A program made the translations under genes and the position numbers. The notes under the pieces are model-generated. The model did no database searches and was not told the DNA's origin. It worked only from the letters and a program-made list of their open reading frames with translations. This document shows, piece by piece, positions 1 through 64,000 of a DNA stretch of 64,000 bases (position 1 is the stretch's first letter; every line of letters starts with the position of its first letter). The stretch spans positions 1 through 64,000 of the forward strand of contig JAAEZH010000031.1 in NCBI GenBank assembly GCA_018222965.1, given 5' to 3'. This DNA is from Bacteroidota bacterium. Its GTDB lineage: Bacteria; Bacteroidota; Bacteroidia; Chitinophagales; Saprospiraceae.

Positions 1-734
1 ACCTGATCCTCTTCGAGCAGCGGCATGTATTTAAAGCGTAGAAACAGCTGCACCGTCGCCAAGACATCCTTTTCACAATAATGGGAAATGCGTGCCAGGT
101 CTTTTTCCTGCCAGTATACCCGCCCGACCTCGCTACCGTCTATGTCGTCTTTGGGAGAGGGGAATCCCAATACACCTGCCAATAACTTTAAGGCTGTATA
201 GTTTTTCCGATCGCCAAACTTCCAGAGTTCCATGGTGTCGAGGAGGTGTTTGGTCTCCCAGGGCTTTTTGCCATACAATTGAAATGGGCGCGGATGCGGA
301 ATCTGGTGCACCACCATGCGTCGACATAAATAAGGAACATCAAACTCCTTTATATTATGTCCGCAGAAATAATACTTAGCGGGATCCGGATAATACTGGT
401 CAATCAGTTTATTGAATTCGGTTAGCACTTCAGCTTCCGAATCACCGGCAAATGATTTGAGACGCAGTTGCAGTTTTCCGGATGAATCACGGGTCATCAC
501 CCCTACAGATATACATATAGCTTTTCCAAACTCAGCGAAAATACCTGCCTTTTCTTCATACAATGCTGCAATGGTCTCCTCATCGGGATCCGGATCAGCA
601 TTTCGCAATATGGATCGGGCTTTCCCCGACCAAAGATCCTGCATAGTCGGGTCAAGATCTGACCAGGAAGCTTCGCCGGATACACACTCCACGTCTAAAA
701 ACAGGATTCTGGCAACATCAATTGATTGCAGCAT
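1..734 (-). CDS. PolB-like 3'-5' exonuclease (partial, cut by left window edge)
   Basis: The minus-strand frame is open from an ATG at 734 to the window edge (244 codons, no stop). The translation has the three motifs of the DEDDy 3'-5' exonuclease superfamily: LDVE near residues 13-16, GHNIKEFD at about 125-132 and YCEKD at about 219-223. The wording of these motifs fits the predicted PolB-related 3'-5' exonuclease family found across Bacteroidota. Such proteins hydrolyse single-stranded or mispaired 3' ends using two metal ions bound by the acidic residues. The C-terminus lies outside the window. Its promoter region would be 735-850. The exact substrate is unknown; the family call is firm. 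Confidence 0.85.
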   Translation of the reverse strand, partial: MLQSIDVARILFLDVECVSGEASWSDLDPTMQDLWSGKARSILRNADPDPDEETIAALYEEKAGIFAEFGKAICISVGVMTRDSSGKLQLRLKSFAGDSEAEVLTEFNKLIDQYYPDPAKYYFCGHNIKEFDVPYLCRRMVVHQIPHPRPFQLYGKKPWETKHLLDTMELWKFGDRKNYTALKLLAGVLGFPSPKDDIDGSEVGRVYWQEKDLARISHYCEKDVLATVQLFLRFKYMPLLEEDQ

Positions 735-752
735 AACAGCTATTTTAGAGAA

Positions 753-840
753 AAAAAAGGTGAATTTTGACAATGACAAGGTAAAAACCCAAACTCGCAT
801 TCACAATCTCCTTCCTATTTGCCAAAAAAGGTGAATTTTG
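753..840. repeat. 17-bp direct repeat pair upstream of the exonuclease
   Basis: AAAAAAGGTGAATTTTG occurs at 753-769 and again at 824-840, 71 bp apart and in the same orientation. Both copies lie in the 290-bp gap between two divergent genes. The position suits a regulator binding site or a small duplication. No function is shown by the sequence. The rest of the gap (841-1024) is AT-rich with nothing further that I recognise. Confidence 0.6.
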
Positions 841-1024
841 CAAACATCTTAAAATCAGGAACTTACAAAATATTTTTCTTTTTTTTTCATTAAATTATAG
901 TTTCTCTAACGAACAATTCGTTGAATAACTACCTTTTCCTGATGACAACGACAAACGTGATGTCGTTCCCAAAAACGACTTGTTAAACGGACATTTAATA
1001 AAGAAAGAAAAAACCTTATTCACC

Positions 1025-2014
1025 ATGACCACGAATAATTCAAATAATTCAAAACAACGCCTGATGGCCATCGCAGCAGTTGTAGTTGTAGCGCTGCTTG
1101 CCCTTAATGCCATTCTTCTTTTCAACAAATTCAAACTTGACAAGAAAGTAGCACGTCAGGGAGTTGAGCTTCAGGAAGCTCAGCAACTTCAGGAAGAACT
1201 GAATGAGAAATATGACCAGGCACTTGCAGATCTGGAACAACAGCGCAGCGACAACGAAGAAATGAATGCGCTGATTGACCAGCAGCAAGCCGAGCTCTCC
1301 GCTCAAAAAGGTCAGATTGATGACCTGCTTCGCGATTCCCGCAATCTTTCAAAAGCACGGGCTGAACTTGGTAAGCTGAATGCTCAGGTAGAACAGTATC
1401 TGGCGGAAATCAATACGCTTAAAGAGCAGAATCAGTTGCTAACGGATGAAAATTCCCAGCTTGCAACAGACAAGGAAATGCTATCGGGTGACCTCGAACA
1501 ACAGTTGGCTGCCAATGAAGAGCTGAGTACTGCACGGGCTGCGCTGGTAAGCGAAAAAGAAGAGCTGGAATCTCAAAATGAGAACCTCAGCCGCACCGTA
1601 AACTACGCTTCTGTAGTGAAAGTTCAGGAGATTGATGTTACGGGTATGAAGACCAGAGACAATGGCAAAGCCGTTAAGAAAAAGTATGCCAAGAATGTTG
1701 ATCACCTCAAAGTGTGCTTCAACACTACCATAAATGAAATTACGGAGCCAGGTTCAGAGCAATTCTTTGTTCGAATCATCAATCCGGTAGGCGAAACACT
1801 TGCTATCGAAGAACTTGGTTCAGGTATCATGACCAACAGTCAGACCAACGAACAGATTCGCTATACGCAGGTCAAAGAGTACGATTATTCTCAGGACGCT
1901 ACACAACTTTGCTTCCTTTGGGAACCAAACCTTGGATTCCAGGAAGGAACCTACGAAGTAGAAATCTACAACAAAGGATTCCTTGCAGGAGCCGGTAGCT
2001 TCGAACTAAAATAA
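1025..2014 (+). CDS. Membrane-anchored coiled-coil protein of unknown function
   Basis: The ATG at 1025 (MTTNNSNNSKQR) is preferred over an upstream in-frame codon at 980 because the next residues form a standard short cytosolic tip followed by one membrane segment (about residues 14-35). Residues about 40-190 are a long coiled coil rich in Glu, Gln, Leu and Ala. The last 130 residues look like a compact beta domain, ending in GSFELK. Proteins of this layout are common in Bacteroidota next to unrelated genes and have no agreed function; the coil would sit in the periplasm. It is monocistronic, with its own terminator just downstream. Confidence 0.8.
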   Translation: MTTNNSNNSKQRLMAIAAVVVVALLALNAILLFNKFKLDKKVARQGVELQEAQQLQEELNEKYDQALADLEQQRSDNEEMNALIDQQQAELSAQKGQIDDLLRDSRNLSKARAELGKLNAQVEQYLAEINTLKEQNQLLTDENSQLATDKEMLSGDLEQQLAANEELSTARAALVSEKEELESQNENLSRTVNYASVVKVQEIDVTGMKTRDNGKAVKKKYAKNVDHLKVCFNTTINEITEPGSEQFFVRIINPVGETLAIEELGSGIMTNSQTNEQIRYTQVKEYDYSQDATQLCFLWEPNLGFQEGTYEVEIYNKGFLAGAGSFELK

Positions 2015-2068
2015 ACCCGTAGCTCCCTAAGAGCTACCATCAATACCATCCTATTAACTAGTGCTATT

Positions 2069-2101
2069 CCGGGTGTACCTTGTGTACACCCGGATTTTTT
2101 T
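2069..2101 (+). terminator. Intrinsic terminator of the coiled-coil gene
   Basis: CCGGGTGTAC (2069-2078) pairs perfectly with GTACACCCGG (2084-2093) around a 5-nt loop, followed by ATTTTTTTA. It separates the coiled-coil gene from the next operon. Confidence 0.95.
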
Positions 2102-2124
2102 ATGCCTGCCTGAAAAGAACTCTT

Positions 2125-2132
2125 TACCTTTG
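2125..2132 (+). promoter_or_regulatory. -7 promoter element TACCTTTG before DUF2452
   Basis: This is an exact match to the Bacteroidota -7 consensus TAnnTTTG, 55 bp before the start codon of the next gene and just after the terminator. I see no convincing -33 TTTG at the usual spacing. Confidence 0.55.
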
Positions 2133-2145
2133 AAATGGAAAACCA

Positions 2146-2154
2146 TTCGCCGAA
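2146..2154. repeat. TTCGSCGAA palindrome, copy 1 of 14 (intergenic)
   Basis: TTCGCCGAA in the context CATTCGCCGAAAGGC. The same 9-mer (or its complement) starts at 2146, 5965, 9084, 14926, 18530, 21790, 35398, 38893, 42331, 46202, 48404, 52933, 53916 and 55639. Flanks recur too, mostly CATTCGGCGAAAGCC or GCCTTTCGGCGAA, so the full unit is about 15-17 bp. No function can be assigned from the sequence. Confidence 0.75.
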
Positions 2155-2186
2155 AGGCTTGTTTGTATGGCTGAATTGCCTGAAAC

Positions 2187-2663
2187 ATGAAGAAAGAAGA
2201 GAAAGCAAAATCGATGGAGAATCCGATTGACCCCGACAAAGTCGCGGAAAACCCCCATTTATTGCCCTATGCGCATACCGTTGGTGGAGCCGTTATTAAA
2301 CCCATTGACCGGGGAAGAATAAAAGGATTGTCGTTGACTTCCATGTACGATCAGTCGGAAATCCAACTTGACCAAATCCGGGAACAGATCAACCTGCTGG
2401 CCAGTCAGGCCCGGGCGATTAAGGCACGTGTGCTGGTAAGCGAACAAATATACCAGGCCGACATGTCATTTAAACCTGTTATCGGACACGTTTACCACCT
2501 GTATCAGCGTTCCAATGGAAGCTTTGTACTTTCTATGGTTGCACCGGGAGAATGGGGCAATAATGCGCCCTTCGATTTTATCGCCAGTGTTAAACTTATG
2601 GCCGATCATACCTGGGAGATTACGGAAGGCGACGCGGAAAAAATAATTCAGCAAAATTCCTAA
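2187..2663 (+). CDS. DUF2452 family protein
   Basis: The 158-residue product carries the signature of DUF2452: NPIDPDKVAENPHLLPYAHT near the N-terminus, then GGAVIKPIDRG, a central helix with IREQINLLASQA, and GHVYHLYQR followed by LSMVAPGEWG. The family is soluble, widespread in Bacteroidota and has no known activity. A second in-frame ATG at 2214 (MENPIDPDK) matches the usual family start and may be the real one. The gene sits 2 bp before the DUF1573 gene, so the two are probably cotranscribed from the TACCTTTG promoter at 2125. Confidence 0.88.
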   Translation: MKKEEKAKSMENPIDPDKVAENPHLLPYAHTVGGAVIKPIDRGRIKGLSLTSMYDQSEIQLDQIREQINLLASQARAIKARVLVSEQIYQADMSFKPVIGHVYHLYQRSNGSFVLSMVAPGEWGNNAPFDFIASVKLMADHTWEITEGDAEKIIQQNS

Positions 2664-2665
2664 GC

Positions 2666-3031
2666 ATGAAATGGCTTTTTATCATGGCCCTGGCAGCCAC
2701 CCCATTCCTGACCGATCCCGAATCGGTAGTCGAATGGCTGCAACCCATGACCCAGGACTTTGGCGATCTAAACTCCAGAGATGAAGTATCTTTAGATTTT
2801 AAATTCCGAAACATCAGTCCCGACACCCTCACAATAGATGCCGTCAGACCCGACTGCGGCTGTACCTTTTCGGATTGGACCGATGACGCTATTCCTCCGG
2901 ATAGTATCGGAATCCTAAAGGTATATTACGCTCCCAAAGGCCCGGGCTATTTCAAAGAAAAGATCAGAGTCTTTTTCAACAGCCAGCGCAAATCAGAAAA
3001 AATCTTTGTTGAAGGTTATGTGGTAGAATAA
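2666..3031 (+). CDS. DUF1573 domain protein, probably periplasmic
   Basis: A 121-residue protein with a short hydrophobic N-terminus (MKWLFIMALAATPFL) that looks like a signal peptide, followed by one DUF1573 domain: VSLDFKFRNISPDTLTI, RPDCGCTF, then a beta-rich stretch. DUF1573 is an immunoglobulin-like fold related to ASPM/SPD-2/Hydin domains and is abundant in exported Bacteroidota proteins. Two cysteines in the DCGC motif are conserved in the family. Specific role unknown. The gene follows DUF2452 by 2 bp. Confidence 0.88.
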   Translation: MKWLFIMALAATPFLTDPESVVEWLQPMTQDFGDLNSRDEVSLDFKFRNISPDTLTIDAVRPDCGCTFSDWTDDAIPPDSIGILKVYYAPKGPGYFKEKIRVFFNSQRKSEKIFVEGYVVE

Positions 3032-3096
3032 TAGCCTTCGCTTGTCGAGATATTTATCTCAATTCAGACTCTCTCCACATCTTGCGTAATTTCTGT

Positions 3097-3104
3097 TATT
3101 TTTG
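3097..3104 (+). promoter_or_regulatory. -7 promoter element TATTTTTG before lepB
   Basis: An exact TAnnTTTG match followed by CAGCC, 43 bp before the lepB start codon. It could drive the lepB-ftsX-DUF3098-uppP-truB run. The -33 box is not clear. Confidence 0.6.
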
Positions 3105-3146
3105 CAGCCGCCGGGCAAATACGCCCCGTAAGAAACTCTGAAAGCA

Positions 3147-4745
3147 ATGAGCATATTAATCTTTCTCATCATTTCCTATATCCTGCTCAGCATCAGCCTC
3201 TACTTTGTATTCAACAAAGCAGGAGAAGCTGGGTGGAAAGGCCTGGTACCCGGATTAAACTTTGCGGTCTGGTGCAAACTCATAGGTCGTAAAGAGCGCT
3301 ATGCGCTATGGCTGTTGTTTCCCATTGTTAATATTTTCATCTACGCCGGCATGTGTATTGACATGGTGCGCTCTTTCGGCAAAATTAGCTTTTGGGAGGC
3401 AGCCGCATCGGTTATATATGCTCCGGCCTTCTTCTTTTTGCTGGGCACCCGTGAAAACGAAAAATACAGAGGCCCCGTACTGGAACAGGAAAAGGCCTAT
3501 TACATACAATTGGAAGAAGCCAAGGCTGCCGGTAATGCCCGCCAGGTAAAAAAGCTGGAGGCCAATAATCCCTATAAAAAGAGTGCCAGCCGCGAATGGG
3601 CAGAAGCCATCATTTTTGCTGTATTTGCAGCAGCTTTCATCCGTATGTTTCTCATTGAAGCCTATGTGATTCCAACACCTTCCATGGAAGGCTCCTTATT
3701 GGTGGGTGATTATCTCTTCGTGAGTAAAGCGCATTACGGCATTCGCACGCCCAAGACTATCATGATGGTGCCGCTCTTACACAATAGAGTGCCAATTATC
3801 AATACAGAGTCCTATTGGGAGAAACCCAACTTGCCTTTCTGGCGGCTTCCGGCCATTGAGTCGATTGATAGAAACGACCTGGTTGTGTTTAATTATCCGG
3901 AGGGAGACAGTATTTACCTGACTCCCGGAAGAGCATACAGCGTTTATGATGTGCGCAGAAATCCCGGACTCCAGAATCAAATTAGAGGGCGCAATCTAAT
4001 CACCCGTCCGATCGACAAAAAAGACCACTATATCAAACGTTGTGTAGCGGTGGGTGGAGACACCCTCCAGATTCGCGATGGGCAGATATCTATCAATGGC
4101 CAGCCGGTAGAAAATCCGGAATACATCCAATTCTTGCACAAAGTGACTTATGAAGGGCAGTTAAACACTTCAAAGTTTGCAGAATGGGGTATTCTGGACG
4201 GACCCAGCTCCGACATTGCCAGCGCCTCACCCGGCCTGCTCTACCTGCACCTGAATCAGGAACAAGTAGATAAGATCAAAGCTATGGATCCGAGTGTAAG
4301 TGTGGAGAAAGTAGACATTGGCAGTCTTCGGAAAAACCCAAACATGGTTTTCCCTTATGATCTCAACAATAATGCCGACTGGACAATCGACAATTATGGT
4401 CCTTTGTACATACCGAAAAAAGGAGCGACCATCAAATTGACCCCACAAAACCTCAAAGCTTATCGTCGTTGCATTGAAGTTTACGAAGGAAACGACTTTG
4501 AAATAAAAGGTGGTACCTACTATATCAATGGTGAAGAAGCTACCGAATACACCTTCAGGCAAAACTATTACTGGATGATGGGTGACAACCGCCACAATTC
4601 GGAAGACTCTCGTGTTTGGGGTTTTGTTCCGGAAGATCATGTGGTTGGTAAACCGCTGTTTATCTGGTTCTCCACAGAAAATGGAAACATCCGTAATGGC
4701 ATTAACTGGGATCGTATTTTCAGAAAGGCCAACAAGTTTGATTAA
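3147..4745 (+). CDS. lepB: Signal peptidase I
   Basis: A 532-residue type I signal peptidase that cleaves Sec/Tat signal peptides at the outer face of the inner membrane. The N-terminal 105 residues hold three or four hydrophobic segments (DUF5684-like region) found on many Bacteroidota LepB proteins. The peptidase domain follows with PTPSMEGSL (catalytic Ser179), HYIKRCVAVGGD (general base Lys297) and GDNRHNSEDSR at 479-489. It is longer than the roughly 320-residue Escherichia coli enzyme because of the N-terminal region and a large insertion between the Lys and GDN boxes, as is usual in this phylum. First gene of a housekeeping run. Confidence 0.97.
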   Translation: MSILIFLIISYILLSISLYFVFNKAGEAGWKGLVPGLNFAVWCKLIGRKERYALWLLFPIVNIFIYAGMCIDMVRSFGKISFWEAAASVIYAPAFFFLLGTRENEKYRGPVLEQEKAYYIQLEEAKAAGNARQVKKLEANNPYKKSASREWAEAIIFAVFAAAFIRMFLIEAYVIPTPSMEGSLLVGDYLFVSKAHYGIRTPKTIMMVPLLHNRVPIINTESYWEKPNLPFWRLPAIESIDRNDLVVFNYPEGDSIYLTPGRAYSVYDVRRNPGLQNQIRGRNLITRPIDKKDHYIKRCVAVGGDTLQIRDGQISINGQPVENPEYIQFLHKVTYEGQLNTSKFAEWGILDGPSSDIASASPGLLYLHLNQEQVDKIKAMDPSVSVEKVDIGSLRKNPNMVFPYDLNNNADWTIDNYGPLYIPKKGATIKLTPQNLKAYRRCIEVYEGNDFEIKGGTYYINGEEATEYTFRQNYYWMMGDNRHNSEDSRVWGFVPEDHVVGKPLFIWFSTENGNIRNGINWDRIFRKANKFD

Positions 4746-4768
4746 CTTGCCCCTGAAGGTATAATCGA

Positions 4769-5653
4769 ATGGCAGGACCCGAAGCAAAAGGCAAAAGCGC
4801 GCCAAAATCGCGCCCCAATTACTTCTACTCTATTGGAAGTGTAGCCCTGGTATTGTTTGTGCTCGGGCTTTTCGGACTGTTCATCCTGCAATCTCAGCAG
4901 CTTGTTTCCTATTTCAAAGAAAGGATCAACGTAATGATTGAGTTGAGGACCGACAGCAGTCCGGCAGGTATAGACAGCCTGCAAGCCCAATTACAGGCAA
5001 CTCCCTACCTCAAAGCCGGGAGCCTGGAATTCATCAGCAAAGAAGATGCGCTGGAGTTGTTGCGAGACGATTTTGGAGAAGAATTCATGAAGCTCGATTT
5101 ACCCAACCCGCTGTACGATATTATACTCTTTAATGTACGTTCGGATTATATGCGCACCGACAGCCTGGATTTAATCCGTTCTGCCTGGCGTCAAAATCCA
5201 ATCGTAAGCGATGTTTACTATCAGGAACAAGTCGTTGATCTTTTACAAAACAATTTGAAAAGGATTAGCTGGTTTACACTGGGCTTTGGGATCTTTTTCC
5301 TTTTTATAGCTTTTGTGTTGATCCATAATACCATTCGTTTGGCCCTGTATTCAAACCGGCTTTTGATCAAGAACATGGAATTGGTTGGCGCTTCGTGGAC
5401 TTTTATCAGTCGTCCTTTCATTCTCCGGTCAATCAGACATGGTATTTGGAGCGGATTAACAGCAATTGGGATGTTATGCCTGCTCTTATTCTGGTTGCAG
5501 GAAAAATTTCCCGATCTTCGCGATTTACAGAATTGGACACTGATCGGAGTACTTTTTGGCAGCCTCTTACTTTTTGGCATTGCCATTAATGTTGCCAGCA
5601 CCTGGTTTACGGTCAATAAGTATTTGAAAATGCGGGTTGACGAAGTGTATTGA
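4769..5653 (+). CDS. ftsX: Cell division protein FtsX
   Basis: A 294-residue protein with the FtsX/permease layout: a cytosolic tip, a membrane segment at about 23-45, a periplasmic domain of about 115 residues, then three more membrane segments in the C-terminal half. It pairs with the ATPase FtsE (not in this window) and controls peptidoglycan hydrolases at the septum. It lies 23 bp after lepB and before DUF3098 and uppP, a neighbourhood common in Bacteroidota. Confidence 0.92.
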   Translation: MAGPEAKGKSAPKSRPNYFYSIGSVALVLFVLGLFGLFILQSQQLVSYFKERINVMIELRTDSSPAGIDSLQAQLQATPYLKAGSLEFISKEDALELLRDDFGEEFMKLDLPNPLYDIILFNVRSDYMRTDSLDLIRSAWRQNPIVSDVYYQEQVVDLLQNNLKRISWFTLGFGIFFLFIAFVLIHNTIRLALYSNRLLIKNMELVGASWTFISRPFILRSIRHGIWSGLTAIGMLCLLLFWLQEKFPDLRDLQNWTLIGVLFGSLLLFGIAINVASTWFTVNKYLKMRVDEVY

Positions 5654-5711
5654 TCCCGCTTTCGCGAATGCAAATACAATTCAGACAAAAGAAAATTACA
5701 AAGCAAGATAA

Positions 5712-6041
5712 ATGAGCAAGTCCAAGAAAAAAGTGGTTGTAACCACTCAGAAGTCTACTCCGGCCAAAGGGGGTTCCAACCGGAAAGGTTCTGGCAACAG
5801 ACGTGGAAGCAGTCGCCAGCAACCAACCGCTGAAATGGTCTTCGACAAGCAGAACTACATCTGGATGGGTGCGGGTATTGTGTTGATCGTACTCGGACTT
5901 CTTTTGATGAGTGGCGGAGGCATGGACGACCCTAATTCCTGGGATGCCAACAAAATTTACGGCTTTCGCCGAACGGTATTATCTCCTATCCTCCTCGTAG
6001 CAGGACTTGTTGTAGAGATTTACGCCATCTTCAAGAAATAG
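5712..6041 (+). CDS. DUF3098 family membrane protein
   Basis: A 109-residue protein with a basic, Ser/Lys/Arg-rich and probably disordered first 40 residues, then two membrane segments (WMGAGIVLIVLGLLLMSGGG and PILLVAGLVVEIYAIF) around the conserved DPNSWDANKIYGFRRT segment. This is the DUF3098 family, restricted to Bacteroidota and typically found between ftsX and uppP. Function unknown; the position suggests an envelope or division role. One TTCGSCGAA motif (5965-5973) lies inside the gene and encodes part of GFRRT. Confidence 0.92.
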   Translation: MSKSKKKVVVTTQKSTPAKGGSNRKGSGNRRGSSRQQPTAEMVFDKQNYIWMGAGIVLIVLGLLLMSGGGMDDPNSWDANKIYGFRRTVLSPILLVAGLVVEIYAIFKK

Positions 6042-6049
6042 GCCGGTAA

Positions 6050-6844
6050 ATGTCTGAAATCCTGAAATCGCTGGTCCTGGGAATCATTCAGGGGCTGACT
6101 GAGTTTTTGCCTGTCAGCAGCAGCGGCCACCTCGAACTGGCTAAGTTTTTCCTCAACGATCAAAGTCTGGCTGAAGAGAGCCTCCTCATGACGGTGGTGC
6201 TTCACTTTGCCACCGCTCTGGCTACACTCGTCGTGTTTCGAAAAGAAGTCTGGGAAATCCTGAAAGGTTTATTTGCCTTTACATGGAATGAGGCAAGTCG
6301 TTTTTCACTTATGATCGTACTTTCCATGATACCTGCCGGGCTGGTAGGTCTGATTTGGGAAGACACCTTAGACGAACTCTTTAATCGGCGTATTCCGCTG
6401 GTTGCTCTTATGCTTTTTATTACCGGTATTTTGCTATTCTTTGCAGACAAGGCCCAAACAACCGACAAAAAGGTAGGTTGGAAAGAAGCTTTGCTCATCG
6501 GACTGTCTCAGGCATTTGCCATTTTACCCGGTATATCCCGTTCCGGTGCCACCATATCCACTTCCGTATTGCTAAAGATTGACCGGGAACGGGCAGCTCG
6601 GTTCTCCTTTCTTATGGTCGTTCCCCTCATTCTGGGTAAAATGGCCAAAGACCTTATGGATGGTGACCTGAGCAGTCAGGCATCAAATTTCACAAATTTA
6701 TCCGTTGGCTTTACAGCCGCATTTCTAACGGGTATTCTGGCCTGTACCTGGATGATCAGGCTTGTTAAGCGTAGTAAGTTGGTCTATTTTTCCATATATT
6801 GTTTTATTGTAGCCATCATCGCGCTTATCGCATTTTATTTATAA
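6050..6844 (+). CDS. uppP: Undecaprenyl-diphosphatase
   Basis: A 264-residue polytopic membrane enzyme of the UppP/BacA family that dephosphorylates undecaprenyl pyrophosphate so that the lipid carrier can be reused for peptidoglycan and surface glycans. The two diagnostic boxes are present: EFLPVSSSGHLEL near residues 18-30 and LPGISRSGATIS near 157-168. Length matches the family. It starts 8 bp after DUF3098. Confidence 0.97.
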   Translation: MSEILKSLVLGIIQGLTEFLPVSSSGHLELAKFFLNDQSLAEESLLMTVVLHFATALATLVVFRKEVWEILKGLFAFTWNEASRFSLMIVLSMIPAGLVGLIWEDTLDELFNRRIPLVALMLFITGILLFFADKAQTTDKKVGWKEALLIGLSQAFAILPGISRSGATISTSVLLKIDRERAARFSFLMVVPLILGKMAKDLMDGDLSSQASNFTNLSVGFTAAFLTGILACTWMIRLVKRSKLVYFSIYCFIVAIIALIAFYL

Positions 6845-6871
6845 ACTTATTTAAGCAGCAAAGTAAAACTC

Positions 6872-7597
6872 ATGCCAAGCGACGATCCTCTGCCGGGTAG
6901 TTACCTCGAAGGTCGAATGCTATTGGTCGACAAGCCAAAAAGCTGGACCTCATTTGATGTGGTAAATAAAATCAGATACCGCCTCAAAAACCTGCTCAAT
7001 ATCAAAAAGATCAAAGTGGGCCATGCCGGCACCCTCGATCCGCTTGCCACCGGCCTATTGATAATTTGTACCGGAAAGGCGACCAAAAACATACAAACCT
7101 TTCAGGGCCTCCCCAAAGATTATGAGGGAACCATTATCCTGGGAGCAACCACCCCTTCTTACGATGGTGAAACCGAGATTGATGCAACTTTCCCCTTCGA
7201 GCATATCACCCTGGAGGATGTAAAAGAAGCCACCAAATCTCTTACGGGAGAGATCGATCAAATTCCTCCGGTTTTCTCCGCCATAAAAGTAGATGGCCAG
7301 CCCCTTTACAAGAAGGCACGAAAAGGCATTAAAGTAGAAGTGAGAGCCCGCACCGTTACCGTTTTCAATTTTGAGATCACCCGATTTGAATTACCGGAGA
7401 TCGACTTTAAGGTGCATTGCAGTAAGGGTACGTACATCCGCTCATTGGCACACGATCTTGGCAAAGCTTTGAATTCTGGTGCTTATTTGGCCAGCTTACG
7501 ACGCACGGCTATCGGCCCCTATCACATAGACGAAGCCTGGGACCTGGAAGAACTGATAGAACGTTTAAGTCCAAAGGAAAACGAAGGTCAGGATTAG
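6872..7597 (+). CDS. truB: tRNA pseudouridine(55) synthase
   Basis: A 241-residue TruB. The catalytic box GHAGTLDPLATGLL contains the nucleophile Asp56. The N-terminal GRMLLVDKPKSWTSFDVVN and the later IPPVFSAIKVDGQPLYKKAR and KGTYIRSLAHDLG boxes are all intact. It converts U55 to pseudouridine in the T-loop of tRNA. It is the last gene of the lepB run; its 3' end overlaps the convergent hydrolase gene by 4 bp, leaving no room for a separate terminator. Confidence 0.97.
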   Translation: MPSDDPLPGSYLEGRMLLVDKPKSWTSFDVVNKIRYRLKNLLNIKKIKVGHAGTLDPLATGLLIICTGKATKNIQTFQGLPKDYEGTIILGATTPSYDGETEIDATFPFEHITLEDVKEATKSLTGEIDQIPPVFSAIKVDGQPLYKKARKGIKVEVRARTVTVFNFEITRFELPEIDFKVHCSKGTYIRSLAHDLGKALNSGAYLASLRRTAIGPYHIDEAWDLEELIERLSPKENEGQD

Positions 7598-8658
7598 GGG
7601 CTATCCTCCCGGGCGGGTATAGCATCTGCTTCCTCCCTCGTTAAAGAATCTGGTTCTAAGTACTCCGGCACTACGGCTTCTAAAGCTTTGATGGGGGTGC
7701 CATCCGACCAAAAACCCAATGCTGTTTGGCTTTCGCAACCGCAGAGTGCGGTTTTGCACTTTTGGCCTTCATGCACACAATCCATCAGCGCGTCAAAAAC
7801 TTTCCAGTACCCATTAAAATCTACCGGATCAATTCGAGCAATCCGAAGGGCTTTTTTGGCTGTATAATTTCGTACACCGGTATCAAAGCTTTGATCCAGC
7901 GCATAGGGTTGATTGTGCCCGTCCTTTATTCCGGGCGTTCCATACGGATCGGCAGATTGTCTAAGCATAATCCGCGATTCGGTTTGCCGGGCTTCTTCAA
8001 ATACTTTAAGGCTGAATTCGTCGCCCACTACCCCGTCATTCTCGCTGACAAAAACCACCAGTTTCAGATCATTCGGCATATCCCCATAATCCTTAAGACG
8101 TCCGCCTTTCAACCAGCCGGTTCCAGAGGAGCAGATCATCGCTCCTGCAGGTTTGGGAATTTCATAGTCTTCAAAATTGATGGCCAGATCTGAGATAATG
8201 ACCCCGCCGTAGGAATGTCCGACATACACCAGATCGTCCCAAATGGCAAGCGGATAATCACCATTGCTCAATTCTTCTTTTGCATCCTGAATAGCCCGGG
8301 CAACGTGATCGGCAAATTTCGGGGGCCTTGGAAAAACCATATTTCGTTGATAACGAGGGTAAATCACCATATGGCCCTGCTGTACCAGGTGCCGGATCCA
8401 CCCCCCATAAACCATGGGATTATACCCACCATAACCATGCACAAAAACAACAACCCGGGCAGAATCCGGGCGGGGAGCGACGGGTTCAAACAACCAGTAG
8501 CCATCCGGCTTTTGAGCAAAATCATGCATTTTTACATCGCCATGCGGATACACTGCCTCCTCAAAGGAAAACCCGGGTAAAGCCACCCGGGCCGTATCCT
8601 GTGCCGTTACAGAATAAAAACAAAAGCAGGCAAAAAACAGGGCAAAAAATCTGGACAT
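7594..8658 (-). CDS. Secreted alpha/beta hydrolase
   Basis: The ATG at 8658 gives MSRFFALFFACFCFYSVTAQ, a clean Sec signal peptide ending in AQ; an in-frame TTG at 8676 is less likely. The mature part has an alpha/beta hydrolase fold: HGYGGYNP (oxyanion region, about residues 74-81), GHSYGG with nucleophile Ser149, and a DGHNQPYAL segment near the catalytic His. It resembles dienelactone hydrolase or BAAT-type esterases; the substrate is unknown. No T9SS tail is seen, so it is probably periplasmic. Convergent with truB. Confidence 0.8.
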   Translation of the reverse strand: MSRFFALFFACFCFYSVTAQDTARVALPGFSFEEAVYPHGDVKMHDFAQKPDGYWLFEPVAPRPDSARVVVFVHGYGGYNPMVYGGWIRHLVQQGHMVIYPRYQRNMVFPRPPKFADHVARAIQDAKEELSNGDYPLAIWDDLVYVGHSYGGVIISDLAINFEDYEIPKPAGAMICSSGTGWLKGGRLKDYGDMPNDLKLVVFVSENDGVVGDEFSLKVFEEARQTESRIMLRQSADPYGTPGIKDGHNQPYALDQSFDTGVRNYTAKKALRIARIDPVDFNGYWKVFDALMDCVHEGQKCKTALCGCESQTALGFWSDGTPIKALEAVVPEYLEPDSLTREEADAIPAREDSP

Positions 8659-8752
8659 TCTTTTTCTAATTTTCAACTAATTAAACGGTCGAAACCCAAG
8701 TTTCGTTCTCTCTCAAGCAGGAAAAATCGTTTTAGTTTCTACCTTAGCTTCC

Positions 8753-9799
8753 ATGTCTGAGAGTTCAAACATAAAGCTGGTTGGGGTAATTGGTGCGGGT
8801 AGCTTTGGTACAGCTATCTCAAACTTACTGGCTCACAATAAAGACGTACTGTTATACAGCCGTCAGGAAGATCTGGTTCGACAAATCAATGCAACGCACA
8901 GGCATTATGATATTGATTTATCTCCTCGAATCCGGGCAACCGATGATTTACAGGAATTGGCCGATAAGTGTGATTTGTTATTTCCCGTTGTACCATCCGA
9001 CCAGTTTCGGTCAATGATGAAAAAACTGGGACCATTGCTCCAGCCCAATCACATTCTGATCCACGGCACCAAGGGATTTGACCTTCGCCGAAAGGCAGAC
9101 GAACCGACAGATGCACCGCTCACCAGAGCGCATATCCACACCATGAGCGAGGTAATCCGACAAGAAAGTGTGGTGGTGCGTATTGGTTGCCTGTCCGGTC
9201 CCAACTTAGCCGGTGAAATCATGGAGGGCCAACCTACGGCTACCCTAATTGCCAGTCGCTTTGAAGAGGTCATTGAGCTCGGGAAAGAAGCGCTGAGCAG
9301 CGGGCATTTCCAGGTCTTTGGATCTCATGAGATGCTGGGTGCTGAACTGGCGGGTGCACTGAAAAACTCAATCGCTATTGGTTCCGGAATCCTTTATGGG
9401 ATGGGAATGGGTAAAAACATCCAGGCACTGCTCATCACCCGTGGTTTGATGGAAATGATCAGTTTTGGCAAAGCCATGGGGACTACCCCGGCTGCTTTCC
9501 TTGGCACTGCCGGAATTGGAGACCTTATTTGCACCGCTACCTCTGTAAAAAGCCGCAACTTTACTTTTGGAAATCGACTGGGGCAGGGAGAAAGCGTGGA
9601 GACCATCAAAAACACCATGCCTGAATTGGCGGAAGGATTACGCACGCTGCGAATTGCCCACGATTTGGCCGAGCACTATCAGTTGCATGTACCCATTACA
9701 GAAATGTTGTACCGGGTGATCTATGAGGAATATCCGACCGACCGGGCCATCGAGCTGCTTATGAAATATCCGTATTACGTCGACGTTGATTTCCTTTAA
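8753..9799 (+). CDS. gpsA: Glycerol-3-phosphate dehydrogenase [NAD(P)+]
   Basis: A 348-residue GpsA. The N-terminal dinucleotide-binding loop reads GVIGAGSFGTAI; further family boxes are LSGPNLAGEI, GALKNSIAIGSGI with the catalytic lysine, and GTAGIGDLICTATS. It makes sn-glycerol 3-phosphate from dihydroxyacetone phosphate for phospholipid synthesis. A near -7 element (TACCTTAG, 8740-8747) lies only 5 bp before the ATG, so the mRNA may have almost no 5' leader. The last 41 bp overlap the convergent glycosyltransferase gene. Confidence 0.96.
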   Translation: MSESSNIKLVGVIGAGSFGTAISNLLAHNKDVLLYSRQEDLVRQINATHRHYDIDLSPRIRATDDLQELADKCDLLFPVVPSDQFRSMMKKLGPLLQPNHILIHGTKGFDLRRKADEPTDAPLTRAHIHTMSEVIRQESVVVRIGCLSGPNLAGEIMEGQPTATLIASRFEEVIELGKEALSSGHFQVFGSHEMLGAELAGALKNSIAIGSGILYGMGMGKNIQALLITRGLMEMISFGKAMGTTPAAFLGTAGIGDLICTATSVKSRNFTFGNRLGQGESVETIKNTMPELAEGLRTLRIAHDLAEHYQLHVPITEMLYRVIYEEYPTDRAIELLMKYPYYVDVDFL

Positions 9800-10535
9800 A
9801 CGAGAATAAAAAAGCCCGAATCAAAATCCAGGCATGCGCCATTAAATTGGGAATCAGGCCATAGTGCTTTCGCAGAATGGCGAAGCGGTCTTTGAGAGAA
9901 GCATTTCGCTTCTGGGTGGAAACGCCTCCTTCCTGAAATTTGGCAAATAATACATCCCGAACGAAAGTATTCTTTCGGCTTTTCTTGAGAATGTTAATTA
10001 CCCAATCCAGATCGGCCACCCAATTGTCTTCCATATACGGTCCCGCCAGTTTCCGGCGAGCAATAAACCCCTGGTGACAAACCAGCATACCAAAACGCAA
10101 TTGTTTCCAGTGCAGGTTTTCGGGCAATTTGCGGGTAGTGCGTTCCGAACGGGTGCCCAGGTCCTGCCAGTCCTTATCGACGATCATTACCTCCCCATAT
10201 AAAACATCCGTCTCCGTATCAGCTTTTTCCATAATTCGGCTCAGGGTATCCGATTGAGGGATAAGGTCTCCGGCGTTGACAAACCAGACAAAATCACCGG
10301 TCGCCAAATGCAGTGCTTTGGACATGGCATCATACAAGCCCTTGTCGGGTTCACTTATCCAGGTATCGATGTTTTTCTGGTTTTCCCGGATTAGATCGGT
10401 CGTGCCATCCCCGGAAGCACCATCCACCACAATGTATTCTATGCCCGGATAATCCTGAGCAAAAACACTTTCGAATGTTTTGGCAAGCAGGTCTTTTGCA
10501 TTATAGACCACGGTAATGATGCTTACTGTTTGCAT
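9759..10535 (-). CDS. Glycosyltransferase family 2
   Basis: A 258-residue GT-A fold transferase. The first strand-helix unit reads SIITVVYNAKDLL; VVDGASGDGT and FVWFVNAGDL are the nucleotide-sugar and metal-binding regions. It resembles the WcaA/colanic acid type of GT2 that acts on cell-surface glycans. It has no membrane segment except a weakly hydrophobic C-terminal stretch. Its stop lies inside gpsA: the two genes overlap convergently by 41 bp. The promoter TAGCTTTG sits only 5 bp before the ATG. Confidence 0.9.
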   Translation of the reverse strand: MQTVSIITVVYNAKDLLAKTFESVFAQDYPGIEYIVVDGASGDGTTDLIRENQKNIDTWISEPDKGLYDAMSKALHLATGDFVWFVNAGDLIPQSDTLSRIMEKADTETDVLYGEVMIVDKDWQDLGTRSERTTRKLPENLHWKQLRFGMLVCHQGFIARRKLAGPYMEDNWVADLDWVINILKKSRKNTFVRDVLFAKFQEGGVSTQKRNASLKDRFAILRKHYGLIPNLMAHAWILIRAFLFSFKGNQRRRNTDIS

Positions 10536-10540
10536 GTTGG

Positions 10541-10548
10541 CAAAGCTA
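10541..10548 (-). promoter_or_regulatory. -7 promoter element TAGCTTTG of the GT2 gene
   Basis: On the minus strand TAGCTTTG matches TAnnTTTG exactly and ends 5 bp before the ATG at 10535. If transcription begins about 4 nt downstream of the element, as is usual, the transcript has an essentially absent 5' leader. Confidence 0.55.
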
Positions 10549-10583
10549 GTTTTTTGACGATTAAAAGCCTACACAAAATTGCG

Positions 10584-10591
10584 TACATTTG
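10584..10591 (+). promoter_or_regulatory. -7 promoter element TACATTTG before the YfhO gene
   Basis: An exact TAnnTTTG match 92 bp before the preferred start of the YfhO gene and 11 bp before an alternative in-frame ATG at 10603. It lies back to back with the GT2 promoter, so the two genes are divergently transcribed from about 40 bp. Confidence 0.5.
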
Positions 10592-10683
10592 GTCATCGTA
10601 CAATGAATAGGGATACTATTTGTATTTTCCAGTACCCTTTTCATAATCAAAATCAACATAAATCAACGAAAATTCCGGCAAGC

Positions 10684-13224
10684 ATGACTGCAAACCTGAA
10701 GAAATACCTGGTTCATATTCTGGCCTACGTCGTCCTTCTACTCGTTTCCTTTATTTATTTCAGTCCGGTTGTTTTTGAAGGCAAAGTCCTTCAGCAATCT
10801 GATAATATCATGGCACTTGGTATGCAGGAAGAAATGCGGGAATACAAAGACCCTGAGACCGGACATTTTCCTCTGTGGACAAACTCTATGTTTTCCGGGA
10901 TGCCTACCTACCAGATTCTGTATGCGACAGACAATCCCCTAAAACCCGTATTCAGGGGCTTTCTTTTAGGCAACCATATGCTTCCGCCTCATACAGGCTT
11001 TCTGCTTTTAATGTTTGGACTGTATTTCTTACTGGTCGTCCTGAAAATCGACTGGCGCATTGCCTTATTTATGGCTGTTGCTTTTGGGTTTGGCGCCAAC
11101 TTTATGGATCAGATTGCTGCGGGGCACTCCACCAAAATTGTATCCATGGCATACATGGGTCCCATTCTGGCATCAGTCATCCTTTGCTTCCGGGGAAAAT
11201 ACTTAACAGGAGGGGTACTTACGGCCTTTTTCCTATCCATGCAGTTGCTGGCCAATCACTTGCAGATCACCTACTACACCCTGATCATGATCGGCATTCT
11301 GGGAGCGGTCTATCTCGTCAGGCAAATCCAGGCCAAAGATCTTAAGAAGTTTTTGATCCCAACTGCAGTGGTTGCGCTTGCTGCGGCTATGGCATTTGGC
11401 ACAAATACCGGACGTCTCTGGACCACCTATGAATATTCTAAGGAAAGTATTCGGGGAGAATCGGATCTGACTGAAAAGCCCGATGATAGTTATGGTACCA
11501 AAGCCGGTGAAAGCGGCCTCTCCAAAAGTTATGTATTCAATTGGAGTTATGGAAAGCTGGAAACATTCACCTTCCTGATCCCAAATTTTATGGGAGGATC
11601 AAGTAATGAAGTTTTTGTTTCCGATCGGGACAGCGAAACCTTTAAGGCGCTTACGCGAATGAATAATCCGGAGGAGGCTAACCAGTATGTGCGGGCAACC
11701 TCCCATTATTGGGGCAATCAGCCAAGTGCCGGTAGTACGACTTATTACGGTGCTATCATTATGCTGCTGTTTTTTATCGGTGCCTTCCTAGTCAAAAATC
11801 CGCTGAAAATATGGTTGTTGATCGGCTCTGGTCTCTTCATTATGATGGCCTGGGGGTCCAATTTTGCCGGCTTCAACAACTTCCTGTACGATTACCTGCC
11901 CATGTATAATAGTTTCCGGGCAGTAACCATGGTCCTCGGACCAGCCTTTTTCCTGGTATGCATTATGGCAGCTCTGGGATTACAGAACCTGATTTCGGGA
12001 GAGACGGCTTCCGCCGAAAAGCTCAAAGCACTGAAGTATGGCGGAGCCATTACGGGAGGCTTGATGCTTGTCGGCTTCCTGCTCGCATCCATGACCAGCT
12101 ACAATACAGCATCCCTTCCAAGTGATCTGGCCATGGCGCTTCAGAAGGACCGGGCAGCATTATTGCGAGCCGATGCACTTCGCTCGCTGCTCTTTGCCGG
12201 AGCCGCCTTTGGTTTATTGTGGTTTTATGTAAAAGGCAATTTCAAAGGACTCATTGCTGTTCTGGGGATCGGCATCCTAATAGCATTAGATATGTTCGGT
12301 GTTGCTCGCCGCACCTTAAACAGCGACGACTTTGTAACGGCTGGTCAATCTGAATCCATCACTCAACCAACCGAGGCCGACAAGCAAATCATGGCAGACC
12401 CGGATATTTACTATCGGGTGGCAGATTTCCGTCGGGGACCATTTGCAGATGCGATTACTTCCTATCACCATAAAAGTATCGGTGGATATCACGCTGCCAA
12501 ACTGATGCGCTACCAGGAAGCAATCGAGAAATACCTGGGAAATCCGTCTGCCGGGCAGCAGGTCTACGACATGCTCAACACCAAATATTTTATAGCTCCG
12601 GGTGATCAGGCGCAACAAAATCCCGGAGCCATGGGCAACGCCTGGTTTGTGCCAACCTTCGAAGTAGTAGAAGATGAAGATGCGGAGTATCAGGGACTGG
12701 CCTCACTGAACCCAGCGGCAAAGGCTCTGATTCGTAAAGACTTTGCCGAATCGCTGCAAGGATATCAGATACAGCCCGACTCCAATGCTTCTATCCAACT
12801 GATGAGCTACCATCCGGATACACTGGTTTATCGCTATTCGGCGGCTGGTCCACAGTTGGCAGTTTTCTCTGAGGTTTATTACCCGGCCGATAAAGGTTGG
12901 GAAACCTATCTCGACGGAGAGCCATACGATGACATTCTGAAAGCCAATTTCCTTCTGCGTGCGCTGCCATTACCGGCCGGGCAAAATCGGGAGTTAAAAA
13001 TGGTATTCTCTCCGGATTCGTATTATACCGGCGAGAAGATTTCCTTTACCTCGGGATTAATCATCGGACTGGCCGTTTTAGCCATGCTGTTTTTCTTTTT
13101 CCGAAATCAGCAGGGAGTCATTCCGGATCCTGATCAGTTACCGCAGGATGCAGCTCCTAAAACAAGCAGAAAAGCCACATCAGGAACTCAAAGTAAACGC
13201 AGCAGTCGGAAAAAGAAAAAGTAG
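10684..13224 (+). CDS. YfhO family polytopic membrane protein
   Basis: I place the start at ATG 10684 (MTANLKKYLVHILAYVVLLL), which puts the first membrane segment at residue 8; in-frame ATGs at 10603 and earlier would add an uncharacteristic polar tail. The 846-residue product has about a dozen hydrophobic segments, GNHMLPPHTGFLLL and a long exoplasmic region, followed by a last membrane segment and a Lys/Arg/Ser-rich cytosolic end. This matches YfhO-type proteins, GT-C-like glycosyltransferases implicated in glycosylating surface polymers in Bacillota. The role in Bacteroidota is inferred. It is divergent to a GT2 gene, in keeping with surface glycan work. Confidence 0.85.
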   Translation: MTANLKKYLVHILAYVVLLLVSFIYFSPVVFEGKVLQQSDNIMALGMQEEMREYKDPETGHFPLWTNSMFSGMPTYQILYATDNPLKPVFRGFLLGNHMLPPHTGFLLLMFGLYFLLVVLKIDWRIALFMAVAFGFGANFMDQIAAGHSTKIVSMAYMGPILASVILCFRGKYLTGGVLTAFFLSMQLLANHLQITYYTLIMIGILGAVYLVRQIQAKDLKKFLIPTAVVALAAAMAFGTNTGRLWTTYEYSKESIRGESDLTEKPDDSYGTKAGESGLSKSYVFNWSYGKLETFTFLIPNFMGGSSNEVFVSDRDSETFKALTRMNNPEEANQYVRATSHYWGNQPSAGSTTYYGAIIMLLFFIGAFLVKNPLKIWLLIGSGLFIMMAWGSNFAGFNNFLYDYLPMYNSFRAVTMVLGPAFFLVCIMAALGLQNLISGETASAEKLKALKYGGAITGGLMLVGFLLASMTSYNTASLPSDLAMALQKDRAALLRADALRSLLFAGAAFGLLWFYVKGNFKGLIAVLGIGILIALDMFGVARRTLNSDDFVTAGQSESITQPTEADKQIMADPDIYYRVADFRRGPFADAITSYHHKSIGGYHAAKLMRYQEAIEKYLGNPSAGQQVYDMLNTKYFIAPGDQAQQNPGAMGNAWFVPTFEVVEDEDAEYQGLASLNPAAKALIRKDFAESLQGYQIQPDSNASIQLMSYHPDTLVYRYSAAGPQLAVFSEVYYPADKGWETYLDGEPYDDILKANFLLRALPLPAGQNRELKMVFSPDSYYTGEKISFTSGLIIGLAVLAMLFFFFRNQQGVIPDPDQLPQDAAPKTSRKATSGTQSKRSSRKKKK

Positions 13225-13275
13225 CAGGCAACAATTTACAGCCTTAAGCCGTCATTAGGATACGAATTGGAGCGA

Positions 13276-14913
13276 ATGAAGGACTTTACACGCTTATTGC
13301 TTGGCAGCCTGCTGACTACGGCCTGCATACTGACTACTCAGTCCCTGTATGGCCAATTTCAACTAAACGGTTCTGCTCAAGACCTCTCGGATGGTTGCTA
13401 CAGGCTTACCACTACTCAGGATTTTGTGGCGGGTTCTATCTGGAATTTGGATAAAATAAGCCTCGATGAATCCTTTGAAGTTGTCATGGAAATCTTTTTG
13501 GGTTGTAAGGACAACGACGGAGCAGACGGGATCGTGTTTGGGTTTCAGCCGATAAGCACTTCTATCGGAGTAGCCGGAGGGGCTCTTGGTTTTGGAGGTG
13601 TCAGTCCGTCTCTTGGAGTAGAATTTGACACCTTTCAAAATGGCGACCTCAGCGACCCGGAATACGATCACATCGCTATCATTCAAAATGGCGACCTCAA
13701 TCACAATGGAGCCAACAATCTGGCAGGGCCGGTTCAGGCATTAGCCAATGATGCGAACCTGGAAGATTGCGACTGGCACGAACTTCGGGTCTCCTGGGAT
13801 GCGCCGTCCCAAACGCTGCGGGTCTATTTGGATTGCAGCCTGCGTATTCTCTACATCGGAGACATTGTTGACGAAATTTTTGGTGGCAACCCGGAAGTTT
13901 TTTGGGGTTTCACGGCAGGTACCGGAGCCCTTAACAATGACCAGGAAGTCTGCCTGAATTACACTACTTTTTTGGATGAGCTGGAAGATGTGGTTCTTTG
14001 CCCGAATGGATCCATTCAACTGGAAGCAACCGGTGGCGTTAGCTATGAGTGGAGCCCGACCAACGGATTGAGCGATCCCAATATCCCTAACCCGGTAGCT
14101 TCTCCGGATACCACCACCACCTATACCATTGCCATCTTTGATGATTGCGGCATTCCCTTTTATGACACTGTTCAGGTAACTGTTGATGGAGATTCCAGCT
14201 TTGTGGATCTGGGGTTAGACACTTTTTTGTGCAATGGGGATGTTACGCAGCTAAATGCCTTCACACCCAATGCGACCTACAGTTGGAATACCGGCGATAC
14301 TACCGCTATGCTGGAAGTTTTGCAGGAAGGAACCTATGCCGTGACTGTCACCATCGACGATTATTGTTTTGACAGTGAAGATGTATTCATTGATGTTATC
14401 CCCTACCCTACGGCCAGTTTGGAAGCCGACGATCCGCTCTGTGAGGGAAGTTCTGTCTTTCTGGATGTCGGCATAGACGATATCAATGCCGAATACATAT
14501 GGAACAATGGTTTCAACGGACCTGTATACGAAGTCACCGGCCCGGGCACTTATTCAGTAACAGTATCCAATGAATGTGGTAAAGCTACGAGTAGCATCAC
14601 CCTTGAGTACGAAACCTGCCGCGAATATTTTCTGCCCAATGTTTTCAGTCCGGATTACAATGGTCTGAACGATTATTTCTTTGTTCAGGACGGAGGCGAT
14701 ATTCGGGAAATCACTTACCTGAAAATTTTTGACCGTTGGGGCGGACTTGTTTACGAGCAGTACAATTTTCTGCCCAATGATCTCATGCTCGGCTGGGACG
14801 GCACCCACCGGGGAAAAGAAGTAAACGAAGGTGTTTATGTCTGGATCATGGAGGGATACTTCAAAGACGGGGAGCCCTTTCTCGAAAAAGGAGACGTCAC
14901 GCTGATTCGCTAA
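13276..14913 (+). CDS. Secreted L-type lectin domain protein with T9SS type B sorting domain
   Basis: ATG 13276 (MKDFTRLLLGSLLTTACIL) begins a signal peptide; a TTG three codons upstream is less likely. Residues about 25-235 form a bacterial L-type (legume) lectin-like domain with DNDGADGIVFGFQ and LGVEFDTFQNGD, the metal/sugar-binding strands. Two or three immunoglobulin-like segments follow. The C-terminal 90 residues (LPNVFSPDYNGLNDYF, LKIFDRWGGLVY, WDGTHRG, GVYVWIMEG) are the gliding-motility/CHU type B sorting domain that sends proteins through T9SS. It probably binds or adheres to glycans outside the cell. Confidence 0.9.
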   Translation: MKDFTRLLLGSLLTTACILTTQSLYGQFQLNGSAQDLSDGCYRLTTTQDFVAGSIWNLDKISLDESFEVVMEIFLGCKDNDGADGIVFGFQPISTSIGVAGGALGFGGVSPSLGVEFDTFQNGDLSDPEYDHIAIIQNGDLNHNGANNLAGPVQALANDANLEDCDWHELRVSWDAPSQTLRVYLDCSLRILYIGDIVDEIFGGNPEVFWGFTAGTGALNNDQEVCLNYTTFLDELEDVVLCPNGSIQLEATGGVSYEWSPTNGLSDPNIPNPVASPDTTTTYTIAIFDDCGIPFYDTVQVTVDGDSSFVDLGLDTFLCNGDVTQLNAFTPNATYSWNTGDTTAMLEVLQEGTYAVTVTIDDYCFDSEDVFIDVIPYPTASLEADDPLCEGSSVFLDVGIDDINAEYIWNNGFNGPVYEVTGPGTYSVTVSNECGKATSSITLEYETCREYFLPNVFSPDYNGLNDYFFVQDGGDIREITYLKIFDRWGGLVYEQYNFLPNDLMLGWDGTHRGKEVNEGVYVWIMEGYFKDGEPFLEKGDVTLIR

Positions 14914-14925
14914 TATGCTTCTCCA

Positions 14926-14934
14926 TTCGGCGAA
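14926..14934. repeat. TTCGSCGAA palindrome, copy 4 of 14 (intergenic)
   Basis: TTCGGCGAA in the context CCATTCGGCGAAAGCCGG, 11 bp after the lectin gene stop. The same extended form recurs at 46200-46216 and, inverted, at 48398-48414. Confidence 0.75.
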
Positions 14935-14978
14935 AGCCGGAAAACTTCTTACATTGAAGCCACTTGACGAATGCGATC

Positions 14979-17210
14979 ATGCAGGCTGACACACCACCAA
15001 AAAGACAAAAGTTCGGCACGTTTTCAGGGGTATTTCTGCCCAGCGTATTGACCGTACTTGGCTTAATCCTCTACCTGCGCTTTGGCTGGGTCCTGGGCAA
15101 CCTGGGCCTGGGATATACTTTGCTGGCTGTCCTGCTGGCTCATTCCATTACTTTTATTACCGGTCTTAGTGCTTCGGCTATCGTAACCAACATCGACATG
15201 GGTGCCGGGGGTGCCTATTACTTTGTATCGCGAAGCCTGGGCATTGAAACAGGAGGTGCCATCGGGCTTGCTTTTTACATTAGTCGGACCCTCAGCCTTA
15301 CCTTCTACTCCTTTGGTTTTGTGGAGATTCTGCTGATGTTTTGGCCCGTCGAAAGCTGGGGCCCGGTTCCCGTTTTCGCTCCTGTATTACTGACCGCTTT
15401 TGTCATTTTGATAGTCACGCTAATCGCTACCCGATCTGCAGCCCTTTTATTGAAATTTCAGATTCCCGTATTTGTCCTCGTGGTTCTGTCGATTCTGTCA
15501 CTGATGTTTGGCACTCTGAGCAGCGGCCTGGAAATGCCCAAATTCCACCCTCCCTCAAAGGTGAGTTTTGACCAATTCTGGGTAGTTTTTGCCGTCTTTT
15601 TCCCGGCAGTAACCGGATTTTTATCGGGTATCGGCATGAGTGGAGACCTCAAAGATCCGGGCCGATCTATACCCAAAGGCATCCTGCGGGCTATTCTCAT
15701 GGGTGGCATCGTGTATGTAATAGTCCCTTGCCTCTTTGCCGTTACCGCCTTGTTGAGTCTGGAGCAATTGATCCAGGCTGAGCACGGCATTGAATCCTGG
15801 ACAAAAGTAGCTTTGTTTGGGGGGGTACTCATTTTTCCGGCAGCTTGCGGAGCCATTTTATCATCTGCCATGACCAGCATAATGAGTGGTCCCCGGGTTT
15901 TACATTCGTTGGCGGTTGACGGGCTTGCGCCGAAATGGCTGGCACACACAACAAAAACCGGAGAGCCCGGGCTTGCTACCTGGCTGACCGGCTCCATCGC
16001 CATTCTGGCTGCCGCACTGGGCGACCTCAATCTTATTGCCCGCTTCGTTACGGTTCTCTTCCTGACTCTTTATGTGGTCATCAATTTGGTTACAGCCCTC
16101 GAAAAACTCGTTTCGGAACCCTCCTATCGACCGCGCATTGACATCCCCTGGTATGTATCCCTTTTTGGCGCATTAGCTGCCCTGATTGTAATGTATTTCA
16201 TAAGCCCTATTGCCCTGGTACTCGCACTGGGAGGCGAAGCAGCTATATACATTTACTTTCGGAAACGAGCACTCGAACAACAATGGGGAGATGTTTATGC
16301 CGGATTCTGGATGCGCATTGCCCGCTTTGCCCTGTTGCGCATGAATCATAAAAAGATCAGCCCTCGAAATTGGCGGCCCCTCATCCTGGTATTTGTAAGA
16401 GACATTCCCTCTCGCATCGAACTGGTAAAACTGGCGGCCTCCTTCGGACAAAACAAAGGCGTACTCAGCATTGCCAAACTCGTCGACTCCAAAGACAAAG
16501 ATACCCTGGGGCGTCGGCGCGCCCTTCAGGAAAAAATGATGCGCGACTTAAAGCCTTACGGATTGGAAGCTTTCTGCGAAGTAGATGTTGTCGACTCTCT
16601 GCATTCCGGTATTTTGGCCATTTCCCGGGGACACGGCATCGCTGGTTTAAAAACCAATACCGTCATGTTTGGCTGGTCTGGAAAAAAGGAATCAAATATC
16701 AATCAACTTCGGATCATTCGGGATTTGGGCTTGTCGGGCAAGAATATCATTCTGGCCAAGTTTAATGATCACGATGCCTGGAAAATGCCTCAACACAAGG
16801 AAATCCATCTTTGGTGGGGCGGCCGCCAAAATAATGGCGACCTCCTCCTGATTCTGGCTTACATGCTCCGACTGAACCGGGAATGGGAGCAATCAGAAAT
16901 TAAAATTCAGGCCGTGGTAGATACTATATCCGAGCAAAAAAAACTGAGCCGAGGCATTCAAAAAAGCCTGGAAAAATCGCGCATCTTAGCCAGTGTAGAG
17001 GTACACATAAAAGGCTTGGAGGGATTCCGGGATATTCTACGGGCCAACAGCCATAATGCGGATATCATCTTTCTGGGGTTAAAAAACACCGATCCGGGGG
17101 AAGAAGCAGAACATGCGGAAAAGCTGGAAGATATGGGAAGCAATGCCCAAACCGTCGTTTTTGTGCAAAACAACAGCCTTAAAAACACACTTCCGGCCCT
17201 CCTTAGTTGA
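14979..17210 (+). CDS. SLC12-like (cation-chloride cotransporter family) APC permease
   Basis: ATG 14979 (MQADTPPKRQKFGTFSG) is chosen over an in-frame TTG at 14964. Residues 20-440 contain about 12 membrane segments of the APC fold with LPSVLTVLGLILYLRFGW and MGAGGAYYFVSRSLG, both typical of the SLC12 branch. The 290-residue cytosolic C-terminus (NWRPLILVF, then AISRGHGIAGLKTNTVMFGW) resembles the SLC12 regulatory domain. Animal homologues move Na+, K+ and Cl- together; bacterial members are little studied, so the ion is uncertain. Stands alone between two secreted-protein genes. Confidence 0.87.
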   Translation: MQADTPPKRQKFGTFSGVFLPSVLTVLGLILYLRFGWVLGNLGLGYTLLAVLLAHSITFITGLSASAIVTNIDMGAGGAYYFVSRSLGIETGGAIGLAFYISRTLSLTFYSFGFVEILLMFWPVESWGPVPVFAPVLLTAFVILIVTLIATRSAALLLKFQIPVFVLVVLSILSLMFGTLSSGLEMPKFHPPSKVSFDQFWVVFAVFFPAVTGFLSGIGMSGDLKDPGRSIPKGILRAILMGGIVYVIVPCLFAVTALLSLEQLIQAEHGIESWTKVALFGGVLIFPAACGAILSSAMTSIMSGPRVLHSLAVDGLAPKWLAHTTKTGEPGLATWLTGSIAILAAALGDLNLIARFVTVLFLTLYVVINLVTALEKLVSEPSYRPRIDIPWYVSLFGALAALIVMYFISPIALVLALGGEAAIYIYFRKRALEQQWGDVYAGFWMRIARFALLRMNHKKISPRNWRPLILVFVRDIPSRIELVKLAASFGQNKGVLSIAKLVDSKDKDTLGRRRALQEKMMRDLKPYGLEAFCEVDVVDSLHSGILAISRGHGIAGLKTNTVMFGWSGKKESNINQLRIIRDLGLSGKNIILAKFNDHDAWKMPQHKEIHLWWGGRQNNGDLLLILAYMLRLNREWEQSEIKIQAVVDTISEQKKLSRGIQKSLEKSRILASVEVHIKGLEGFRDILRANSHNADIIFLGLKNTDPGEEAEHAEKLEDMGSNAQTVVFVQNNSLKNTLPALLS

Positions 17211-17282
17211 TCAGCCGGGGATAATTGCTTAAATTTTGAGGTAAGAAAAACAGACAAGTACACACTCCCAAAAACGAATACC

Positions 17283-19328
17283 ATGTCCCGCATTTTTACC
17301 TTCCTATTTACTGTTTGGAGCATTGGCCTGATGGCCCAGGCAAGCATCCAGATCTTCCCCAATCAAAACCATCAGATCATTGATGGTTTTGGCGCCCACC
17401 AGGGCAGCGATGTCGTGAATCAAAGCTGGTGGCAGGAATTGTATTTCGATGATTTGGGCGCGTCTATTTACCGGGTGGATCTTACACCGCGCCTTATATC
17501 TCCTTATTCAGATCTGAGCTATTATTCACCCTGGTTTATGGGCTCCGGAACAGATAGTGTGTTCAACCTCGAGGATCCCGATAATCCAAACGGGCCGGAG
17601 GATAATCGCGTACGTACCTATACAGGCCCGGATGATTACTCCCGGCTTTTTGGCGGTCTGCATGCACCCATAGCGGTGATGGGCCCCGATATTGAGAGCA
17701 ATGTTGATTACTTCACCTACAGTCCAAACGGGGCTATTCAGGCCGGCAAAGACCGGGCAGAGGAATTGGGAGACTTTAAGCTCATCGGTTCGCTTTGGTC
17801 ACCGGTTCCCTGGGTTAAAATATCCTCCGGAAATTCCTGGCAACAGGATTGGTGGCCGGGTCCGGTAATGGGTTCAGAATGGCCCTTTATCTGGGGAGGC
17901 AATTTTGCCGGCGGCATGCTGGATGTCTCCGGGAATCCACTGGAAGTATTTGACGATTCCGGTCAGGGAGGCAATGGGCCAACCTCCAGTCTAACTCAAT
18001 TCGCCCGCTCTACAGCTGCTTACATCAAAGGGTATCAGGAATACCACGAAGTCGAGTTTTATGCCATCAGCCTGCAAAATGAATTGAACTTTGAACAATT
18101 CTACAACAGCACGACCTACCCCCTCTCCAGCCAGTACATCGCAGCCTTAAAAACACTGCGAAACGAATTTGATCAGCATCCCGCATTGGAAAACATCCTG
18201 ATTATGGGCCCCGAAGATCTACTCGGCGGCGATTCCTATGGGATGTGGCAATACGGCGGTGCTGCAGATCCAACACATAAAAATTTACAATACTTGCAAA
18301 ACATTGCCAGTGACGCTGAAGCAGCAGAGGCAATTGACTTTTTCTGTATCCACGGTTACGGCAGCGATGGCGTCACCTCAGCCGGAGCGACATCTACCCT
18401 TTGGGATTGGTGGGTAAATGGCTGGACGGAAAGTCCGGACCCCGGCATCCCAGGAGATGTTGCAGGGTTTGCTTCCTATGGCAAAAAGTCCTGGATGACC
18501 GAAACCTCCGGTGAGGTGCAGGATTGGCTTTCGCCGAATGGCGGTTTCCCATCCGATGGGGGCTGGAGTATCGGAGTGAAAATCCACCAGGCACTGACCA
18601 CCGGACAAGAAAGCGCCTGGATCTACTGGACATTTACCGAAGACGATGGCAACGGCAATGTAACGCCTTATGCACTTTCAAATCAGACCCAGGGAAATCA
18701 ATCTGCCAAATACGTTGCCGCCAAACATTTTTTTAAGTTTATCCGCCCGGGAGCTTATCGGGTGGAAACCACCAGCACCGGAAATGATGAAATATTGGCC
18801 AGCGCTTACAAGCATCCGGAAACGGGTGATCTGACCATAGTACTGATCAACACAAGTAGTAGTCAGCAAGCAGCAGACCTCCAGATCTCCGATTTGGCTC
18901 CTGCTGATATTCTTGTCAACAGCTGGTTGTCTGAAAATAACAGTTATTGGAATGCCTCTTCCGTCGTTTTGGAAAATGGTGCGGCTAATTTCCAATTGCC
19001 GGCCTACTCCATTATGACGCTGCAAGCAACGGCAGCATTTCCCAGCCCGATAACGGAAACATTGAAACAGCCTTTATCCCTTGAAGTAGCTCCCAACCCG
19101 GCAAGCAACAGACTAAACATTCAGATAGTGCCGGATGAAACCGGAGAGGTCCAAATAAGTCTTTGCGATATTCGGGGACAAGAACAAATTCGGCTCGACC
19201 GAAAAATACAGGAAGGGATTCGATACACCGAAAATATTGATACCGGGGGGTTAATGGACGGTGTGTATTTTTTGCAGGTACAAAACGGCCGGAGTATTCA
19301 GGCGAAAAAGATTATTATTACACACTAA
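17283..19328 (+). CDS. Secreted GH30-like glycoside hydrolase with T9SS type A sorting domain
   Basis: MSRIFTFLFTVWSIGLMAQ is a signal peptide. Next comes HQIIDGFGAHQGSD, the opening strand of the GH30 (beta/alpha)8 barrel. Glu267 in QNELNFEQF is the likely acid/base and Glu407 in SWMTETSGE the likely nucleophile, both placed as in GH30 retaining enzymes. A C-terminal beta-sandwich side domain (ASAYKHPETGDLTIVLINTS) fits the family. The last 80 residues (VAPNPASNRLNI, GVYFLQVQNG, KKIIITH) are a T9SS type A sorting domain. Xylan or a related hemicellulose is a plausible substrate but not shown. One TTCGSCGAA motif lies inside (18530-18538). Confidence 0.85.
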   Translation: MSRIFTFLFTVWSIGLMAQASIQIFPNQNHQIIDGFGAHQGSDVVNQSWWQELYFDDLGASIYRVDLTPRLISPYSDLSYYSPWFMGSGTDSVFNLEDPDNPNGPEDNRVRTYTGPDDYSRLFGGLHAPIAVMGPDIESNVDYFTYSPNGAIQAGKDRAEELGDFKLIGSLWSPVPWVKISSGNSWQQDWWPGPVMGSEWPFIWGGNFAGGMLDVSGNPLEVFDDSGQGGNGPTSSLTQFARSTAAYIKGYQEYHEVEFYAISLQNELNFEQFYNSTTYPLSSQYIAALKTLRNEFDQHPALENILIMGPEDLLGGDSYGMWQYGGAADPTHKNLQYLQNIASDAEAAEAIDFFCIHGYGSDGVTSAGATSTLWDWWVNGWTESPDPGIPGDVAGFASYGKKSWMTETSGEVQDWLSPNGGFPSDGGWSIGVKIHQALTTGQESAWIYWTFTEDDGNGNVTPYALSNQTQGNQSAKYVAAKHFFKFIRPGAYRVETTSTGNDEILASAYKHPETGDLTIVLINTSSSQQAADLQISDLAPADILVNSWLSENNSYWNASSVVLENGAANFQLPAYSIMTLQATAAFPSPITETLKQPLSLEVAPNPASNRLNIQIVPDETGEVQISLCDIRGQEQIRLDRKIQEGIRYTENIDTGGLMDGVYFLQVQNGRSIQAKKIIITH

Positions 19329-19342
19329 ATTTCAGAACCCTT

Positions 19343-19522
19343 ATGGCAAATTCGAAAGTAAACACCTTAATGATCATTGGATTGATCGTTGCCGGTTTTG
19401 GCATTGTCGCCGGCTATGTAGTCAAAGATGCCACGTTAAATGCTATTGGCAACATCGCCATTGGAGCGGGCGGATTATTATTCCTTATAGGCGCCATGCG
19501 CAGAAAAGGTAAAACCACCTAA
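19343..19522 (+). CDS. Small two-helix membrane protein, 59 residues
   Basis: A short frame starting MANSKVNTLMIIGLIVAGFG and ending with a basic RRKGKTT tail. It has two hydrophobic helices (about residues 8-26 and 35-52) joined by a short loop VVKDATLNAIGN. It sits 14 bp after the GH30 gene and 10 bp before the AI-2E permease gene in the same direction, with clean codon use. I do not recognise a family. The tight spacing on both sides supports a real gene. Confidence 0.6.
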   Translation: MANSKVNTLMIIGLIVAGFGIVAGYVVKDATLNAIGNIAIGAGGLLFLIGAMRRKGKTT

Positions 19523-19532
19523 ACCTACCCCA

Positions 19533-20609
19533 TTGTCACTTTACCGAACTACTGCTATATTACTGCTGCTCATTTCGATCGTATTTATTCTGATCGTAGC
19601 CAAGAGTTTTTTGGTGCCTTTCGTTTTGGCCCTGCTCATTTGGTATATCATCCGGAATTTTAGATCCTTTATTCGCCGCAGTAATTTTATTAGAAATCGG
19701 GTACCAGGCTGGCTCCAGATCAGTCTGGTGTTTTTGCTGATCTTTTTCATTCTCGGCGGATTGGCCACCCTGCTCACCACCAGCATACAGGATTTTTCCA
19801 GGTCTGTGGGTTTGTATGAGAACAATATCCGGGCGATCAATCAAAGCATTAGTGAACGCTTTGAAATAGACCTCGTTGGCCGCCTGGAGCAGTTTGCCAG
19901 TGGCTTTGACCTGCCCGGACTGATCCAGCAGATATTAAACAGTCTTACACTGATTATCAGCGATGGATTTTTGATCATTATTTATACCGTGTTTTTGCTG
20001 CTGGAAGAGTCCATCTTTCGCAAGAAGATCAAACTCCTGTTCAGCACGGAAGAGAAGTATCATTTTGCGCGGGATATTTTCCAGCAAATTGACCACTCCT
20101 TTAGTCGATACCTGAGCCTCAAAACGTTGGTTAGCCTGCTTACAGGTATCTTGAGTTATGCAGTAATGTGGCTGATGAATATCGACTCGCCCGGATTATG
20201 GGCTATTCTGATCTTTTTGTTCAACTTCATTCCCAGTATTGGTTCCATAATTGCGACAGCCTTCCCTACTCTAATTGCCATGTTGCAGTTTGGAGAGGTC
20301 ATGCCCGGAATCTGGGTACTGGTGGGAGTGGGTGCCGTACAACTGCTGGTTGGCAATGTGATCGAACCCCGAGTCATGGGCAACTCGTTAAATATCAGTC
20401 CGCTTGTTGTCATCATATCCCTAATCCTGTGGGGAGCTATTTGGGGCATTGTGGGCATGATCCTTAGTGTCCCAATTACCGTTATGCTCATCATTGTGCT
20501 GGGACAATTTGACTCCACCAAAGGACTGGCGATCCTGCTTTCTGAAAATGGAGAAATTATTAGAGGGAGTCCGCATGTGACGGTGGGAGCCATTAAAGAG
20601 GAAGAATAG
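19533..20609 (+). CDS. AI-2E family transporter (PerM/TqsA type)
   Basis: A 358-residue protein with eight hydrophobic segments and the conserved AI-2E family C-terminal half: FNFIPSIGSIIATAFP, the VGAVQLLVGNVIEPRVMG box and LVVIISLILWGAIWGIVGM. The start codon is TTG (19533); no in-frame ATG fits the N-terminal membrane segment better. Family members export varied small molecules or ions, and one E. coli member was linked to autoinducer-2; substrate here unknown. It overlaps nothing and is followed 1 bp later by the GNAT gene. Confidence 0.9.
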   Translation: MSLYRTTAILLLLISIVFILIVAKSFLVPFVLALLIWYIIRNFRSFIRRSNFIRNRVPGWLQISLVFLLIFFILGGLATLLTTSIQDFSRSVGLYENNIRAINQSISERFEIDLVGRLEQFASGFDLPGLIQQILNSLTLIISDGFLIIIYTVFLLLEESIFRKKIKLLFSTEEKYHFARDIFQQIDHSFSRYLSLKTLVSLLTGILSYAVMWLMNIDSPGLWAILIFLFNFIPSIGSIIATAFPTLIAMLQFGEVMPGIWVLVGVGAVQLLVGNVIEPRVMGNSLNISPLVVIISLILWGAIWGIVGMILSVPITVMLIIVLGQFDSTKGLAILLSENGEIIRGSPHVTVGAIKEEE

Positions 20610-20610
20610 T

Positions 20611-21657
20611 ATGAACCCAAAAACCATAGACCCTAATGAGGTAAAAGTACTAGCTGCCAGTCAGCTCCCGAAGGAGCAGTTTGAGGCTTTGCTACGAGCG
20701 CTTTATCCTCGCAGGTTTCCTTTTTTAACCGAGCACTGGGAATGGTATTATCGTACCTCTTTTTTTGACCGGCGTGTCCCGCTTATACTGATGGTAAAAG
20801 ATCAGGCTGCCGGGATTGCCGGTATGCTGCCGGTAAGAATTCAAACGGAGACCAGCACGCCTACGGCTTCCTGGTTTATTGATTTTGCCCTTTTACCCGC
20901 TTTTCAGCGAAAGGGCCTGGGCACGGTGCTTACCAAAAAATGGATGTCATTCGCAGACATGCAAATAACTTTCTGTAATGACATGTCTATTGGTGTATTT
21001 AAGAAGCTGGGGTGGACAGAATCTTTTGACAACTATCTCCACACCTTCCTTCTCAGACCATTTGAAACTCCCCAACTGGCTGAACGCTTGCCGGGAATAG
21101 TACGGAAACCAATGAACTTTTTTATGGGGCCCCTCTTCAAATGGAGGTATTCAAAAAGCAGCTTACTGAAAGTCCGTCCTTTATCAGAGAAGAATCCGGA
21201 GGAGTTTTTCCCCCTAACAGAAAAAGAGAATAAGACCGAAGGGTATGAGGTCTACAGGGATCCGGCCTATTTGAATTGGCGACTATTACAATCTCCCGAC
21301 CTAAAAAACTACCAGCTGGTATCCATGCCAGGTATTGAAGCAATTATTGCCTGTAAAGAAAATAAGGGCCGATACATAGACATACTTTGGATTTCCGATT
21401 TATCAGATTCTAAGGCCGTAAAGAAATTAATACAGGCTATTGGCCACTGGGGCATAATCAACAAATATGCCTATATGCGATTCTTCACAACTTTAGAAAA
21501 ACTCTCCAAATTCCTCTCGAAAGGGATGCCCCAGAGACTTAGGAATCCCCGTTTTGCTTTTTTCTCCAAAGATCCTGCCCTTTATGAACGCATGAAAAAC
21601 AATCGATGGAATTTTCAACTTATAGACAGCGATTTTGAAAATTTTGGTTCCTACTAA
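20611..21657 (+). CDS. GNAT-type N-acetyltransferase
   Basis: A 348-residue protein whose first 150 residues have the GNAT acetyl-CoA fold: a beta strand WFIDFALLPAFQRKGLG, where QRKGLG is the pyrophosphate-binding loop, then NDMSIGVFKKLGW. The C-terminal half (about 190 residues) is a second, less recognisable domain of similar length, as in double-GNAT or FemAB-like enzymes of surface polysaccharide loci. It is 1 bp from the AI-2E gene and followed by a polysaccharide deacetylase, so a role in modifying a glycan is plausible. Confidence 0.78.
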   Translation: MNPKTIDPNEVKVLAASQLPKEQFEALLRALYPRRFPFLTEHWEWYYRTSFFDRRVPLILMVKDQAAGIAGMLPVRIQTETSTPTASWFIDFALLPAFQRKGLGTVLTKKWMSFADMQITFCNDMSIGVFKKLGWTESFDNYLHTFLLRPFETPQLAERLPGIVRKPMNFFMGPLFKWRYSKSSLLKVRPLSEKNPEEFFPLTEKENKTEGYEVYRDPAYLNWRLLQSPDLKNYQLVSMPGIEAIIACKENKGRYIDILWISDLSDSKAVKKLIQAIGHWGIINKYAYMRFFTTLEKLSKFLSKGMPQRLRNPRFAFFSKDPALYERMKNNRWNFQLIDSDFENFGSY

Positions 21658-21667
21658 ATCCGCCATC

Positions 21668-22582
21668 ATGAGCAGTGTTATTGTAAATTTTCACCGAATA
21701 GACGATGCTTCCTGGTTTGAAAAAGAAATCCTTTCTCTCAAGAAGCAGTATACCTTGTTGAGTACTGCTGAATTGGATTCGGTACTACATTCGGCGAAAG
21801 CCTTTAAAAACATCTGCCACATAACCTTTGACGACGGAGACCGCAGTTTTTACGAAATTGCTTTCCCTTTGCTAAAAAAGCATCAGATTCCGGTATCCCA
21901 TTTTGTATCGCCACAAGCAGCCCGGAAGCAACAGAACTTCTGGTTTCAGGAGATAGAAGGATATAATCAGGAGATCTTGCGACAAATTCTGCTGAATGAA
22001 TTGAAACTTTCGCAAACCCAAACAGCCGGAATCAGCCTGGGAAGCATATTTAAAAGTCTGCCAGTAGAAAGAATGCAACTATGTATTCAAATCTATCAAA
22101 AAGAAACAGGCACTGCCCCCAAAGCACCTCAAAACATGAGCGTTGAGCAACTCCGGGAAGTAGCAGACTCCGGTTTTGTATGTCTGGGCGCGCACACGCA
22201 GACCCATCCAATTTTACAAAACCAACCCGACGAAAGCAGTCAAGGGGAAATAAGAGATTCCATTCAGGATTTGAAAAAATTACTCCATCGGGATATTCGG
22301 TATTTTGCTTATCCAAACGGCCTGCCCGGATTGGATTATGGCCAACGCGAAATTGAAACCCTCAAACAAGAAGGTATCCGGTTGGCATTTTCTACCGACT
22401 CCCGGCATTTGCGCAAACAGGATGATCTGTATAATCTCCCCCGAATTGGACTGTCTCCCAGAAATCCCGTAAACCCCATCAAATTAAAACTGGGAAAAAA
22501 CTGGGAGCTGATACGCAAAGTCTTTGCATCCTCGCCCATTAAAGAACGCCAGACCATTCGCAAGCTGTTGCAAGCCCAATGA
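21668..22582 (+). CDS. Polysaccharide deacetylase (NodB/CE4 domain)
   Basis: ATG 21668 (MSSVIVNFHRIDD) is preferred to an in-frame TTG at 21635 that would overlap the GNAT gene. The CE4 motifs are present: HITFDDGDRSFYE (catalytic base and metal Asp pair), then GAHTQTHPIL, the His-box with two metal-binding histidines. RYFAYPNGLPG and LAFSTDSRHL complete the fold. These enzymes remove N- or O-acetyl groups from surface glycans or peptidoglycan. No signal peptide is visible, so it may act in the cytoplasm on a precursor. Probably cotranscribed with the GNAT gene. Confidence 0.88.
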   Translation: MSSVIVNFHRIDDASWFEKEILSLKKQYTLLSTAELDSVLHSAKAFKNICHITFDDGDRSFYEIAFPLLKKHQIPVSHFVSPQAARKQQNFWFQEIEGYNQEILRQILLNELKLSQTQTAGISLGSIFKSLPVERMQLCIQIYQKETGTAPKAPQNMSVEQLREVADSGFVCLGAHTQTHPILQNQPDESSQGEIRDSIQDLKKLLHRDIRYFAYPNGLPGLDYGQREIETLKQEGIRLAFSTDSRHLRKQDDLYNLPRIGLSPRNPVNPIKLKLGKNWELIRKVFASSPIKERQTIRKLLQAQ

Positions 22583-22601
22583 TTGCCCCCGACCGCCTTT
22601 A

Positions 22602-22653
22602 TACTTTTGTGACTTCTTTGTGAAGACTGACTATGCTGTTGCCATTACCTTTG
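22602..22653 (+). promoter_or_regulatory. Two candidate -7 elements before the DM13 lipoprotein gene
   Basis: TACTTTTG (22602-22609) and TACCTTTG (22646-22653) both match TAnnTTTG exactly. The second ends 12 bp before the start codon. A TTTG at 22617-22620 could serve as -33 box for the second, at a longer than usual spacing of 25 bp. Confidence 0.45.
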
Positions 22654-22665
22654 TAAAAAAAGAAT

Positions 22666-23352
22666 ATGACACGTCATTTTTGGACAGGCATAATTTGTTG
22701 CCTGCTCTTTTCCGCATGCATCAAGGACGATATAGTGCCGGATATAGTTGATCCTGTTTTCCGGATTGACACCCGACTCGACAGTCTGGGCATCAACGAC
22801 TCCGTTCAGCTTGAAGCCCGATTTATCAATACTGCCGGACAAGAAGAAACAGTCTCTATAATCTGGGAAAGCCTGAGTCCGGATTTCGCAAGCATTGATG
22901 AAAACGGACTCCTAAGCGGCATAGCTGAAGGACCGGCATTGATCACTGCACAAGTAGAACATCAGGGAGAAATCCTGGCAGACAGTCTGGCCTTTTACGT
23001 GGGTCAGGAAACCATATTTTCCGACCCCTTAATACTCAGTGGAACCATAGTAAGCACCAGCAGTTACGAATTGCAGGGAGCTTTCACTTTCTATGAGGAA
23101 GGTCAGGAACTCGTGCTGGCATTCGACGAAAGTTATAAAGCCTCTACAGCCCTGCCCGGACTCTATGTATACCTGACTAATAATCCAAACTCTGTGAATG
23201 AAGCCTTTGAGATAGGCCCTGTGGAAATTTTTGAAGGGGAACATGAATATCGCCTGTCGGCCAGCGCACTTGGGTTGGAGGAGTTCGGATATTTGCTGTA
23301 CTGGTGCAAACCCTTTAGTGTAGAAGTTGGCGAAGGCGCTATTAACGAATAA
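22666..23352 (+). CDS. Lipoprotein with Ig-like and DM13 domains
   Basis: A signal peptide ends in the lipobox LFSAC (lipidated Cys18). Residues about 30-115 look like a bacterial Ig-like (Big2) domain (DSVQLEARFINTAG, SIDENGLLSGIAEGPALI). Residues about 126-226 match the DM13 domain: LSGTIVSTSSYELQGAF, LPGLYVYLTNNP and YWCKPFSVEVGEGAI with its single conserved Cys214. DM13 is predicted to take part in electron transfer or redox chemistry and is often joined to DOMON domains. The next gene starts 3 bp later and encodes an outer-membrane protein, so the two may form a surface pair. Confidence 0.82.
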   Translation: MTRHFWTGIICCLLFSACIKDDIVPDIVDPVFRIDTRLDSLGINDSVQLEARFINTAGQEETVSIIWESLSPDFASIDENGLLSGIAEGPALITAQVEHQGEILADSLAFYVGQETIFSDPLILSGTIVSTSSYELQGAFTFYEEGQELVLAFDESYKASTALPGLYVYLTNNPNSVNEAFEIGPVEIFEGEHEYRLSASALGLEEFGYLLYWCKPFSVEVGEGAINE

Positions 23353-23355
23353 ATC

Positions 23356-24222
23356 ATGACCCATAGAAATCTTATTGTCCTTCTCCTGTTATTGCTTAGC
23401 CCGGGTATTAGCCGGGCAGATTCCTGGCCGCAGCCCAAAGGAGATTTTTACATCAAACTGTATGAGTGGTGGGTCATAGCAGACCAGCACTTTACCGACC
23501 AGGGATTGATAGATCCCAATGTCACGAATGGAGTGTTTAATTCCAGCCTTTACGGCGAATATGGCTTTACCGACAAATTAACCGGCATTCTAAACTTTCC
23601 CTTTTTCAGCAGGGCTTATTTCAACAATACGGTTTCGGAAGCTACCGGTGAGGTCATAATGCCCGGCGAAGCAGTGAATGGTCTGGGAGATGCTCAAATC
23701 GGACTTCGCTACGGATTAGTTACAGACAAGCCTTTAGTGTTGAGTGTTTCACTCACTTTGGGGTTGCCACTGGGCATAACGGGAGGCGGAAGTACAGGAT
23801 CGCTTCAAACGGGCGATGGGGAATTTAATCAGCAACTTCGCCTGGAGGCAGGTCACGGTCTTAAGCTGGGTAAAATGCCCGCTTACGCGAAAGCCTATAC
23901 CGGCTTTAATCAGCGAAGTCAGGGTTTTTCGGATGAATTTCGATTTGGGCTTGAAAGCGGATTGCAATTTGTACCGGACCGCTTGTGGTTAATACTTCGA
24001 CTCGATGGCATTGAATCGCTCAATAATGGAAATTCTGTGGCAGGCAACGAAGGCAGCAGCCTTTTTGCCAACAACAGCGAGTACCTCGCATTTACCCCTG
24101 AAGTAGCCTGGTATGTAACCGATTCTTTTGGCATTTCTGCCGCTGTGGGAGTGGTCTTTTACGGTCGGTTGATCTATGCCAATCCGAGTTGGTCGGTTGG
24201 TGTGTTTTACGATATGCCCTGA
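23356..24222 (+). CDS. Outer-membrane beta-barrel protein
   Basis: A 288-residue protein with a signal peptide (MTHRNLIVLLLLLLSPGISRA) and a body of alternating amphipathic strands ending in an aromatic-rich segment (SWSVGVFYDMP). The pattern LYGEYGFTDKLTGILNFPFF, LGDAQIGLRYG and FTPEVAWYVTDSFGISAAVG is typical of transporter-like barrels of the phenol-degradation (MetA) porin group. No precise family can be claimed. It forms a two-gene operon with the DM13 lipoprotein. Confidence 0.7.
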   Translation: MTHRNLIVLLLLLLSPGISRADSWPQPKGDFYIKLYEWWVIADQHFTDQGLIDPNVTNGVFNSSLYGEYGFTDKLTGILNFPFFSRAYFNNTVSEATGEVIMPGEAVNGLGDAQIGLRYGLVTDKPLVLSVSLTLGLPLGITGGGSTGSLQTGDGEFNQQLRLEAGHGLKLGKMPAYAKAYTGFNQRSQGFSDEFRFGLESGLQFVPDRLWLILRLDGIESLNNGNSVAGNEGSSLFANNSEYLAFTPEVAWYVTDSFGISAAVGVVFYGRLIYANPSWSVGVFYDMP

Positions 24223-24264
24223 GCAATGCCGGAGATTTTGTAAATTTCCCCAAATCGATTGTTT

Positions 24265-24645
24265 ATGAAGCGGTATAAAAGCGTGGATGCTTACATAGCC
24301 GATCAGGGAAGCTGGACGCCTCCACTGGAAAGAATTCGGCAGTTATTACTCGATTCAGAATTAGAGGAAACGGTAAAATGGGGCATGCCCGTTTATACCC
24401 TGAAGAATAAGAATGTTGCCGGTATTGGCGCTTTCAAATCTTATGTGGGCATCTGGTTCTATCAGGGCGTCTTTTTAAAGGATCCACACAATTTGCTGGT
24501 AAATGCCCAGGAAGGCAAGACCAAAGCCTTACGGCAAATGCGTTTTCATGCACCGGAGGAAATCGACAGCGATATCATCCGAGCATATCTTAAGGAAGCC
24601 ATACAGCATCAAAAAGACGGCAAACGAGTAACAAAACTAAAATAG
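24265..24645 (+). CDS. DUF1801 domain protein, N-terminal part of a frameshifted DUF1801/YdeI gene
   Basis: From ATG 24265 the product begins MKRYKSVDAYIADQGSW and continues ETVKWGMPVYTLKNKNVAGI and KSYVGIWFYQGVFLKDP, the DUF1801 (YdhG-like) domain. Relatives that I know are about 190-200 residues long, with a linker and then a YdeI/OmpD-associated tail. Here the frame stops at TAG 24643-24645, exactly in the linker. The tail continues at once in the -1 frame (next entry). Adding one A to the AAAA run at 24639-24642 would restore a single frame of about 193 codons. Confidence 0.82.
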   Translation: MKRYKSVDAYIADQGSWTPPLERIRQLLLDSELEETVKWGMPVYTLKNKNVAGIGAFKSYVGIWFYQGVFLKDPHNLLVNAQEGKTKALRQMRFHAPEEIDSDIIRAYLKEAIQHQKDGKRVTKLK

Positions 24646-24845
24646 TCATTCCGGAAGAATTGCAGCAGGCATTTGATGATCAAAACGGACTCAAATCCGA
24701 TTTTGAAAACCTCACTTCCGGCAAACAGCGGGAATTTGCCAAATACATTTCAGAAGCGAAAAGAGCCGAAACCAGGCAAAATCGATTGGAAAAAGTAATC
24801 CCCATGATACAGCAAGGGATTGGCTTGAACGATAAGTACAAATAA
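24642..24845 (+). pseudogene. YdeI/OmpD-associated C-terminal half, out of frame with DUF1801
   Basis: This frame reads IVIPEELQQAFDDQNGLK, then SGKQREFAKYISEAKRAETR and RLEKVIPMIQQGIGLNDKYK, the full C-terminal domain normally fused to DUF1801. It has no ATG; a TTG at 24660 is the only near start. It could therefore be the broken end of the upstream gene, be read by -1 slippage on CTAAAATAG, be started separately, or reflect a one-base sequence error. I favour a mutation or base-calling error in the A run, but the intact codons of both halves argue against old decay. Confidence 0.72.
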
Positions 24846-24953
24846 TTGTAATTTTCCTATCTTGATTTTTTAAGCGTATGTACAAAATGGAGTCTTGCAA
24901 GGACTCCTCCAAATACAACCCCAAATTGAAAACAAAAGGGTCATACCCAAAAA

Positions 24954-27134
24954 ATGTACTTCATGAAATCGTTCTTTTCCATTCTTGCCGGATTCCTCCT
25001 CAGTTTTAATCTTTTTAGTCAGGATTTTGCGGATTATTCTCCCCTGGATTGTGTCGGCGACATTCCCGATATTTTTACAACCCCTTCCTCTGAAAAGTAC
25101 AAGGCAGAACTTGCCGAAATTGCTCGCAACGGTGTAAGTCATTCAGAAATGGCTACTATGGATCAATTTGCGTTGGAGACCAACTTTGTGATAGACGATA
25201 TGTTGCAAAGCGGCATTGTGCTTTTCAATGATGAAGTGAGTCAATACCTCAACGATATCATGTCGGTCTTGCTGGAAAACGAGCCCGAGTTACAGGATGT
25301 CGTCAATGTGTATACCCTTCGCACCGAAAATGTAAATGCATTTGCAACAAGTCGGGGGTCCATATTTGTTACCCTGGGATTAATCAGTCAGTTGGAAAAC
25401 GAAGCCCAATTGGCGTACATCCTGGCACACGAGCTGGTTCATGTGCGCGAACAACACTTGCTGAATCTATACTTAAAATCTGCAGCGCTGGAAAGAGGCA
25501 GTCAGGACCTGGTAAAAGAGTCGGGACTGAGTGAAAGCATCCTCTCCGAAAATCACTACTCCAAGGAAGTAGAGATGGAAGCAGACATATTTGGTTTGGA
25601 GCGATTCCTGTCTACCAATTACAGTTATTCCACACTAAATACCGTTTTCGACGTCTTTAAATACGCTTATCTCCCTTTTGATGAAGTGCCTTTTGATGCT
25701 TCCATCTTTGAAGATGAGTATTATCAATTTCCGGAGAAGTTTTTCAAAGAAGAATTGGATCCGATCACAGGAACTGACGAAGATGCCGACGATAGTGAAA
25801 GCACGCACCCCAATATTGGTACTCGCCGAAAAGCCCTGCGGGAAGCACTGGAGGGCAAATCTGATGAGGGGCGTACCAACTACCTGGTTTCTGAGGAGCG
25901 CTTTTTTCGGGTGCGCGAGATTGCCCGGTTCGAACTACCCATGCTTTATTTACAGGCAGAAGCACTGGCATTAACCATCTACACCGGAAACATTTTACTT
26001 CAAAAATACCCCGGCAACAAATACCTCCGAAAAACGGTTGGCAAAGCCTTGTATGTGCATTCAAAGTACTCCAATGACGAGGATTATTACTATGAATCCA
26101 ATTACAAAGAAGTAGAAGGCGAATCTCAACAAGCCCATTATTTTATGAAACGATTGCGCCGGGACGAAGCAACCATCCTTGCCCTTCGATACAACTGGCG
26201 AATCATGCAGGAAAACCCGGATGATGATGAAGTTCGATCCCTGGTCGAAGATTTGTTTATAGAACTGGGCTTTCAACGAAAGGGATTGGAAGAATTCAAT
26301 TTCGATGAGAAAATGCTTCAGGAAGTATTTAGTGGGGATGAGAGTGAGAGTGAGAGTGGGGATGAGGATGAGAGTGAGGATGGAGATGAAAACCTGAGCA
26401 AATACGATAAAATTCGGGGTAAAAAAGCAGAAACGGTCAAACCGGGTAAAACGGAATACTGGCGACTTGCCTTTCTCGAAGAGATGAAGGACGAAACATT
26501 TGAAGCTGCATTTGAAGCCGGATTGGAAGAAGCCAATGAAAGGGAAAAAGAAAGGGAGTTTTATCAAACTTACGAAGGACAAAGAGCCTGGAAAACCCGA
26601 CAAAAAACAGCTAAGAAAAAAGGGCTTCAGCTTGGTATTGATAAGGTAATTGTGATCAATCCCAATTACCTGAAACTCAACCGAAAAATGGAAAGCGGTA
26701 TTGAGTACATTGAGACCGAGACTGCACAAAACAAGTACAACGCTTACTTTGAAGAATTGGCAAGAAATACGCCTGTCAGCGTTGAGTTGCTGGATGTTTG
26801 TCAGTTGGAAGCCAATGAAACCCGGGCATTTAACGATATCCGCTTGCTAAATGACTGGTTTGAACAACAACTTCAACAAGATGACTTAAGTCTTACAACC
26901 GGATACCGTCAAAATGAGATCAATGACATTGCGGATCGCTACGGTACCGATTATTTCCTGTGGACGGGTGTCTTCACTTTTAAAAAACAAAAGAAGACTT
27001 TCCTTTACGGAATACTGTTTGACATTCGAACAGGCAGGCGGGAGGTCGTTAAGTTTGAATACATCAACAAAAGAGACCGACAATTTCTAATCAGAGGGCA
27101 TGTTTATGATATGCTCAATCAAATTGGCTCTTAG
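24954..27134 (+). CDS. M48 family metallopeptidase
   Basis: A signal peptide (MKSFFSILAGFLLSFNLFSQ after a possible start at 24954 or 24963) is followed by an M48 peptidase domain: AFATSRGSIFVTLGLI, then the zinc site HELVH at 159-163, with EMEADIFG as the third-ligand motif downstream. These are the hallmarks of BepA/YfgC-like periplasmic proteases. The remaining 450 residues are helical, include an acidic low-complexity tract (see 26336-26391), and end with a beta-rich domain. It probably acts in envelope protein quality control. A bidirectional terminator lies right after the stop. Confidence 0.87.
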   Translation: MYFMKSFFSILAGFLLSFNLFSQDFADYSPLDCVGDIPDIFTTPSSEKYKAELAEIARNGVSHSEMATMDQFALETNFVIDDMLQSGIVLFNDEVSQYLNDIMSVLLENEPELQDVVNVYTLRTENVNAFATSRGSIFVTLGLISQLENEAQLAYILAHELVHVREQHLLNLYLKSAALERGSQDLVKESGLSESILSENHYSKEVEMEADIFGLERFLSTNYSYSTLNTVFDVFKYAYLPFDEVPFDASIFEDEYYQFPEKFFKEELDPITGTDEDADDSESTHPNIGTRRKALREALEGKSDEGRTNYLVSEERFFRVREIARFELPMLYLQAEALALTIYTGNILLQKYPGNKYLRKTVGKALYVHSKYSNDEDYYYESNYKEVEGESQQAHYFMKRLRRDEATILALRYNWRIMQENPDDDEVRSLVEDLFIELGFQRKGLEEFNFDEKMLQEVFSGDESESESGDEDESEDGDENLSKYDKIRGKKAETVKPGKTEYWRLAFLEEMKDETFEAAFEAGLEEANEREKEREFYQTYEGQRAWKTRQKTAKKKGLQLGIDKVIVINPNYLKLNRKMESGIEYIETETAQNKYNAYFEELARNTPVSVELLDVCQLEANETRAFNDIRLLNDWFEQQLQQDDLSLTTGYRQNEINDIADRYGTDYFLWTGVFTFKKQKKTFLYGILFDIRTGRREVVKFEYINKRDRQFLIRGHVYDMLNQIGS
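26336..26391 (+). repeat. GAT/GAG/AGT purine-rich microrepeat encoding an acidic tract
   Basis: A stretch built from GATGAG, AGTGAG and GGGGAT units inside the M48 gene. It encodes DESESESGDEDESEDGDE. All units are in multiples of three, so copy changes would keep the frame. Confidence 0.75.
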
Positions 27135-27156
27135 AACCTTTCCCGGATAAAAGAAG

Positions 27157-27198
27157 CAGCCCGGATTTTCAGGAAAAAAATCCGGGCTGTTTTTTTTA
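27157..27198. terminator. Bidirectional intrinsic terminator between convergent genes
   Basis: CAGCCCGGATTTT (27157-27169) pairs with AAAATCCGGGCTG (27177-27189); a run of T follows to 27197. The minus-strand read continues into CTTCTTTT. It serves the M48 gene and overlaps the stop codon of the convergent flippase gene. Confidence 0.93.
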
Positions 27199-28698
27199 TT
27201 TTCTGAAGTTTCTAATCTTATTCCAGTATTCATCAGCCAGGGCGCTAAGTTCTGGCGACAAATTACCCTTCCATATTACCAAAATATACAGACCGGTGAA
27301 AACAGCAGACCGAAAGAAAATACTTAAAAAAGGATGCAAATCAATGGGTATAAAACGTACTAGAAAATAAAGCCCGATACCCAGCAGTCCAACTAATGGG
27401 GTCTTTACAGTAAAAGGCTGCAGACCTTCCCGGAAGTATAAAAAAAGATATTTAACCAGGTTAAAAATGGCAAAGGAAATTAAGGTAGCCAGTGCCGCCC
27501 CATTAATGCCATAGATGGGTATCAATACAAAGTTGAGGAATACAGATATACCTGCCAATACAATGATGGCATAAAAGTTTACCCGAAAATGCCTGGAATA
27601 CATGATCAGTTCACTATTGATCCCGGTCATCATGTCCAGCACTTTTGACGACCCCAAAATCAAAACCACATATTTTCCACTCAGGTAAATGGCTTTATTA
27701 TCCCCTTCCGGAATGAGGGCGTAAAGGTCGTCGATCGACAACCAGAGCGCAAGCAACATAAAGAGCCCGACAATAAATTGATTGATGGAACTCTGTTTAT
27801 ACAACTTTGACAGTTCCTGCCTGTCATTTTCCTCCCAGGCCTTTGTAATTATGGGACCTGAAATACTGGCCAAAGCCCGGCGAGGTACATCAATCACATT
27901 GGTTACAAAATTAGGAATGGTATATATAGCCGCACTACTCAGACCAATTAAGGATCCTACCATGAAAGTATCGATATGCGGAACAATGGCAGATCCCAGA
28001 TTGCCCAGTATTCCAAAGCCTGCAAAGACACCCATATCTTTTAAAAGCTTTCCGCGAAAGCGGTCAAAACGCGGACGAAGGTAAAGCTCCCCCAAACCTT
28101 TTGTGTACAAAATATGGGCGATAAAAATCAGTAAATGCAAAAGTACAATACCCAGAACAGCCTGCTGAAAAGAAAGCAAATCTGCGAAGTATAAAACCAC
28201 ACAGGCCGGCACCCCGATTTTGACAAACAAATCATTAAAAACAGCCGGTACCGCGATCCGGTGAAAATTCATTTCATAACGGGTCATCACCTGCGACCAG
28301 GCCAAAAACAATAACCAGGGAATCACATAACTGCCATAAGTCTCTATCAAAGGAGTGGGCTCAAAGAAAAGACTGATCAAATTATCTTCAACAAGCCAGT
28401 CAAACAGCGCCAGAATACTCACGCCAAGGGTTGGAATAAGCAACAGAAAAAACAAATAACCGTTATGTCCCCGGCTTGTATCTTTAAAATGCGGGAAGAA
28501 TCGCACGATCATGGATTGCGTGCCCAACAGAACGAAAGGCAAGGCAATCTTAGTAGCGGAAGTCAAAACCTGGATCAAACCATACTGGTCGGTGCTTAAA
28601 AAGCTGGTGTAGATAAAAAGTACATTTATCGCACCAAATACCACACCGAGGTACGTGACCAAACTTTGTTTAATTCCTTGTCGTTGAATTATTCCCAT
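27196..28698 (-). CDS. Polysaccharide (lipid-linked oligosaccharide) flippase, MOP superfamily
   Basis: A 500-residue protein with about 14 hydrophobic helices and the Wzx/RfbX layout: MGIIQRQGIKQSLVTYLGVVFG at the N-terminus, a paired six-helix repeat and NGAALATLISFAIFNLVKY in the C-terminal half. Members of this group flip undecaprenyl-linked glycans across the inner membrane. A divergent GT2 gene starts 69 bp away, which supports surface glycan assembly. The stop codon sits inside the T run of the shared terminator. Confidence 0.87.
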   Translation of the reverse strand: MGIIQRQGIKQSLVTYLGVVFGAINVLFIYTSFLSTDQYGLIQVLTSATKIALPFVLLGTQSMIVRFFPHFKDTSRGHNGYLFFLLLIPTLGVSILALFDWLVEDNLISLFFEPTPLIETYGSYVIPWLLFLAWSQVMTRYEMNFHRIAVPAVFNDLFVKIGVPACVVLYFADLLSFQQAVLGIVLLHLLIFIAHILYTKGLGELYLRPRFDRFRGKLLKDMGVFAGFGILGNLGSAIVPHIDTFMVGSLIGLSSAAIYTIPNFVTNVIDVPRRALASISGPIITKAWEENDRQELSKLYKQSSINQFIVGLFMLLALWLSIDDLYALIPEGDNKAIYLSGKYVVLILGSSKVLDMMTGINSELIMYSRHFRVNFYAIIVLAGISVFLNFVLIPIYGINGAALATLISFAIFNLVKYLFLYFREGLQPFTVKTPLVGLLGIGLYFLVRFIPIDLHPFLSIFFRSAVFTGLYILVIWKGNLSPELSALADEYWNKIRNFRK

Positions 28699-28729
28699 AC
28701 AGGCAATTGAAACGCTAAATTGCGAAATG

Positions 28730-28760
28730 TTTCAGAAAATGCGACCATTCACTAACTTTG
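28730..28760 (+). promoter_or_regulatory. Promoter TTTC-N19-TAACTTTG before the GT2 gene
   Basis: TAACTTTG (28753-28760) is an exact -7 match; TTTC at 28730-28733 is a 3/4 match to the -33 box at the canonical 19-bp spacing. The ATG follows only 7 bp after the -7 element, so the 5' leader would be about 4 nt. Confidence 0.65.
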
Positions 28761-28767
28761 ACCGGCT

Positions 28768-29712
28768 ATGAAGGTTTCTATTGTCATCCGCTGTCTCAAC
28801 GAAGAAAAGCATATCGGTCGTCTTTTGGCCGGAATTATGGAACAAAACCATAATGATGTTGAGATCATTGTTGTAGACAGTGGCTCTACCGATGCCACCT
28901 TGTCTATCGCAAGTCAGTTCCCTACCAGGATTATCCATATAAAACCAGAGGAGTTTTCTTTTGGCTTTGCCCTCAATAAAGGTTGTGAGGCAGCTACTGG
29001 CGACATTCTCCTGTTTGCCAGTGCTCATGTATATCCGGTTTTTAAAGACTGGCTGGAAAAAATTGCCGATCCATTCAAGGACCCGGAAGTAGCCCTGGTT
29101 TATGGAAAACAACAGGGAGACGAGCGCACGCGTTTCTCCGAACATCAAATCTTTGCCAAATGGTTTCCGGATGTTTCGGTTGCCGATCAAAAGCATCCTT
29201 TTTGTAATAATGCCAATTGTGCCATCCGCAAAAACTTGTGGGAATCACATCCTTATGATGAGACGCTCACCGGTCTGGAAGATCTTGCCTGGGCCAAACA
29301 AATACAGGAAGAAGGATGGAAGATTGCCTATCAGGCAGAGGCGGCAATTGTACACGTACATGAAGAAAAATGGAAGAGCGTGTTCAACCGATACAGGCGG
29401 GAAGCTATTGCCTTACGGCTAATAATGAAACACGAAACCTTCAACTTTTTGACTTTTCTAAACCTCCTGATTAAAAACTGGTGGAACGACTGGAAACAGG
29501 CAGCCCATAACAAGGTATTACGAAAAGAGTTTGGCAGTATTTTCCTCTTCCGACTCATGCAGTTCTGGGGCACATACCGGGGCTACAAACAATCTTATCT
29601 ACTCGACAATGCGGTGCGGGAACGCTTTTACTATCCCAAGGGATATGTTCAAAACCAACAGCAATCCAACGATTCTGACCGGCGAATAGATTACAGTCAA
29701 CTGGATCACTAA
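28768..29712 (+). CDS. Glycosyltransferase family 2
   Basis: A 314-residue GT-A enzyme: VSIVIRCLNEEKHIGRLL at the N-terminus, IIVVDSGSTDATL for UDP/GDP-sugar binding, and TGLEDLAWAKQI carrying the ED catalytic-base motif. This form is close to rhamnosyl- or glucosyltransferases of surface polysaccharide loci. It is divergent to the flippase and 10 bp upstream of the cyclase-family gene, which is probably cotranscribed. Confidence 0.9.
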   Translation: MKVSIVIRCLNEEKHIGRLLAGIMEQNHNDVEIIVVDSGSTDATLSIASQFPTRIIHIKPEEFSFGFALNKGCEAATGDILLFASAHVYPVFKDWLEKIADPFKDPEVALVYGKQQGDERTRFSEHQIFAKWFPDVSVADQKHPFCNNANCAIRKNLWESHPYDETLTGLEDLAWAKQIQEEGWKIAYQAEAAIVHVHEEKWKSVFNRYRREAIALRLIMKHETFNFLTFLNLLIKNWWNDWKQAAHNKVLRKEFGSIFLFRLMQFWGTYRGYKQSYLLDNAVRERFYYPKGYVQNQQQSNDSDRRIDYSQLDH

Positions 29713-29722
29713 ATCTACAATC

Positions 29723-30358
29723 ATGGGGCAACTGATCGATATTTCCAATCCGCTGCATCCGGCACTTCCCGTCTGGCCGGGTAGTCATGGCATTCATATT
29801 AATAAATTGATGGATCAGGAGAAAGGGGATGAGGCTACCGTATCCAGACTTGATATCGACATTCATTCAGGCACTCATATCGACGCGCCCTTGCATTTTA
29901 TCAAGGGAGGAAAAACCACAGCAGAAATCTCCCTAAGCAAGCTCAATGGTCCCTGCCGGGTAGTAGAACTGCGAGGAATCAAATCCATACGCCCCGAACA
30001 TCTGGATGCCCTTCGGCTGCCGAAGGAAACAAAGAAAATCCTGTTTAAAACAGACAATTCTAAAAAATGGCAAAACTTAAGCCATCCCTTTGATAAAGAC
30101 TTTACAGCCTTAAGCCCGGAAGGTGCAAAATGGATTACTGAAAATGATATTGAATTGGTGGGAATAGATTATCATTCTATCCAACGATTTTCCGATCCTA
30201 CTGAAACCCACATTACCCTTCTAAAAAAGGAGGTTGTAATTTTGGAAGGCCTAAACCTGGGGCATATCCAACCCGGCCCTTACCGTTTATGGTGCTTGCC
30301 TGTAAGTATTAAAGGAGTAGAAGGAGCCCCTGCCAGAGCCGTATTAGAAACGGTTTAA
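29723..30358 (+). CDS. Cyclase family protein (kynurenine formamidase-like)
   Basis: A 211-residue metal-dependent hydrolase. The signature HSGTHIDAPLHF holds the first metal ligands; SPEGAKWITENDIELVGIDY and LEGLNLGHIQPG are further family boxes. The best known members are bacterial kynurenine formamidase (KynB) and isatin hydrolase; others act on unknown amides or lactones. No kyn genes are nearby, so I keep the family name only. Confidence 0.88.
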   Translation: MGQLIDISNPLHPALPVWPGSHGIHINKLMDQEKGDEATVSRLDIDIHSGTHIDAPLHFIKGGKTTAEISLSKLNGPCRVVELRGIKSIRPEHLDALRLPKETKKILFKTDNSKKWQNLSHPFDKDFTALSPEGAKWITENDIELVGIDYHSIQRFSDPTETHITLLKKEVVILEGLNLGHIQPGPYRLWCLPVSIKGVEGAPARAVLETV

Positions 30359-30560
30359 TCAAACGGTAAATCCTCCTTTTGTGAAGAGGTTCCAGCCAAC
30401 AAATAACAGCCCTCCAAAGGGGATTCTTCGGGCAAAAACCACTTTGAACCCATTTTTGCGGGACTTTCTCAGCTAATACCCCATTTTATTTCCCTTTTTA
30501 ATGAAATGTAGTAGGTAAAATTTGAACATTAGTCAAAAAAAAGCCTTTAATTTGCATTAT

Positions 30561-30717
30561 AAGACTGTCACAATTTCAGTCTTTTTTCAAAAAGAAGGAC
30601 TGACCCCTCTGAGTTTACTGGGGGGTAATCAGGGGGTTAGGTCCGCTTTTTTAAAGAATTATTTGGTGATTTTTTGGCGATATTACCTGGCCCTTCAAGA
30701 GACTTGAAGGGCTTTTT
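30561..30717 (+). ncRNA. Candidate small RNA made of three terminator-like hairpins
   Basis: Three strong stem-loops with T tails follow each other in 157 bp. (1) AAGACTG/CAGTCTT at 30561-30567/30577-30583, then TTTT. (2) A long near-perfect hairpin at 30597-30644 built from GGAC/GTCC, TGACCCC/GGGGTTA, CTGA/TCAG and TTAC/GTAA, followed by GCTTTTTT. (3) GCCCTTCAAG/CTTGAAGGGC at 30690-30712, loop AGA, then TTTTT. A near -7 element TTAATTTG ends at 30554. No credible gene is present. It could be a stable RNA or a terminator cascade; I do not recognise a known RNA family. Confidence 0.5.
30690..30717 (+). terminator. Perfect intrinsic terminator in a gene-free region
   Basis: GCCCTTCAAG (30690-30699) and CTTGAAGGGC (30703-30712) pair fully around AGA and are followed by five T. 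It lies 332 bp after the nearest upstream stop codon, so it probably ends a non-coding transcript rather than the cyclase gene. Confidence 0.85.
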
Positions 30718-30856
30718 ATGTTTAAGACCTGAATGGTCTTCCAGTTTACGGAAGTAAAAAAACACCCTCAAATGCTGTAACTTTTCAATCCCCTATCGTT
30801 AAGAGACTGGAAATGAATTCTATCTCCCCTCCCCACGTGAAACGAAAATTGAAATT

Positions 30857-30888
30857 GTTTAAAAATGGCTCCTGAGGTGTTTTTAAAC
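30857..30888. repeat. 9-bp inverted repeat upstream of the metalloprotease gene
   Basis: GTTTAAAAA (30857-30865) and TTTTTAAAC (30880-30888) flank a 14-bp centre that itself contains CTCCTGAG. No T tail follows, so it looks more like an operator or an mRNA structure than a terminator. The rest of 30718-30997 shows only a weak AAGACC/GGTCTT hairpin at 30724-30740. Confidence 0.55.
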
Positions 30889-30997
30889 ATTCGCATTATT
30901 TTATCATTCTATACCCACTTCTTCGTCGGTATTGAATCCGGAGCTTGAAGTATGAAAAGATCCACACAATTTCCACAAAACTTATCAACTGAGAAAG

Positions 30998-33900
30998 ATG
31001 AAAGCCTATTTGACGAAAATTTCATTACTAATTATTTCCGTCTTTTTAAGTACTGTCATATTTGCACAAGGCCTCCCGGGAGATACCAACCCCTGGTCTG
31101 ATGTGACTGAATCTGTTATCCAAAAAGCAGGTCAGACCAGACACATCATACCTGCAAAGTACCGCACCCTTCAAATGGATCCGGTAAAAATGGTTCAGAT
31201 TCTGGACCAGGCTCCGGAGCGATTCAAAGGCAGCCAAAAGGAAGTATTGCTTAGCTTACCAATGCCTGACGAAGGTTTTCAAACCTACCGTATCTGGTAT
31301 GCCCCCATCATGCATCCCGATCTTGCCGCGAAGTATCCGAATATTCGGTCATTTGTCGGACAGGGAGTTGAAGATCCGACAGCAGTTGTTCGTTTTGATT
31401 TGACCCCGAAAGGCTTTCATGCCATGATTCGCTCGGGCAACCAACAACCAGTCTTTATTGATCCCTTTGCTGCTGAAACCAATCTGGATTACATCAGCTA
31501 TTTCAAAACGGATTTTGCCAAACCGGAAGCTTCTGAATTCATTTGTGAATTTGATGAGCATAATAAAGAAGCCCTAAAAACCATTCCGGATATTGATGAG
31601 ATCGCACTGAAAACTAATGGAGATTGCGACCTGCGTACCTACCGTCTTGCACTGGCCTGTACGGGCGAATATGCCCAGTTTCACGGAGGAACCGTAGCCG
31701 GAGCACTGGCAGCTATGAACACGACCATGACCCGGGTAAACGGAATCTTTGAAACAGACATCACTACAACGCTTCAACTGGTGCCTAATACGGATCAACT
31801 CATTTTCCTCAATGGAAATTCAGATCCCTATTCTAATGGCAACGGTGGAGCTATGCTAGGACAAAATATTTCGACCTGCAATAGTGTTATCGGTTCTTCC
31901 AATTACGACATCGGTCACGTATTCAGTACCGGTGGTGGCGGCGTTGCTTACCTCCAATGTGTTTGCGGATCAAACAAAGCAGGTGGTGTAACCGGACAAG
32001 GTACGCCCGTAGGCGATCCATTCGACGTGGATTATGTGGCCCACGAGATGGGACACCAGTTTGGTGGCCGACATACACAAAACAACAATTGCAACCGCGA
32101 CTCCCAATCGTCTTACGAGCCGGGAAGTGCCTCTACGATCATGGGGTATGCCGGGATTTGTAGTCCAAACGTACAGTCAAACAGTGATGACTTCTTCCAC
32201 ATCAATAGTGTGATCCTTATGTCCAATTTTACCAATGGCGGAGGAAACAGCTGTGCGATGATAACCAACACAGGCAATAATGCTCCTTCAGCTAATGCAG
32301 GAAACAATCACATTATTCCAAAATCCACTCCCTTTGTACTGGAAGGTTCAGCTACTGATCCGGATGGTGATGCATTAACCTATTGCTGGGAACAATACGA
32401 CAAGCAAGTAGCTTCTATGCCCCCTCAATCCTCCAATACAACCGGCCCTGCTTTTCGTTCGCTCGACCCGACAGCCTCCCCCGATCGCTACCTGCCAAAG
32501 CTAACAGATATCATTGCCAACAATTCACCGACCTGGGAAGTGCTGGCCAGCGTATCCAGAACATACAACTGGCGGCTAACCGTACGGGATAATAATCCGG
32601 GGGCAGGTTGTACCGATGACGATGAAATCACCGTAACAGTAGATGGTTCCTCAGGACCATTTCTTGTAACCAGCCCCAATAATCCGGTGGTATGGAATGC
32701 CGGAAATTCAGAGACCATCACCTGGGACGTAGCCGGCACAAGTGGCGGATCCGTTAACGCAGCCAATGTCGACATATTTTTATCTACCGATGGGGGCATG
32801 ACCTATCCGATAACACTGGCTACAGCTACGCCTAACGATGGTTCACATACCATAACAGTACCAAACAATGCAACTACCGATGCAAGAGTAATGGTTCGTG
32901 GATCAGGAAACATCTTTTTTGATATCTCTAACCAGGACTTCACCATCATTGGTGCGCCCCTGGACTTTACCCTTACTGTAACCCCTCCTTCCGTAACACT
33001 CTGCCAGGGAGAGATAGCAACTTATACAGTCAATATCGGTTCAGTCGGTGGTTTTAACGGCCCCGTTTCCCTCTCAGCAGTTGGATTACCAGCAGGAGCC
33101 AATGCCGTTTTCTCTACCAACCCGGTCAACGCACCCGGTTCTTCAAACCTAATTATCACAAATACCCAGGCCATTGCTCCCGGATCATATACATTTGATA
33201 TCGAGGGAACGGGTACACCGGGTACAGAAACTCAGACAGTTGGATTGGTTGTTCAACCCGGTGCCCCGGGATCGACTCTGCCTCTGACACCTGCAGACGA
33301 TGCGGTCGACGTATCCCTTAACCCGCTCTTTTCCTGGGCTCCGACACCAAATGCGGATGATTATGAACTTACCGTAGCCGATAACCCGAACCTCAATAAT
33401 CCGATTATTCAGGTAACGGTACCTTCTACTTCATACGCGCCTGCTGCACCACTGGAAGAAGGGGTAACTTATTACTGGCAGGTAAGAGCGGACAATAATT
33501 GTGGCAACGGAATTCCTTCAACCATTTTCAGTTTTACCACCCTGGTTACAAATCCACCACTTGAGGTAAGCGTTTCCGGTACAGATGTAAGTTGTAATAA
33601 CGGTAGTGACGGAACAGCAACAGCCCTTGCTTCCGGCGGAACCGGTTCTTACTCTTATAGCTGGGACAATGGCGGAAATACGGCTACCATCACTGGTCTC
33701 GCAGCAGGTACTTATACCGTTTCCGTCTCGGACGGTGTAGAACTGGTCACGGATATGATCACCATCAATGAGCCTACGGCGATTTCTATCTCCGGAACCG
33801 TAACCGATGATTCCGGCGCCAGCGATGGAGCCATTGACATCACCGTATCTGGCGGTACTCCGGATTATATGTTTTCCTGGTCTAGCGGCCAAAACACTGA

Positions 33901-35278
33901 AGATATCACCGGACTCGCAGCCGGTACCTATACCGTTTCTGTGACCGATGATAATGGATGTACGGCTTCTGAATCCTTTGTCGTGGAAAGCACCCAACCG
34001 CCTTTATCTGTATCTGTTTCCGGTACAGATGTAAGTTGTAATAACGGTAGTGACGGAACAGCAACAGCCCTTGCTTCCGGCGGGACCGGTTCTTACACCT
34101 ACAGTTGGGATAATGGCGGAAATACAGCAACCATTACCGGGCTCGCAGCAGGTACTTATACCGTTTCCGTTTTTGACGGCGCAGAACTGGTTACGGATAT
34201 GATCACCATCAATGAGCCTACGGCAATTTCCATTTCCGGAACGGTAACCGATGATTCCGGTGCCAGCGATGGCACTATTGACATTACGGTTTCAGGTGGC
34301 ACTCCTGGTTATACTTTTGCCTGGTCCAATGGCGAAACTTCCGAAGACATTGATGGCCTTGAAGCCGGAACTTATTCCGTAGATGTAACCGATGCCAATG
34401 GTTGTACCGCCTCTGAAACTTTTGTAGTAGAATCGGCAAATACAGATTGCCTGGCCTGGGTTCCGGAAAGTATTGAAACAACCGGCACCACAGCGACCAT
34501 CTACTGGAATATCAATCCAATACATATCGCCTACCGAATTCGGTATCGCGTTGCTGGATCTTCGGATCCCTGGGAAAGTCCAAGTTTTGCTGCTGATTTG
34601 GGTTCTTATACAATTTCAGACCTGTCGCCAAACACCACATACGAGTACCAAACCATAACCAAGTGTTCAAATGGAGAAGTTTCCGACTGGTCTGCTGAGC
34701 TCTACGAATTTACAACCGTTGAAATGCAGGAGACCTGTGAATCCTGGGTAGCTGACCAGATTACCACTACATCGACAACGGCAATCATTAGCTGGTTGCC
34801 GGAACCAGGTGCTACGTCCTACCGCCTGGCCTATCGCCCGGTTACCGGTGGCCCCTGGACACGTATACAGACGACTATGACCAATGTAGTGCTGAACAAC
34901 CTACAGCCTAATACCGTGTATACATACATGACCAGGACACTTTGCCCCTTAGGTGGCTGGACTCCCTGGTCAGAAGAATACGAATTCACTACGGAGCTGA
35001 TGTTCAACTTTGAAGTTTACGACAATAATTTGGTCGAAGAAAACAGCATTAGCCTGAGACCAAATCCAGTTACTTATGAGCTCGAAGTAGCCATAAATAT
35101 GGAATCAGCCCGACAGGTCTTTATCCGGGATTATACCGGAAAAGTGGTCAACAGCCTGTATGTAGACAGCATGGTGCAAACGATAAATGTTTCTGACCTC
35201 CCAGCCGGGATTTACTTCTTAAGTGTCCAGGCTGCAGATGGCAGTATTTTAACAGAACGCTTTGTCAAAGCGGATTAA
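30998..35278 (+). CDS. Secreted reprolysin-like metalloprotease with FN3, SprB-like repeats and T9SS sorting domain
   Basis: The 1426-residue product has a signal peptide (to about residue 23), a propeptide, and a metzincin protease domain with HEMGHQFGGRH (His349, Glu350, His353, His359) and a Met-turn segment STIMGYAG. After it come an Ig/PKD-like region, an FN3-like domain (about 755-850), two near-identical tandem units of 148 residues with SprB-type repeats (about 855-1145), two more FN3-like domains, and a type A sorting domain (LRPNPVTYELEV, AGIYFLSVQAADG, ERFVKAD). It should be exported by T9SS and act outside the cell. A terminator follows 23 bp after the stop. Confidence 0.92.
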   Translation: MKAYLTKISLLIISVFLSTVIFAQGLPGDTNPWSDVTESVIQKAGQTRHIIPAKYRTLQMDPVKMVQILDQAPERFKGSQKEVLLSLPMPDEGFQTYRIWYAPIMHPDLAAKYPNIRSFVGQGVEDPTAVVRFDLTPKGFHAMIRSGNQQPVFIDPFAAETNLDYISYFKTDFAKPEASEFICEFDEHNKEALKTIPDIDEIALKTNGDCDLRTYRLALACTGEYAQFHGGTVAGALAAMNTTMTRVNGIFETDITTTLQLVPNTDQLIFLNGNSDPYSNGNGGAMLGQNISTCNSVIGSSNYDIGHVFSTGGGGVAYLQCVCGSNKAGGVTGQGTPVGDPFDVDYVAHEMGHQFGGRHTQNNNCNRDSQSSYEPGSASTIMGYAGICSPNVQSNSDDFFHINSVILMSNFTNGGGNSCAMITNTGNNAPSANAGNNHIIPKSTPFVLEGSATDPDGDALTYCWEQYDKQVASMPPQSSNTTGPAFRSLDPTASPDRYLPKLTDIIANNSPTWEVLASVSRTYNWRLTVRDNNPGAGCTDDDEITVTVDGSSGPFLVTSPNNPVVWNAGNSETITWDVAGTSGGSVNAANVDIFLSTDGGMTYPITLATATPNDGSHTITVPNNATTDARVMVRGSGNIFFDISNQDFTIIGAPLDFTLTVTPPSVTLCQGEIATYTVNIGSVGGFNGPVSLSAVGLPAGANAVFSTNPVNAPGSSNLIITNTQAIAPGSYTFDIEGTGTPGTETQTVGLVVQPGAPGSTLPLTPADDAVDVSLNPLFSWAPTPNADDYELTVADNPNLNNPIIQVTVPSTSYAPAAPLEEGVTYYWQVRADNNCGNGIPSTIFSFTTLVTNPPLEVSVSGTDVSCNNGSDGTATALASGGTGSYSYSWDNGGNTATITGLAAGTYTVSVSDGVELVTDMITINEPTAISISGTVTDDSGASDGAIDITVSGGTPDYMFSWSSGQNTEDITGLAAGTYTVSVTDDNGCTASESFVVESTQPPLSVSVSGTDVSCNNGSDGTATALASGGTGSYTYSWDNGGNTATITGLAAGTYTVSVFDGAELVTDMITINEPTAISISGTVTDDSGASDGTIDITVSGGTPGYTFAWSNGETSEDIDGLEAGTYSVDVTDANGCTASETFVVESANTDCLAWVPESIETTGTTATIYWNINPIHIAYRIRYRVAGSSDPWESPSFAADLGSYTISDLSPNTTYEYQTITKCSNGEVSDWSAELYEFTTVEMQETCESWVADQITTTSTTAIISWLPEPGATSYRLAYRPVTGGPWTRIQTTMTNVVLNNLQPNTVYTYMTRTLCPLGGWTPWSEEYEFTTELMFNFEVYDNNLVEENSISLRPNPVTYELEVAINMESARQVFIRDYTGKVVNSLYVDSMVQTINVSDLPAGIYFLSVQAADGSILTERFVKAD
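33561..34435 (+). repeat. Two tandem 444-bp units inside the metalloprotease gene
   Basis: Unit 1 begins near 33561 and unit 2 near 34005; matching points such as TTTCCGGTACAGATGTAAGT at 33573 and 34017 give a period of 444 bp (148 codons). The first 200 bp of each are nearly identical, while the later parts differ mostly at third codon positions. Each unit codes for two SprB-type repeats. Confidence 0.9.
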
Positions 35279-35301
35279 AATTGAAATTCCTTTTACCTTT
35301 C

Positions 35302-35331
35302 GGGGCAGGCACTAATGCCTGCCCCTTTTTT
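35302..35331 (+). terminator. Intrinsic terminator of the metalloprotease gene
   Basis: GGGGCAGGC (35302-35310) pairs with GCCTGCCCC (35317-35325) around ACTAAT, followed by TTTTTT. The next gene's ATG comes at 35332, directly after the T run. This decides the start of the sulfotransferase gene: an in-frame TTG at 35281 lies before the hairpin and is rejected. Confidence 0.95.
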
Positions 35332-36060
35332 ATGCACACAACTAGAATAAACGCCTGGTCCAGTCCGAGAAATATCTCCACGGCTTTTATGTATGCTTTC
35401 GCCGAAAGGCCGGATACACAAGTGGTGGATGAACCTTTGTATGCCCACTACTTATCTAATACGGATTCTGAAGCCGAACATCCGGGCCGTGAAAGTATTC
35501 TCGCTTCCCAGGAGAATGACGGAGAAAAGGTGATTCGGGAGCAATTGCTGGGGCCGTGTAACAAGCCGGTTGTATTGTTCAAACAGATGACCCATCATCT
35601 CATCAAGGTAAACCGGGATTTTCTGGAGGAGATGGAACACATTTTGCTCATTCGGGATCCACGGCTGATCATTCAGTCTTATACCAAAGTTATTCCCAAT
35701 CCACAAATGGCTGACCTTGGCATTGAGATGCAATATGTCCTTTTCAGGGAATTGCAGGCTCGCGGCAAACCTCCAGTAGTCATCGATGCAAATGAATTGC
35801 TCAAAAATCCGGAAAAAATCCTGGAGGAGCTCTGCAACCAACTTGTCATTCCCTGGTTTCCGGAAATGTTGAGCTGGGAAGCCGGAGGTCGGGAAGAAGA
35901 CGGCGTCTGGGCAGCCTGGTGGTATAGGAATGTGCATCAATCAACGGGGTTTCAACCTTATCAGGAACGCCAGGCCATCGTTCCAACTGCCCTGGAGCCC
36001 CTGGCAAAAGAGGCTGAAAAGTATTATCAATTTTTATTTGAACACGCATTGAAAGCTTAA
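35332..36060 (+). CDS. Sulfotransferase family protein
   Basis: A 242-residue P-loop protein. The N-terminal INAWSSPRNISTAFMYAF is a PAPS-binding-type loop of the sulfotransferase superfamily, and EHILLIRDPRLIIQSYTKV is the second nucleotide-binding strand-helix. These enzymes move sulfate from PAPS to sugars, amines or lipids. Similar bacterial proteins sit next to aminotransferase genes of branched-chain type, as here (3-bp gap), but no reaction is known for the pair. The ATG abuts the upstream terminator, so transcription must begin inside or very close to the hairpin, or come by readthrough. Confidence 0.8.
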   Translation: MHTTRINAWSSPRNISTAFMYAFAERPDTQVVDEPLYAHYLSNTDSEAEHPGRESILASQENDGEKVIREQLLGPCNKPVVLFKQMTHHLIKVNRDFLEEMEHILLIRDPRLIIQSYTKVIPNPQMADLGIEMQYVLFRELQARGKPPVVIDANELLKNPEKILEELCNQLVIPWFPEMLSWEAGGREEDGVWAAWWYRNVHQSTGFQPYQERQAIVPTALEPLAKEAEKYYQFLFEHALKA

Positions 36061-36063
36061 CCC

Positions 36064-36960
36064 ATGCTACAAAAATTCGACCCAAAGAATAACGATCTAA
36101 TCGTTTATGTAAATGGCCGGTTGCTACCCAGAGAAGAAGCCAAAGTATCCGTTTTCGACAGTGTGGTCCAGGGAGGAGATGCTGTGTGGGAAGGATTGCG
36201 GGTATACAATGGTCGCATTTTTTCCTTTGAGCGCCACCTCGAAAGACTTTGGCAATCTGCTCACGCCCTGCATTTTGCCGACATTCCAACCAAAGAGGTC
36301 GTACGCGAAGCAGTTTTTAAAACCCTGGCAGCCAATAATATGCGGGACGGTGTGCACATCAGGCTAACCCTGACCCGTGGAGAAAAGATCACTTCTGGCA
36401 TGGACCCGCGTTTAAACCAGGCAGGCTGTAGCCTCATCGTTCTTGCAGAATGGAAACCACCGGTTTATCCGCCGGAGATTAGGCTTGTCACTTCATCTGT
36501 AAGACGAAACAATCCGATGTTTCTGGATAGTAAGATCCACCATGCCAACCTGCTCAATAATATTCTGGCTAAAATTGAAGCCAACCATGCAGGTGCCGAT
36601 GCCGGCATTATGCTCGACAAAGATGGATTTGTGGCAGAGGCCAATGGGGTAAACCTCTTTTGTGTACGCAAAGGAGAAGTTCTGACTCCCCACGCCCATG
36701 CCTGCCTGCCGGGAATCACCCGTGGCCTGGTACTGGAAATCTGTACTGAATGGAAGATTCCATCTCGGGAAACCAATCTTTCCATCACGGAATTCTATAC
36801 GGCTGATGAAGTCTTTACAACCGGAACAATGGGAGAACTCACCAAAGTTTCTGAAATTGACGGACGGGCAATCATCAACCGGACAAAACAATCCAGACTG
36901 GAAGAGATTTCTAAACGCTTTAAGAGATTAACAGAATCATCAGGGACTCCCCTGCCGTAA
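36064..36960 (+). CDS. Class IV PLP aminotransferase
   Basis: A 298-residue fold type IV PLP enzyme (branched-chain aminotransferase / D-amino acid aminotransferase / aminodeoxychorismate lyase group). The PLP lysine is Lys157 in LDSKIHHANLLNN; the phosphate-binding region is EVFTTGTMGELTKVSEIDGR. VQGGDAVWEGLRVYNG is the N-terminal substrate loop. The sequence does not tell which amino acid it uses. It starts 3 bp after the sulfotransferase and ends 4 bp from the convergent LytTR gene. Confidence 0.9.
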   Translation: MLQKFDPKNNDLIVYVNGRLLPREEAKVSVFDSVVQGGDAVWEGLRVYNGRIFSFERHLERLWQSAHALHFADIPTKEVVREAVFKTLAANNMRDGVHIRLTLTRGEKITSGMDPRLNQAGCSLIVLAEWKPPVYPPEIRLVTSSVRRNNPMFLDSKIHHANLLNNILAKIEANHAGADAGIMLDKDGFVAEANGVNLFCVRKGEVLTPHAHACLPGITRGLVLEICTEWKIPSRETNLSITEFYTADEVFTTGTMGELTKVSEIDGRAIINRTKQSRLEEISKRFKRLTESSGTPLP

Positions 36961-36964
36961 ACAT

Positions 36965-37699
36965 TTAAGACTTGTCTTTCGAACCGAAGATCAAATCAAA
37001 AACTTCCTCCCGTCGGCTGCGACTTACAGGAATGCGGTCAGAACCAACTTCCAACAAATTGCCTTCAATGGAGAGCACTTTGTCGCGGGCGACAATATAG
37101 GATTTGTGAACCCGCAAGAAAGCAGGATGCGGAAGTGTTTCTTCCAGATATTGTAGCCGTTCGAGAGTAACAAAACGTTGGTCTGCCGTGTGGATCCGAA
37201 CATATTCTTTCAAGCCCTCAATAAACCTGATATCCTTTAGGAAAATCTTTCGGGTCCTGCCATCAACTTTTACAACCAAAAATTCGGAGGAGCCGGAATG
37301 AAATTCATTTGGGGTTGGCCCATTTTCAACCGGAGGTATCAATTGCTTTTGAGCTTTTTCTATGCCCTGCAAAAACCGCTCAAAAGAAAAAGGCTTAATC
37401 AAATAGTCTACCGCATTCAAGTCAAAAGCCTCCGGAGCATAATCACTATAAGCAGTGGTGAAAATGGTAAGCGGCGGATTAGATAACACCTTGAGCAGGT
37501 TGTTTCCGCTAAGTACCGGCATCTGAACATCCAAAAACAACAAGTCTGTCGGATTTGCTTTCAAATAGCTCAAGGCTTCCATTGGAGACTTAAAGGTAGC
37601 CTGCAATTCCAATTCGGGAACCCGACTGATATAGCTTTCCAGCAATTGCAGCGCCAGATACTCGTCATCTACACATATGGTCTTGATGGTTGGATTCAT
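36965..37699 (-). CDS. LytTR family response regulator
   Basis: A 244-residue two-domain regulator. The receiver domain has Asp11/Asp12 and phospho-acceptor Asp57 (LLFLDVQMPVLSG), with Lys in YLIKPF. The C-terminal LytTR DNA-binding domain shows KIFLKDIRFIEGLKEYVRI, FLRVHKSYIVA and GSDRIPVSRSRR. Its gene overlaps the histidine kinase gene by 4 bp (ATGA), so the pair is a translationally coupled two-component system. Target genes are not evident; nearby genes include a lipoprotein that is transcribed divergently from the kinase. Confidence 0.95.
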   Translation of the reverse strand: MNPTIKTICVDDEYLALQLLESYISRVPELELQATFKSPMEALSYLKANPTDLLFLDVQMPVLSGNNLLKVLSNPPLTIFTTAYSDYAPEAFDLNAVDYLIKPFSFERFLQGIEKAQKQLIPPVENGPTPNEFHSGSSEFLVVKVDGRTRKIFLKDIRFIEGLKEYVRIHTADQRFVTLERLQYLEETLPHPAFLRVHKSYIVARDKVLSIEGNLLEVGSDRIPVSRSRREEVFDLIFGSKDKS

Positions 37700-38751
37700 G
37701 GAGTGCTGGGGTTGTAGTGGAGTTTAACCAGAAATAAATCACCTTCCTTCTGTGTGCTAAGCTCAAACTGTCGGGGGTATTTAAGTTGAAGGCGCTGCCG
37801 AATGTTGACCAGTCCCACACCCCCCGTTTTATCTTTCTGTTTATCATCAGGATTGAAAGTATTTTCCGTGATAAACGACCAGCGATCCGCTGGAAGTACT
37901 TCTAACTTGATACGCACAAAAGCATCCGGGTTGTTGTCAAAATCACAATGCTTGAAGCAATTTTCGAGCAATGGAATGAGAATCATCGGTTCGATCTCCA
38001 CTCCGCTCAGATCACCTTTACGGGTGAATACGATATCAAGGGGTTCCTCGCTCCGCATCTGGAACAAGGCAATAAATTTATCCAGTTGCTCCGCCTCTCT
38101 TTGCATTTCAACCTTTTCTCGCTGGCTATCGTACAACACATACCGCAGGAGCTTGCTCAGCTGCAAAACCATGGGGGCTGTCTGCTTGGAACCAGCCACA
38201 GCCAGAGAATAAATATTATTGAGGGTGTTAAACAGGAAGTGCGGATTTATCTGTGAACGCAAAAATTGCAACTGGGCGGTCTGCTGCTTTTCGCGAATGG
38301 CCTGAAAGCGCCTTTCCCGCTGATTCCGGTTTTCGATCAGCCGATAGAATGTACTGAGTAAAAGGATGGCTCCATTTGTAAGGATAGCTCCGACCTGCAG
38401 CATCTCCTTTTTTCCCAGGGCAAGCAAATGTTGACCAATATTCGGAAAATTCAGATTGATTTGAACGCGCAGCCAACCTATTCCGAGAATGAGAACGAAT
38501 GCAAAAAAGAGATATAAAATGATCTGTCCCCGTTCAAAAAAACGGTCGACCATCCGGGTGTTGATGTAAAACAGCGCCAGGAGTGGAAGCACATTGGCAA
38601 AACCCCGCATGACGGCCACATCGAGTGGAACCGCTATACCCACCACCACCACATGAATCAGCAGGAAAAATATCCAGAAACTGATCTGTAGCCAGATGCT
38701 CAAACGCCGGTTGGCAGGCAATAAAATCTTCTCTTTTTCCAGGCTTTCCAC
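37696..38751 (-). CDS. LytS-type sensor histidine kinase
   Basis: A 351-residue kinase with four membrane segments in the first 135 residues, no separate sensor domain, then a linker helix and the His_kinase domain: QINPHFLFNTLNNIYSLA with phospho-acceptor His171, and an ATP-binding part ending VNIRQRLQLKYP. The start codon is GTG at 38751; an in-frame TAG lies only 12 bp upstream and no ATG is suitable. Downstream partner overlaps by 4 bp. Confidence 0.93.
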   Translation of the reverse strand: MESLEKEKILLPANRRLSIWLQISFWIFFLLIHVVVVGIAVPLDVAVMRGFANVLPLLALFYINTRMVDRFFERGQIILYLFFAFVLILGIGWLRVQINLNFPNIGQHLLALGKKEMLQVGAILTNGAILLLSTFYRLIENRNQRERRFQAIREKQQTAQLQFLRSQINPHFLFNTLNNIYSLAVAGSKQTAPMVLQLSKLLRYVLYDSQREKVEMQREAEQLDKFIALFQMRSEEPLDIVFTRKGDLSGVEIEPMILIPLLENCFKHCDFDNNPDAFVRIKLEVLPADRWSFITENTFNPDDKQKDKTGGVGLVNIRQRLQLKYPRQFELSTQKEGDLFLVKLHYNPSTP

Positions 38752-38892
38752 AAAGCGAAACTACGGAATTGTCCATAAAATCAAGGCTTTCTTCAACCAA
38801 CGGTAAAACCTGTTCAACCAGGGGTCCAAATCCTTCAACAATACACCATTCTGCAGCTTGTTGAAAATCGATTACCACACATTGAATTTTCT

Positions 38893-38901
38893 TTCGGCGA
38901 A
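38893..38901. repeat. TTCGSCGAA palindrome, copy 8 of 14 (intergenic)
   Basis: TTCGGCGAA in the context CTTTCGGCGAAAGCC, the most symmetric form in the window. It lies between the divergent kinase and lipoprotein genes, 14 bp before a near -7 element TTCCTTTG (38915-38922). Confidence 0.75.
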
Positions 38902-38963
38902 AGCCGCTCCCCCCTTCCTTTGTAATCGTAATCAAAATCATTCACCCAAATAATTAACTCATT

Positions 38964-39686
38964 ATGAATTTTAAATTGTTTTTGATCCCAACTTTGTTTG
39001 CCTTGCTATTTTTTACAGCCTGCCAACCGGAGGAAGAACCCCAGCCTGAGGAAAAAGACCTAACCGAAGAAGAAGCTGCTGAAATTGTAGAGGGGGCACT
39101 CGCATCGGATGCTGAAGGCATAACGGCAGAAGCTCTCGATGCGGCTTATGTCGGCGACCAATATGCCGAAAAATCGGGCGGAAGTCCCTGTGGAATGGTG
39201 TTTGACTCTACCATCGACCGCAGCATCAGTAATGCCTTTATTACTGCTTTTTACTCCAGCGACTGGCAATGGGAGGTTTATTGTAATGACCTCGAAATCC
39301 CGGTAAGTATGGAGTTTGATCGCTCCACCGAAGGTTCTTATACTACCAACCGCCTGGAATCTGAGGATGCAGCAGTTGGCAACTGGACCCTGGACAACCT
39401 TTTTGGAGGAGACCCCTATGTAATCAATGGTACTTATGAGCGCATCGGCCAACAGGTTTCTCTGGTGCGTAACGAAAATGTGATCAATAGCGAAGTCGTC
39501 ATTACGGTGGAAGACCTGGTGATCGACAAAGACGACAAACGCATTGAGAGTGGCATTGCTTCTTTCACCCTGAGTGGAGAGGTCGTTGGCGGCGAATCAT
39601 TCAGCTTTGATGGAGATATCATTTTCCTCGGTGATATGGCTGCTAATGTGATCATCAACGGCAATGTATACACCATAGAACTCTGA
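38964..39686 (+). CDS. Lipoprotein of unknown function
   Basis: A 240-residue protein with signal peptide and lipobox FFTAC (lipidated Cys near residue 20) followed by an acidic, Pro/Glu-rich tether (EEEPQPEEKDLTEEEAAE). The body is beta-rich and neutral to acidic. I do not recognise a family. The divergent LytTR system is an obvious candidate regulator. The protein is probably held at the outer membrane or surface. Confidence 0.75.
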   Translation: MNFKLFLIPTLFALLFFTACQPEEEPQPEEKDLTEEEAAEIVEGALASDAEGITAEALDAAYVGDQYAEKSGGSPCGMVFDSTIDRSISNAFITAFYSSDWQWEVYCNDLEIPVSMEFDRSTEGSYTTNRLESEDAAVGNWTLDNLFGGDPYVINGTYERIGQQVSLVRNENVINSEVVITVEDLVIDKDDKRIESGIASFTLSGEVVGGESFSFDGDIIFLGDMAANVIINGNVYTIEL

Positions 39687-39752
39687 TTGGAGACCCGAAC
39701 AGGGGGGGCTTAGTAATTGGTCCCCCCATTTTTCACCCCAAACTTGATTCCC

Positions 39753-40583
39753 ATGCTTATCCTGATAGAAAAATTCGGTTATGTCCCGGCCTGGATGGCT
39801 AGTGCCACACTTATCTTTTTGCGATACCTGATCATGGCGGGATTCTTATTCTTTCTCTTCTATTACATCCGGCCGGCAAAGATCAAAAAATGGAAGATCC
39901 AGAAATCCTTTCCTTCTGCCAAAAAGGTCTGGTCTGAAATCGGTCACTCGCTAATGTCAGCTCTTGTATTTGCACTTTTCGGATTAATCCTTGCCCTACT
40001 CCGGAAACATGGTTTTACCGCGATTTATACCGATATCAGCTTGTACGGATATGGATGGTTGCCCCTCTCATTCCTGCTTTTGTTCCTGATCCACGACACC
40101 TACTTTTACTGGATGCACCGACTATTGCACCGTCCGCCCTTTTTCAAAATAATGCATAAAGTGCATCATCAGTCTTTTAATCCAACGCCCTGGGCAGCCA
40201 TGTCTTTTCATCCACTGGAAGCCGTTCTTGAAATTGCTATCATCCCGATAACTGCGCTGCTGCTGCCCATGCATCCGGGGGTGCTAATAGCCTTTGCGTT
40301 CTGGTCGCTCATCTGGAACGTACTCGGCCATGGCGGTTATGAATTATTCCCCAGCGGCTTTGTAAAACATCCCATTTTCAAGTGGGTCAATACGGCTACG
40401 CACCACAATATGCACCATTTGAAAAGTCGGGGCAACTACGGATTGTATTTCAACTTCTGGGATCGGATTATGGGCACCAATTTCCCGGATTATGAAGAAA
40501 CGTTTGAAGCCGTAAAAAGGCGAGCGGGAGCGTCCGCAAACGGACAATCCATACAAAGAAATATCCATCGAAAATCCGCTTAG
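39753..40583 (+). CDS. Sterol desaturase / fatty acid hydroxylase family membrane protein
   Basis: ATG 39753 (MLILIEKFGYVPAWMA) is chosen over an in-frame TTG at 39717. The 276-residue protein has four or five membrane helices and the full set of metal-binding His boxes of this superfamily: HDTYFYWMHRLLH (His114, 122, 126), HKVHH (135-139), HGGYE and THHNMHH (217-222). It should bind two irons and hydroxylate or desaturate a lipid using oxygen. Bacteroidota relatives act on fatty acid chains, sphingolipids or carotenoids; the substrate cannot be told here. Confidence 0.9.
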   Translation: MLILIEKFGYVPAWMASATLIFLRYLIMAGFLFFLFYYIRPAKIKKWKIQKSFPSAKKVWSEIGHSLMSALVFALFGLILALLRKHGFTAIYTDISLYGYGWLPLSFLLLFLIHDTYFYWMHRLLHRPPFFKIMHKVHHQSFNPTPWAAMSFHPLEAVLEIAIIPITALLLPMHPGVLIAFAFWSLIWNVLGHGGYELFPSGFVKHPIFKWVNTATHHNMHHLKSRGNYGLYFNFWDRIMGTNFPDYEETFEAVKRRAGASANGQSIQRNIHRKSA

Positions 40584-40609
40584 TGGGTTTAATTGTATTT
40601 ACTTTATGG

Positions 40610-40640
40610 AGGCTGCCGAATTTTCAGGCAGCCTTTTTTA
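40610..40640 (+). terminator. Intrinsic terminator of the hydroxylase gene
   Basis: AGGCTGCC (40610-40617) pairs with GGCAGCCT (40627-40634) around a 9-nt loop, followed by a T run to 40639. Confidence 0.93.
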
Positions 40641-40687
40641 TTTGAACCCGAACAGCAAATAACTGTTATTTAATAAAACCTGTACAC

Positions 40688-40978
40688 GTGAAAAAGCAAG
40701 CAATTTGGAATGGAAAGGTCCTGGCAGAAAGCGACGACCTCGTAAGGGTGGAAGGAAATTATTATTTCCCCGCAGAAAGCCTGAATATGGATCTGTTTTC
40801 TCAAAGTGAGACAAATACCGAATGCCCCTGGAAGGGGACGGCATCTTATTACAGTATTAATGTGGACGGACAGACCAATCAGGATGCTGCCTGGTATTAC
40901 CCCGAACCTAAAAGTGCAGCCAGCCACATCAAAGATCGCGTGGCCTTTTGGAAAGGAGTCGACATCAAAGATGCCTGA
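40688..40978 (+). CDS. DUF427 domain protein
   Basis: A 96-residue protein of the DUF427 family: AIWNGKVLAESDDLVRVEGN, then YYFPAESLN, ECPWKGTASYYSI and DAAWYYPEPKSAA, the usual signature. The start codon is GTG (40688). The fold is a small beta barrel of unknown function. It lies 12 bp before egtB in the same direction, so it may belong to the same transcript. Confidence 0.92.
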   Translation: MKKQAIWNGKVLAESDDLVRVEGNYYFPAESLNMDLFSQSETNTECPWKGTASYYSINVDGQTNQDAAWYYPEPKSAASHIKDRVAFWKGVDIKDA

Positions 40979-40990
40979 AAATTCTGCCCT

Positions 40991-42286
40991 ATGGAAAGCA
41001 ACAGCCCCAATACAACACTAGATACTACTCAAAGTCTGGCATTGAGATACCGGGAGATCCGTCAAAAAACACTGGATCTTTGCCAAAATCTGCATGCCGA
41101 AGACTATGTGGTGCAACCGGTAGAATTTGTCAGCCCGCCCAAATGGCATTTAGGCCACAGCACCTGGTTTTTCGAAAATTTCATCCTCGCACCACAGGCA
41201 AACTATTCCCTGTTTGATGAACGCCTAAACTGGTTTTTCAACAGTTATTACGAAAGTCAGGGCCCTCGGATACTGCGCTCCAAACGAGGCAACATGACCC
41301 GTCCTACCCTGGAAAAAGTTTTAGAATACCGGCAGTGGACCGACCAACACCTCCTGGCTTATCTGGAAGCAAACGAATCCGGTTTGTCGGAAGCAGAAAA
41401 GCATACGCTTGAAGTCGGCCTCCAACACGAGCAACAACATCAGGAACTCCTGCTGATGGATATCAAGTACATACTGGGTAATAACCCCCTTTTTCCCGCT
41501 TTCGCGAATGGCCATAAAAAGGAGCAGGCTACATCCATTAGCAACGAAAAGCCTTTGAGTTTCTTAAACGTGGAAGAAGGCCTATACGAAATCGGGTATC
41601 ACGGGGAAGGATTTTGCTGGGACAACGAACGCTCCCCGCACAAGGTATGGCAGGAAGCTTTCGCCATTAGCGATCGACTGATCACCAACGGGGAATATCT
41701 CGCTTTTATAGAAGCAGGTGGCTACGAAAATCATCAGTACTGGCTTTCTGAGGGCTGGGAATGGCAGAATACGCTGGAAGTAAAGGCCCCTTTATACTGG
41801 TATGCACGATCCGGTCAATGGTATGAATACACGCTTTCCGGTATTGAACCACTTGATCCAAACAAGCCGGTGGCTCACCTGAGTTATTATGAAGCCGATG
41901 CTTATGCCCAGTGGAAAGGCTTGCGCTTACCCACTGAATTTGAATGGGAAATTGCCGCCAAAAAATTTGGATCAAAACAAACACCCGGGGCATTTATGGA
42001 CGGTGGTGGTTTTCATCCAAAACCCGTTTCGGCAAGTGGCGACCATCAATTTGCCGGCCATTTGTGGGAATGGACTTCCAGTGCCTATCAGCCCTACCCG
42101 CGCTATCCGAGATTTAAGGGAGCCCTGGGCGAATACAACGGAAAATTCATGATCAATCAAATGGTTTTGCGGGGTGGCTCTGCAGCGACCCCCATGGATC
42201 ATTTTCGGATCACTTATCGCAATTTTTTTCACCCGAATATGCGCTGGCAATTTTCCGGATTCAGGCTGGCAAAAGATCTCTGCTAA
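40991..42286 (+). CDS. egtB: Ergothioneine biosynthesis protein EgtB (sulfoxide synthase)
   Basis: A 431-residue fusion of an N-terminal DinB-like iron-binding helical bundle with a C-terminal formylglycine-generating-enzyme (C-type lectin-like) domain. Iron ligands are visible as PPKWHLGHS (His53 or His56) and LQHEQQHQE (His146, His150). The second domain has RLPTEFEWEIAAKK, GHLWEWTSSAYQPYPRY and the end FRITYRNFFHPNMRWQFSGFR. The enzyme joins hercynine to a thiol (cysteine or gamma-glutamylcysteine) through O2 at a non-haem iron. egtD follows after 9 bp. No gamma-glutamylcysteine ligase (egtA) or egtC is in the window. Confidence 0.95.
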   Translation: MESNSPNTTLDTTQSLALRYREIRQKTLDLCQNLHAEDYVVQPVEFVSPPKWHLGHSTWFFENFILAPQANYSLFDERLNWFFNSYYESQGPRILRSKRGNMTRPTLEKVLEYRQWTDQHLLAYLEANESGLSEAEKHTLEVGLQHEQQHQELLLMDIKYILGNNPLFPAFANGHKKEQATSISNEKPLSFLNVEEGLYEIGYHGEGFCWDNERSPHKVWQEAFAISDRLITNGEYLAFIEAGGYENHQYWLSEGWEWQNTLEVKAPLYWYARSGQWYEYTLSGIEPLDPNKPVAHLSYYEADAYAQWKGLRLPTEFEWEIAAKKFGSKQTPGAFMDGGGFHPKPVSASGDHQFAGHLWEWTSSAYQPYPRYPRFKGALGEYNGKFMINQMVLRGGSAATPMDHFRITYRNFFHPNMRWQFSGFRLAKDLC

Positions 42287-42295
42287 ACCCCAAAC

Positions 42296-43231
42296 ATGAC
42301 CCCATTCGAACAAGATATTCTGGAGGGCCTTTCGGCGAATCCTAAAAAGCTCTCTTCCAAATATTTCTACGATGCGCAGGGAGATAAACTCTTTCAGGAG
42401 ATTATGCACATGCCCGAATATTACCTCACGGATTGCGAACTGGAGATTTTCACCGCTCAAAAGCAAGCCATTCTGGAGCACATGCCTGCACATTTTGACC
42501 TGGTTGAGCTCGGAGCCGGAGATGGCACAAAAACCAGAATCCTGTTAAAACACTTTCTCGAACAGGGACGCAACTTTAACTATCTGCCCATTGATATCTC
42601 GGGGAGTGTCCTGGAAAGCCTGCAATCATCACTGGCAAAAGACTTACCCCAACTGGAAGTTGTACCTAAAAAAGGAGAGTATTTTAAAGTCCTGCGAGCG
42701 ATAAAAGGACTCGACAAACGCCCTAAAGTAGTGTTATTTCTGGGCGCCAATATCGGAAATCTAATTCCGGAAAATGCCCAACGTTTTTTGTCAGAACTCC
42801 GGGATTCTCTAAACCCCGGCGATCTGCTGTTGATCGGCTTTGATCTCAAAAAAGATCCGAAAGTCATTCTGGATGCCTACAATGATCCGGCCGGCATCAC
42901 AGCTCGATTCAACCTGAATTTGCTAAAACGCCTCAACCGGGAATTAGGAGCAGACTTCAATCCCGACCAGTTTAAACACTGGGAATCTTACAACCCCCAA
43001 AGTGGAGAAACCCGATCGTTTATTGTCAGTAAAAAGAAACAGGAAGTTTTTATCAAGGCTTTAAAACGCTCATTTCATTTTCAGGCCTGGGAATCTATTG
43101 CGGTGGAGCTTTCACTGAAATACAGCCTGGAAGAAATTAAACAGCTTGCTCAAAAATGCCAGTTCAAACAGCAGGCAGCATTCATGGATAGCCGCCGCTA
43201 CTTTGTGGATGTTCTTTGGGAGAAGAATTAA
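42296..43231 (+). CDS. egtD: L-histidine N(alpha)-methyltransferase EgtD
   Basis: A 311-residue SAM-dependent enzyme that trimethylates histidine to hercynine, the first step of ergothioneine synthesis. Visible boxes: KYFYDAQGDKLFQEIMHMPE, TDCELEIF, the SAM site LVELGAGDGTKT, and LFLGANIGNL. Length matches the family. It forms an operon with egtB. One TTCGSCGAA motif (42331-42339) sits 35 bp into the gene. Confidence 0.95.
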   Translation: MTPFEQDILEGLSANPKKLSSKYFYDAQGDKLFQEIMHMPEYYLTDCELEIFTAQKQAILEHMPAHFDLVELGAGDGTKTRILLKHFLEQGRNFNYLPIDISGSVLESLQSSLAKDLPQLEVVPKKGEYFKVLRAIKGLDKRPKVVLFLGANIGNLIPENAQRFLSELRDSLNPGDLLLIGFDLKKDPKVILDAYNDPAGITARFNLNLLKRLNRELGADFNPDQFKHWESYNPQSGETRSFIVSKKKQEVFIKALKRSFHFQAWESIAVELSLKYSLEEIKQLAQKCQFKQQAAFMDSRRYFVDVLWEKN

Positions 43232-43507
43232 TTTAGTTGCCCGATCAACCACCCGTCCAAGGCAGGTTCTCAACCGGGTCCGCTTTAGCCGGGCAGTCCA
43301 ACGGGAAAATCGTGTAGCATTTATGGTTGAGCGGAAATCGGAAATAGCGGAATTACAGGGATAGAAAAACCCGTTAAACGATACCCGATCAACGATACAC
43401 GTTGTATTGAAACCCACCATTCCACCATTCCACAGGTTCACCAGTACACCATTTCACCCAATACCAATCAACGGCATCAACGGCATCAACGGAACTAACA
43501 GAACCAA
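43232..43507. other. Intergenic stretch with short imperfect microrepeats, no gene seen
   Basis: Between egtD and a convergent membrane protein gene I see no credible gene and no clear terminator. There are short tandem units: two copies of ACGGCATCA at 43471-43488 plus a partial third, and two copies of CACCATTC near 43412-43432. The stretch resembles decaying or repeat-prone spacer DNA. Confidence 0.5.
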
Positions 43508-44053
43508 TCACCCCCTCCACCTAAACCGGGTAAGCACATAACTCAAAAACACCGGCCAAAACAAGAAGCTCGTGAAACCGAGCAAAGTTGGCGCTTCGAT
43601 GGTACCCCCCCAGTTTGACAAGGTAAAATACAGTGGAAAGGCAGCCAGGGCTGAGGCGGGAAGTGCAATAATCGCCTGTCGGACCGTATTCAATCCGGGC
43701 CAGAGTAAGCCATTGACCAAAAAGACCATGGTAGGCCCTGCCAGGGCAGCTGTCACCAACAAAAACAGATCTCCTTCTACCCCGGAAAAGGCCACACAAA
43801 CATGTAAAATAGTGCTGGCCAGAATAAAGGTAATCTTCTTCCAGGCTACCGCCTGTGGCAAAGCCAAAACCAGGGCAATCCCAAAAAAGAAGCCGGGAAA
43901 AAAGAAGCCGTTTAGGAAGAGAATAGTGGAACGCGCATTTCCCAGATTATCCATACTTCGATCTGCAGAAGGCGTAAAGATCATCAAAGCAACAAATATC
44001 AGGAATACGATTCCGCCGGAAATCAGGGCATTGCGAAATACAGCTTTAGGCAT
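43508..44053 (-). CDS. Polytopic membrane protein of unknown function
   Basis: A 181-residue protein with five or six hydrophobic helices (for example ISGGIVFLIFVALMIF and ITFILASTILHVCVAF) and few charged residues, ending with the basic RFRWRG. I do not recognise a family. ATG at 44053. It is convergent with egtD across a 276-bp spacer and has no close partner. Confidence 0.65.
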   Translation of the reverse strand: MPKAVFRNALISGGIVFLIFVALMIFTPSADRSMDNLGNARSTILFLNGFFFPGFFFGIALVLALPQAVAWKKITFILASTILHVCVAFSGVEGDLFLLVTAALAGPTMVFLVNGLLWPGLNTVRQAIIALPASALAAFPLYFTLSNWGGTIEAPTLLGFTSFLFWPVFLSYVLTRFRWRG

Positions 44054-44200
44054 GGAATATATATTATCGGGGATTCTGAAACTATCTTAAGTGCGATTAC
44101 ACCTGTCTTCCCAAATGTACAATTCTGACAATTAATTGTGCCGAATTGTTTTCACGACGACGGTACAGGCCTTAATTTAACCACAATTAATAAACCATTT

Positions 44201-44302
44201 CTCTAAAAGTTGGTTAGGTATATAGCTTTTAGAGTTTTCATAATATTTGGTTTTTTGGGGTTAAACGGCTGACTGCTCCTCGTGAGTAGTCAGCTTTTTT
44301 TT
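44201..44302 (+). ncRNA. Two hairpins with T tails upstream of a lipoprotein gene (possible small RNA or leader)
   Basis: CTCTAAAAG (44201-44209) pairs with CTTTTAGAG (44226-44234), then TTTTC. Next, GCTGACTGCTC (44268-44278) pairs with GAGTAGTCAGC (44284-44294), then eight T: a good intrinsic terminator. No plus-strand gene lies upstream (the neighbour is on the minus strand), so the terminated transcript must be short and non-coding, starting somewhere in 44060-44200. A perfect ACAATTAATTGT palindrome lies near 44130. Confidence 0.4.
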
Positions 44303-44379
44303 AAGCTGATTCGGGATTACTTCAAGCCACTTTTGATTCTAATTAGGCGTTATTCTTTTAGATTAATCATTCAGGTATC

Positions 44380-45066
44380 ATGAAAAGAATAAACGCAAAG
44401 CTCATCGGGCTTTTTAGCCTCAGCCTCCTACTACTTAGCTCCTGTGTCAGAGAACCTTCCGATTCTGTAGATCAGGACAAGATTCACACCAATTACGAAT
44501 TGTTTTACAATGCCAATGAAGACATTACCTATGCCCGGGCTACTTTCCGGTTTAGTAATGCATTAGGTACAAAGCTGGAACTGGCCGGGGCCAGCATCGT
44601 ACTTTTCGATGGAGAACCCCTCTCCTGGCAACCCGGACTGGCTTATTACGAGAAGAAAATAACCGGTTTGCAGACAACAGGCACCTTCGAATTTGAAGAT
44701 ACCGAGGGCAACACCTACACCAATGCTATCAGCTTGTCAGAAATGCAATACCCCGCAGATCTGGACACCATCGACCGTAGCAGCAGTTTTGAACTCATCT
44801 GGCCGGGTGATCCGCTGAACGAAAGTGAAACGGTAACCCTGACCGCCAATGGCGAAAATGAAGGCGATGCCAAGGTCTTTTTTACCGATGACCAGGGAGC
44901 CAATTCAATCATTCTTCCCGCTAATAAACTGGGCGAGATCGGTGACGGGCCGGGAACCCTTTTTCTGGACTACAGGTATGTACCTCTAATCACAGAAGCA
45001 CCAGGTGCCGGAGGCTTAATTACGGGCAGATATCGCCCTGTCAATGCAGAAGTCTATTTTAAATAG
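44380..45066 (+). CDS. Lipoprotein of unknown function
   Basis: A 228-residue protein with signal peptide and lipobox LLSSC (lipidated Cys about residue 22). The body is beta-rich with repeated acidic loops and no family that I recognise. The end (GRYRPVNAEVYFK) is not a T9SS tail. It probably sits at the outer membrane. The gene is monocistronic, preceded by the terminator at 44268-44302. Confidence 0.72.
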   Translation: MKRINAKLIGLFSLSLLLLSSCVREPSDSVDQDKIHTNYELFYNANEDITYARATFRFSNALGTKLELAGASIVLFDGEPLSWQPGLAYYEKKITGLQTTGTFEFEDTEGNTYTNAISLSEMQYPADLDTIDRSSSFELIWPGDPLNESETVTLTANGENEGDAKVFFTDDQGANSIILPANKLGEIGDGPGTLFLDYRYVPLITEAPGAGGLITGRYRPVNAEVYFK

Positions 45067-45096
45067 GTACACAAGTTTGGAGAATTCAAGGAGATT

Positions 45097-45124
45097 CCTG
45101 TTATTTTAAACGTTTAAAAACAGG
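45097..45124. repeat. Near-palindrome centred on TTTAAACGTTTAAA
   Basis: CCTGTT and AACAGG flank a perfect TTTTAAACGTTTAAAA core, with a 2-nt bulge in one arm; total span 28 bp. It has no T tail and sits 64 bp before the App1-like gene, so an operator is more likely than a terminator. The half-site GTTTAAAAA also occurs in the inverted repeat at 30857-30888. Confidence 0.5.
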
Positions 45125-45187
45125 TATACCGGCGTCAGAGAGGTTTGTAAGACTCTAAGTCCTTTACGTCAAGTATAAATTTCCTTC

Positions 45188-46225
45188 ATGATAGATTGGA
45201 ACAAACCCTTTTTCAGATTTATCAGACGGCTCAATGAGTTGTATGACCGGATCACTTATAAAATTACCCCTCGTCGTTTTTGGGGGAAGCGACATAGGTT
45301 GGAGATCAAGCTGTTTTCTGGTTTTGGCCATTCAAAAGCCATCCGGATCAGCGGGCGGGTATTGCTTTTCAAGAAACCACCGGGAAAAGAAAAATTGAGC
45401 GCCTGGCGGCAATTCCGCGCTACGCTTTCTCTTTTCAACTCCTCGGAAATTATTGGGGCCAAAGTGCGCATCCACATCGGCGAGTATTCCTACGATCTCA
45501 CTTCCGACCGGGAAGGGTATATATATTTGTCGGTCGACTGGAAACATGAGGTCTTCCCAAAAAACCTGGAGAAAGTACAGATCAAAGCAGAACTGCTGGA
45601 TAGTCCCTACGGAAACTTTGACGGCGTTACCACTTCGGCTAATTGTTTTTTGGTGACCGAGCAGGCGAAGCTTGGATTGATTACAGACATTGACGATACG
45701 GTATTAAAAACCGATGTTACTTCCCGTTTTAAGTGGCGAGCCGTTTACGCTACTTTCTTTGAGGATCTGACCGAACGTAAGGCCATCCCCTACTCCACTG
45801 ATTTTGTAAAAATGCTGCGTAAAGACGGACCTGTTTTTTACGTATCCAATAGCCCGTGGAATATCTACCCCTTCTTAAAAGCCTTTCTGGAAAGGAATCA
45901 GTTTCCGGGCGGTCCGGTGCTATTGCGAGATATTGGCATTCCGCACGACCTGTCCGATCCCCGGCCGCACAAAGTAAAAACCATCAGTCAGATACTGGAT
46001 CTTTATCCAGACCTCACCTTCGTATTAATGGGCGATAGCGGTGAAAAAGATGCCGATTACTATCGACAAATTGAAGAAAAATATCCGGGAAGAATTTTCG
46101 TCAGGCTCATCCGAAAAGTGCCGGGCACAGTGATTCGTTCCAATACGGATCAAACGCACTATTTTGAGGAGTATGATGAGTTGGCTGAGTGGTGGAAAAC
46201 ATTCGGCGAAAGCCGGAAAAGCTAA
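45188..46225 (+). CDS. App1-like phosphatidate phosphatase domain protein
   Basis: A 345-residue protein. The C-terminal half is the App1 (DUF2183) phosphatase domain of the HAD superfamily: LITDIDDTVLKTDV with Asp167 and Asp169 as nucleophile and acid, FYVSNSPWNIYPFLKAFL, and FVLMGDSGEKDADYY. The N-terminal 150 residues are a beta-rich domain often found with it. Yeast App1 dephosphorylates phosphatidic acid; bacterial members are predicted to act on a phospholipid or phosphosugar. No signal peptide. Its last 4 bp overlap a convergent gene; one TTCGSCGAA copy lies at its end. Confidence 0.88.
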   Translation: MIDWNKPFFRFIRRLNELYDRITYKITPRRFWGKRHRLEIKLFSGFGHSKAIRISGRVLLFKKPPGKEKLSAWRQFRATLSLFNSSEIIGAKVRIHIGEYSYDLTSDREGYIYLSVDWKHEVFPKNLEKVQIKAELLDSPYGNFDGVTTSANCFLVTEQAKLGLITDIDDTVLKTDVTSRFKWRAVYATFFEDLTERKAIPYSTDFVKMLRKDGPVFYVSNSPWNIYPFLKAFLERNQFPGGPVLLRDIGIPHDLSDPRPHKVKTISQILDLYPDLTFVLMGDSGEKDADYYRQIEEKYPGRIFVRLIRKVPGTVIRSNTDQTHYFEEYDELAEWWKTFGESRKS

Positions 46226-46638
46226 GAGCGCTTTCTTTCAAATTCATCGCGTCGACGAGAAAGCTCCCATTCGATTAAGTGGCTGATGTGTTCCATATAT
46301 CCTTTGCTTCTGAAGTGGTTGCGCAGAAACAACCCACCGGCAACAAACAGCAAAAAACTGATGGGAAACAGAAGAAGCGAAAACATGGCCGCAAACTCCA
46401 GGCCAAGAGTGGCACATACAAAACCACCGACGATCCAAACTGGCGACCCCGCTCCCGTCAATAAAACGACCTTATGGAGCTTGGCAAACAACCTGCGTTT
46501 CTCCCGGCACCGGCCCCGCATTTCCAGAAGTTCTGCGGTAGAGAAATACTCCGCTCCGGCAGATTCCAACAAGTTGAAATCATTCTCGGCACTTTTTTCA
46601 AGTCCCTCCAGATAGCGATTTAGCATTCGGTTGTCCAT
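46222..46638 (-). CDS. Small membrane protein of unknown function
   Basis: ATG 46638 (MDNRMLNRYLEGLEKSAENDF) is used rather than a TTG at 46653. The 138-residue product has a helical N-terminal part, two membrane segments (LLTGAGSPVWIVGGFVCATL and FSLLLFPISFLLFVAGGLFL) and a charged C-terminal tail (ELSRRRDEFERKRS). No family recognised. Convergent 4-bp overlap with the App1-like gene. Confidence 0.65.
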   Translation of the reverse strand: MDNRMLNRYLEGLEKSAENDFNLLESAGAEYFSTAELLEMRGRCREKRRLFAKLHKVVLLTGAGSPVWIVGGFVCATLGLEFAAMFSLLLFPISFLLFVAGGLFLRNHFRSKGYMEHISHLIEWELSRRRDEFERKRS

Positions 46639-46715
46639 GATACTTATACCCAAGACAAAGTAATTTGGGCTTTTTTATCTCTTTCTTTTTCCGATCCGCA
46701 TTGTTAAAAATACTC

Positions 46716-46782
46716 GTCGTAGCTAAGGCTACGACTGCGTTTTTTGCCTCGCTGATCAAAAAAATAATTTTGCTAAAATTAT
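46716..46782. repeat. REP-like double-hairpin intergenic element
   Basis: GTCGTAGC (46716-46723) pairs with GCTACGAC (46728-46735) around TAAG, followed by TGCGTTTTTT; 28 bp on, ATAATTTT (46764-46771) pairs with AAAATTAT (46775-46782) around GCT. The layout resembles interspersed palindromic elements I have seen in several bacterial genomes, but only one copy is in this window. The first hairpin with its T run could also stop transcription toward the next gene. The remainder of 46639-46948 holds a near -7 element TACCTTTA (46917-46924). Confidence 0.5.
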
Positions 46783-46948
46783 CCCAAACCACTTCGGCTC
46801 GGATATACTAGATGCAATATACAAACAGAACGATGCATGGTCAACACAAGCTGCCCGCTTTTGTTGGAGAAACAACAAACCTTAACATCCAAATGACATT
46901 CTCGTTCCGCTTTTAGTACCTTTAGAATAAACCCAAACTAATAGCGAC

Positions 46949-48394
46949 ATGAAAAAACTTCTACTCTTTTCTTTTCTCTTTATCAGCCTGAATACCCGGG
47001 CTCAGGAATTTACCAAATTTGAACTGGTAGATGAGTTGAGCCATAGCCAAATGATCCAGAACTATGGATCTTTTATGCAGTATGGCGTAAGATTGTATAC
47101 AGCCGAATACGAAAGCACTGACCTGGAAGGCAGTCCGGTAACCGTTTCTGGTCTGGTTGTTGTACCCATTGATAACGGCGGACTTTGTTATCCCCGTCTA
47201 ATCTATCAGCACGGTACTGTTGGCTCCCCGGATGATGTGCCGTCTCAACTCGCCGGAGGTTATGATTTGGCCGTTGTTTTTGCCGGCATGGGATATATCA
47301 CCCTGGCACCTGATTTCCTGGGACTGGGTGTGCATGATGCTTTTCATCCCTATGTACATGCCGATTCGGAAGCCGCAGTTGCTGTTGATATGCTGAAAGC
47401 CTCCTCGGCAGATACCTTCCTCGGAGGAGCCTGTGTTTACGAGAACCTTGTTTATGTAACCGGCTACAGCCAGGGAGGACATGCCGCTATGGCCGCTTTC
47501 CGCGAATTGGAAGCCAACCATCCCGAATATCTCGTAAAAGCTGCCGCTCCTATGTCGGGGCCTTATGACATCAGTGGTGTTATGACCACCCAAACCCTGG
47601 GGGATGAAGAATATTTCTTTCCTGCCTACCTGGCCTACACCACGCTCTCTTATCAGGAAGCTTATGGTGATCTCTACGATTCACTGGATGAGGTTTTCAA
47701 ACCGGAATTCGTACCGATGATTGAGCAGTTCTACAACGATGAAATTACACTTTGGGAACTCAACACCTTCATGATCAATACCCTCACCGCTAATTATGGC
47801 GGTTCGATTGCCAAGTTTGCCGTTCAGGAAGACTTTATGGATGAGATCCTAAACGACCCCGACAGCCCGGTTGCTCTGGCGCTCCAGGACAATGACCTGT
47901 ACGATTGGACACCTCAGGCTCCCACCCGGATGTTTTACTGTACGGCCGACGATCAGGTGCCTTATGAAAACAGCATCAGTGCCGAAATGGCCATGCTTGA
48001 CAATGGAGCCCCGGATGTAGATGCTATTGACGTAGACACCAATGCAGACCACGGAGGTTGTGTTGAACCAGCGGTAACTGCTACCATTCTGTTTTTTAAC
48101 CAGCATTATGAATTCGGGTTTTATCTCGACACAGAAGAACCCAAAGTTGCCCATTTAACCATTACTCCAAATCCGGTGGAGGATGTTGCCACTATCAGCA
48201 TTCCTGCCGGAGAAAACGGGGAGGCTCAAATTCGTGTATTCAATGCTGCCGGTAAAACCATCACTTCAGAAAGCTTCTTTGTTCAGGGCGGTGAGGATCT
48301 GCGCGTTTCGGTACAGAACTATCCCTCCGGACTTTACTTCGTAGAATTGCGGTTCAACGACCAACGCTACCATGCCCGGGTGTTGAAAGACTAA
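46949..48394 (+). CDS. Secreted lipase/esterase-like alpha/beta hydrolase with T9SS type A sorting domain
   Basis: A 481-residue protein: signal peptide MKKLLLFSFLFISLNTRAQ, an alpha/beta hydrolase domain with YQHGTVGSPDD, the nucleophile box VTGYSQGGHAAM (Ser174), the acid in FYCTADDQVPYE and the catalytic His near DHGGC. This resembles secretory lipase / dipeptidyl-peptidase-like esterases. The last 80 residues (LTITPNPVEDVATISI, GLYFVELRFNDQRYHARVLKD) are a type A T9SS sorting domain, so the enzyme should reach the surface or medium. A bidirectional terminator follows. Confidence 0.88.
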   Translation: MKKLLLFSFLFISLNTRAQEFTKFELVDELSHSQMIQNYGSFMQYGVRLYTAEYESTDLEGSPVTVSGLVVVPIDNGGLCYPRLIYQHGTVGSPDDVPSQLAGGYDLAVVFAGMGYITLAPDFLGLGVHDAFHPYVHADSEAAVAVDMLKASSADTFLGGACVYENLVYVTGYSQGGHAAMAAFRELEANHPEYLVKAAAPMSGPYDISGVMTTQTLGDEEYFFPAYLAYTTLSYQEAYGDLYDSLDEVFKPEFVPMIEQFYNDEITLWELNTFMINTLTANYGGSIAKFAVQEDFMDEILNDPDSPVALALQDNDLYDWTPQAPTRMFYCTADDQVPYENSISAEMAMLDNGAPDVDAIDVDTNADHGGCVEPAVTATILFFNQHYEFGFYLDTEEPKVAHLTITPNPVEDVATISIPAGENGEAQIRVFNAAGKTITSESFFVQGGEDLRVSVQNYPSGLYFVELRFNDQRYHARVLKD

Positions 48395-48403
48395 AATCCG
48401 GCT

Positions 48404-48412
48404 TTCGCCGAA
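48404..48412. repeat. TTCGSCGAA palindrome, copy 11 of 14 (intergenic)
   Basis: TTCGCCGAA in the context CCGGCTTTCGCCGAATG, 9 bp after the lipase stop and just before the terminator hairpin. It is the exact reverse complement of the extended copy at 46200-46216. Confidence 0.75.
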
Positions 48413-48414
48413 TG

Positions 48415-48453
48415 AAAAATTCCCGTTTGCGCCTGCGCATACGGGAATTTTTA
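48415..48453. terminator. Bidirectional intrinsic terminator
   Basis: AAAAATTCCCGT (48415-48426) pairs with ACGGGAATTTTT (48441-48452), with an inner TGCGC/GCGCA stem. The A and T flanks make it work on both strands; it lies between the lipase gene and the convergent outer-membrane protein gene. Confidence 0.93.
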
Positions 48454-48454
48454 T

Positions 48455-49099
48455 TTACAATCCAAAGCCTATGGCCAGACTCAATATCAGGCTTGGCACC
48501 GTTCTCCAGACATTGCGTCGGAGTTGAAAAAGGTTATTGTTAAAGGCATCTGCATCATCGGGAATGGAATCTGAATCAGACCGCTTATACATTCGAAAAC
48601 CACCTCCAACGAAAACTTCAATCAGCCCCACTTTAGCAAAGACGCCTTTGGATCCATACAGGTAATGGATGGAAATATCATTGGTGACCAGGGTATAATC
48701 CAGGGTCTGAAAATAAGCACAATCTTCCCGACAAAACCGCTCACTTCGATCTCTTTCAAGGTATTTGTATCCCAGGGCAAGTCCCTGAAATTCTCCCCAG
48801 TTTTTCTCTCTGGTGTAATACCGGAGTGTAGTGCGGAATCGATATCCCTCCAGAGGGTTTGTCCCTCTGGTCAGAAAATACCGCCCATCCCAGCTGGAGA
48901 TAAATCCAAAGTCTTGTTGGATGGTCCAGTGCTCTTTTAAGCTAACCTCTATCCCGCCTTCAGTTGAAGGTCCCGTAAAATCCAGCAGGAAACTGGGAAT
49001 AAACTTTATACCGAATCTGAAATCTCCGGCCGAATCAACCTGGGCAAATGCGCCTGAAGTTCCGGCAAAAAGGAATAGGATTATCAATAACTGCTTCAC
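48455..49099 (-). CDS. Outer-membrane protein, probable beta barrel
   Basis: A 214-residue protein with signal peptide MKQLLIILFLFAGTSGAFAQ. The body has alternating strands (GDFRFGIKFIPSFLLDF, GYRFRTTLRYYTREK, VFAKVGLIEVFVGGGFRMYK) and ends in LILSLAIGFGL, fitting a small outer-membrane barrel. The start codon is GTG and overlaps the stop of the upstream LVIVD gene (GTGA), so translation is coupled. The three minus-strand genes 50477-48455 form one operon of lipoprotein, lipoprotein and barrel. Confidence 0.72.
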   Translation of the reverse strand: MKQLLIILFLFAGTSGAFAQVDSAGDFRFGIKFIPSFLLDFTGPSTEGGIEVSLKEHWTIQQDFGFISSWDGRYFLTRGTNPLEGYRFRTTLRYYTREKNWGEFQGLALGYKYLERDRSERFCREDCAYFQTLDYTLVTNDISIHYLYGSKGVFAKVGLIEVFVGGGFRMYKRSDSDSIPDDADAFNNNLFQLRRNVWRTVPSLILSLAIGFGL

Positions 49100-49884
49100 G
49101 AGCCAATCGGAATTTTGGAGATCTGCTTCATATTGTCCAGATCAGAGTAATCATACTGGTAAACATTATCCGGTCCAATGACCAATAATAATCCGTCAAG
49201 CGGAATGACATCATAGGTCTCAAAACCCGGAAAATGGTGCAATTGCACAATGGCAAGCGGATCAGTAACATCAAAGACTTTCAACCCGTCAATACCATCA
49301 CAAACAAATAGAATGTTGTCATCCAGCCCGACTCCTTTCGGGTTTACCAATTCGTATTGTGCCAACAACTGAGGATCGCTAAAATTGGAAATATCGAAGA
49401 TGTTGAGGAGATTGACCTGAGCGGTAGTATTCACCCGACAACGCGAAACGCGATTGGTGGTATTCAGGGTTACGAATGCGAGCGTATCATTGGCAACCAC
49501 CGGATCACAAGGTTCGATATCGAATGTGAAATCAGAGTATAAGAACTCTCCGGCAAAAAGGGGCTGCCCGTCCTGGCCTATCGTATATAGATACAATCCC
49601 GAACTGGAACCAATAAACAATCGGTTATTCAATCGAAAGACTGTCTCAACCTGGTTGCCCACCGGTTGTTCGTGGATAAGCTCCGGCGTTGTGGGATCTG
49701 CCAGACTAAAGGTTTTTAAATTGCTTTCATCAACGATATACATAAAATCGCCTGATATAATAAAGCGGGCATAGGAACCGGCTGTTCCGGTATCGTTTGA
49801 ATCTGCAGGACTGATTCCTTCTTCAGAGTAACAACCGACCAAAAACAGTACAGGCAGAAAAAGTAAATATTTGAGCGTAGACAT
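49096..49884 (-). CDS. LVIVD-repeat lipoprotein
   Basis: ATG 49884 (MSTLKYLLFLPVLFLVGCYSEE) gives a signal peptide and lipobox LVGC; a longer in-frame start is rejected because it puts 23 polar residues ahead of the signal. The mature 245 residues show the blade-like pattern of LVIVD repeats: SGDFMYIVDESNLKTFSLAD, LLNIFDISNFSDPQ and DGIDGLKVFDVTDPLAI. These form a beta-propeller-like fold of unknown ligand. It resembles the preceding gene product, and the two are probably old duplicates. Confidence 0.82.
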   Translation of the reverse strand: MSTLKYLLFLPVLFLVGCYSEEGISPADSNDTGTAGSYARFIISGDFMYIVDESNLKTFSLADPTTPELIHEQPVGNQVETVFRLNNRLFIGSSSGLYLYTIGQDGQPLFAGEFLYSDFTFDIEPCDPVVANDTLAFVTLNTTNRVSRCRVNTTAQVNLLNIFDISNFSDPQLLAQYELVNPKGVGLDDNILFVCDGIDGLKVFDVTDPLAIVQLHHFPGFETYDVIPLDGLLLVIGPDNVYQYDYSDLDNMKQISKIPIGS

Positions 49885-49940
49885 TATTTTCAATTTAAAG
49901 GGACACAAAAAGGAAGAGATACAAGAGCTGGTGGCAGTAA

Positions 49941-50477
49941 TTAACGCCAGCATTTTGGATCATCAAGCGTCGCCGTTTCCCAACCGATAATCAGCCCCAT
50001 CGACTCATCTACACATTCAAACGGACCTTCGTAGCCTTGTGGGAATGTCTGATCCAAATTGGGGTACAAATCTGCTACCCGGCTAAGTACAGTTGGCTCC
50101 ATCACATTGGAAACATCCAGACTTACCAGGTCGGTAGCATTGTCTACATACATGATATCTCCCTTTATGGCAATATCCCGTACACCGGTGATTTTCAGAA
50201 AAGCGGTTTGAAGTGGATTTTCCGGATTGGAATTATCAATTACATGGATGCCTTCAAATTGTTCGACGGCATAGATGGTTTCATCTTTGTAATAGATCTT
50301 ACCCAGAGTTCCAATCGGCTTGGGTGTGGTTGCAGCGATTTCTTTCCAATCTCCATCAGCATAAACAGGACGCAATCCCTCCACAGGTGCGCCTGGCTCT
50401 ACCGGGATAGGGTCTACACAAGAAGCCATGCCAAATAACAGCAGTGCAAAAAACAGGAGATTTCTCATTAGCAACAT
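49941..50477 (-). CDS. Short LVIVD-repeat lipoprotein
   Basis: The start is ATG 50477 or 50468; both give a signal peptide with lipobox GMASC. The mature part has two LVIVD-type units (EQFEGIHVIDNSNPENP and NATDLVSLDVSNVMEPT) and ends with DPKCWR, which carries a second cysteine. At about 178 residues it is shorter than most LVIVD proteins but has a normal end, so I do not call it truncated. First gene of the three-gene lipoprotein/barrel operon. Confidence 0.75.
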   Translation of the reverse strand: MLLMRNLLFFALLLFGMASCVDPIPVEPGAPVEGLRPVYADGDWKEIAATTPKPIGTLGKIYYKDETIYAVEQFEGIHVIDNSNPENPLQTAFLKITGVRDIAIKGDIMYVDNATDLVSLDVSNVMEPTVLSRVADLYPNLDQTFPQGYEGPFECVDESMGLIIGWETATLDDPKCWR

Positions 50478-50705
50478 ATTTTTCAATTGGGTTCAGGGAA
50501 AAGACGTTTGAACCTGTCAGAACGCTGCTAACAAGAGGGAAATAAGGCGTAGAAAATTAGGGAAAGGCAAAAAGAGGTCATATACCTGCATCGCATATTT
50601 AGAGCAATTGAATACAGGCAAAATGGATTCCTTCAAAAATAGTTTAGCAACTATTTGATTGGAAGACGGATCACATTTTTAAGATAAGTCGGGAGCGTAA
50701 AATTG

Positions 50706-50861
50706 TTAGAAATAGCGCTTACTTCTCGATGAAGACGTATTGGAAGCTAAAACTAAAGCGCCCCCCAAGATGAAAGCCCCGGTAGTAATAATTAGAACCA
50801 GCATGTACCCTGCGTTTTGTGTTAGACGGTATGGTGAATAAATCCTCGATTTTTGGGCCAT
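50706..50861 (-). CDS. Small single-pass membrane protein, 51 residues
   Basis: A short frame from ATG 50861 to TAA 50706: MAQKSRIYSPYRLTQNAGYM, then a hydrophobic helix LVLIITTGAFILGGALVLAS and a basic, Ser-rich tail SSSRSKRYF. It lies in the 440-bp gap between the lipoprotein operon and aroG. The charge pattern (basic on both sides of one helix) and reasonable codon use support a real gene. No family recognised. The rest of the gap has one inverted repeat, AATAGTT/AACTATT, near 50638-50655. Confidence 0.5.
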   Translation of the reverse strand: MAQKSRIYSPYRLTQNAGYMLVLIITTGAFILGGALVLASNTSSSRSKRYF

Positions 50862-50927
50862 GCTAAGATGGAATTTTTTTTCTACTTACCCAATTTTTCC
50901 AAATAATATTTTCATTATGCCGGCATT

Positions 50928-52013
50928 CTACTCCTTTTCATCTACCAAAGGCTGGTTCATTACCATGTTTTGATGGTTGATGGACTCCTGATGCACTGAT
51001 TTTAAAAAGACAGAAACAAAGTCCGGACTCAATCCGTGAGCTGCTGCACGTTGTTGCGCATGCTCCAAAATCTCATTCCAACGCGTTGGCTGAAGGATCG
51101 AAATGTTGTTCTTTTTCTTGTAGGTACCTATCCGCTCAGCAAGCTTCATCCGCGCTCCTAAAAGTCGCAGCAATTCGCCGTCAATTTCATCAATCTCATG
51201 GCGCAAATGTTCCAGAGACTCCAGAAACTCCGGATTATCTGTTTCGACATTCCGGAATACCAGCTCACCCAATAAGTCTTTAAACTGAGCAGGGGTGATT
51301 TGTTGGGCTGCATCACTCCAGGCCTCATCGGGAGTCGGATGGACTTCCGTCATCAGCCCATCAAAGTTGAGGTCCATAGCTTGCTGGGCCACTGCCTGCA
51401 AGGTATCCCGACGACCACAAATATGGCTGTTGTCGCAAATGATCTCAATATTTGGAAATTGACGTTTTAGCTCAATGGGTATCTGCCAGCGTGGCACATT
51501 CCGAAAAGAGGATTGCCCGTGAAAGGAGAACCCGCGGTGAATTACAGCCAGCTGTTCCAACCCGGCTTTGTACAGACGCTCCAATGCCCCCATCCAAAGT
51601 TTCAGATCCGGGTTGATGGGATTTTTTACAATGACCGGAATTTTGGTTCCCTCCAGGGCATCCGCGATTTCCTGTACAGAAAATGGATTTACCGTTGTAC
51701 GGGCACCAATCCACAAGACATCTACCCCGTGCTTGAGGGCTTCAAATACATGCTCGCGATTGGCTACCTCGGTAGTCACCTTCAAGCCTGTTTCCTGCTT
51801 TACCTCCTGCAACCAGGCCAGGCCCTTACGGCCCACGCCCTCAAAAGAATCTGGTCGGGTACGGGGTTTCCAAATACCTGCCCGGTATAGGTCTATGTCT
51901 AAAGGCGCCAGATTGCGGGCGGTTTGCAATACCTGTTCGCGGGTTTCTGCGCTACAGGGTCCGGCAATTACAATCGGACGTTTCTTTTTATCGAAGATGG
52001 GTTGAATATTCAT
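50928..52013 (-). CDS. Bifunctional DAHP synthase / chorismate mutase
   Basis: A 361-residue fusion. Residues 1-260 are a type I-beta DAHP synthase (KRPIVIAGPCSAE, RAGIWKPRTRPDSFEGVG, ICDNSHICGRRD, DGLMTEVHPTPDEAWSD) that condenses phosphoenolpyruvate and erythrose 4-phosphate at the entry of the shikimate pathway. Residues about 270-350 are an AroQ chorismate mutase (LRHEIDEIDGELLRLLGARM, KLAERIGTYKK, RWNEIL), which makes prephenate. This fusion is standard in Bacteroidota. It is the last gene of the pheA operon, so the first and the branch-point steps share the same attenuated transcript. Confidence 0.95.
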   Translation of the reverse strand: MNIQPIFDKKKRPIVIAGPCSAETREQVLQTARNLAPLDIDLYRAGIWKPRTRPDSFEGVGRKGLAWLQEVKQETGLKVTTEVANREHVFEALKHGVDVLWIGARTTVNPFSVQEIADALEGTKIPVIVKNPINPDLKLWMGALERLYKAGLEQLAVIHRGFSFHGQSSFRNVPRWQIPIELKRQFPNIEIICDNSHICGRRDTLQAVAQQAMDLNFDGLMTEVHPTPDEAWSDAAQQITPAQFKDLLGELVFRNVETDNPEFLESLEHLRHEIDEIDGELLRLLGARMKLAERIGTYKKKNNISILQPTRWNEILEHAQQRAAAHGLSPDFVSVFLKSVHQESINHQNMVMNQPLVDEKE

Positions 52014-52026
52014 TGGAAATAGTTTG

Positions 52027-52044
52027 TCCCGATAGCTATCGGGA
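52027..52044. repeat. Perfect 18-bp palindrome between tyrA and the DAHP synthase gene
   Basis: TCCCGATAGCTATCGGGA is fully self-complementary and lies in the 55-bp spacer of the operon. No T run follows on the minus strand, so it is not a standard terminator. It might be an mRNA hairpin, a protein site, or an interspersed palindrome; one copy is seen here. Confidence 0.8.
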
Positions 52045-52068
52045 TGAGTTTGAGTGTGGCTGTGAGGC

Positions 52069-52908
52069 TTAATCCAAAATTTTTCGAATTCTGTTTGCTT
52101 CCTTTATGAGTTGATGAAATTCATCAAATTTTTGCTTTATCAACAAAGTCCTGAATGTCGCCAGTGTATTGATGTGTTCATCTAAAACATCTAAAAGGTG
52201 ATCCCGGTTTTGGCGAAAAATCGGAATCCACATATCCGGAGAGGACTTTGCCAGGCGAACGGTCGAACCAAAACCACTGCTAGCCAGTTCAAATATCCGC
52301 TCTTCGTCTTTTTCTTTTTCCAGCACCGTTAAGGCCAGCGCAAAAGAGCTGATGTGCGAAATGTGAGATACATATGCTGTATGCAGATCATGTGCCTTCC
52401 GATCCAATGCAACCATTTTCATGGGAATAGAAGCATAAAGTGCTTCTACAATTTCACGGGCATCCGGGTCAGATCGTTCACCTTCACACAGCACCGTATA
52501 TTTATCATCAAAGAGTTTGGGGATAGCTGCCTCAACCCCCGAATATTCTGTTCCTGCCATGGGATGTGTAGCCACAAAACGCCCTCTTTTGGAATGCTTA
52601 TCTACCAGATTCAGGATGTTCCCTTTGGTGGAACCAACGTCCAAAACGACCTGCTTATCCGTTTTATCCAGCACCTTTGGCAGTAAATGTAAAATGGCAT
52701 CTACCGGCACGGAAAGTACGCAGAGGTCAGCGGCTTCGAGTCCGGCTTCCCAGGGCATGGCTGCATCAATAATTCGGCGTCGAAGGGCTTGGTCCAGCGC
52801 ATCCGTATCCAGGTCTGAACCGATGATTTTTTTGGCAAACCCATTTTCCTTTAAGGTAATGGCAAGCGATCCGCCAATATGACCAACCCCAATAATCTGA
52901 ATAACCAT
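52069..52908 (-). CDS. tyrA: Prephenate dehydrogenase
   Basis: A 279-residue TyrA that oxidises prephenate to 4-hydroxyphenylpyruvate for tyrosine. The NAD-binding loop is IIGVGHIGGSLAI at the N-terminus; VLDVGSTKGNI, FVATHPMAGTEYSGVEAA and AYVSHISHISSFAL carry the catalytic histidines and Ser/Arg sites of the family. No ACT domain is present, so feedback by tyrosine may come mainly through transcript control. It lies 5 bp after the aminotransferase gene. Confidence 0.95.
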   Translation of the reverse strand: MVIQIIGVGHIGGSLAITLKENGFAKKIIGSDLDTDALDQALRRRIIDAAMPWEAGLEAADLCVLSVPVDAILHLLPKVLDKTDKQVVLDVGSTKGNILNLVDKHSKRGRFVATHPMAGTEYSGVEAAIPKLFDDKYTVLCEGERSDPDAREIVEALYASIPMKMVALDRKAHDLHTAYVSHISHISSFALALTVLEKEKDEERIFELASSGFGSTVRLAKSSPDMWIPIFRQNRDHLLDVLDEHINTLATFRTLLIKQKFDEFHQLIKEANRIRKILD

Positions 52909-52913
52909 ACTTT

Positions 52914-54173
52914 CTATTTTCTTTGTTGGCCTTTCGGCGAATTAGCCTGTAGCCGGATTCCCAAACTATTGGAATCTGATGAATTCATTTTCTTTCCGCG
53001 TGCAGCCAGCTTTTCGACCCGATGGATAGCTTCCCGAAAAACGGTCTCTTCGCTACACAGCGAGATTCGAATGTAGGCGTTGCCCTGCTCTCCAAAGATC
53101 CCGCCGGGGGTAATAAAGAGGGCCGTCTCTTGCAATAGATGATCCGAAAATTCAAAACCGTTGCTCACCCATTCAGGAACTCTGGCCCATACAAACATTC
53201 CGGCTTGATCCCGCTTGTAATGACAGTTTAGCAGGTCCAGTAATTGATGTACGACCTTTCGGCGCGACCGATAAATTTCATTCAGATCTGTATACCAGGA
53301 TTCACTCAACTGCAGGGCTTTTACACTGGCCAGCTGCATGGGCTTAAACTGCCCCGAGTCCATATTGCTCTTAAAGCGCAACACAGTTTGCAGCAATTCT
53401 TCATTGCCAAACAAAGCACCGATGCGCCAGCCTGCCATATTGTGTGATTTACTCAGTGAGTTCATCTCCAGCACAACTTCTGAAGCACCTTCGACGGCCA
53501 GCAGAGAACAGGGATCATTGAGGATAAAACTATATGGATTATCATGGACCAGCAGGATCTCGTGCTTTCGGGCAAATTGCACCAGACGCTGAAACAAGGC
53601 TTTATTTCCTCTCGTACCGCTTGGCATATGCGGGTAATTGAGCCACATGATACGCACAGAGTCCAGGTCCAACTGTTCCAGGGCCTCAAAATCGGGCATC
53701 CAGTTGCGTTCCGGTTTTAAGTCATAAGTCAGGGGAGTGGCACCTGCCAGTCTGGTTGCAGAAGCATAGCTGGGATATCCGGGATCCGGCACCAAAGCGA
53801 AATCTCCTTCTTCCAGAAAGGACATGGCGATATGCATGATCCCTTCCTTTGATCCAATGAGTGGCAATACTTCCCGGTCGGGATCAATGGCAACCTGGTA
53901 AAATCGCTGATACCATTCGGCGAAAGCCGCCCGAAGTTCAGGGATACCGCGATAGGACTGATACCCATGATTATCCGGCAAACTACTGCTGTGCGCAAGC
54001 GTTTCAATCACTTCCGGGGCAGGAGGCAGATCCGGACTGCCAATGCCCAGATTGAGTATCGGCACTCCGGCCTCTTTCATGCGGGCAATTTCAGCCAGTT
54101 TTTTGGAGAAGTAGTACTCCCCCACCCTGCTGAGGCGCTCCGCTTTCTTGAATGTTATTTTTGATGAGCTCAT
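52914..54173 (-). CDS. Class I/II PLP aminotransferase (aromatic pathway)
   Basis: A 419-residue fold type I aminotransferase. LNLGIGSPDLPPAPEVIE, VPDPGYPSYASATRLAG, WLNYPHMPSGT and the PLP-lysine box NSLSKSHNMAGWRIG are all present; the arginine for the substrate carboxylate lies in AYIRISLCSEE. Its place between pheA and tyrA makes phenylpyruvate and hydroxyphenylpyruvate the likely acceptors, although the enzyme also resembles aspartate and LL-diaminopimelate aminotransferases. Two TTCGSCGAA copies fall in this gene (52933 and 53916). Confidence 0.93.
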   Translation of the reverse strand: MSSSKITFKKAERLSRVGEYYFSKKLAEIARMKEAGVPILNLGIGSPDLPPAPEVIETLAHSSSLPDNHGYQSYRGIPELRAAFAEWYQRFYQVAIDPDREVLPLIGSKEGIMHIAMSFLEEGDFALVPDPGYPSYASATRLAGATPLTYDLKPERNWMPDFEALEQLDLDSVRIMWLNYPHMPSGTRGNKALFQRLVQFARKHEILLVHDNPYSFILNDPCSLLAVEGASEVVLEMNSLSKSHNMAGWRIGALFGNEELLQTVLRFKSNMDSGQFKPMQLASVKALQLSESWYTDLNEIYRSRRKVVHQLLDLLNCHYKRDQAGMFVWARVPEWVSNGFEFSDHLLQETALFITPGGIFGEQGNAYIRISLCSEETVFREAIHRVEKLAARGKKMNSSDSNSLGIRLQANSPKGQQRK

Positions 54174-54179
54174 GGGTAA

Positions 54180-55049
54180 TTATTGAATGTGTTTTCCAGC
54201 TTCATAGATTCCCAACAAGCGGATCTCCTCCACCTTCGGATCGATACTTTTGAATACATCCTCGAGCCCCGCTCCTTCAGGCAATAAAAAATCCACGAAA
54301 AAGCGATATTTCCATGGAGTGCCGTGTACAGGAACGGATTGGATCTTAATGAGGTTTAAGCCCAGTGCTGCCAATTCACTCAACACCCCGGCCAGAGTCC
54401 CCACTGCATGTCCAAGCGTGAAACAAACGGATACTTTGGGCTTTTCCAGATTGGCTGTCTCGCCAGCCGTTTTTCCCACCACCAAAAAGCGGGTATAGTT
54501 CTGATGATTGCTTTCAATTCCGGGTTGCAGCACTTCCAGATCATACAGGCGACTGGCCAGATCGCTGGCAATAGCACCAACTCCTTCCAGTTTGTTTTCA
54601 TGAATGCGGCGCGCACTCAGAGCCGTATCTTCCGATTCGACTAAACGGATGTGGGGATGGTCTGCAAAGAAAGGACGGCATTGCTCAATGGCCATCGGGT
54701 GCGAGTAAACTTCTCGAAGATCCGTCAGATTCTGCCCGGCAAGTGCCATCAGGTTTTGCCGAATCCGCAGATAAATCTCTCCGCGGATTTGTAGCTTATG
54801 ACTCAGCAACAAGTGGTAATTGGGCAACAAGCTCCCGGCCAAAGAGTTTTCGATGGCCATCAGCCCGCCGTGCAACTGCCCTTCGGCAACAATAGAATTG
54901 GCCAGCGGGATGAAGTGATCGAAAGAAACGATCTCGATATCCCGGTCCTCAAAGAAAGCCTCTGCCGCCAGATGGTGGAAGGCTCCCGGATATCCCTGTA
55001 TCCCGATCTTTAATGCCTGGTCGTTTGCCTTTATCGCTGCTGTTTGCAT
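54180..55049 (-). CDS. pheA: Prephenate dehydratase
   Basis: A 289-residue monofunctional prephenate dehydratase making phenylpyruvate. The catalytic domain shows GIQGYPGAFHHLAAEAFF, GLMAIENSLAGSLLPNYHLL and the family box NYTRFLVVGK; the last 85 residues are an ACT domain (VSVCFTLGHAVGTLAGVLSE, LIKIQSVPVHGTPWKYRFFVDF) that senses phenylalanine. First structural gene of the minus-strand operon pheA-aminotransferase-tyrA-DAHP synthase/CM. Its start lies 19 nt after the second attenuator terminator, so expression depends on readthrough of both leader terminators. Confidence 0.96.
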   Translation of the reverse strand: MQTAAIKANDQALKIGIQGYPGAFHHLAAEAFFEDRDIEIVSFDHFIPLANSIVAEGQLHGGLMAIENSLAGSLLPNYHLLLSHKLQIRGEIYLRIRQNLMALAGQNLTDLREVYSHPMAIEQCRPFFADHPHIRLVESEDTALSARRIHENKLEGVGAIASDLASRLYDLEVLQPGIESNHQNYTRFLVVGKTAGETANLEKPKVSVCFTLGHAVGTLAGVLSELAALGLNLIKIQSVPVHGTPWKYRFFVDFLLPEGAGLEDVFKSIDPKVEEIRLLGIYEAGKHIQ

Positions 55050-55068
55050 TATTTTTACTTATGCCAAT

Positions 55069-55124
55069 AAAAAAAGGCCCCGTAAACGAGACCTTTGCCA
55101 ACCGGAATACGATCCGGCACGGGG
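55069..55124 (-). terminator. Attenuator terminator 2 before pheA
   Basis: Minus strand: CCCCGT (55124-55119) pairs with ACGGGG (55083-55078) and encloses an inner CCGGA/UCCGG hairpin; CC and seven T (55075-55069) follow. The 5' arm CCCCGT is also complementary to CGCGG, the sequence right after the stop codon of leader peptide 2, so the two pairings exclude each other. Confidence 0.75.
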
Positions 55125-55135
55125 TAAAGTCCGCG

Positions 55136-55192
55136 TCAGGGTTTACTGATAAAATACCAGTAAGAATAATATTGGTTCGTATTTCTGGTCAT
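55136..55192 (-). CDS. Aromatic leader peptide 2 (MTRNTNQYYSYWYFISKP)
   Basis: An 18-residue frame ATG 55192 to TGA 55136 with four Tyr, one Trp and one Phe in a seven-residue core (YYSYWYF). It sits between two intrinsic terminators and ahead of pheA, the classic place of an attenuator peptide. Its ATG comes three bases after the T run of terminator 1. A TTACTG/CAGTAA stem (on the plus strand 55143-55148/55158-55163) lies over the Tyr-Trp-Tyr codons and would be opened by a stalled ribosome. Uncharged tRNA-Tyr, -Trp or -Phe would stall translation here and favour readthrough into pheA. Confidence 0.82.
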   Translation of the reverse strand: MTRNTNQYYSYWYFISKP

Positions 55193-55195
55193 GGC

Positions 55196-55224
55196 AAAAA
55201 AAAAGTCCCGGAAAACCGGGACTT
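55196..55224 (-). terminator. Attenuator terminator 1
   Basis: Minus strand: AAGTCCCGG pairs with CCGGGACTT around TTTT, followed by nine T. The middle GGTTTTCCGG can instead pair with CCGGGGAAACC (55257-55247), which directly follows the stop codon of leader peptide 1, giving about ten pairs with one bulge: a ready antiterminator. Confidence 0.9.
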
Positions 55225-55257
55225 ATTAGTTAGAAACAACAATGATGGTTTCCCCGG

Positions 55258-55317
55258 TCAGGCGGTAGCTTGATCGAAATAAAACCAAAAGTAAAAAGTG
55301 TTATTGTTGCGTTCCAT
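55258..55317 (-). CDS. Aromatic leader peptide 1 (MERNNNTFYFWFYFDQATA)
   Basis: A 19-residue frame ATG 55317 to TGA 55258 containing FYFWFYF: four Phe, two Tyr and one Trp in seven consecutive codons. It lies directly downstream of a consensus promoter, with the -7 element ending 5 bp before the ATG, so the mRNA would be nearly leaderless. A strong terminator follows 34 nt after the stop. The peptide would stall ribosomes when charged tRNA-Phe, -Tyr or -Trp is scarce. A chance run of seven aromatic codons at this place ahead of pheA is very unlikely. Confidence 0.85.
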   Translation of the reverse strand: MERNNNTFYFWFYFDQATA

Positions 55318-55322
55318 GTGTA

Positions 55323-55354
55323 CAAACGTATGTTATAAATCTGGTAGAATCAAG
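55323..55354 (-). promoter_or_regulatory. Promoter of the aromatic operon (CTTG-N20-TACGTTTG)
   Basis: On the minus strand TACGTTTG (55330-55323) is an exact -7 element and CTTG (55354-55351) a 3/4 match to the -33 box at 20-bp spacing. The predicted start of transcription, about 4 nt downstream, falls at or within 3 nt of the leader peptide 1 ATG. Confidence 0.75.
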
Positions 55355-55390
55355 TTTTCTCTCGAAAAAAATGAGCACAAAGCCCTTTGC

Positions 55391-56710
55391 CTAGATCGAA
55401 AAGAGCATACCCAAACGAGCGTTCGTCCATCGGTAAGATTCTGAAAACGAGTCAGTTTGTCGGGAGTGATCGGTTAAATCCGTTCCAAACTGCAGCCCCA
55501 GAAAAAAACTTGTCTTTTCGGTGATTTTCCACTGCGATTCAAGTCCCAAACGCCATTCGAGTAGCCCGGCTGTTCGAAAATCAGTCGCTTCTAATTGTTT
55601 GGGAGCCCATTCATCTTCATGGGTCCAACGCATTCCATTTCGCCGAAAGGCATATCCAAAAGCTATACCGGTGCGCAGATTCAGGTTTATGCGTTTTTCC
55701 GGAAAAAACTGCCAGCCGGCCTCCACGGGGAGATACAGAAAATCGTGGGTTTCATACAGGCTATACTTTGTTTCTTCCACCACTTTGACTTCACCTGTCC
55801 CTATAATCTCTTCGGTACTTCCATCTTGTCGTATACGGATTTCCAGAAGCAGGTCATCCTGCATTTCGGTTGACTCCAGGATTTGAGTAGCTCTGGATTC
55901 ATTGGTAAAACGAGCCAGTTCCAATCCGCTGCTAAAGAACAAATGGGTTCTGGCTTTGCGCCGAATGATCAAAGAAGCGCCCATTCGGTCCATTCCCTGT
56001 TCGGAGAAATCATCTATTTCAACAGGAATCTGGCGTTTTAATTGCTGGTTTAATAGTCCGTAGTTTACGTCAAATCCAATAAGCCAATTGGAGGAAGCAA
56101 AGGACGGCTTTTGAGTCTGGCTTTCATTCCACTCCGGCCTTGATTGGTGTATTGGTACAAACTCCTTCAGCGCAATCTTCTCCAAAGCATTTGATCCCCC
56201 CCCTTTGAAGGCAGCTGTCTCCTGATTCTGTTCTAATGCCGGTGTTTTCAATGGAGCTGATCCAATGCGGACCTCGGCTGTAGCTTTGGCAATATTTGAA
56301 AGAGGAAGGGCCGGAACATCAGTAACAGACAAGGTTTTTGTTCCGGACTGGTCCGAAATTTCAGCACTGGTTGGTTCTGAAATAGTTGCAGCTGATTCAA
56401 TCGTATTGGAAGGTACAATATCTGTAGCAGCTACATCCGAACCAGCGCTGGATGTTGATTCTGCCACCGGCCTCAAATCATTATTTACTTCTGGTTTCTC
56501 CGCTTGCTCAGAAACGGAGGGCCTCATCAGCATAATGCCACCAGCAAGCAGACAGACACCCAAACCCAATCCAAAAAAGAAGAGAATCAGGCCTTTGCGG
56601 TCCTTCTTGCGGCTGTTGTCCAGACGATTCCAGGCGGCCTCCAGATCCAGCTCAGGCGGCATTTCGCGGAAGCGGCTTTCCAGTTCTTTATCAAACCACT
56701 CTTTGCTCAT
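55391..56710 (-). CDS. Inner-membrane-anchored protein with outer-membrane-barrel-like domain, partner of an ECF sigma factor
   Basis: A 439-residue protein starting MSKEWFDKELESRFREMPPE, a short cytosolic part, then a single membrane helix (about 40-61, LILFFFGLGLGVCLLAGGIM). About 130 residues of low-complexity Ser/Ala/Glu-rich linker follow, and the last 240 residues have the alternating strands of an outer-membrane barrel (WLIGFDVNYGLLNQQLKRQI, LNLRTGIAFGYAFRRNG, NARLGMLFSI). It overlaps the ECF sigma gene by 20 bp. The N-terminal part is a candidate anti-sigma element. A barrel behind an uncleaved anchor is unusual and would span the whole envelope; alternatively the C-terminal domain is periplasmic. 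Confidence 0.75.
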   Translation of the reverse strand: MSKEWFDKELESRFREMPPELDLEAAWNRLDNSRKKDRKGLILFFFGLGLGVCLLAGGIMLMRPSVSEQAEKPEVNNDLRPVAESTSSAGSDVAATDIVPSNTIESAATISEPTSAEISDQSGTKTLSVTDVPALPLSNIAKATAEVRIGSAPLKTPALEQNQETAAFKGGGSNALEKIALKEFVPIHQSRPEWNESQTQKPSFASSNWLIGFDVNYGLLNQQLKRQIPVEIDDFSEQGMDRMGASLIIRRKARTHLFFSSGLELARFTNESRATQILESTEMQDDLLLEIRIRQDGSTEEIIGTGEVKVVEETKYSLYETHDFLYLPVEAGWQFFPEKRINLNLRTGIAFGYAFRRNGMRWTHEDEWAPKQLEATDFRTAGLLEWRLGLESQWKITEKTSFFLGLQFGTDLTDHSRQTDSFSESYRWTNARLGMLFSI

Positions 56711-57278
56711 GATGGGTTGGCATTTGATCGATTAATAATTGTTTCAGCAATTTGCGGGCCCGGGCCAGTTGGGAACGCGAACTGCTTTCTGTGATTCCAA
56801 GCTCTATGGCAATGTCTCGATGCGACCATTTTTCGAAGATGTATAAGTTCAGTACCATCCGATAACCATCGGGTAAGTCTGAAACGGCTTTTTGGAGTTG
56901 GGCATCGGAAATCAATTCGAGCTCGGGGTCGGGTTGAAGGGGTTCTGGTAATCGCTCCGGAAAACTCAGGGGTACCCTTCTTTTTTTCTTCCGCAATTCC
57001 TGCAGGATGGTATTGGTACTTAGTCGGTACAACCAAGCTCCAAAAGCGCCTTTCTCCGGATCAAATTTCTTGATCTCCTGAAAGAGCTTTATAAAGCACT
57101 CCTGCAGGAAATCCTCGGCCTCTGCCTTATCGATGGCATAGCGTCGGCAAAGCAGAAAAACCTTCGGTGCAAAGTGCATGAAGATGACTTTTTCAGCTTT
57201 TGAATCCCGCTTTTGAGCGGCTTGTATTTGTTGGTTGATGTTCAAAGAATCAGGTAAACATGGAAAGGGAGGGACCAT
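56691..57278 (-). CDS. ECF-type RNA polymerase sigma factor
   Basis: ATG 57278 (MVPPFPCLPDSLNINQQIQA) is used; a longer in-frame start would overlap the upstream gene by 76 bp. The 195-residue product has sigma region 2 (AEDFLQECFIKLFQEIKKFD, GAFGAWLYRLSTNTILQEL) and region 4 (LPDGYRMVLNLYIFEKWSHR, DIAIELGITESSSRSQLARA). It directs RNA polymerase to a small regulon, probably including its own operon. Its 3' end overlaps the start of the anchored barrel-like protein by 20 bp, so the two are translationally coupled. Confidence 0.93.
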   Translation of the reverse strand: MVPPFPCLPDSLNINQQIQAAQKRDSKAEKVIFMHFAPKVFLLCRRYAIDKAEAEDFLQECFIKLFQEIKKFDPEKGAFGAWLYRLSTNTILQELRKKKRRVPLSFPERLPEPLQPDPELELISDAQLQKAVSDLPDGYRMVLNLYIFEKWSHRDIAIELGITESSSRSQLARARKLLKQLLIDQMPTHHEQRVV

Positions 57279-57304
57279 ACTGATCCCTCCTTCCAAATTT
57301 AAGT

Positions 57305-59059
57305 TTATTGTACGATTCCGGTAATCACTACCGAGCTGCCCGGGTAATTTGTTCCAGAAATTTCTTCGAGAATATTGCATCCAGAAATTTCAAATTGAAT
57401 TAAATCTCCGGGATTGTAACCGGCAAAATTCAAGTTAAGATCCCCTTGTCCGGGCGACCAGTATTCATCCGGATTTCCCAGAAGGGTGTGTGAGAAACTC
57501 ATGCCATAGAGTGGATTAGAAGGGTCAGCATTCCAATCCAGGAAATTGAATTCCGTTATTACTTTGTCTCCGTCATCATCTGTGTACGTGCTCTGGAAGG
57601 TATAGATCTGTGGGTTGCCGTTATCATACCCAACCGTTACAGTACAATATGGTACAAACACCTGCCCTGCACCATTTATGTTGTACTGAACTCCGGATAC
57701 GACTTGGTTATCGCAGGCATCGATGGTACCTAAATCCATGACATCTGCCACCGAAAATGTCTGGATGTCAGACTGTAATTGTTCATCAATATCAATCGCG
57801 TATACATCGATACTACTTCCCTGACAAGTTCCAATTAAGGAATTAAAATTACCGTTTGGCAGGGTTCGCAATACGGTTAAAGTGCCGGCAGAATTGGTAA
57901 TGGAGACCAGTCCGTTTGATACCGGATTGGCATCACAGTCAACGACATTTCCGCTTACTACCGACCAGTCGTCGGTTAGTGCTATTTCAAAAACGCCCAG
58001 GTTGGTATCTGCTGTGAATGGTCCCACTTCTTCGGAGTGTACCACGGTGCCACAGGTATTTATGATTTCAAGGAGAAAGACCACATCTTCCGGTACTTTC
58101 CCGTCAAAATAACCTTTGTCATCTGTATGATCGCTGGCCTGATCGCCATTGTCCAGGCGGGTGAGGCGCACTTCCACATAGGGAGCATATCCATTTACAT
58201 CAACTTGTCCGGAGACTTCAACGAATGGAAAGGGAATATCACAATTCCAGAAGGTAAAGTGGTTTACTTCTCCGATGTAGGTATTATTCGTCAGGTTTGC
58301 AGCGCCTTCTTCTACCCAGAGGCCCAGGCCTTCATCGTAGTACCAAAGGGGGATAGACTGGGGTGCCTTGGATTGCAATTCGGCAGGTACCGGCATTTCG
58401 ATGGTAGCGGCCTGGTTGATGTCCAGTTCTTCGCCGGAAGGCGTTTCCAGCTCTACATTAATCATGCCGTAAGTTACCAGTCCGCGCAACTCGTCTTCGC
58501 TGTTGATGGCTGTGAGGTTGCCCGGCATATACTGGTACAGCTCCGAGTCGGTCGGATCGAGCCAGTAGGCATAAACATTCACACTGCCGGAGTAAGTATC
58601 GCCATTTGGCAACACAAAACTGCCGCCGGCAAAGTCTACTTTGCTACCGCCATTTAATGCTACTTCGCCGCCACTTGCAGACTGAAGCGTAGCGCTGAGA
58701 TTGCGTTCAATCATTTGAACGGTCAGGAACTCACGGCTTTCTTCATTGGGGGTAAATACGGGAAAAGCATCAAAGTATCCTTCTTTTTGAACGAATACCA
58801 GAGCGCGGGAACTGGATTGAAAATCTTCCAGGTTGAAGTAACCGGCTTCATTGGTATTTGTTTGAGCATCGCCCATGCGAACCACAGCATCTTCTACCGG
58901 ATTTCCGGATTCATCAACAACCAGGCCATGTACCTGAGTTTCAATAGTAATGCCCGGATCGGGTACAACCACATCTTTGGTCGTAGTAATATCATCTTTC
59001 CGGCAGGCGGAAAAAGAAATAAAGAATACTGCCAGAAACAGCGGCAAAATATATCTCAT
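57305..59059 (-). CDS. Lipoprotein with carboxypeptidase-regulatory-like domain
   Basis: A 584-residue protein with lipobox FSAC (lipidated Cys19). Residues about 40-115 form a carboxypeptidase-regulatory-like/transthyretin-like domain (VHGLVVDESGNPVEDAVVRM, NEAGYFNLEDF). A large middle domain (FAGGSFVLPNGDTYSGSVNV, PVPAELQSKAPQSIPLWYYD, GEVNHFTFWNCD) recalls ZU5/Reeler-linked lipoproteins, and a second carboxypeptidase-like unit follows. Likely an outer-membrane or surface protein. It lies directly upstream of the sigma gene and may be part of the same operon. Confidence 0.82.
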   Translation of the reverse strand: MRYILPLFLAVFFISFSACRKDDITTTKDVVVPDPGITIETQVHGLVVDESGNPVEDAVVRMGDAQTNTNEAGYFNLEDFQSSSRALVFVQKEGYFDAFPVFTPNEESREFLTVQMIERNLSATLQSASGGEVALNGGSKVDFAGGSFVLPNGDTYSGSVNVYAYWLDPTDSELYQYMPGNLTAINSEDELRGLVTYGMINVELETPSGEELDINQAATIEMPVPAELQSKAPQSIPLWYYDEGLGLWVEEGAANLTNNTYIGEVNHFTFWNCDIPFPFVEVSGQVDVNGYAPYVEVRLTRLDNGDQASDHTDDKGYFDGKVPEDVVFLLEIINTCGTVVHSEEVGPFTADTNLGVFEIALTDDWSVVSGNVVDCDANPVSNGLVSITNSAGTLTVLRTLPNGNFNSLIGTCQGSSIDVYAIDIDEQLQSDIQTFSVADVMDLGTIDACDNQVVSGVQYNINGAGQVFVPYCTVTVGYDNGNPQIYTFQSTYTDDDGDKVITEFNFLDWNADPSNPLYGMSFSHTLLGNPDEYWSPGQGDLNLNFAGYNPGDLIQFEISGCNILEEISGTNYPGSSVVITGIVQ

Positions 59060-59159
59060 CGGTTATAATTTTTGAATGATTGTTTTTTGTTTGCAAGGCG
59101 CCTTTCAATCATAACTATACCGATGCGCGCAAAACGCTGCATGCGTCTGAGTATTTTTT

Positions 59160-60782
59160 TTAAATCCTTATCAATCGACCACTGTAGAAAGGATCTCCAT
59201 TGCGGTAAATCTGATAAAAGTAAGTTCCTGCCGGCACCTTCGGATCCCACTCCATTATTTTATTTCCGGGCGTATCGAAGGTCTGAAGTTGGTCGTGAAC
59301 CAATCGACCACTGATGTCGTAAATCCGCAGGTACATTTGAGTAGAGGTATTGATGTTGAAGTAGAAAGCCACGGTTTCATCAGAAGTCGGATTGGGAGCT
59401 ACCCGCACGGCCGGCGGATTCGGTAGCGGAGTCAGGGTAGATGTACACAAAGTACCAAAGGCGTCATCCAGAAAAGCCATTCGGTTTACCAGCCAGTTTC
59501 TCAGGTAGACAATCTCATTTTCGTAGGTTTGGCCTACATAATAATTGGGCCATATGGCTTCGCCCAAAACGGGCCAGCGTTCGAAATTTCGTCCGGCTGC
59601 ATCGCCAATGACAGTGGTCAGAGAGTCGACCAGTTCCAGTATTTCAGTGTCTGAAAACATGCCGCTTCGAAGATCATTCCAGCGGGCATACAACTGGCAA
59701 TTGAAATCCGGATCCTCCATGAGTCGGTCCCACCAAAAAGGGATGAGCCAGAAATCACCCGAGCAGACGTCATTAAAGTCGAAAGCAAAACCTGTGGTCG
59801 ATTCTCCCAGGCAGTAATTGGCGTTTCCGAAGGCTATATTAAAGTCCCATACCGGTCCCATTTTCAAGCGACTGTCTGTACTGTCGCGATCTTTATACAG
59901 GAAGGTGCTCAGGCGATAGCCATCTACGTTTCGGGCAATTTCATTAATGATCAGGTAGTCGATAAATGTAGAATCGTCAATAAACTGTGCATAGCCTTCT
60001 TCGGGATCTGCAAAATCCGCTGATTGCAGGTTTTGCTCGAATGCATCCATAAATTGTTGGATGTAACCCTGTTGCGCTGGCTGTATTTCGTCTGCCTGGG
60101 GTTCATGGTATTGGAAAAAGATGGTTTGATCCTGTCCCGGAATGGGTTTGTACAGCGAAGGCCAGCCGTCGGAAACAGAACCGGTTTCTTTATCGAGTTT
60201 AATCACATAGCCCCCCGTGAGTTGGTCTCCGCTGATGTCGTCGGGATTGAGGGTAGCAATATCAATACGATCGTTGTCTCGTTTGACGCGCTCCAGCAAG
60301 ACATACAATCCCATGTACTCTCCATTAATCACCAGCTCACAGAAGCGGGTACGGGGTGCCCAGGCCATGATTTTGCCGGCCATTTCATAGGCCAGCACAT
60401 TTCGGATCAGTGTTTTGTCGGAATACGGTCCGTGTAGTACCCAGTCATTCTCTTCGGGCATTCCCAGCAGGGAGACGTTGTTGTTGCTTCCGTCTGCAAA
60501 TCGGGTTTCGAGGCCATAGCCTACTTTTGGGAAAATGGTTTGGGAGGTGGAGCCCCGTTTTTCAATCCCGGCCCAACCATCGTATTCATTAAAAGGATCG
60601 TCCAGGTGGTTTATGACTCCGGGACCATTATAGATGATGCCAAAAAGCACATCGATCTTTGGCTCATCCGGAATCTCCTCTCCTTGTGTATCCACCACCA
60701 AAATGGGCAGGTTTGAACTCTCAAAATCCTGCGCATATACCGAGAGGGGCAAACACAGGATCATCCAAATAATTTGTCTCAT
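59160..60782 (-). CDS. CotH kinase family protein with T9SS type A sorting domain
   Basis: A 540-residue secreted protein: signal peptide MRQIIWMILCLPLSVYAQ, then the CotH domain with WAGIEKRGSTSQTIFPKVGY, YMGLYVLLERVKRDNDRI, GGYVIKLDKETG and MGPVWDFNIAFGNANY. CotH proteins have an atypical protein-kinase fold; Bacillus CotH phosphorylates spore-coat proteins, while roles in Bacteroidota are unknown. The last 80 residues (VRVAPNPTSDETVAFYF, LRIYDISGRLVHDQL, AGTYFYQIYRNGDPFYSGRL) are a type A sorting domain. It precedes the carboxypeptidase-like lipoprotein on the same strand. Confidence 0.92.
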   Translation of the reverse strand: MRQIIWMILCLPLSVYAQDFESSNLPILVVDTQGEEIPDEPKIDVLFGIIYNGPGVINHLDDPFNEYDGWAGIEKRGSTSQTIFPKVGYGLETRFADGSNNNVSLLGMPEENDWVLHGPYSDKTLIRNVLAYEMAGKIMAWAPRTRFCELVINGEYMGLYVLLERVKRDNDRIDIATLNPDDISGDQLTGGYVIKLDKETGSVSDGWPSLYKPIPGQDQTIFFQYHEPQADEIQPAQQGYIQQFMDAFEQNLQSADFADPEEGYAQFIDDSTFIDYLIINEIARNVDGYRLSTFLYKDRDSTDSRLKMGPVWDFNIAFGNANYCLGESTTGFAFDFNDVCSGDFWLIPFWWDRLMEDPDFNCQLYARWNDLRSGMFSDTEILELVDSLTTVIGDAAGRNFERWPVLGEAIWPNYYVGQTYENEIVYLRNWLVNRMAFLDDAFGTLCTSTLTPLPNPPAVRVAPNPTSDETVAFYFNINTSTQMYLRIYDISGRLVHDQLQTFDTPGNKIMEWDPKVPAGTYFYQIYRNGDPFYSGRLIRI

Positions 60783-60823
60783 AATTCCAATTCACTTTGC
60801 CTGATTTTAAGCTGGGATATCAA

Positions 60824-61789
60824 TCAACTATAATTCAGGTTTATCTTTTCTCTAATACGGTCTAAGGTCTGCATAAACTCCAGGCTGTTATCCAGACTCC
60901 AAAGCGGGCTCTCTTTTTTGCCGGTTTCCAAACATTCCTTTACGTGCAGTACTTCATATCGGTATCCGGTCCAGGGGGCATCAGATTCCCAAATCAGATC
61001 CGGACGATCGTCATTGTAAGATAAAGTAATCTTTTTACTGTGGTGCCAGCGGGAATGGATGTTTATGGTCCCTTCGCTTCCAATTATTTGTGCCTTACAG
61101 GGTGTTACGGATCGAAAACTGGACTGCAGGCTGGCCAGATGATCCGCGTATTTAAAAAGCATGCTCAGTTCTTCATCTACCCCGGTTTTGCCGAGAATTG
61201 CCTGTGCGTCGATACTTTCCGGTTTGCCACTAAGGAAGAGAGCCAGGAAAACCGGGTACAATCCGATGTCCAGCAAAGAACCTCCTCCTTTTTTCAGATC
61301 AAATAACCGGGAGTTGGGATCGTAATTCGGGCGAAAGCCAAAATCTGCTTTGATGTGACACAAATCTCCGATGAATCCATTATCGAGCCATTCTTTGGCC
61401 TTCAGGAGGCTTGGCATAAATCGAGACCACATCGCCTCCATTAAAAACACCTGGTTTTCCCGGGCTTTTTTTACCATTTTTTCCGCTTCCGCGAAATTCA
61501 TGGCGAAGGCTTTTTCGCACAAAACGGGGATACCCCGATCCAAACCGGCGATGGTCAATTCGGCATGTGAGGTGTGTGGAGTTGCTACATAAATCAGATC
61601 TACATCCGCTTCTTCCAACAGCGACTCGTAGGAACCAAATGCCTGGTCTGCACCTAATTCCAATGCCATCTTTTCTGCGCGCTCCAGAGATCTGGAACCA
61701 ACCGCTCCTATGCTAACACCTGGAATGGTCAGCGCATCCTGTGCGAGTTTTGGTCCAATTTTTCCGGCTCCAAGTATACCTATTTTCAT
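60824..61789 (-). CDS. Gfo/Idh/MocA family oxidoreductase
   Basis: ATG 61789 (MKIGILGAGKIGPKLAQDAL) begins directly with the Rossmann loop; a longer in-frame TTG start would only translate the 9-bp repeats upstream and is rejected. The 321-residue enzyme shows YVATPHTSHAELTIAGLDRG and VLCEKAFAMNFAEAEKMV with the conserved EK pair. It uses NAD(P) on a sugar or a related ring compound. It is the downstream neighbour of two polysaccharide genes and may supply a sugar for them, but it is separated by microrepeats, so cotranscription is uncertain. Confidence 0.9.
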   Translation of the reverse strand: MKIGILGAGKIGPKLAQDALTIPGVSIGAVGSRSLERAEKMALELGADQAFGSYESLLEEADVDLIYVATPHTSHAELTIAGLDRGIPVLCEKAFAMNFAEAEKMVKKARENQVFLMEAMWSRFMPSLLKAKEWLDNGFIGDLCHIKADFGFRPNYDPNSRLFDLKKGGGSLLDIGLYPVFLALFLSGKPESIDAQAILGKTGVDEELSMLFKYADHLASLQSSFRSVTPCKAQIIGSEGTINIHSRWHHSKKITLSYNDDRPDLIWESDAPWTGYRYEVLHVKECLETGKKESPLWSLDNSLEFMQTLDRIREKINLNYS

Positions 61790-61790
61790 G

Positions 61791-61834
61791 ATTACGTTTG
61801 ATACGTTTGATACGTTTGATACGTTTGATACGAA
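61791..61834. repeat. 9-bp tandem repeat (ATACGTTTG) just upstream of the Gfo/Idh/MocA start
   Basis: ATACGTTTG occurs at 61801, 61810 and 61819, with a variant (ATTACGTTTG) at 61791 and a broken copy at 61828. Each copy on the plus strand holds TACGTTTG, an exact -7 promoter consensus pointing away from the adjacent gene. The array ends 1 bp from the gene's ATG. Confidence 0.9.
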
Positions 61835-61875
61835 TTTAAAGGGATGCGTAGAAGTCAAGGTTTAACCTTCTTTTT

Positions 61876-61910
61876 CGTGGTACGTGGTACGTGGTACGTG
61901 GTACGTGGTA
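61876..61910. repeat. 7-bp tandem repeat (CGTGGTA) x5
   Basis: Five perfect copies of CGTGGTA, followed by a partial CGTA. With the 9-bp array 40 bp away it fills most of the 151-bp spacer between the sugar transferase and oxidoreductase genes. The unit is not a multiple of three and lies outside any gene. Confidence 0.92.
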
Positions 61911-61940
61911 CGTAATTAAAAATTAAGCATTAACCATTAT

Positions 61941-62546
61941 TCATTTTACTCCCACAATTTTCCCGATCGTTTGCAGAATGATCTTCAGGTCGATCAGAAA
62001 ACTTTTTTCTTCAATGTATTTAAGATTAAGCTCCAACTTTGCGGGCATAATTTCTTCTATATAGGTCTTTTCCGGATCCTGGCTTTGGGCCAGCAGCTCC
62101 GCTTCCTTAAAATAACGAATGGATGCATAATCGGTGAGACCGGGACGCACCCAGAGTACATTGCGTTGGCGTTCGGTATAGAGCTCCACATATTTTGGAA
62201 CCTCCGGACGGGGCCCCACCACACTCATTTCTCCCCGGAGAATGTTCCAGAGTTGGGGCAATTCATCCAGCTTAAATTTACGCAGATAGTATCCCACTTT
62301 GGTAATGCGCGGATCGCGATCGCCCACTGTAATTTGCCGCCGCGAATCGATATCGGTATACATGGAGCGAAACTTTAATAATTGGAAAGGAACACCATAG
62401 CGGCCTACCCGGGTTTGTCTGTAGATCACCGGCCCTTTAGAGTCGAGTTTGATCAGTATCGCAATACAGCCCAAAATCGGTGAAAGGAAAACCAGAACCA
62501 GAACACTGACCAGTTGATCGAAGAAACATTTCAGGCTGCTAATCAT
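61941..62546 (-). CDS. Initiating sugar-phosphate transferase (monotopic phosphoglycosyl transferase)
   Basis: A 201-residue enzyme of the bacterial sugar transferase family in its small (PglC-like) form: one N-terminal membrane segment (LVSVLVLVFLSPILGCIAIL), then KGPVIYRQTRVGRYGVPF, KFRSMYTDID, the catalytic Asp-Glu pair in KFKLDELPQLWNIL and SVVGPRPEVPKYVELY. It moves a phospho-sugar from a UDP-sugar to undecaprenyl phosphate, starting a surface glycan. The gene overlaps the DegT aminotransferase gene by 4 bp. Confidence 0.95.
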   Translation of the reverse strand: MISSLKCFFDQLVSVLVLVFLSPILGCIAILIKLDSKGPVIYRQTRVGRYGVPFQLLKFRSMYTDIDSRRQITVGDRDPRITKVGYYLRKFKLDELPQLWNILRGEMSVVGPRPEVPKYVELYTERQRNVLWVRPGLTDYASIRYFKEAELLAQSQDPEKTYIEEIMPAKLELNLKYIEEKSFLIDLKIILQTIGKIVGVK

Positions 62547-63766
62547 CCGATTTCCTTTTGTACGGCTTCTGCCAGGGTTTCAATCACCCGTTGTTGCTGC
62601 GTTTCCGTCAGATCGTAAAAGACAGGCAGGGTGATCTCTCTTTCAAAAAAATCCAGAGATACGGGAAAATGCTGCACATCATAGCCCTCCGACTGATAGA
62701 AAGACAGCATGGGCAAAGGCTTGTAATGCACATTAACCGATACATCGTGATCAAACATAAACTGAATGATCCGATCTCGGGCTGCCCGGTCAATACCCCG
62801 AATACGGAGCAGATATAAATGCGCGGAAGAGCGGCGGTTTTCATCTTCCAATACGGGCAATTCTGCCCAATCGTATTTGCTCAGCAGATTGGAATACTCC
62901 TGACAGATTTTTTGTCTTTTCGGCAAGGTATCCGAGAGATAGCGTTTTGCCTCCACCAGTCCGATGGCAGCCAATACATCCGGCATATTGCATTTATATC
63001 CCGGCTCGCTAACATCGTATTCCCAGGCATTTTTGCCAAACTTTGCCAGTGCATCTTTACTCTGGCCGTGCAGGGATTTGGTATTGAGTTTTTTATAAAT
63101 TTCGAGATTATCGAATGGCTCCGGAAAATGCAGGCAGATGGCGCCTCCTTCGGCAGTCGTCAGATTTTTTACAGCATGAAAAGAATAGACTGCTGCATCA
63201 CAGAGCAAGGCCGGTGCCGCTTCCTGATACAGGGCTCCAAGAGAATGTGCCGCATCAGCCAAAACAAGTGGGCGCCCCAATTGGGCTTGCAAGTCATTTC
63301 CAGGCTGAAAAAGACTTTTAATCGATTCCTTTTCCAACATTCGCCGCAAGGCAGCATAATTTACCGGCAATCCGGCAAGATCTACCGGCATAATCGCTTT
63401 GGTCTTTGCAGTAATGGCTTTTTCTACCGCATCCATATCCATGCAACCATCGGCAGGATTGATATCTACCATCACCGGACGGGCACCGCAATGCATAACC
63501 ACATTAGCGGTAGCGCAATAAGTGTAGGCGGGCACGATCACCTCATCACCCGATTTCACCCCCAAAAAGCGCAGGATGAGTTCCATCCCGGCTGTCGCCG
63601 AATTTACGCAAAGCACCTTTGGCACATCTGTCATTGTTTCGACTTCCTGCTCCAGGGCTTTGGTTCGCGGTCCGGTAGTAATCCAGCCGGATTGAAGGGT
63701 TTTTGTTACTTCATCGATCACCGCCTGGTCAATTCTTGGCGGTGCAAATGGGATTTTTTCAGCCAT
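62543..63766 (-). CDS. DegT/DnrJ/EryC1 family sugar aminotransferase
   Basis: The start is ATG 63766 (MAEKIPFAPPRIDQAVIDEV); an in-frame ATG six codons earlier (63784) is also possible. The PLP-dependent enzyme has LCVNSATAGMELILRFLGV, VIVPAYTYCATANVVMHCGA, DAAHSLGA and the lysine box YSFHAVKNLTTAEGGAI. Such enzymes aminate keto sugars bound to nucleotides. With the phosphoglycosyl transferase it would make and attach an amino sugar (for example a di-N-acetyl-bacillosamine-type sugar), but the product is not shown. The locus continues beyond the right edge. Confidence 0.93.
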   Translation of the reverse strand: MAEKIPFAPPRIDQAVIDEVTKTLQSGWITTGPRTKALEQEVETMTDVPKVLCVNSATAGMELILRFLGVKSGDEVIVPAYTYCATANVVMHCGARPVMVDINPADGCMDMDAVEKAITAKTKAIMPVDLAGLPVNYAALRRMLEKESIKSLFQPGNDLQAQLGRPLVLADAAHSLGALYQEAAPALLCDAAVYSFHAVKNLTTAEGGAICLHFPEPFDNLEIYKKLNTKSLHGQSKDALAKFGKNAWEYDVSEPGYKCNMPDVLAAIGLVEAKRYLSDTLPKRQKICQEYSNLLSKYDWAELPVLEDENRRSSAHLYLLRIRGIDRAARDRIIQFMFDHDVSVNVHYKPLPMLSFYQSEGYDVQHFPVSLDFFEREITLPVFYDLTETQQQRVIETLAEAVQKEIG

Positions 63767-63796
63767 AATGCGAAGGTACGTCATAGGAGGGAAATG

Positions 63797-64000
63797 GGGA
63801 GTCGGTTCTAAATCGACAAGATCAAGCTTCGCTTGCCTTTGTCGATTTTTCTCCAGGGGAGCGATTCCCCTTCGGTGAATCTGGGGAGATACTCACCGAC
63901 TTTGTCGGTATCGTGGGGAGTGCTCTCTAATCTCCCCTGCAAGATTGCCTGCGGCAACCTTGCTAACTCCCCAAATCCGCTGAAGGCGGATTCCTCCCCT
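63797..64000. repeat. Palindrome-rich block at the right window edge
   Basis: Five stem-loops follow each other in 200 bp: AAATCGACAA/TTGTCGATTT (63810-63848, with inner CAAGC/GCTTG), GGGGA/TCCCC (63856-63870), ACCGAC/GTCGGT (63895-63909), GCAAG and TTGCC with GGCAA and CTTGC (63939-63963), AATCCGC/GCGGATT (63974-63992). GGGGAG or CTCCCC recurs between them. No gene is visible. It looks like an interspersed element or the edge of one, cut by the window. Confidence 0.65.

Follow-up and report, generated by a model that had tools for sequence, protein, structure and literature searches.

The operon for phenylalanine and tyrosine synthesis described here is in all likelihood controlled by two complete ribosome-mediated transcription attenuators, which follow each other in series on one transcript. 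The operon lies on the minus strand of a 64,000-nucleotide stretch of DNA from a member of the Saprospiraceae, which we call the window. Tandem attenuators had been proposed in an earlier note on this DNA, and the proposal is now strongly supported by conservation of the arrangement, by covariation of each post-stop strand with the arm of its own terminator and by folding under constrained ribosome positions.

The region upstream of pheA extends from 55391, where an unrelated gene ends, to the start of pheA (55049), and the gap is filled by a promoter and two consecutive leader units. The first structural gene, pheA, encodes a prephenate dehydratase (PF00800; 54180-55049). It is followed on the same strand by a class I/II aminotransferase (52914-54173), a prephenate dehydrogenase of the tyrA type (PF02153; 52069-52908) and a DAHP synthase fused to a type II chorismate mutase (50928-52013). 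These assignments by Pfam agree with the earlier description of the operon as the Phe and Tyr branches plus DAHP synthase/chorismate mutase, and the predicted gene content fits the synthesis of both amino acids.

Promoters of Bacteroidota have the consensus TTG-N17-23-TAnnTTTG. Upstream of the leaders we found TTG (55353-55351), a spacer of 20 nt and TACGTTTG (55330-55323), which together (55323-55353) match this consensus exactly; the motif is kept in relatives. A scan for an E. coli-type promoter before the first leader ORF gave none. Thus the consensus promoter postulated earlier is present in its Bacteroidota form and absent in the E. coli form. The end of the -7 motif is separated from the ATG of the first ORF by about 5 bases in the genus of the window (55323-55317) and by about 20 nt in most relatives, and judging from this spacing, transcripts of the window's genus probably have little or no 5' UTR. 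Leader 1 may be translated there from leaderless or nearly leaderless RNA.

Each of the two units between promoter and pheA consists of a short ORF rich in aromatic codons, a stop codon, an antiterminator strand and an intrinsic terminator. In unit 1, ORF 1 (55258-55317) encodes MERNNNTFYFWFYFDQATA with 4 Phe, 2 Tyr and 1 Trp, and its homologue in a relative of the same genus (L002) is MITSTNNRYFWFYSETATA. The antiterminator strand, or segment 2, is CCGGGG (55252-55257); it abuts the stop codon and pairs with the 5' arm of the terminator. A further helix, P1, is formed by the first codons of ORF 1 (55303-55316) and a 3' strand at 55231-55243, and was identified from the fold with the ribosome at the stop codon and from covariation. 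Terminator 1 (55196-55224) is AAGTCCCGG-TTTT-CCGGGACTT with nine T (55204-55196), and its hairpin (55224-55203) has a free energy of -15.4 kcal/mol. Unit 2 repeats this order with ORF 2 (55136-55192), which encodes MTRNTNQYYSYWYFISKP with 4 Tyr, 1 Phe and 1 Trp (homologue MTKNANQYYPYWYFTSYP in L002), an antiterminator strand of about CGCGGACTTT (55126-55135) abutting the stop codon and assigned by pairing and fold, and terminator 2 (55069-55096), AAAGGTCTCG-TTTA-CGGGGCCTTT with seven T (55075-55069) and a hairpin (55096-55073) of -12.2 kcal/mol. Both terminators were recovered independently by a pattern scan. The fold of the 291-nt leader reached -85.5 kcal/mol compared with -61.1 kcal/mol for shuffled sequences (z = -5.6). 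Peptides, stop codons, post-stop strands and terminators are all located where the earlier note had placed them, with two minor amendments: the post-stop strand of unit 2, given there as CGCGG, does follow the stop codon directly but is longer (55135-55126), and the units, described as Phe-rich and Tyr-rich with one Trp codon each, have the mixed codon makeup listed above.

Directly behind the stop codon of each unit lies a sequence that is similar to the 3' arm of the terminator and able to pair with the 5' arm. Pairing of post-stop strands with their own terminator arms scored 12.5 to 15.3, while shuffled strands scored 6.0 to 7.3. When own arms were compared with the arms of other units, the preference for the own arm had a z of 12.1 in the pooled set of 159 units; in a normalised permutation test z was 6.8 for first, 3.3 for second and 6.9 for single units. 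Helix P1, in which the first ORF codons pair with the spacer 3' of the post-stop strand, covaried likewise in permutations with z-values of 11.5 for first and 6.8 for single units and a weak 2.0 for second units.

Nascent RNA was then folded with a ribosome footprint of 29 nt. With the ribosome on any aromatic codon the terminator arm was captured by the post-stop RNA with a probability of about 0.9 in both window units. With the ribosome at the stop codon the probability of capture was 0.07 and 0.12, respectively. A switch of more than 0.3 was seen across the Saprospiraceae in all first units (100%), in 98% of second units and in 95% of single ones, so that both window units and almost every relative behaved as anticipated for folding under constrained ribosome positions. 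When the 12 post-stop bases were shuffled, 65-75% of cases still switched by more than 0.3. Thus part of the fold switch is a generic masking effect, the simulation by itself is weak, and the own-versus-others covariation tests weigh more. At equilibrium, full-length unit 1 folded into the terminator at every ribosome position; the decision must therefore come during transcription, when the nascent RNA pairs first, as in other attenuators. For unit 2 the outcome hinged on the start of the folded segment. If the T run of terminator 1 was included it paired with the spacer of unit 2 and no switch appeared, while a fold begun at the ATG switched clearly. Hence the fold depends on where the RNA behind the ribosome really begins.

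The arrangement is widespread in the family. Of 398 Saprospiraceae genomes searched, 259 have pheA, and 118 upstream regions of at least 450 nt from 56 sampled genera were analysed. Two non-overlapping aromatic leader ORFs were found at 64 loci, three at 1, one at 48 and none at 5. Two or more are thus present at 65 of the 118 loci and in 34 of the 56 genera. In the comparison with dinucleotide shuffles, two or more were scored at 52.5% of loci and in 0.34% of shuffles, and a chance origin of the doubling is ruled out by these shuffles together with the conservation. A strict detector, which demanded an ORF and a terminator after it, counted at least 51 loci with two complete units, a lower bound because some second units lie beyond its distance limit from pheA. 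The tandem is present in the relative from the window's genus (L002/L031, JAGQWR010000012.1) and also in a closed genome with a single contig (L088), so it is not an assembly artefact. The earlier note had named a lack of conservation of the two peptides despite conserved pheA as grounds for giving up the reading; the upstream regions of relatives show the opposite.

The second unit is not essential, since about 40% of the Saprospiraceae loci (48 of 118) have a single unit. A tree of PheA implies about seven changes in unit number among the Saprospiraceae, which means that units were repeatedly gained or lost. Outside the family, tandem aromatic leaders precede pheA in two genomes of another family of the class (L168 and L181, family f70), which suggests an older or a repeated origin. 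Other families and orders mostly have one aromatic leader before pheA, and none was found before pheA in the relatives from Balneolales and Rhodothermales.

The two units also retain separate identities across the Saprospiraceae, as judged from their peptides. A GQP-stop ending occurs in 17 of 49 first units and 3 of 49 second units, an N-terminal NQ motif in 18 of 49 second and 3 of 49 first units. Second leader ORFs are marked by a conserved N-terminal PNQ motif (CCTAACCAA-like). The ending is often YGQP-stop in first units and G(S/T)P-stop in second ones, e.g. in L003, L073, L082 and L135. Proline is the last residue in 68 of the 159 units, encoded by several synonymous codons, and might slow termination at the stop codon.

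When relatives were scanned for the promoter motif as TTG-N16-25-TAnnTTTG, it was found within 60 nt before the first or only leader ORF in 89 of 110 cases. Before the second leader ORF it was found in 1 of 49 cases, and in 9 of 590 control windows. Because the motif precedes ORF 1 and not ORF 2, a polymerase very probably has to get past terminator 1 in order to transcribe unit 2, and the motif positions indicate that both units very probably share a transcript. Each unit is complete by itself, which would suit a pair of alternative promoters with a single attenuator behind each, in place of one serial leader. We consider this highly improbable in view of the promoter counts and of the short distance in the window, only a few bases, between the T run of terminator 1 and the start codon (ATG) of ORF 2. 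The single-unit loci and the changes in unit number on the PheA tree could also indicate that one unit is functional and the other a duplicated or decaying relic. Yet ORF, post-stop strand, terminator and switch are kept in both units in 49-51 genomes despite strong sequence divergence, the terminators of both units are as strong as those of single units, and the unit-specific peptide motifs persist across genera; decay of one unit is therefore a poor prospect. The equal strength of tandem and single terminators also means that the doubling is not simply a repair of weak terminators, and weaker terminators in tandem genomes are ruled out as its explanation. Finally, the ORFs might act otherwise, as reinitiation antennas, through peptide products or in Rho control, with the terminators being incidental. 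Leader ORFs serving as reinitiation sites have been proposed for several phyla including Bacteroidetes (PMC4833913), and the C-terminal proline before the stop codon in 68 of 159 units might slow release. On the other hand, reinitiation was argued for gaps near 10 nt (PMC4833913), and here a long distance and a terminator separate the ORF stops from pheA. Moreover, the clustering of aromatic codons agrees with the products of the operon and the post-stop strands covary with the terminator arms. We give such other modes of action hardly any credence and favor tandem attenuation.

The codons of the leader ORFs bear on what the two gates would sense. In the window all Phe, Tyr and Trp codons of both units are codons 8-14 and fall within the antiterminating zone, so either gate can respond to each of the three amino acids, and a lack of any one of them can open both. 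According to the fold model the likely logic is a shortage of any of Phe, Tyr or Trp that is tested twice, not a test of the amino acids in sequence. A different possibility is that the gates are specialised, the first mainly for Phe and the second mainly for Tyr, and would together form an AND gate with two amino acids as inputs. In the window's genus, both genomes have a strongly Tyr-rich unit 2 with 4-5 Tyr and 1 Phe, their first units having 4 Phe/2 Tyr and 2 Phe/2 Tyr (the relative has 2 Phe, 2 Tyr and 1 Trp in unit 1 and 5 Tyr, 1 Phe and 1 Trp in unit 2), and in the family second and first units are set apart by their more frequent NQ and GQP motifs, respectively. Over the 49 tandem genomes, however, the ratio Phe/(Phe + Tyr) is 0.60 in first and 0.58 in second units (Wilcoxon p = 0.48), Trp codons are present in 12 of 49 first and 15 of 49 second units, and the first aromatic codon is only slightly shifted to Tyr in unit 2 (27 Tyr/21 Phe compared with 18 Tyr/28 Phe, p = 0.10). 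In addition, each window unit has Phe, Tyr and Trp codons in the antiterminating zone. A Phe-only first gate and a Tyr-only second gate are thus ruled out as a family rule, and the sequence of a Phe gate and a Tyr gate suggested in the earlier note is at best a feature of the window's genus, as represented by two genomes. Specialised gates are, all in all, unlikely.

With tandem attenuation as the preferred reading, RNA polymerase would start just upstream of leader ORF 1 and a ribosome would begin to translate this ORF. If charged tRNA-Phe, tRNA-Tyr or tRNA-Trp were scarce, the ribosome would stall in the aromatic run, leaving the post-stop strand free to capture the 5' arm of the next terminator, and the polymerase would read through. 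If the tRNAs were charged, the ribosome would reach the stop codon and cover the post-stop strand, so that the terminator could form. Helix P1 would hold untranslated leaders in the terminating form. ORF 2 and terminator 2 would repeat the same test, and the operon would be read only if both gates opened. Translation of the ORFs, stalling of the ribosome, termination and the purpose of two gates are what we infer from the observed anatomy and its conservation, the own-arm pairing, the single promoter motif and the dependence of the in silico fold on ribosome position. Most likely the two gates multiply, which would lower the leak and make the operon respond more steeply to the combined Phe and Tyr supply. 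Tentatively, one may go further and picture a family-wide two-gate circuit with conserved separate identities, multiplied responses and a steep AND-type control of the pathway shared by Phe and Tyr, in which the sensing of Phe and Tyr is starting to divide in the window's genus; we consider this less likely than not.

Leaders of other amino acid operons in the Saprospiraceae are mostly single. Trp-rich leaders were found before trpE at 18 loci, and each of these is single; the His-rich leaders of hisG are tandem in 2 of about 40 loci, namely those of G017 and of the genome of the window itself. These data rule out that amino acid leaders are generally doubled, and doubling is mainly a trait of the operon making two amino acids, pheA. 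No leader was found directly upstream of thrA and ilvB, the latter of which may sit inside an operon. Attenuation of this type looks like a standard device of the Saprospiraceae. The trpE leaders (L197 and others) have runs of two to four Trp codons, most with a detected terminator after them; that of the window's own genome is single and reads MTFFQNNNWWWLNLTRTSEMAALLF. At hisG of the same genome (L224, G000:C38:24137-27682) there are two His-rich leaders, MFNNNHHHLSLALC and MIQAIHHHHSFTRSKPDRW, at about 1164-1209 and 1343-1403, with a terminator after each and hisG from 1501; G017 (L225) has a double His leader as well. About 22 nt separate the first His leader of L224 from the end of a tRNA-Phe(gaa) gene (1069-1142), so that this gene and the his attenuator may be co-transcribed or have a common promoter.

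In Proteobacteria, attenuation by leader peptides is a classical mechanism, and ribosome-mediated attenuation is textbook knowledge for single leaders. In the pheL, trp and his attenuators a short ORF rich in codons of the product is followed by an intrinsic terminator before the first gene, with which an antiterminator is mutually exclusive, and the position of the ribosome decides between the two. The window leader resembles enterobacterial pheA (pheL) and the trp/his class in having a cluster of end-product codons between promoter and first gene in both units, an intrinsic terminator between leader ORF and gene and, in silico, an exclusive antiterminator that is set by ribosome position. 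In contrast to this class it has two complete serial units, mixed Phe and Tyr codons and an antiterminator that abuts the stop codon. Among known RNA families, the Rfam model Phe_leader (RF01859) scored 25.5 bits in the window with a gathering score of 55 and matched none of 20 tandem relatives; T-box models had no match in the window at E-values up to 1, nor in the 20 relatives at gathering scores. Rfam thus gave sub-threshold matches only and holds no family for the tandem leader.

The closest precedent is the mgtCBR leader of Salmonella, in which two short ORFs (mgtM and mgtP) each lie in an attenuation-like element (PMC3641672). Called singular by its authors, it senses ATP and proline and does so without intrinsic-terminator structures (PMC3641672). 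Like the mgtCBR leader, that of pheA has a pair of short ORFs with attenuator structures in a single transcript. It does not share the two different signals or the lack of intrinsic terminators: both of its units have intrinsic terminators and codons of the same end products, and its layout is shared widely within one family. Tandem riboswitches and tandem T-boxes, too, are two serial cis-acting gates on one transcript, such as the two-signal tandem riboswitch leader of metE with its two intrinsic terminators (cited in PMC3641672). They bind a metabolite or uncharged tRNA directly, however, while the sensor of the pheA leader would be the translating ribosome. Within the same phylum, leader-peptide attenuation was inferred at amino acid operons of Flavobacterium psychrophilum, whose pheA has an unassigned structured 5' element conserved in Flavobacteriaceae; the passages on these elements mention no tandem arrangement (PMC9723704). 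Unlike the Saprospiraceae, other orders of Bacteroidota mostly show single leaders before pheA. A search of the open full-text literature for tandem attenuators or two leader peptides yielded only mgtCBR and unrelated papers, and comparative surveys from 2004 and 2010 might mention one. The view that no tandem leader had been described in Bacteroidota therefore stands as far as the searchable literature goes.

Taken together, the serial attenuator pair in 34 of the 56 sampled genera would constitute a natural two-stage gate. Its logic would be the product of two readthrough probabilities, with an OR over amino acids within each gate. The Saprospiraceae, a family little studied with respect to regulation, appear to rely on leader peptides to attenuate their Phe/Tyr, Trp and His operons, and to double the attenuator chiefly where one pathway yields two amino acids. 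The pattern also provides an annotation rule for many short unannotated ORFs of the Saprospiraceae.
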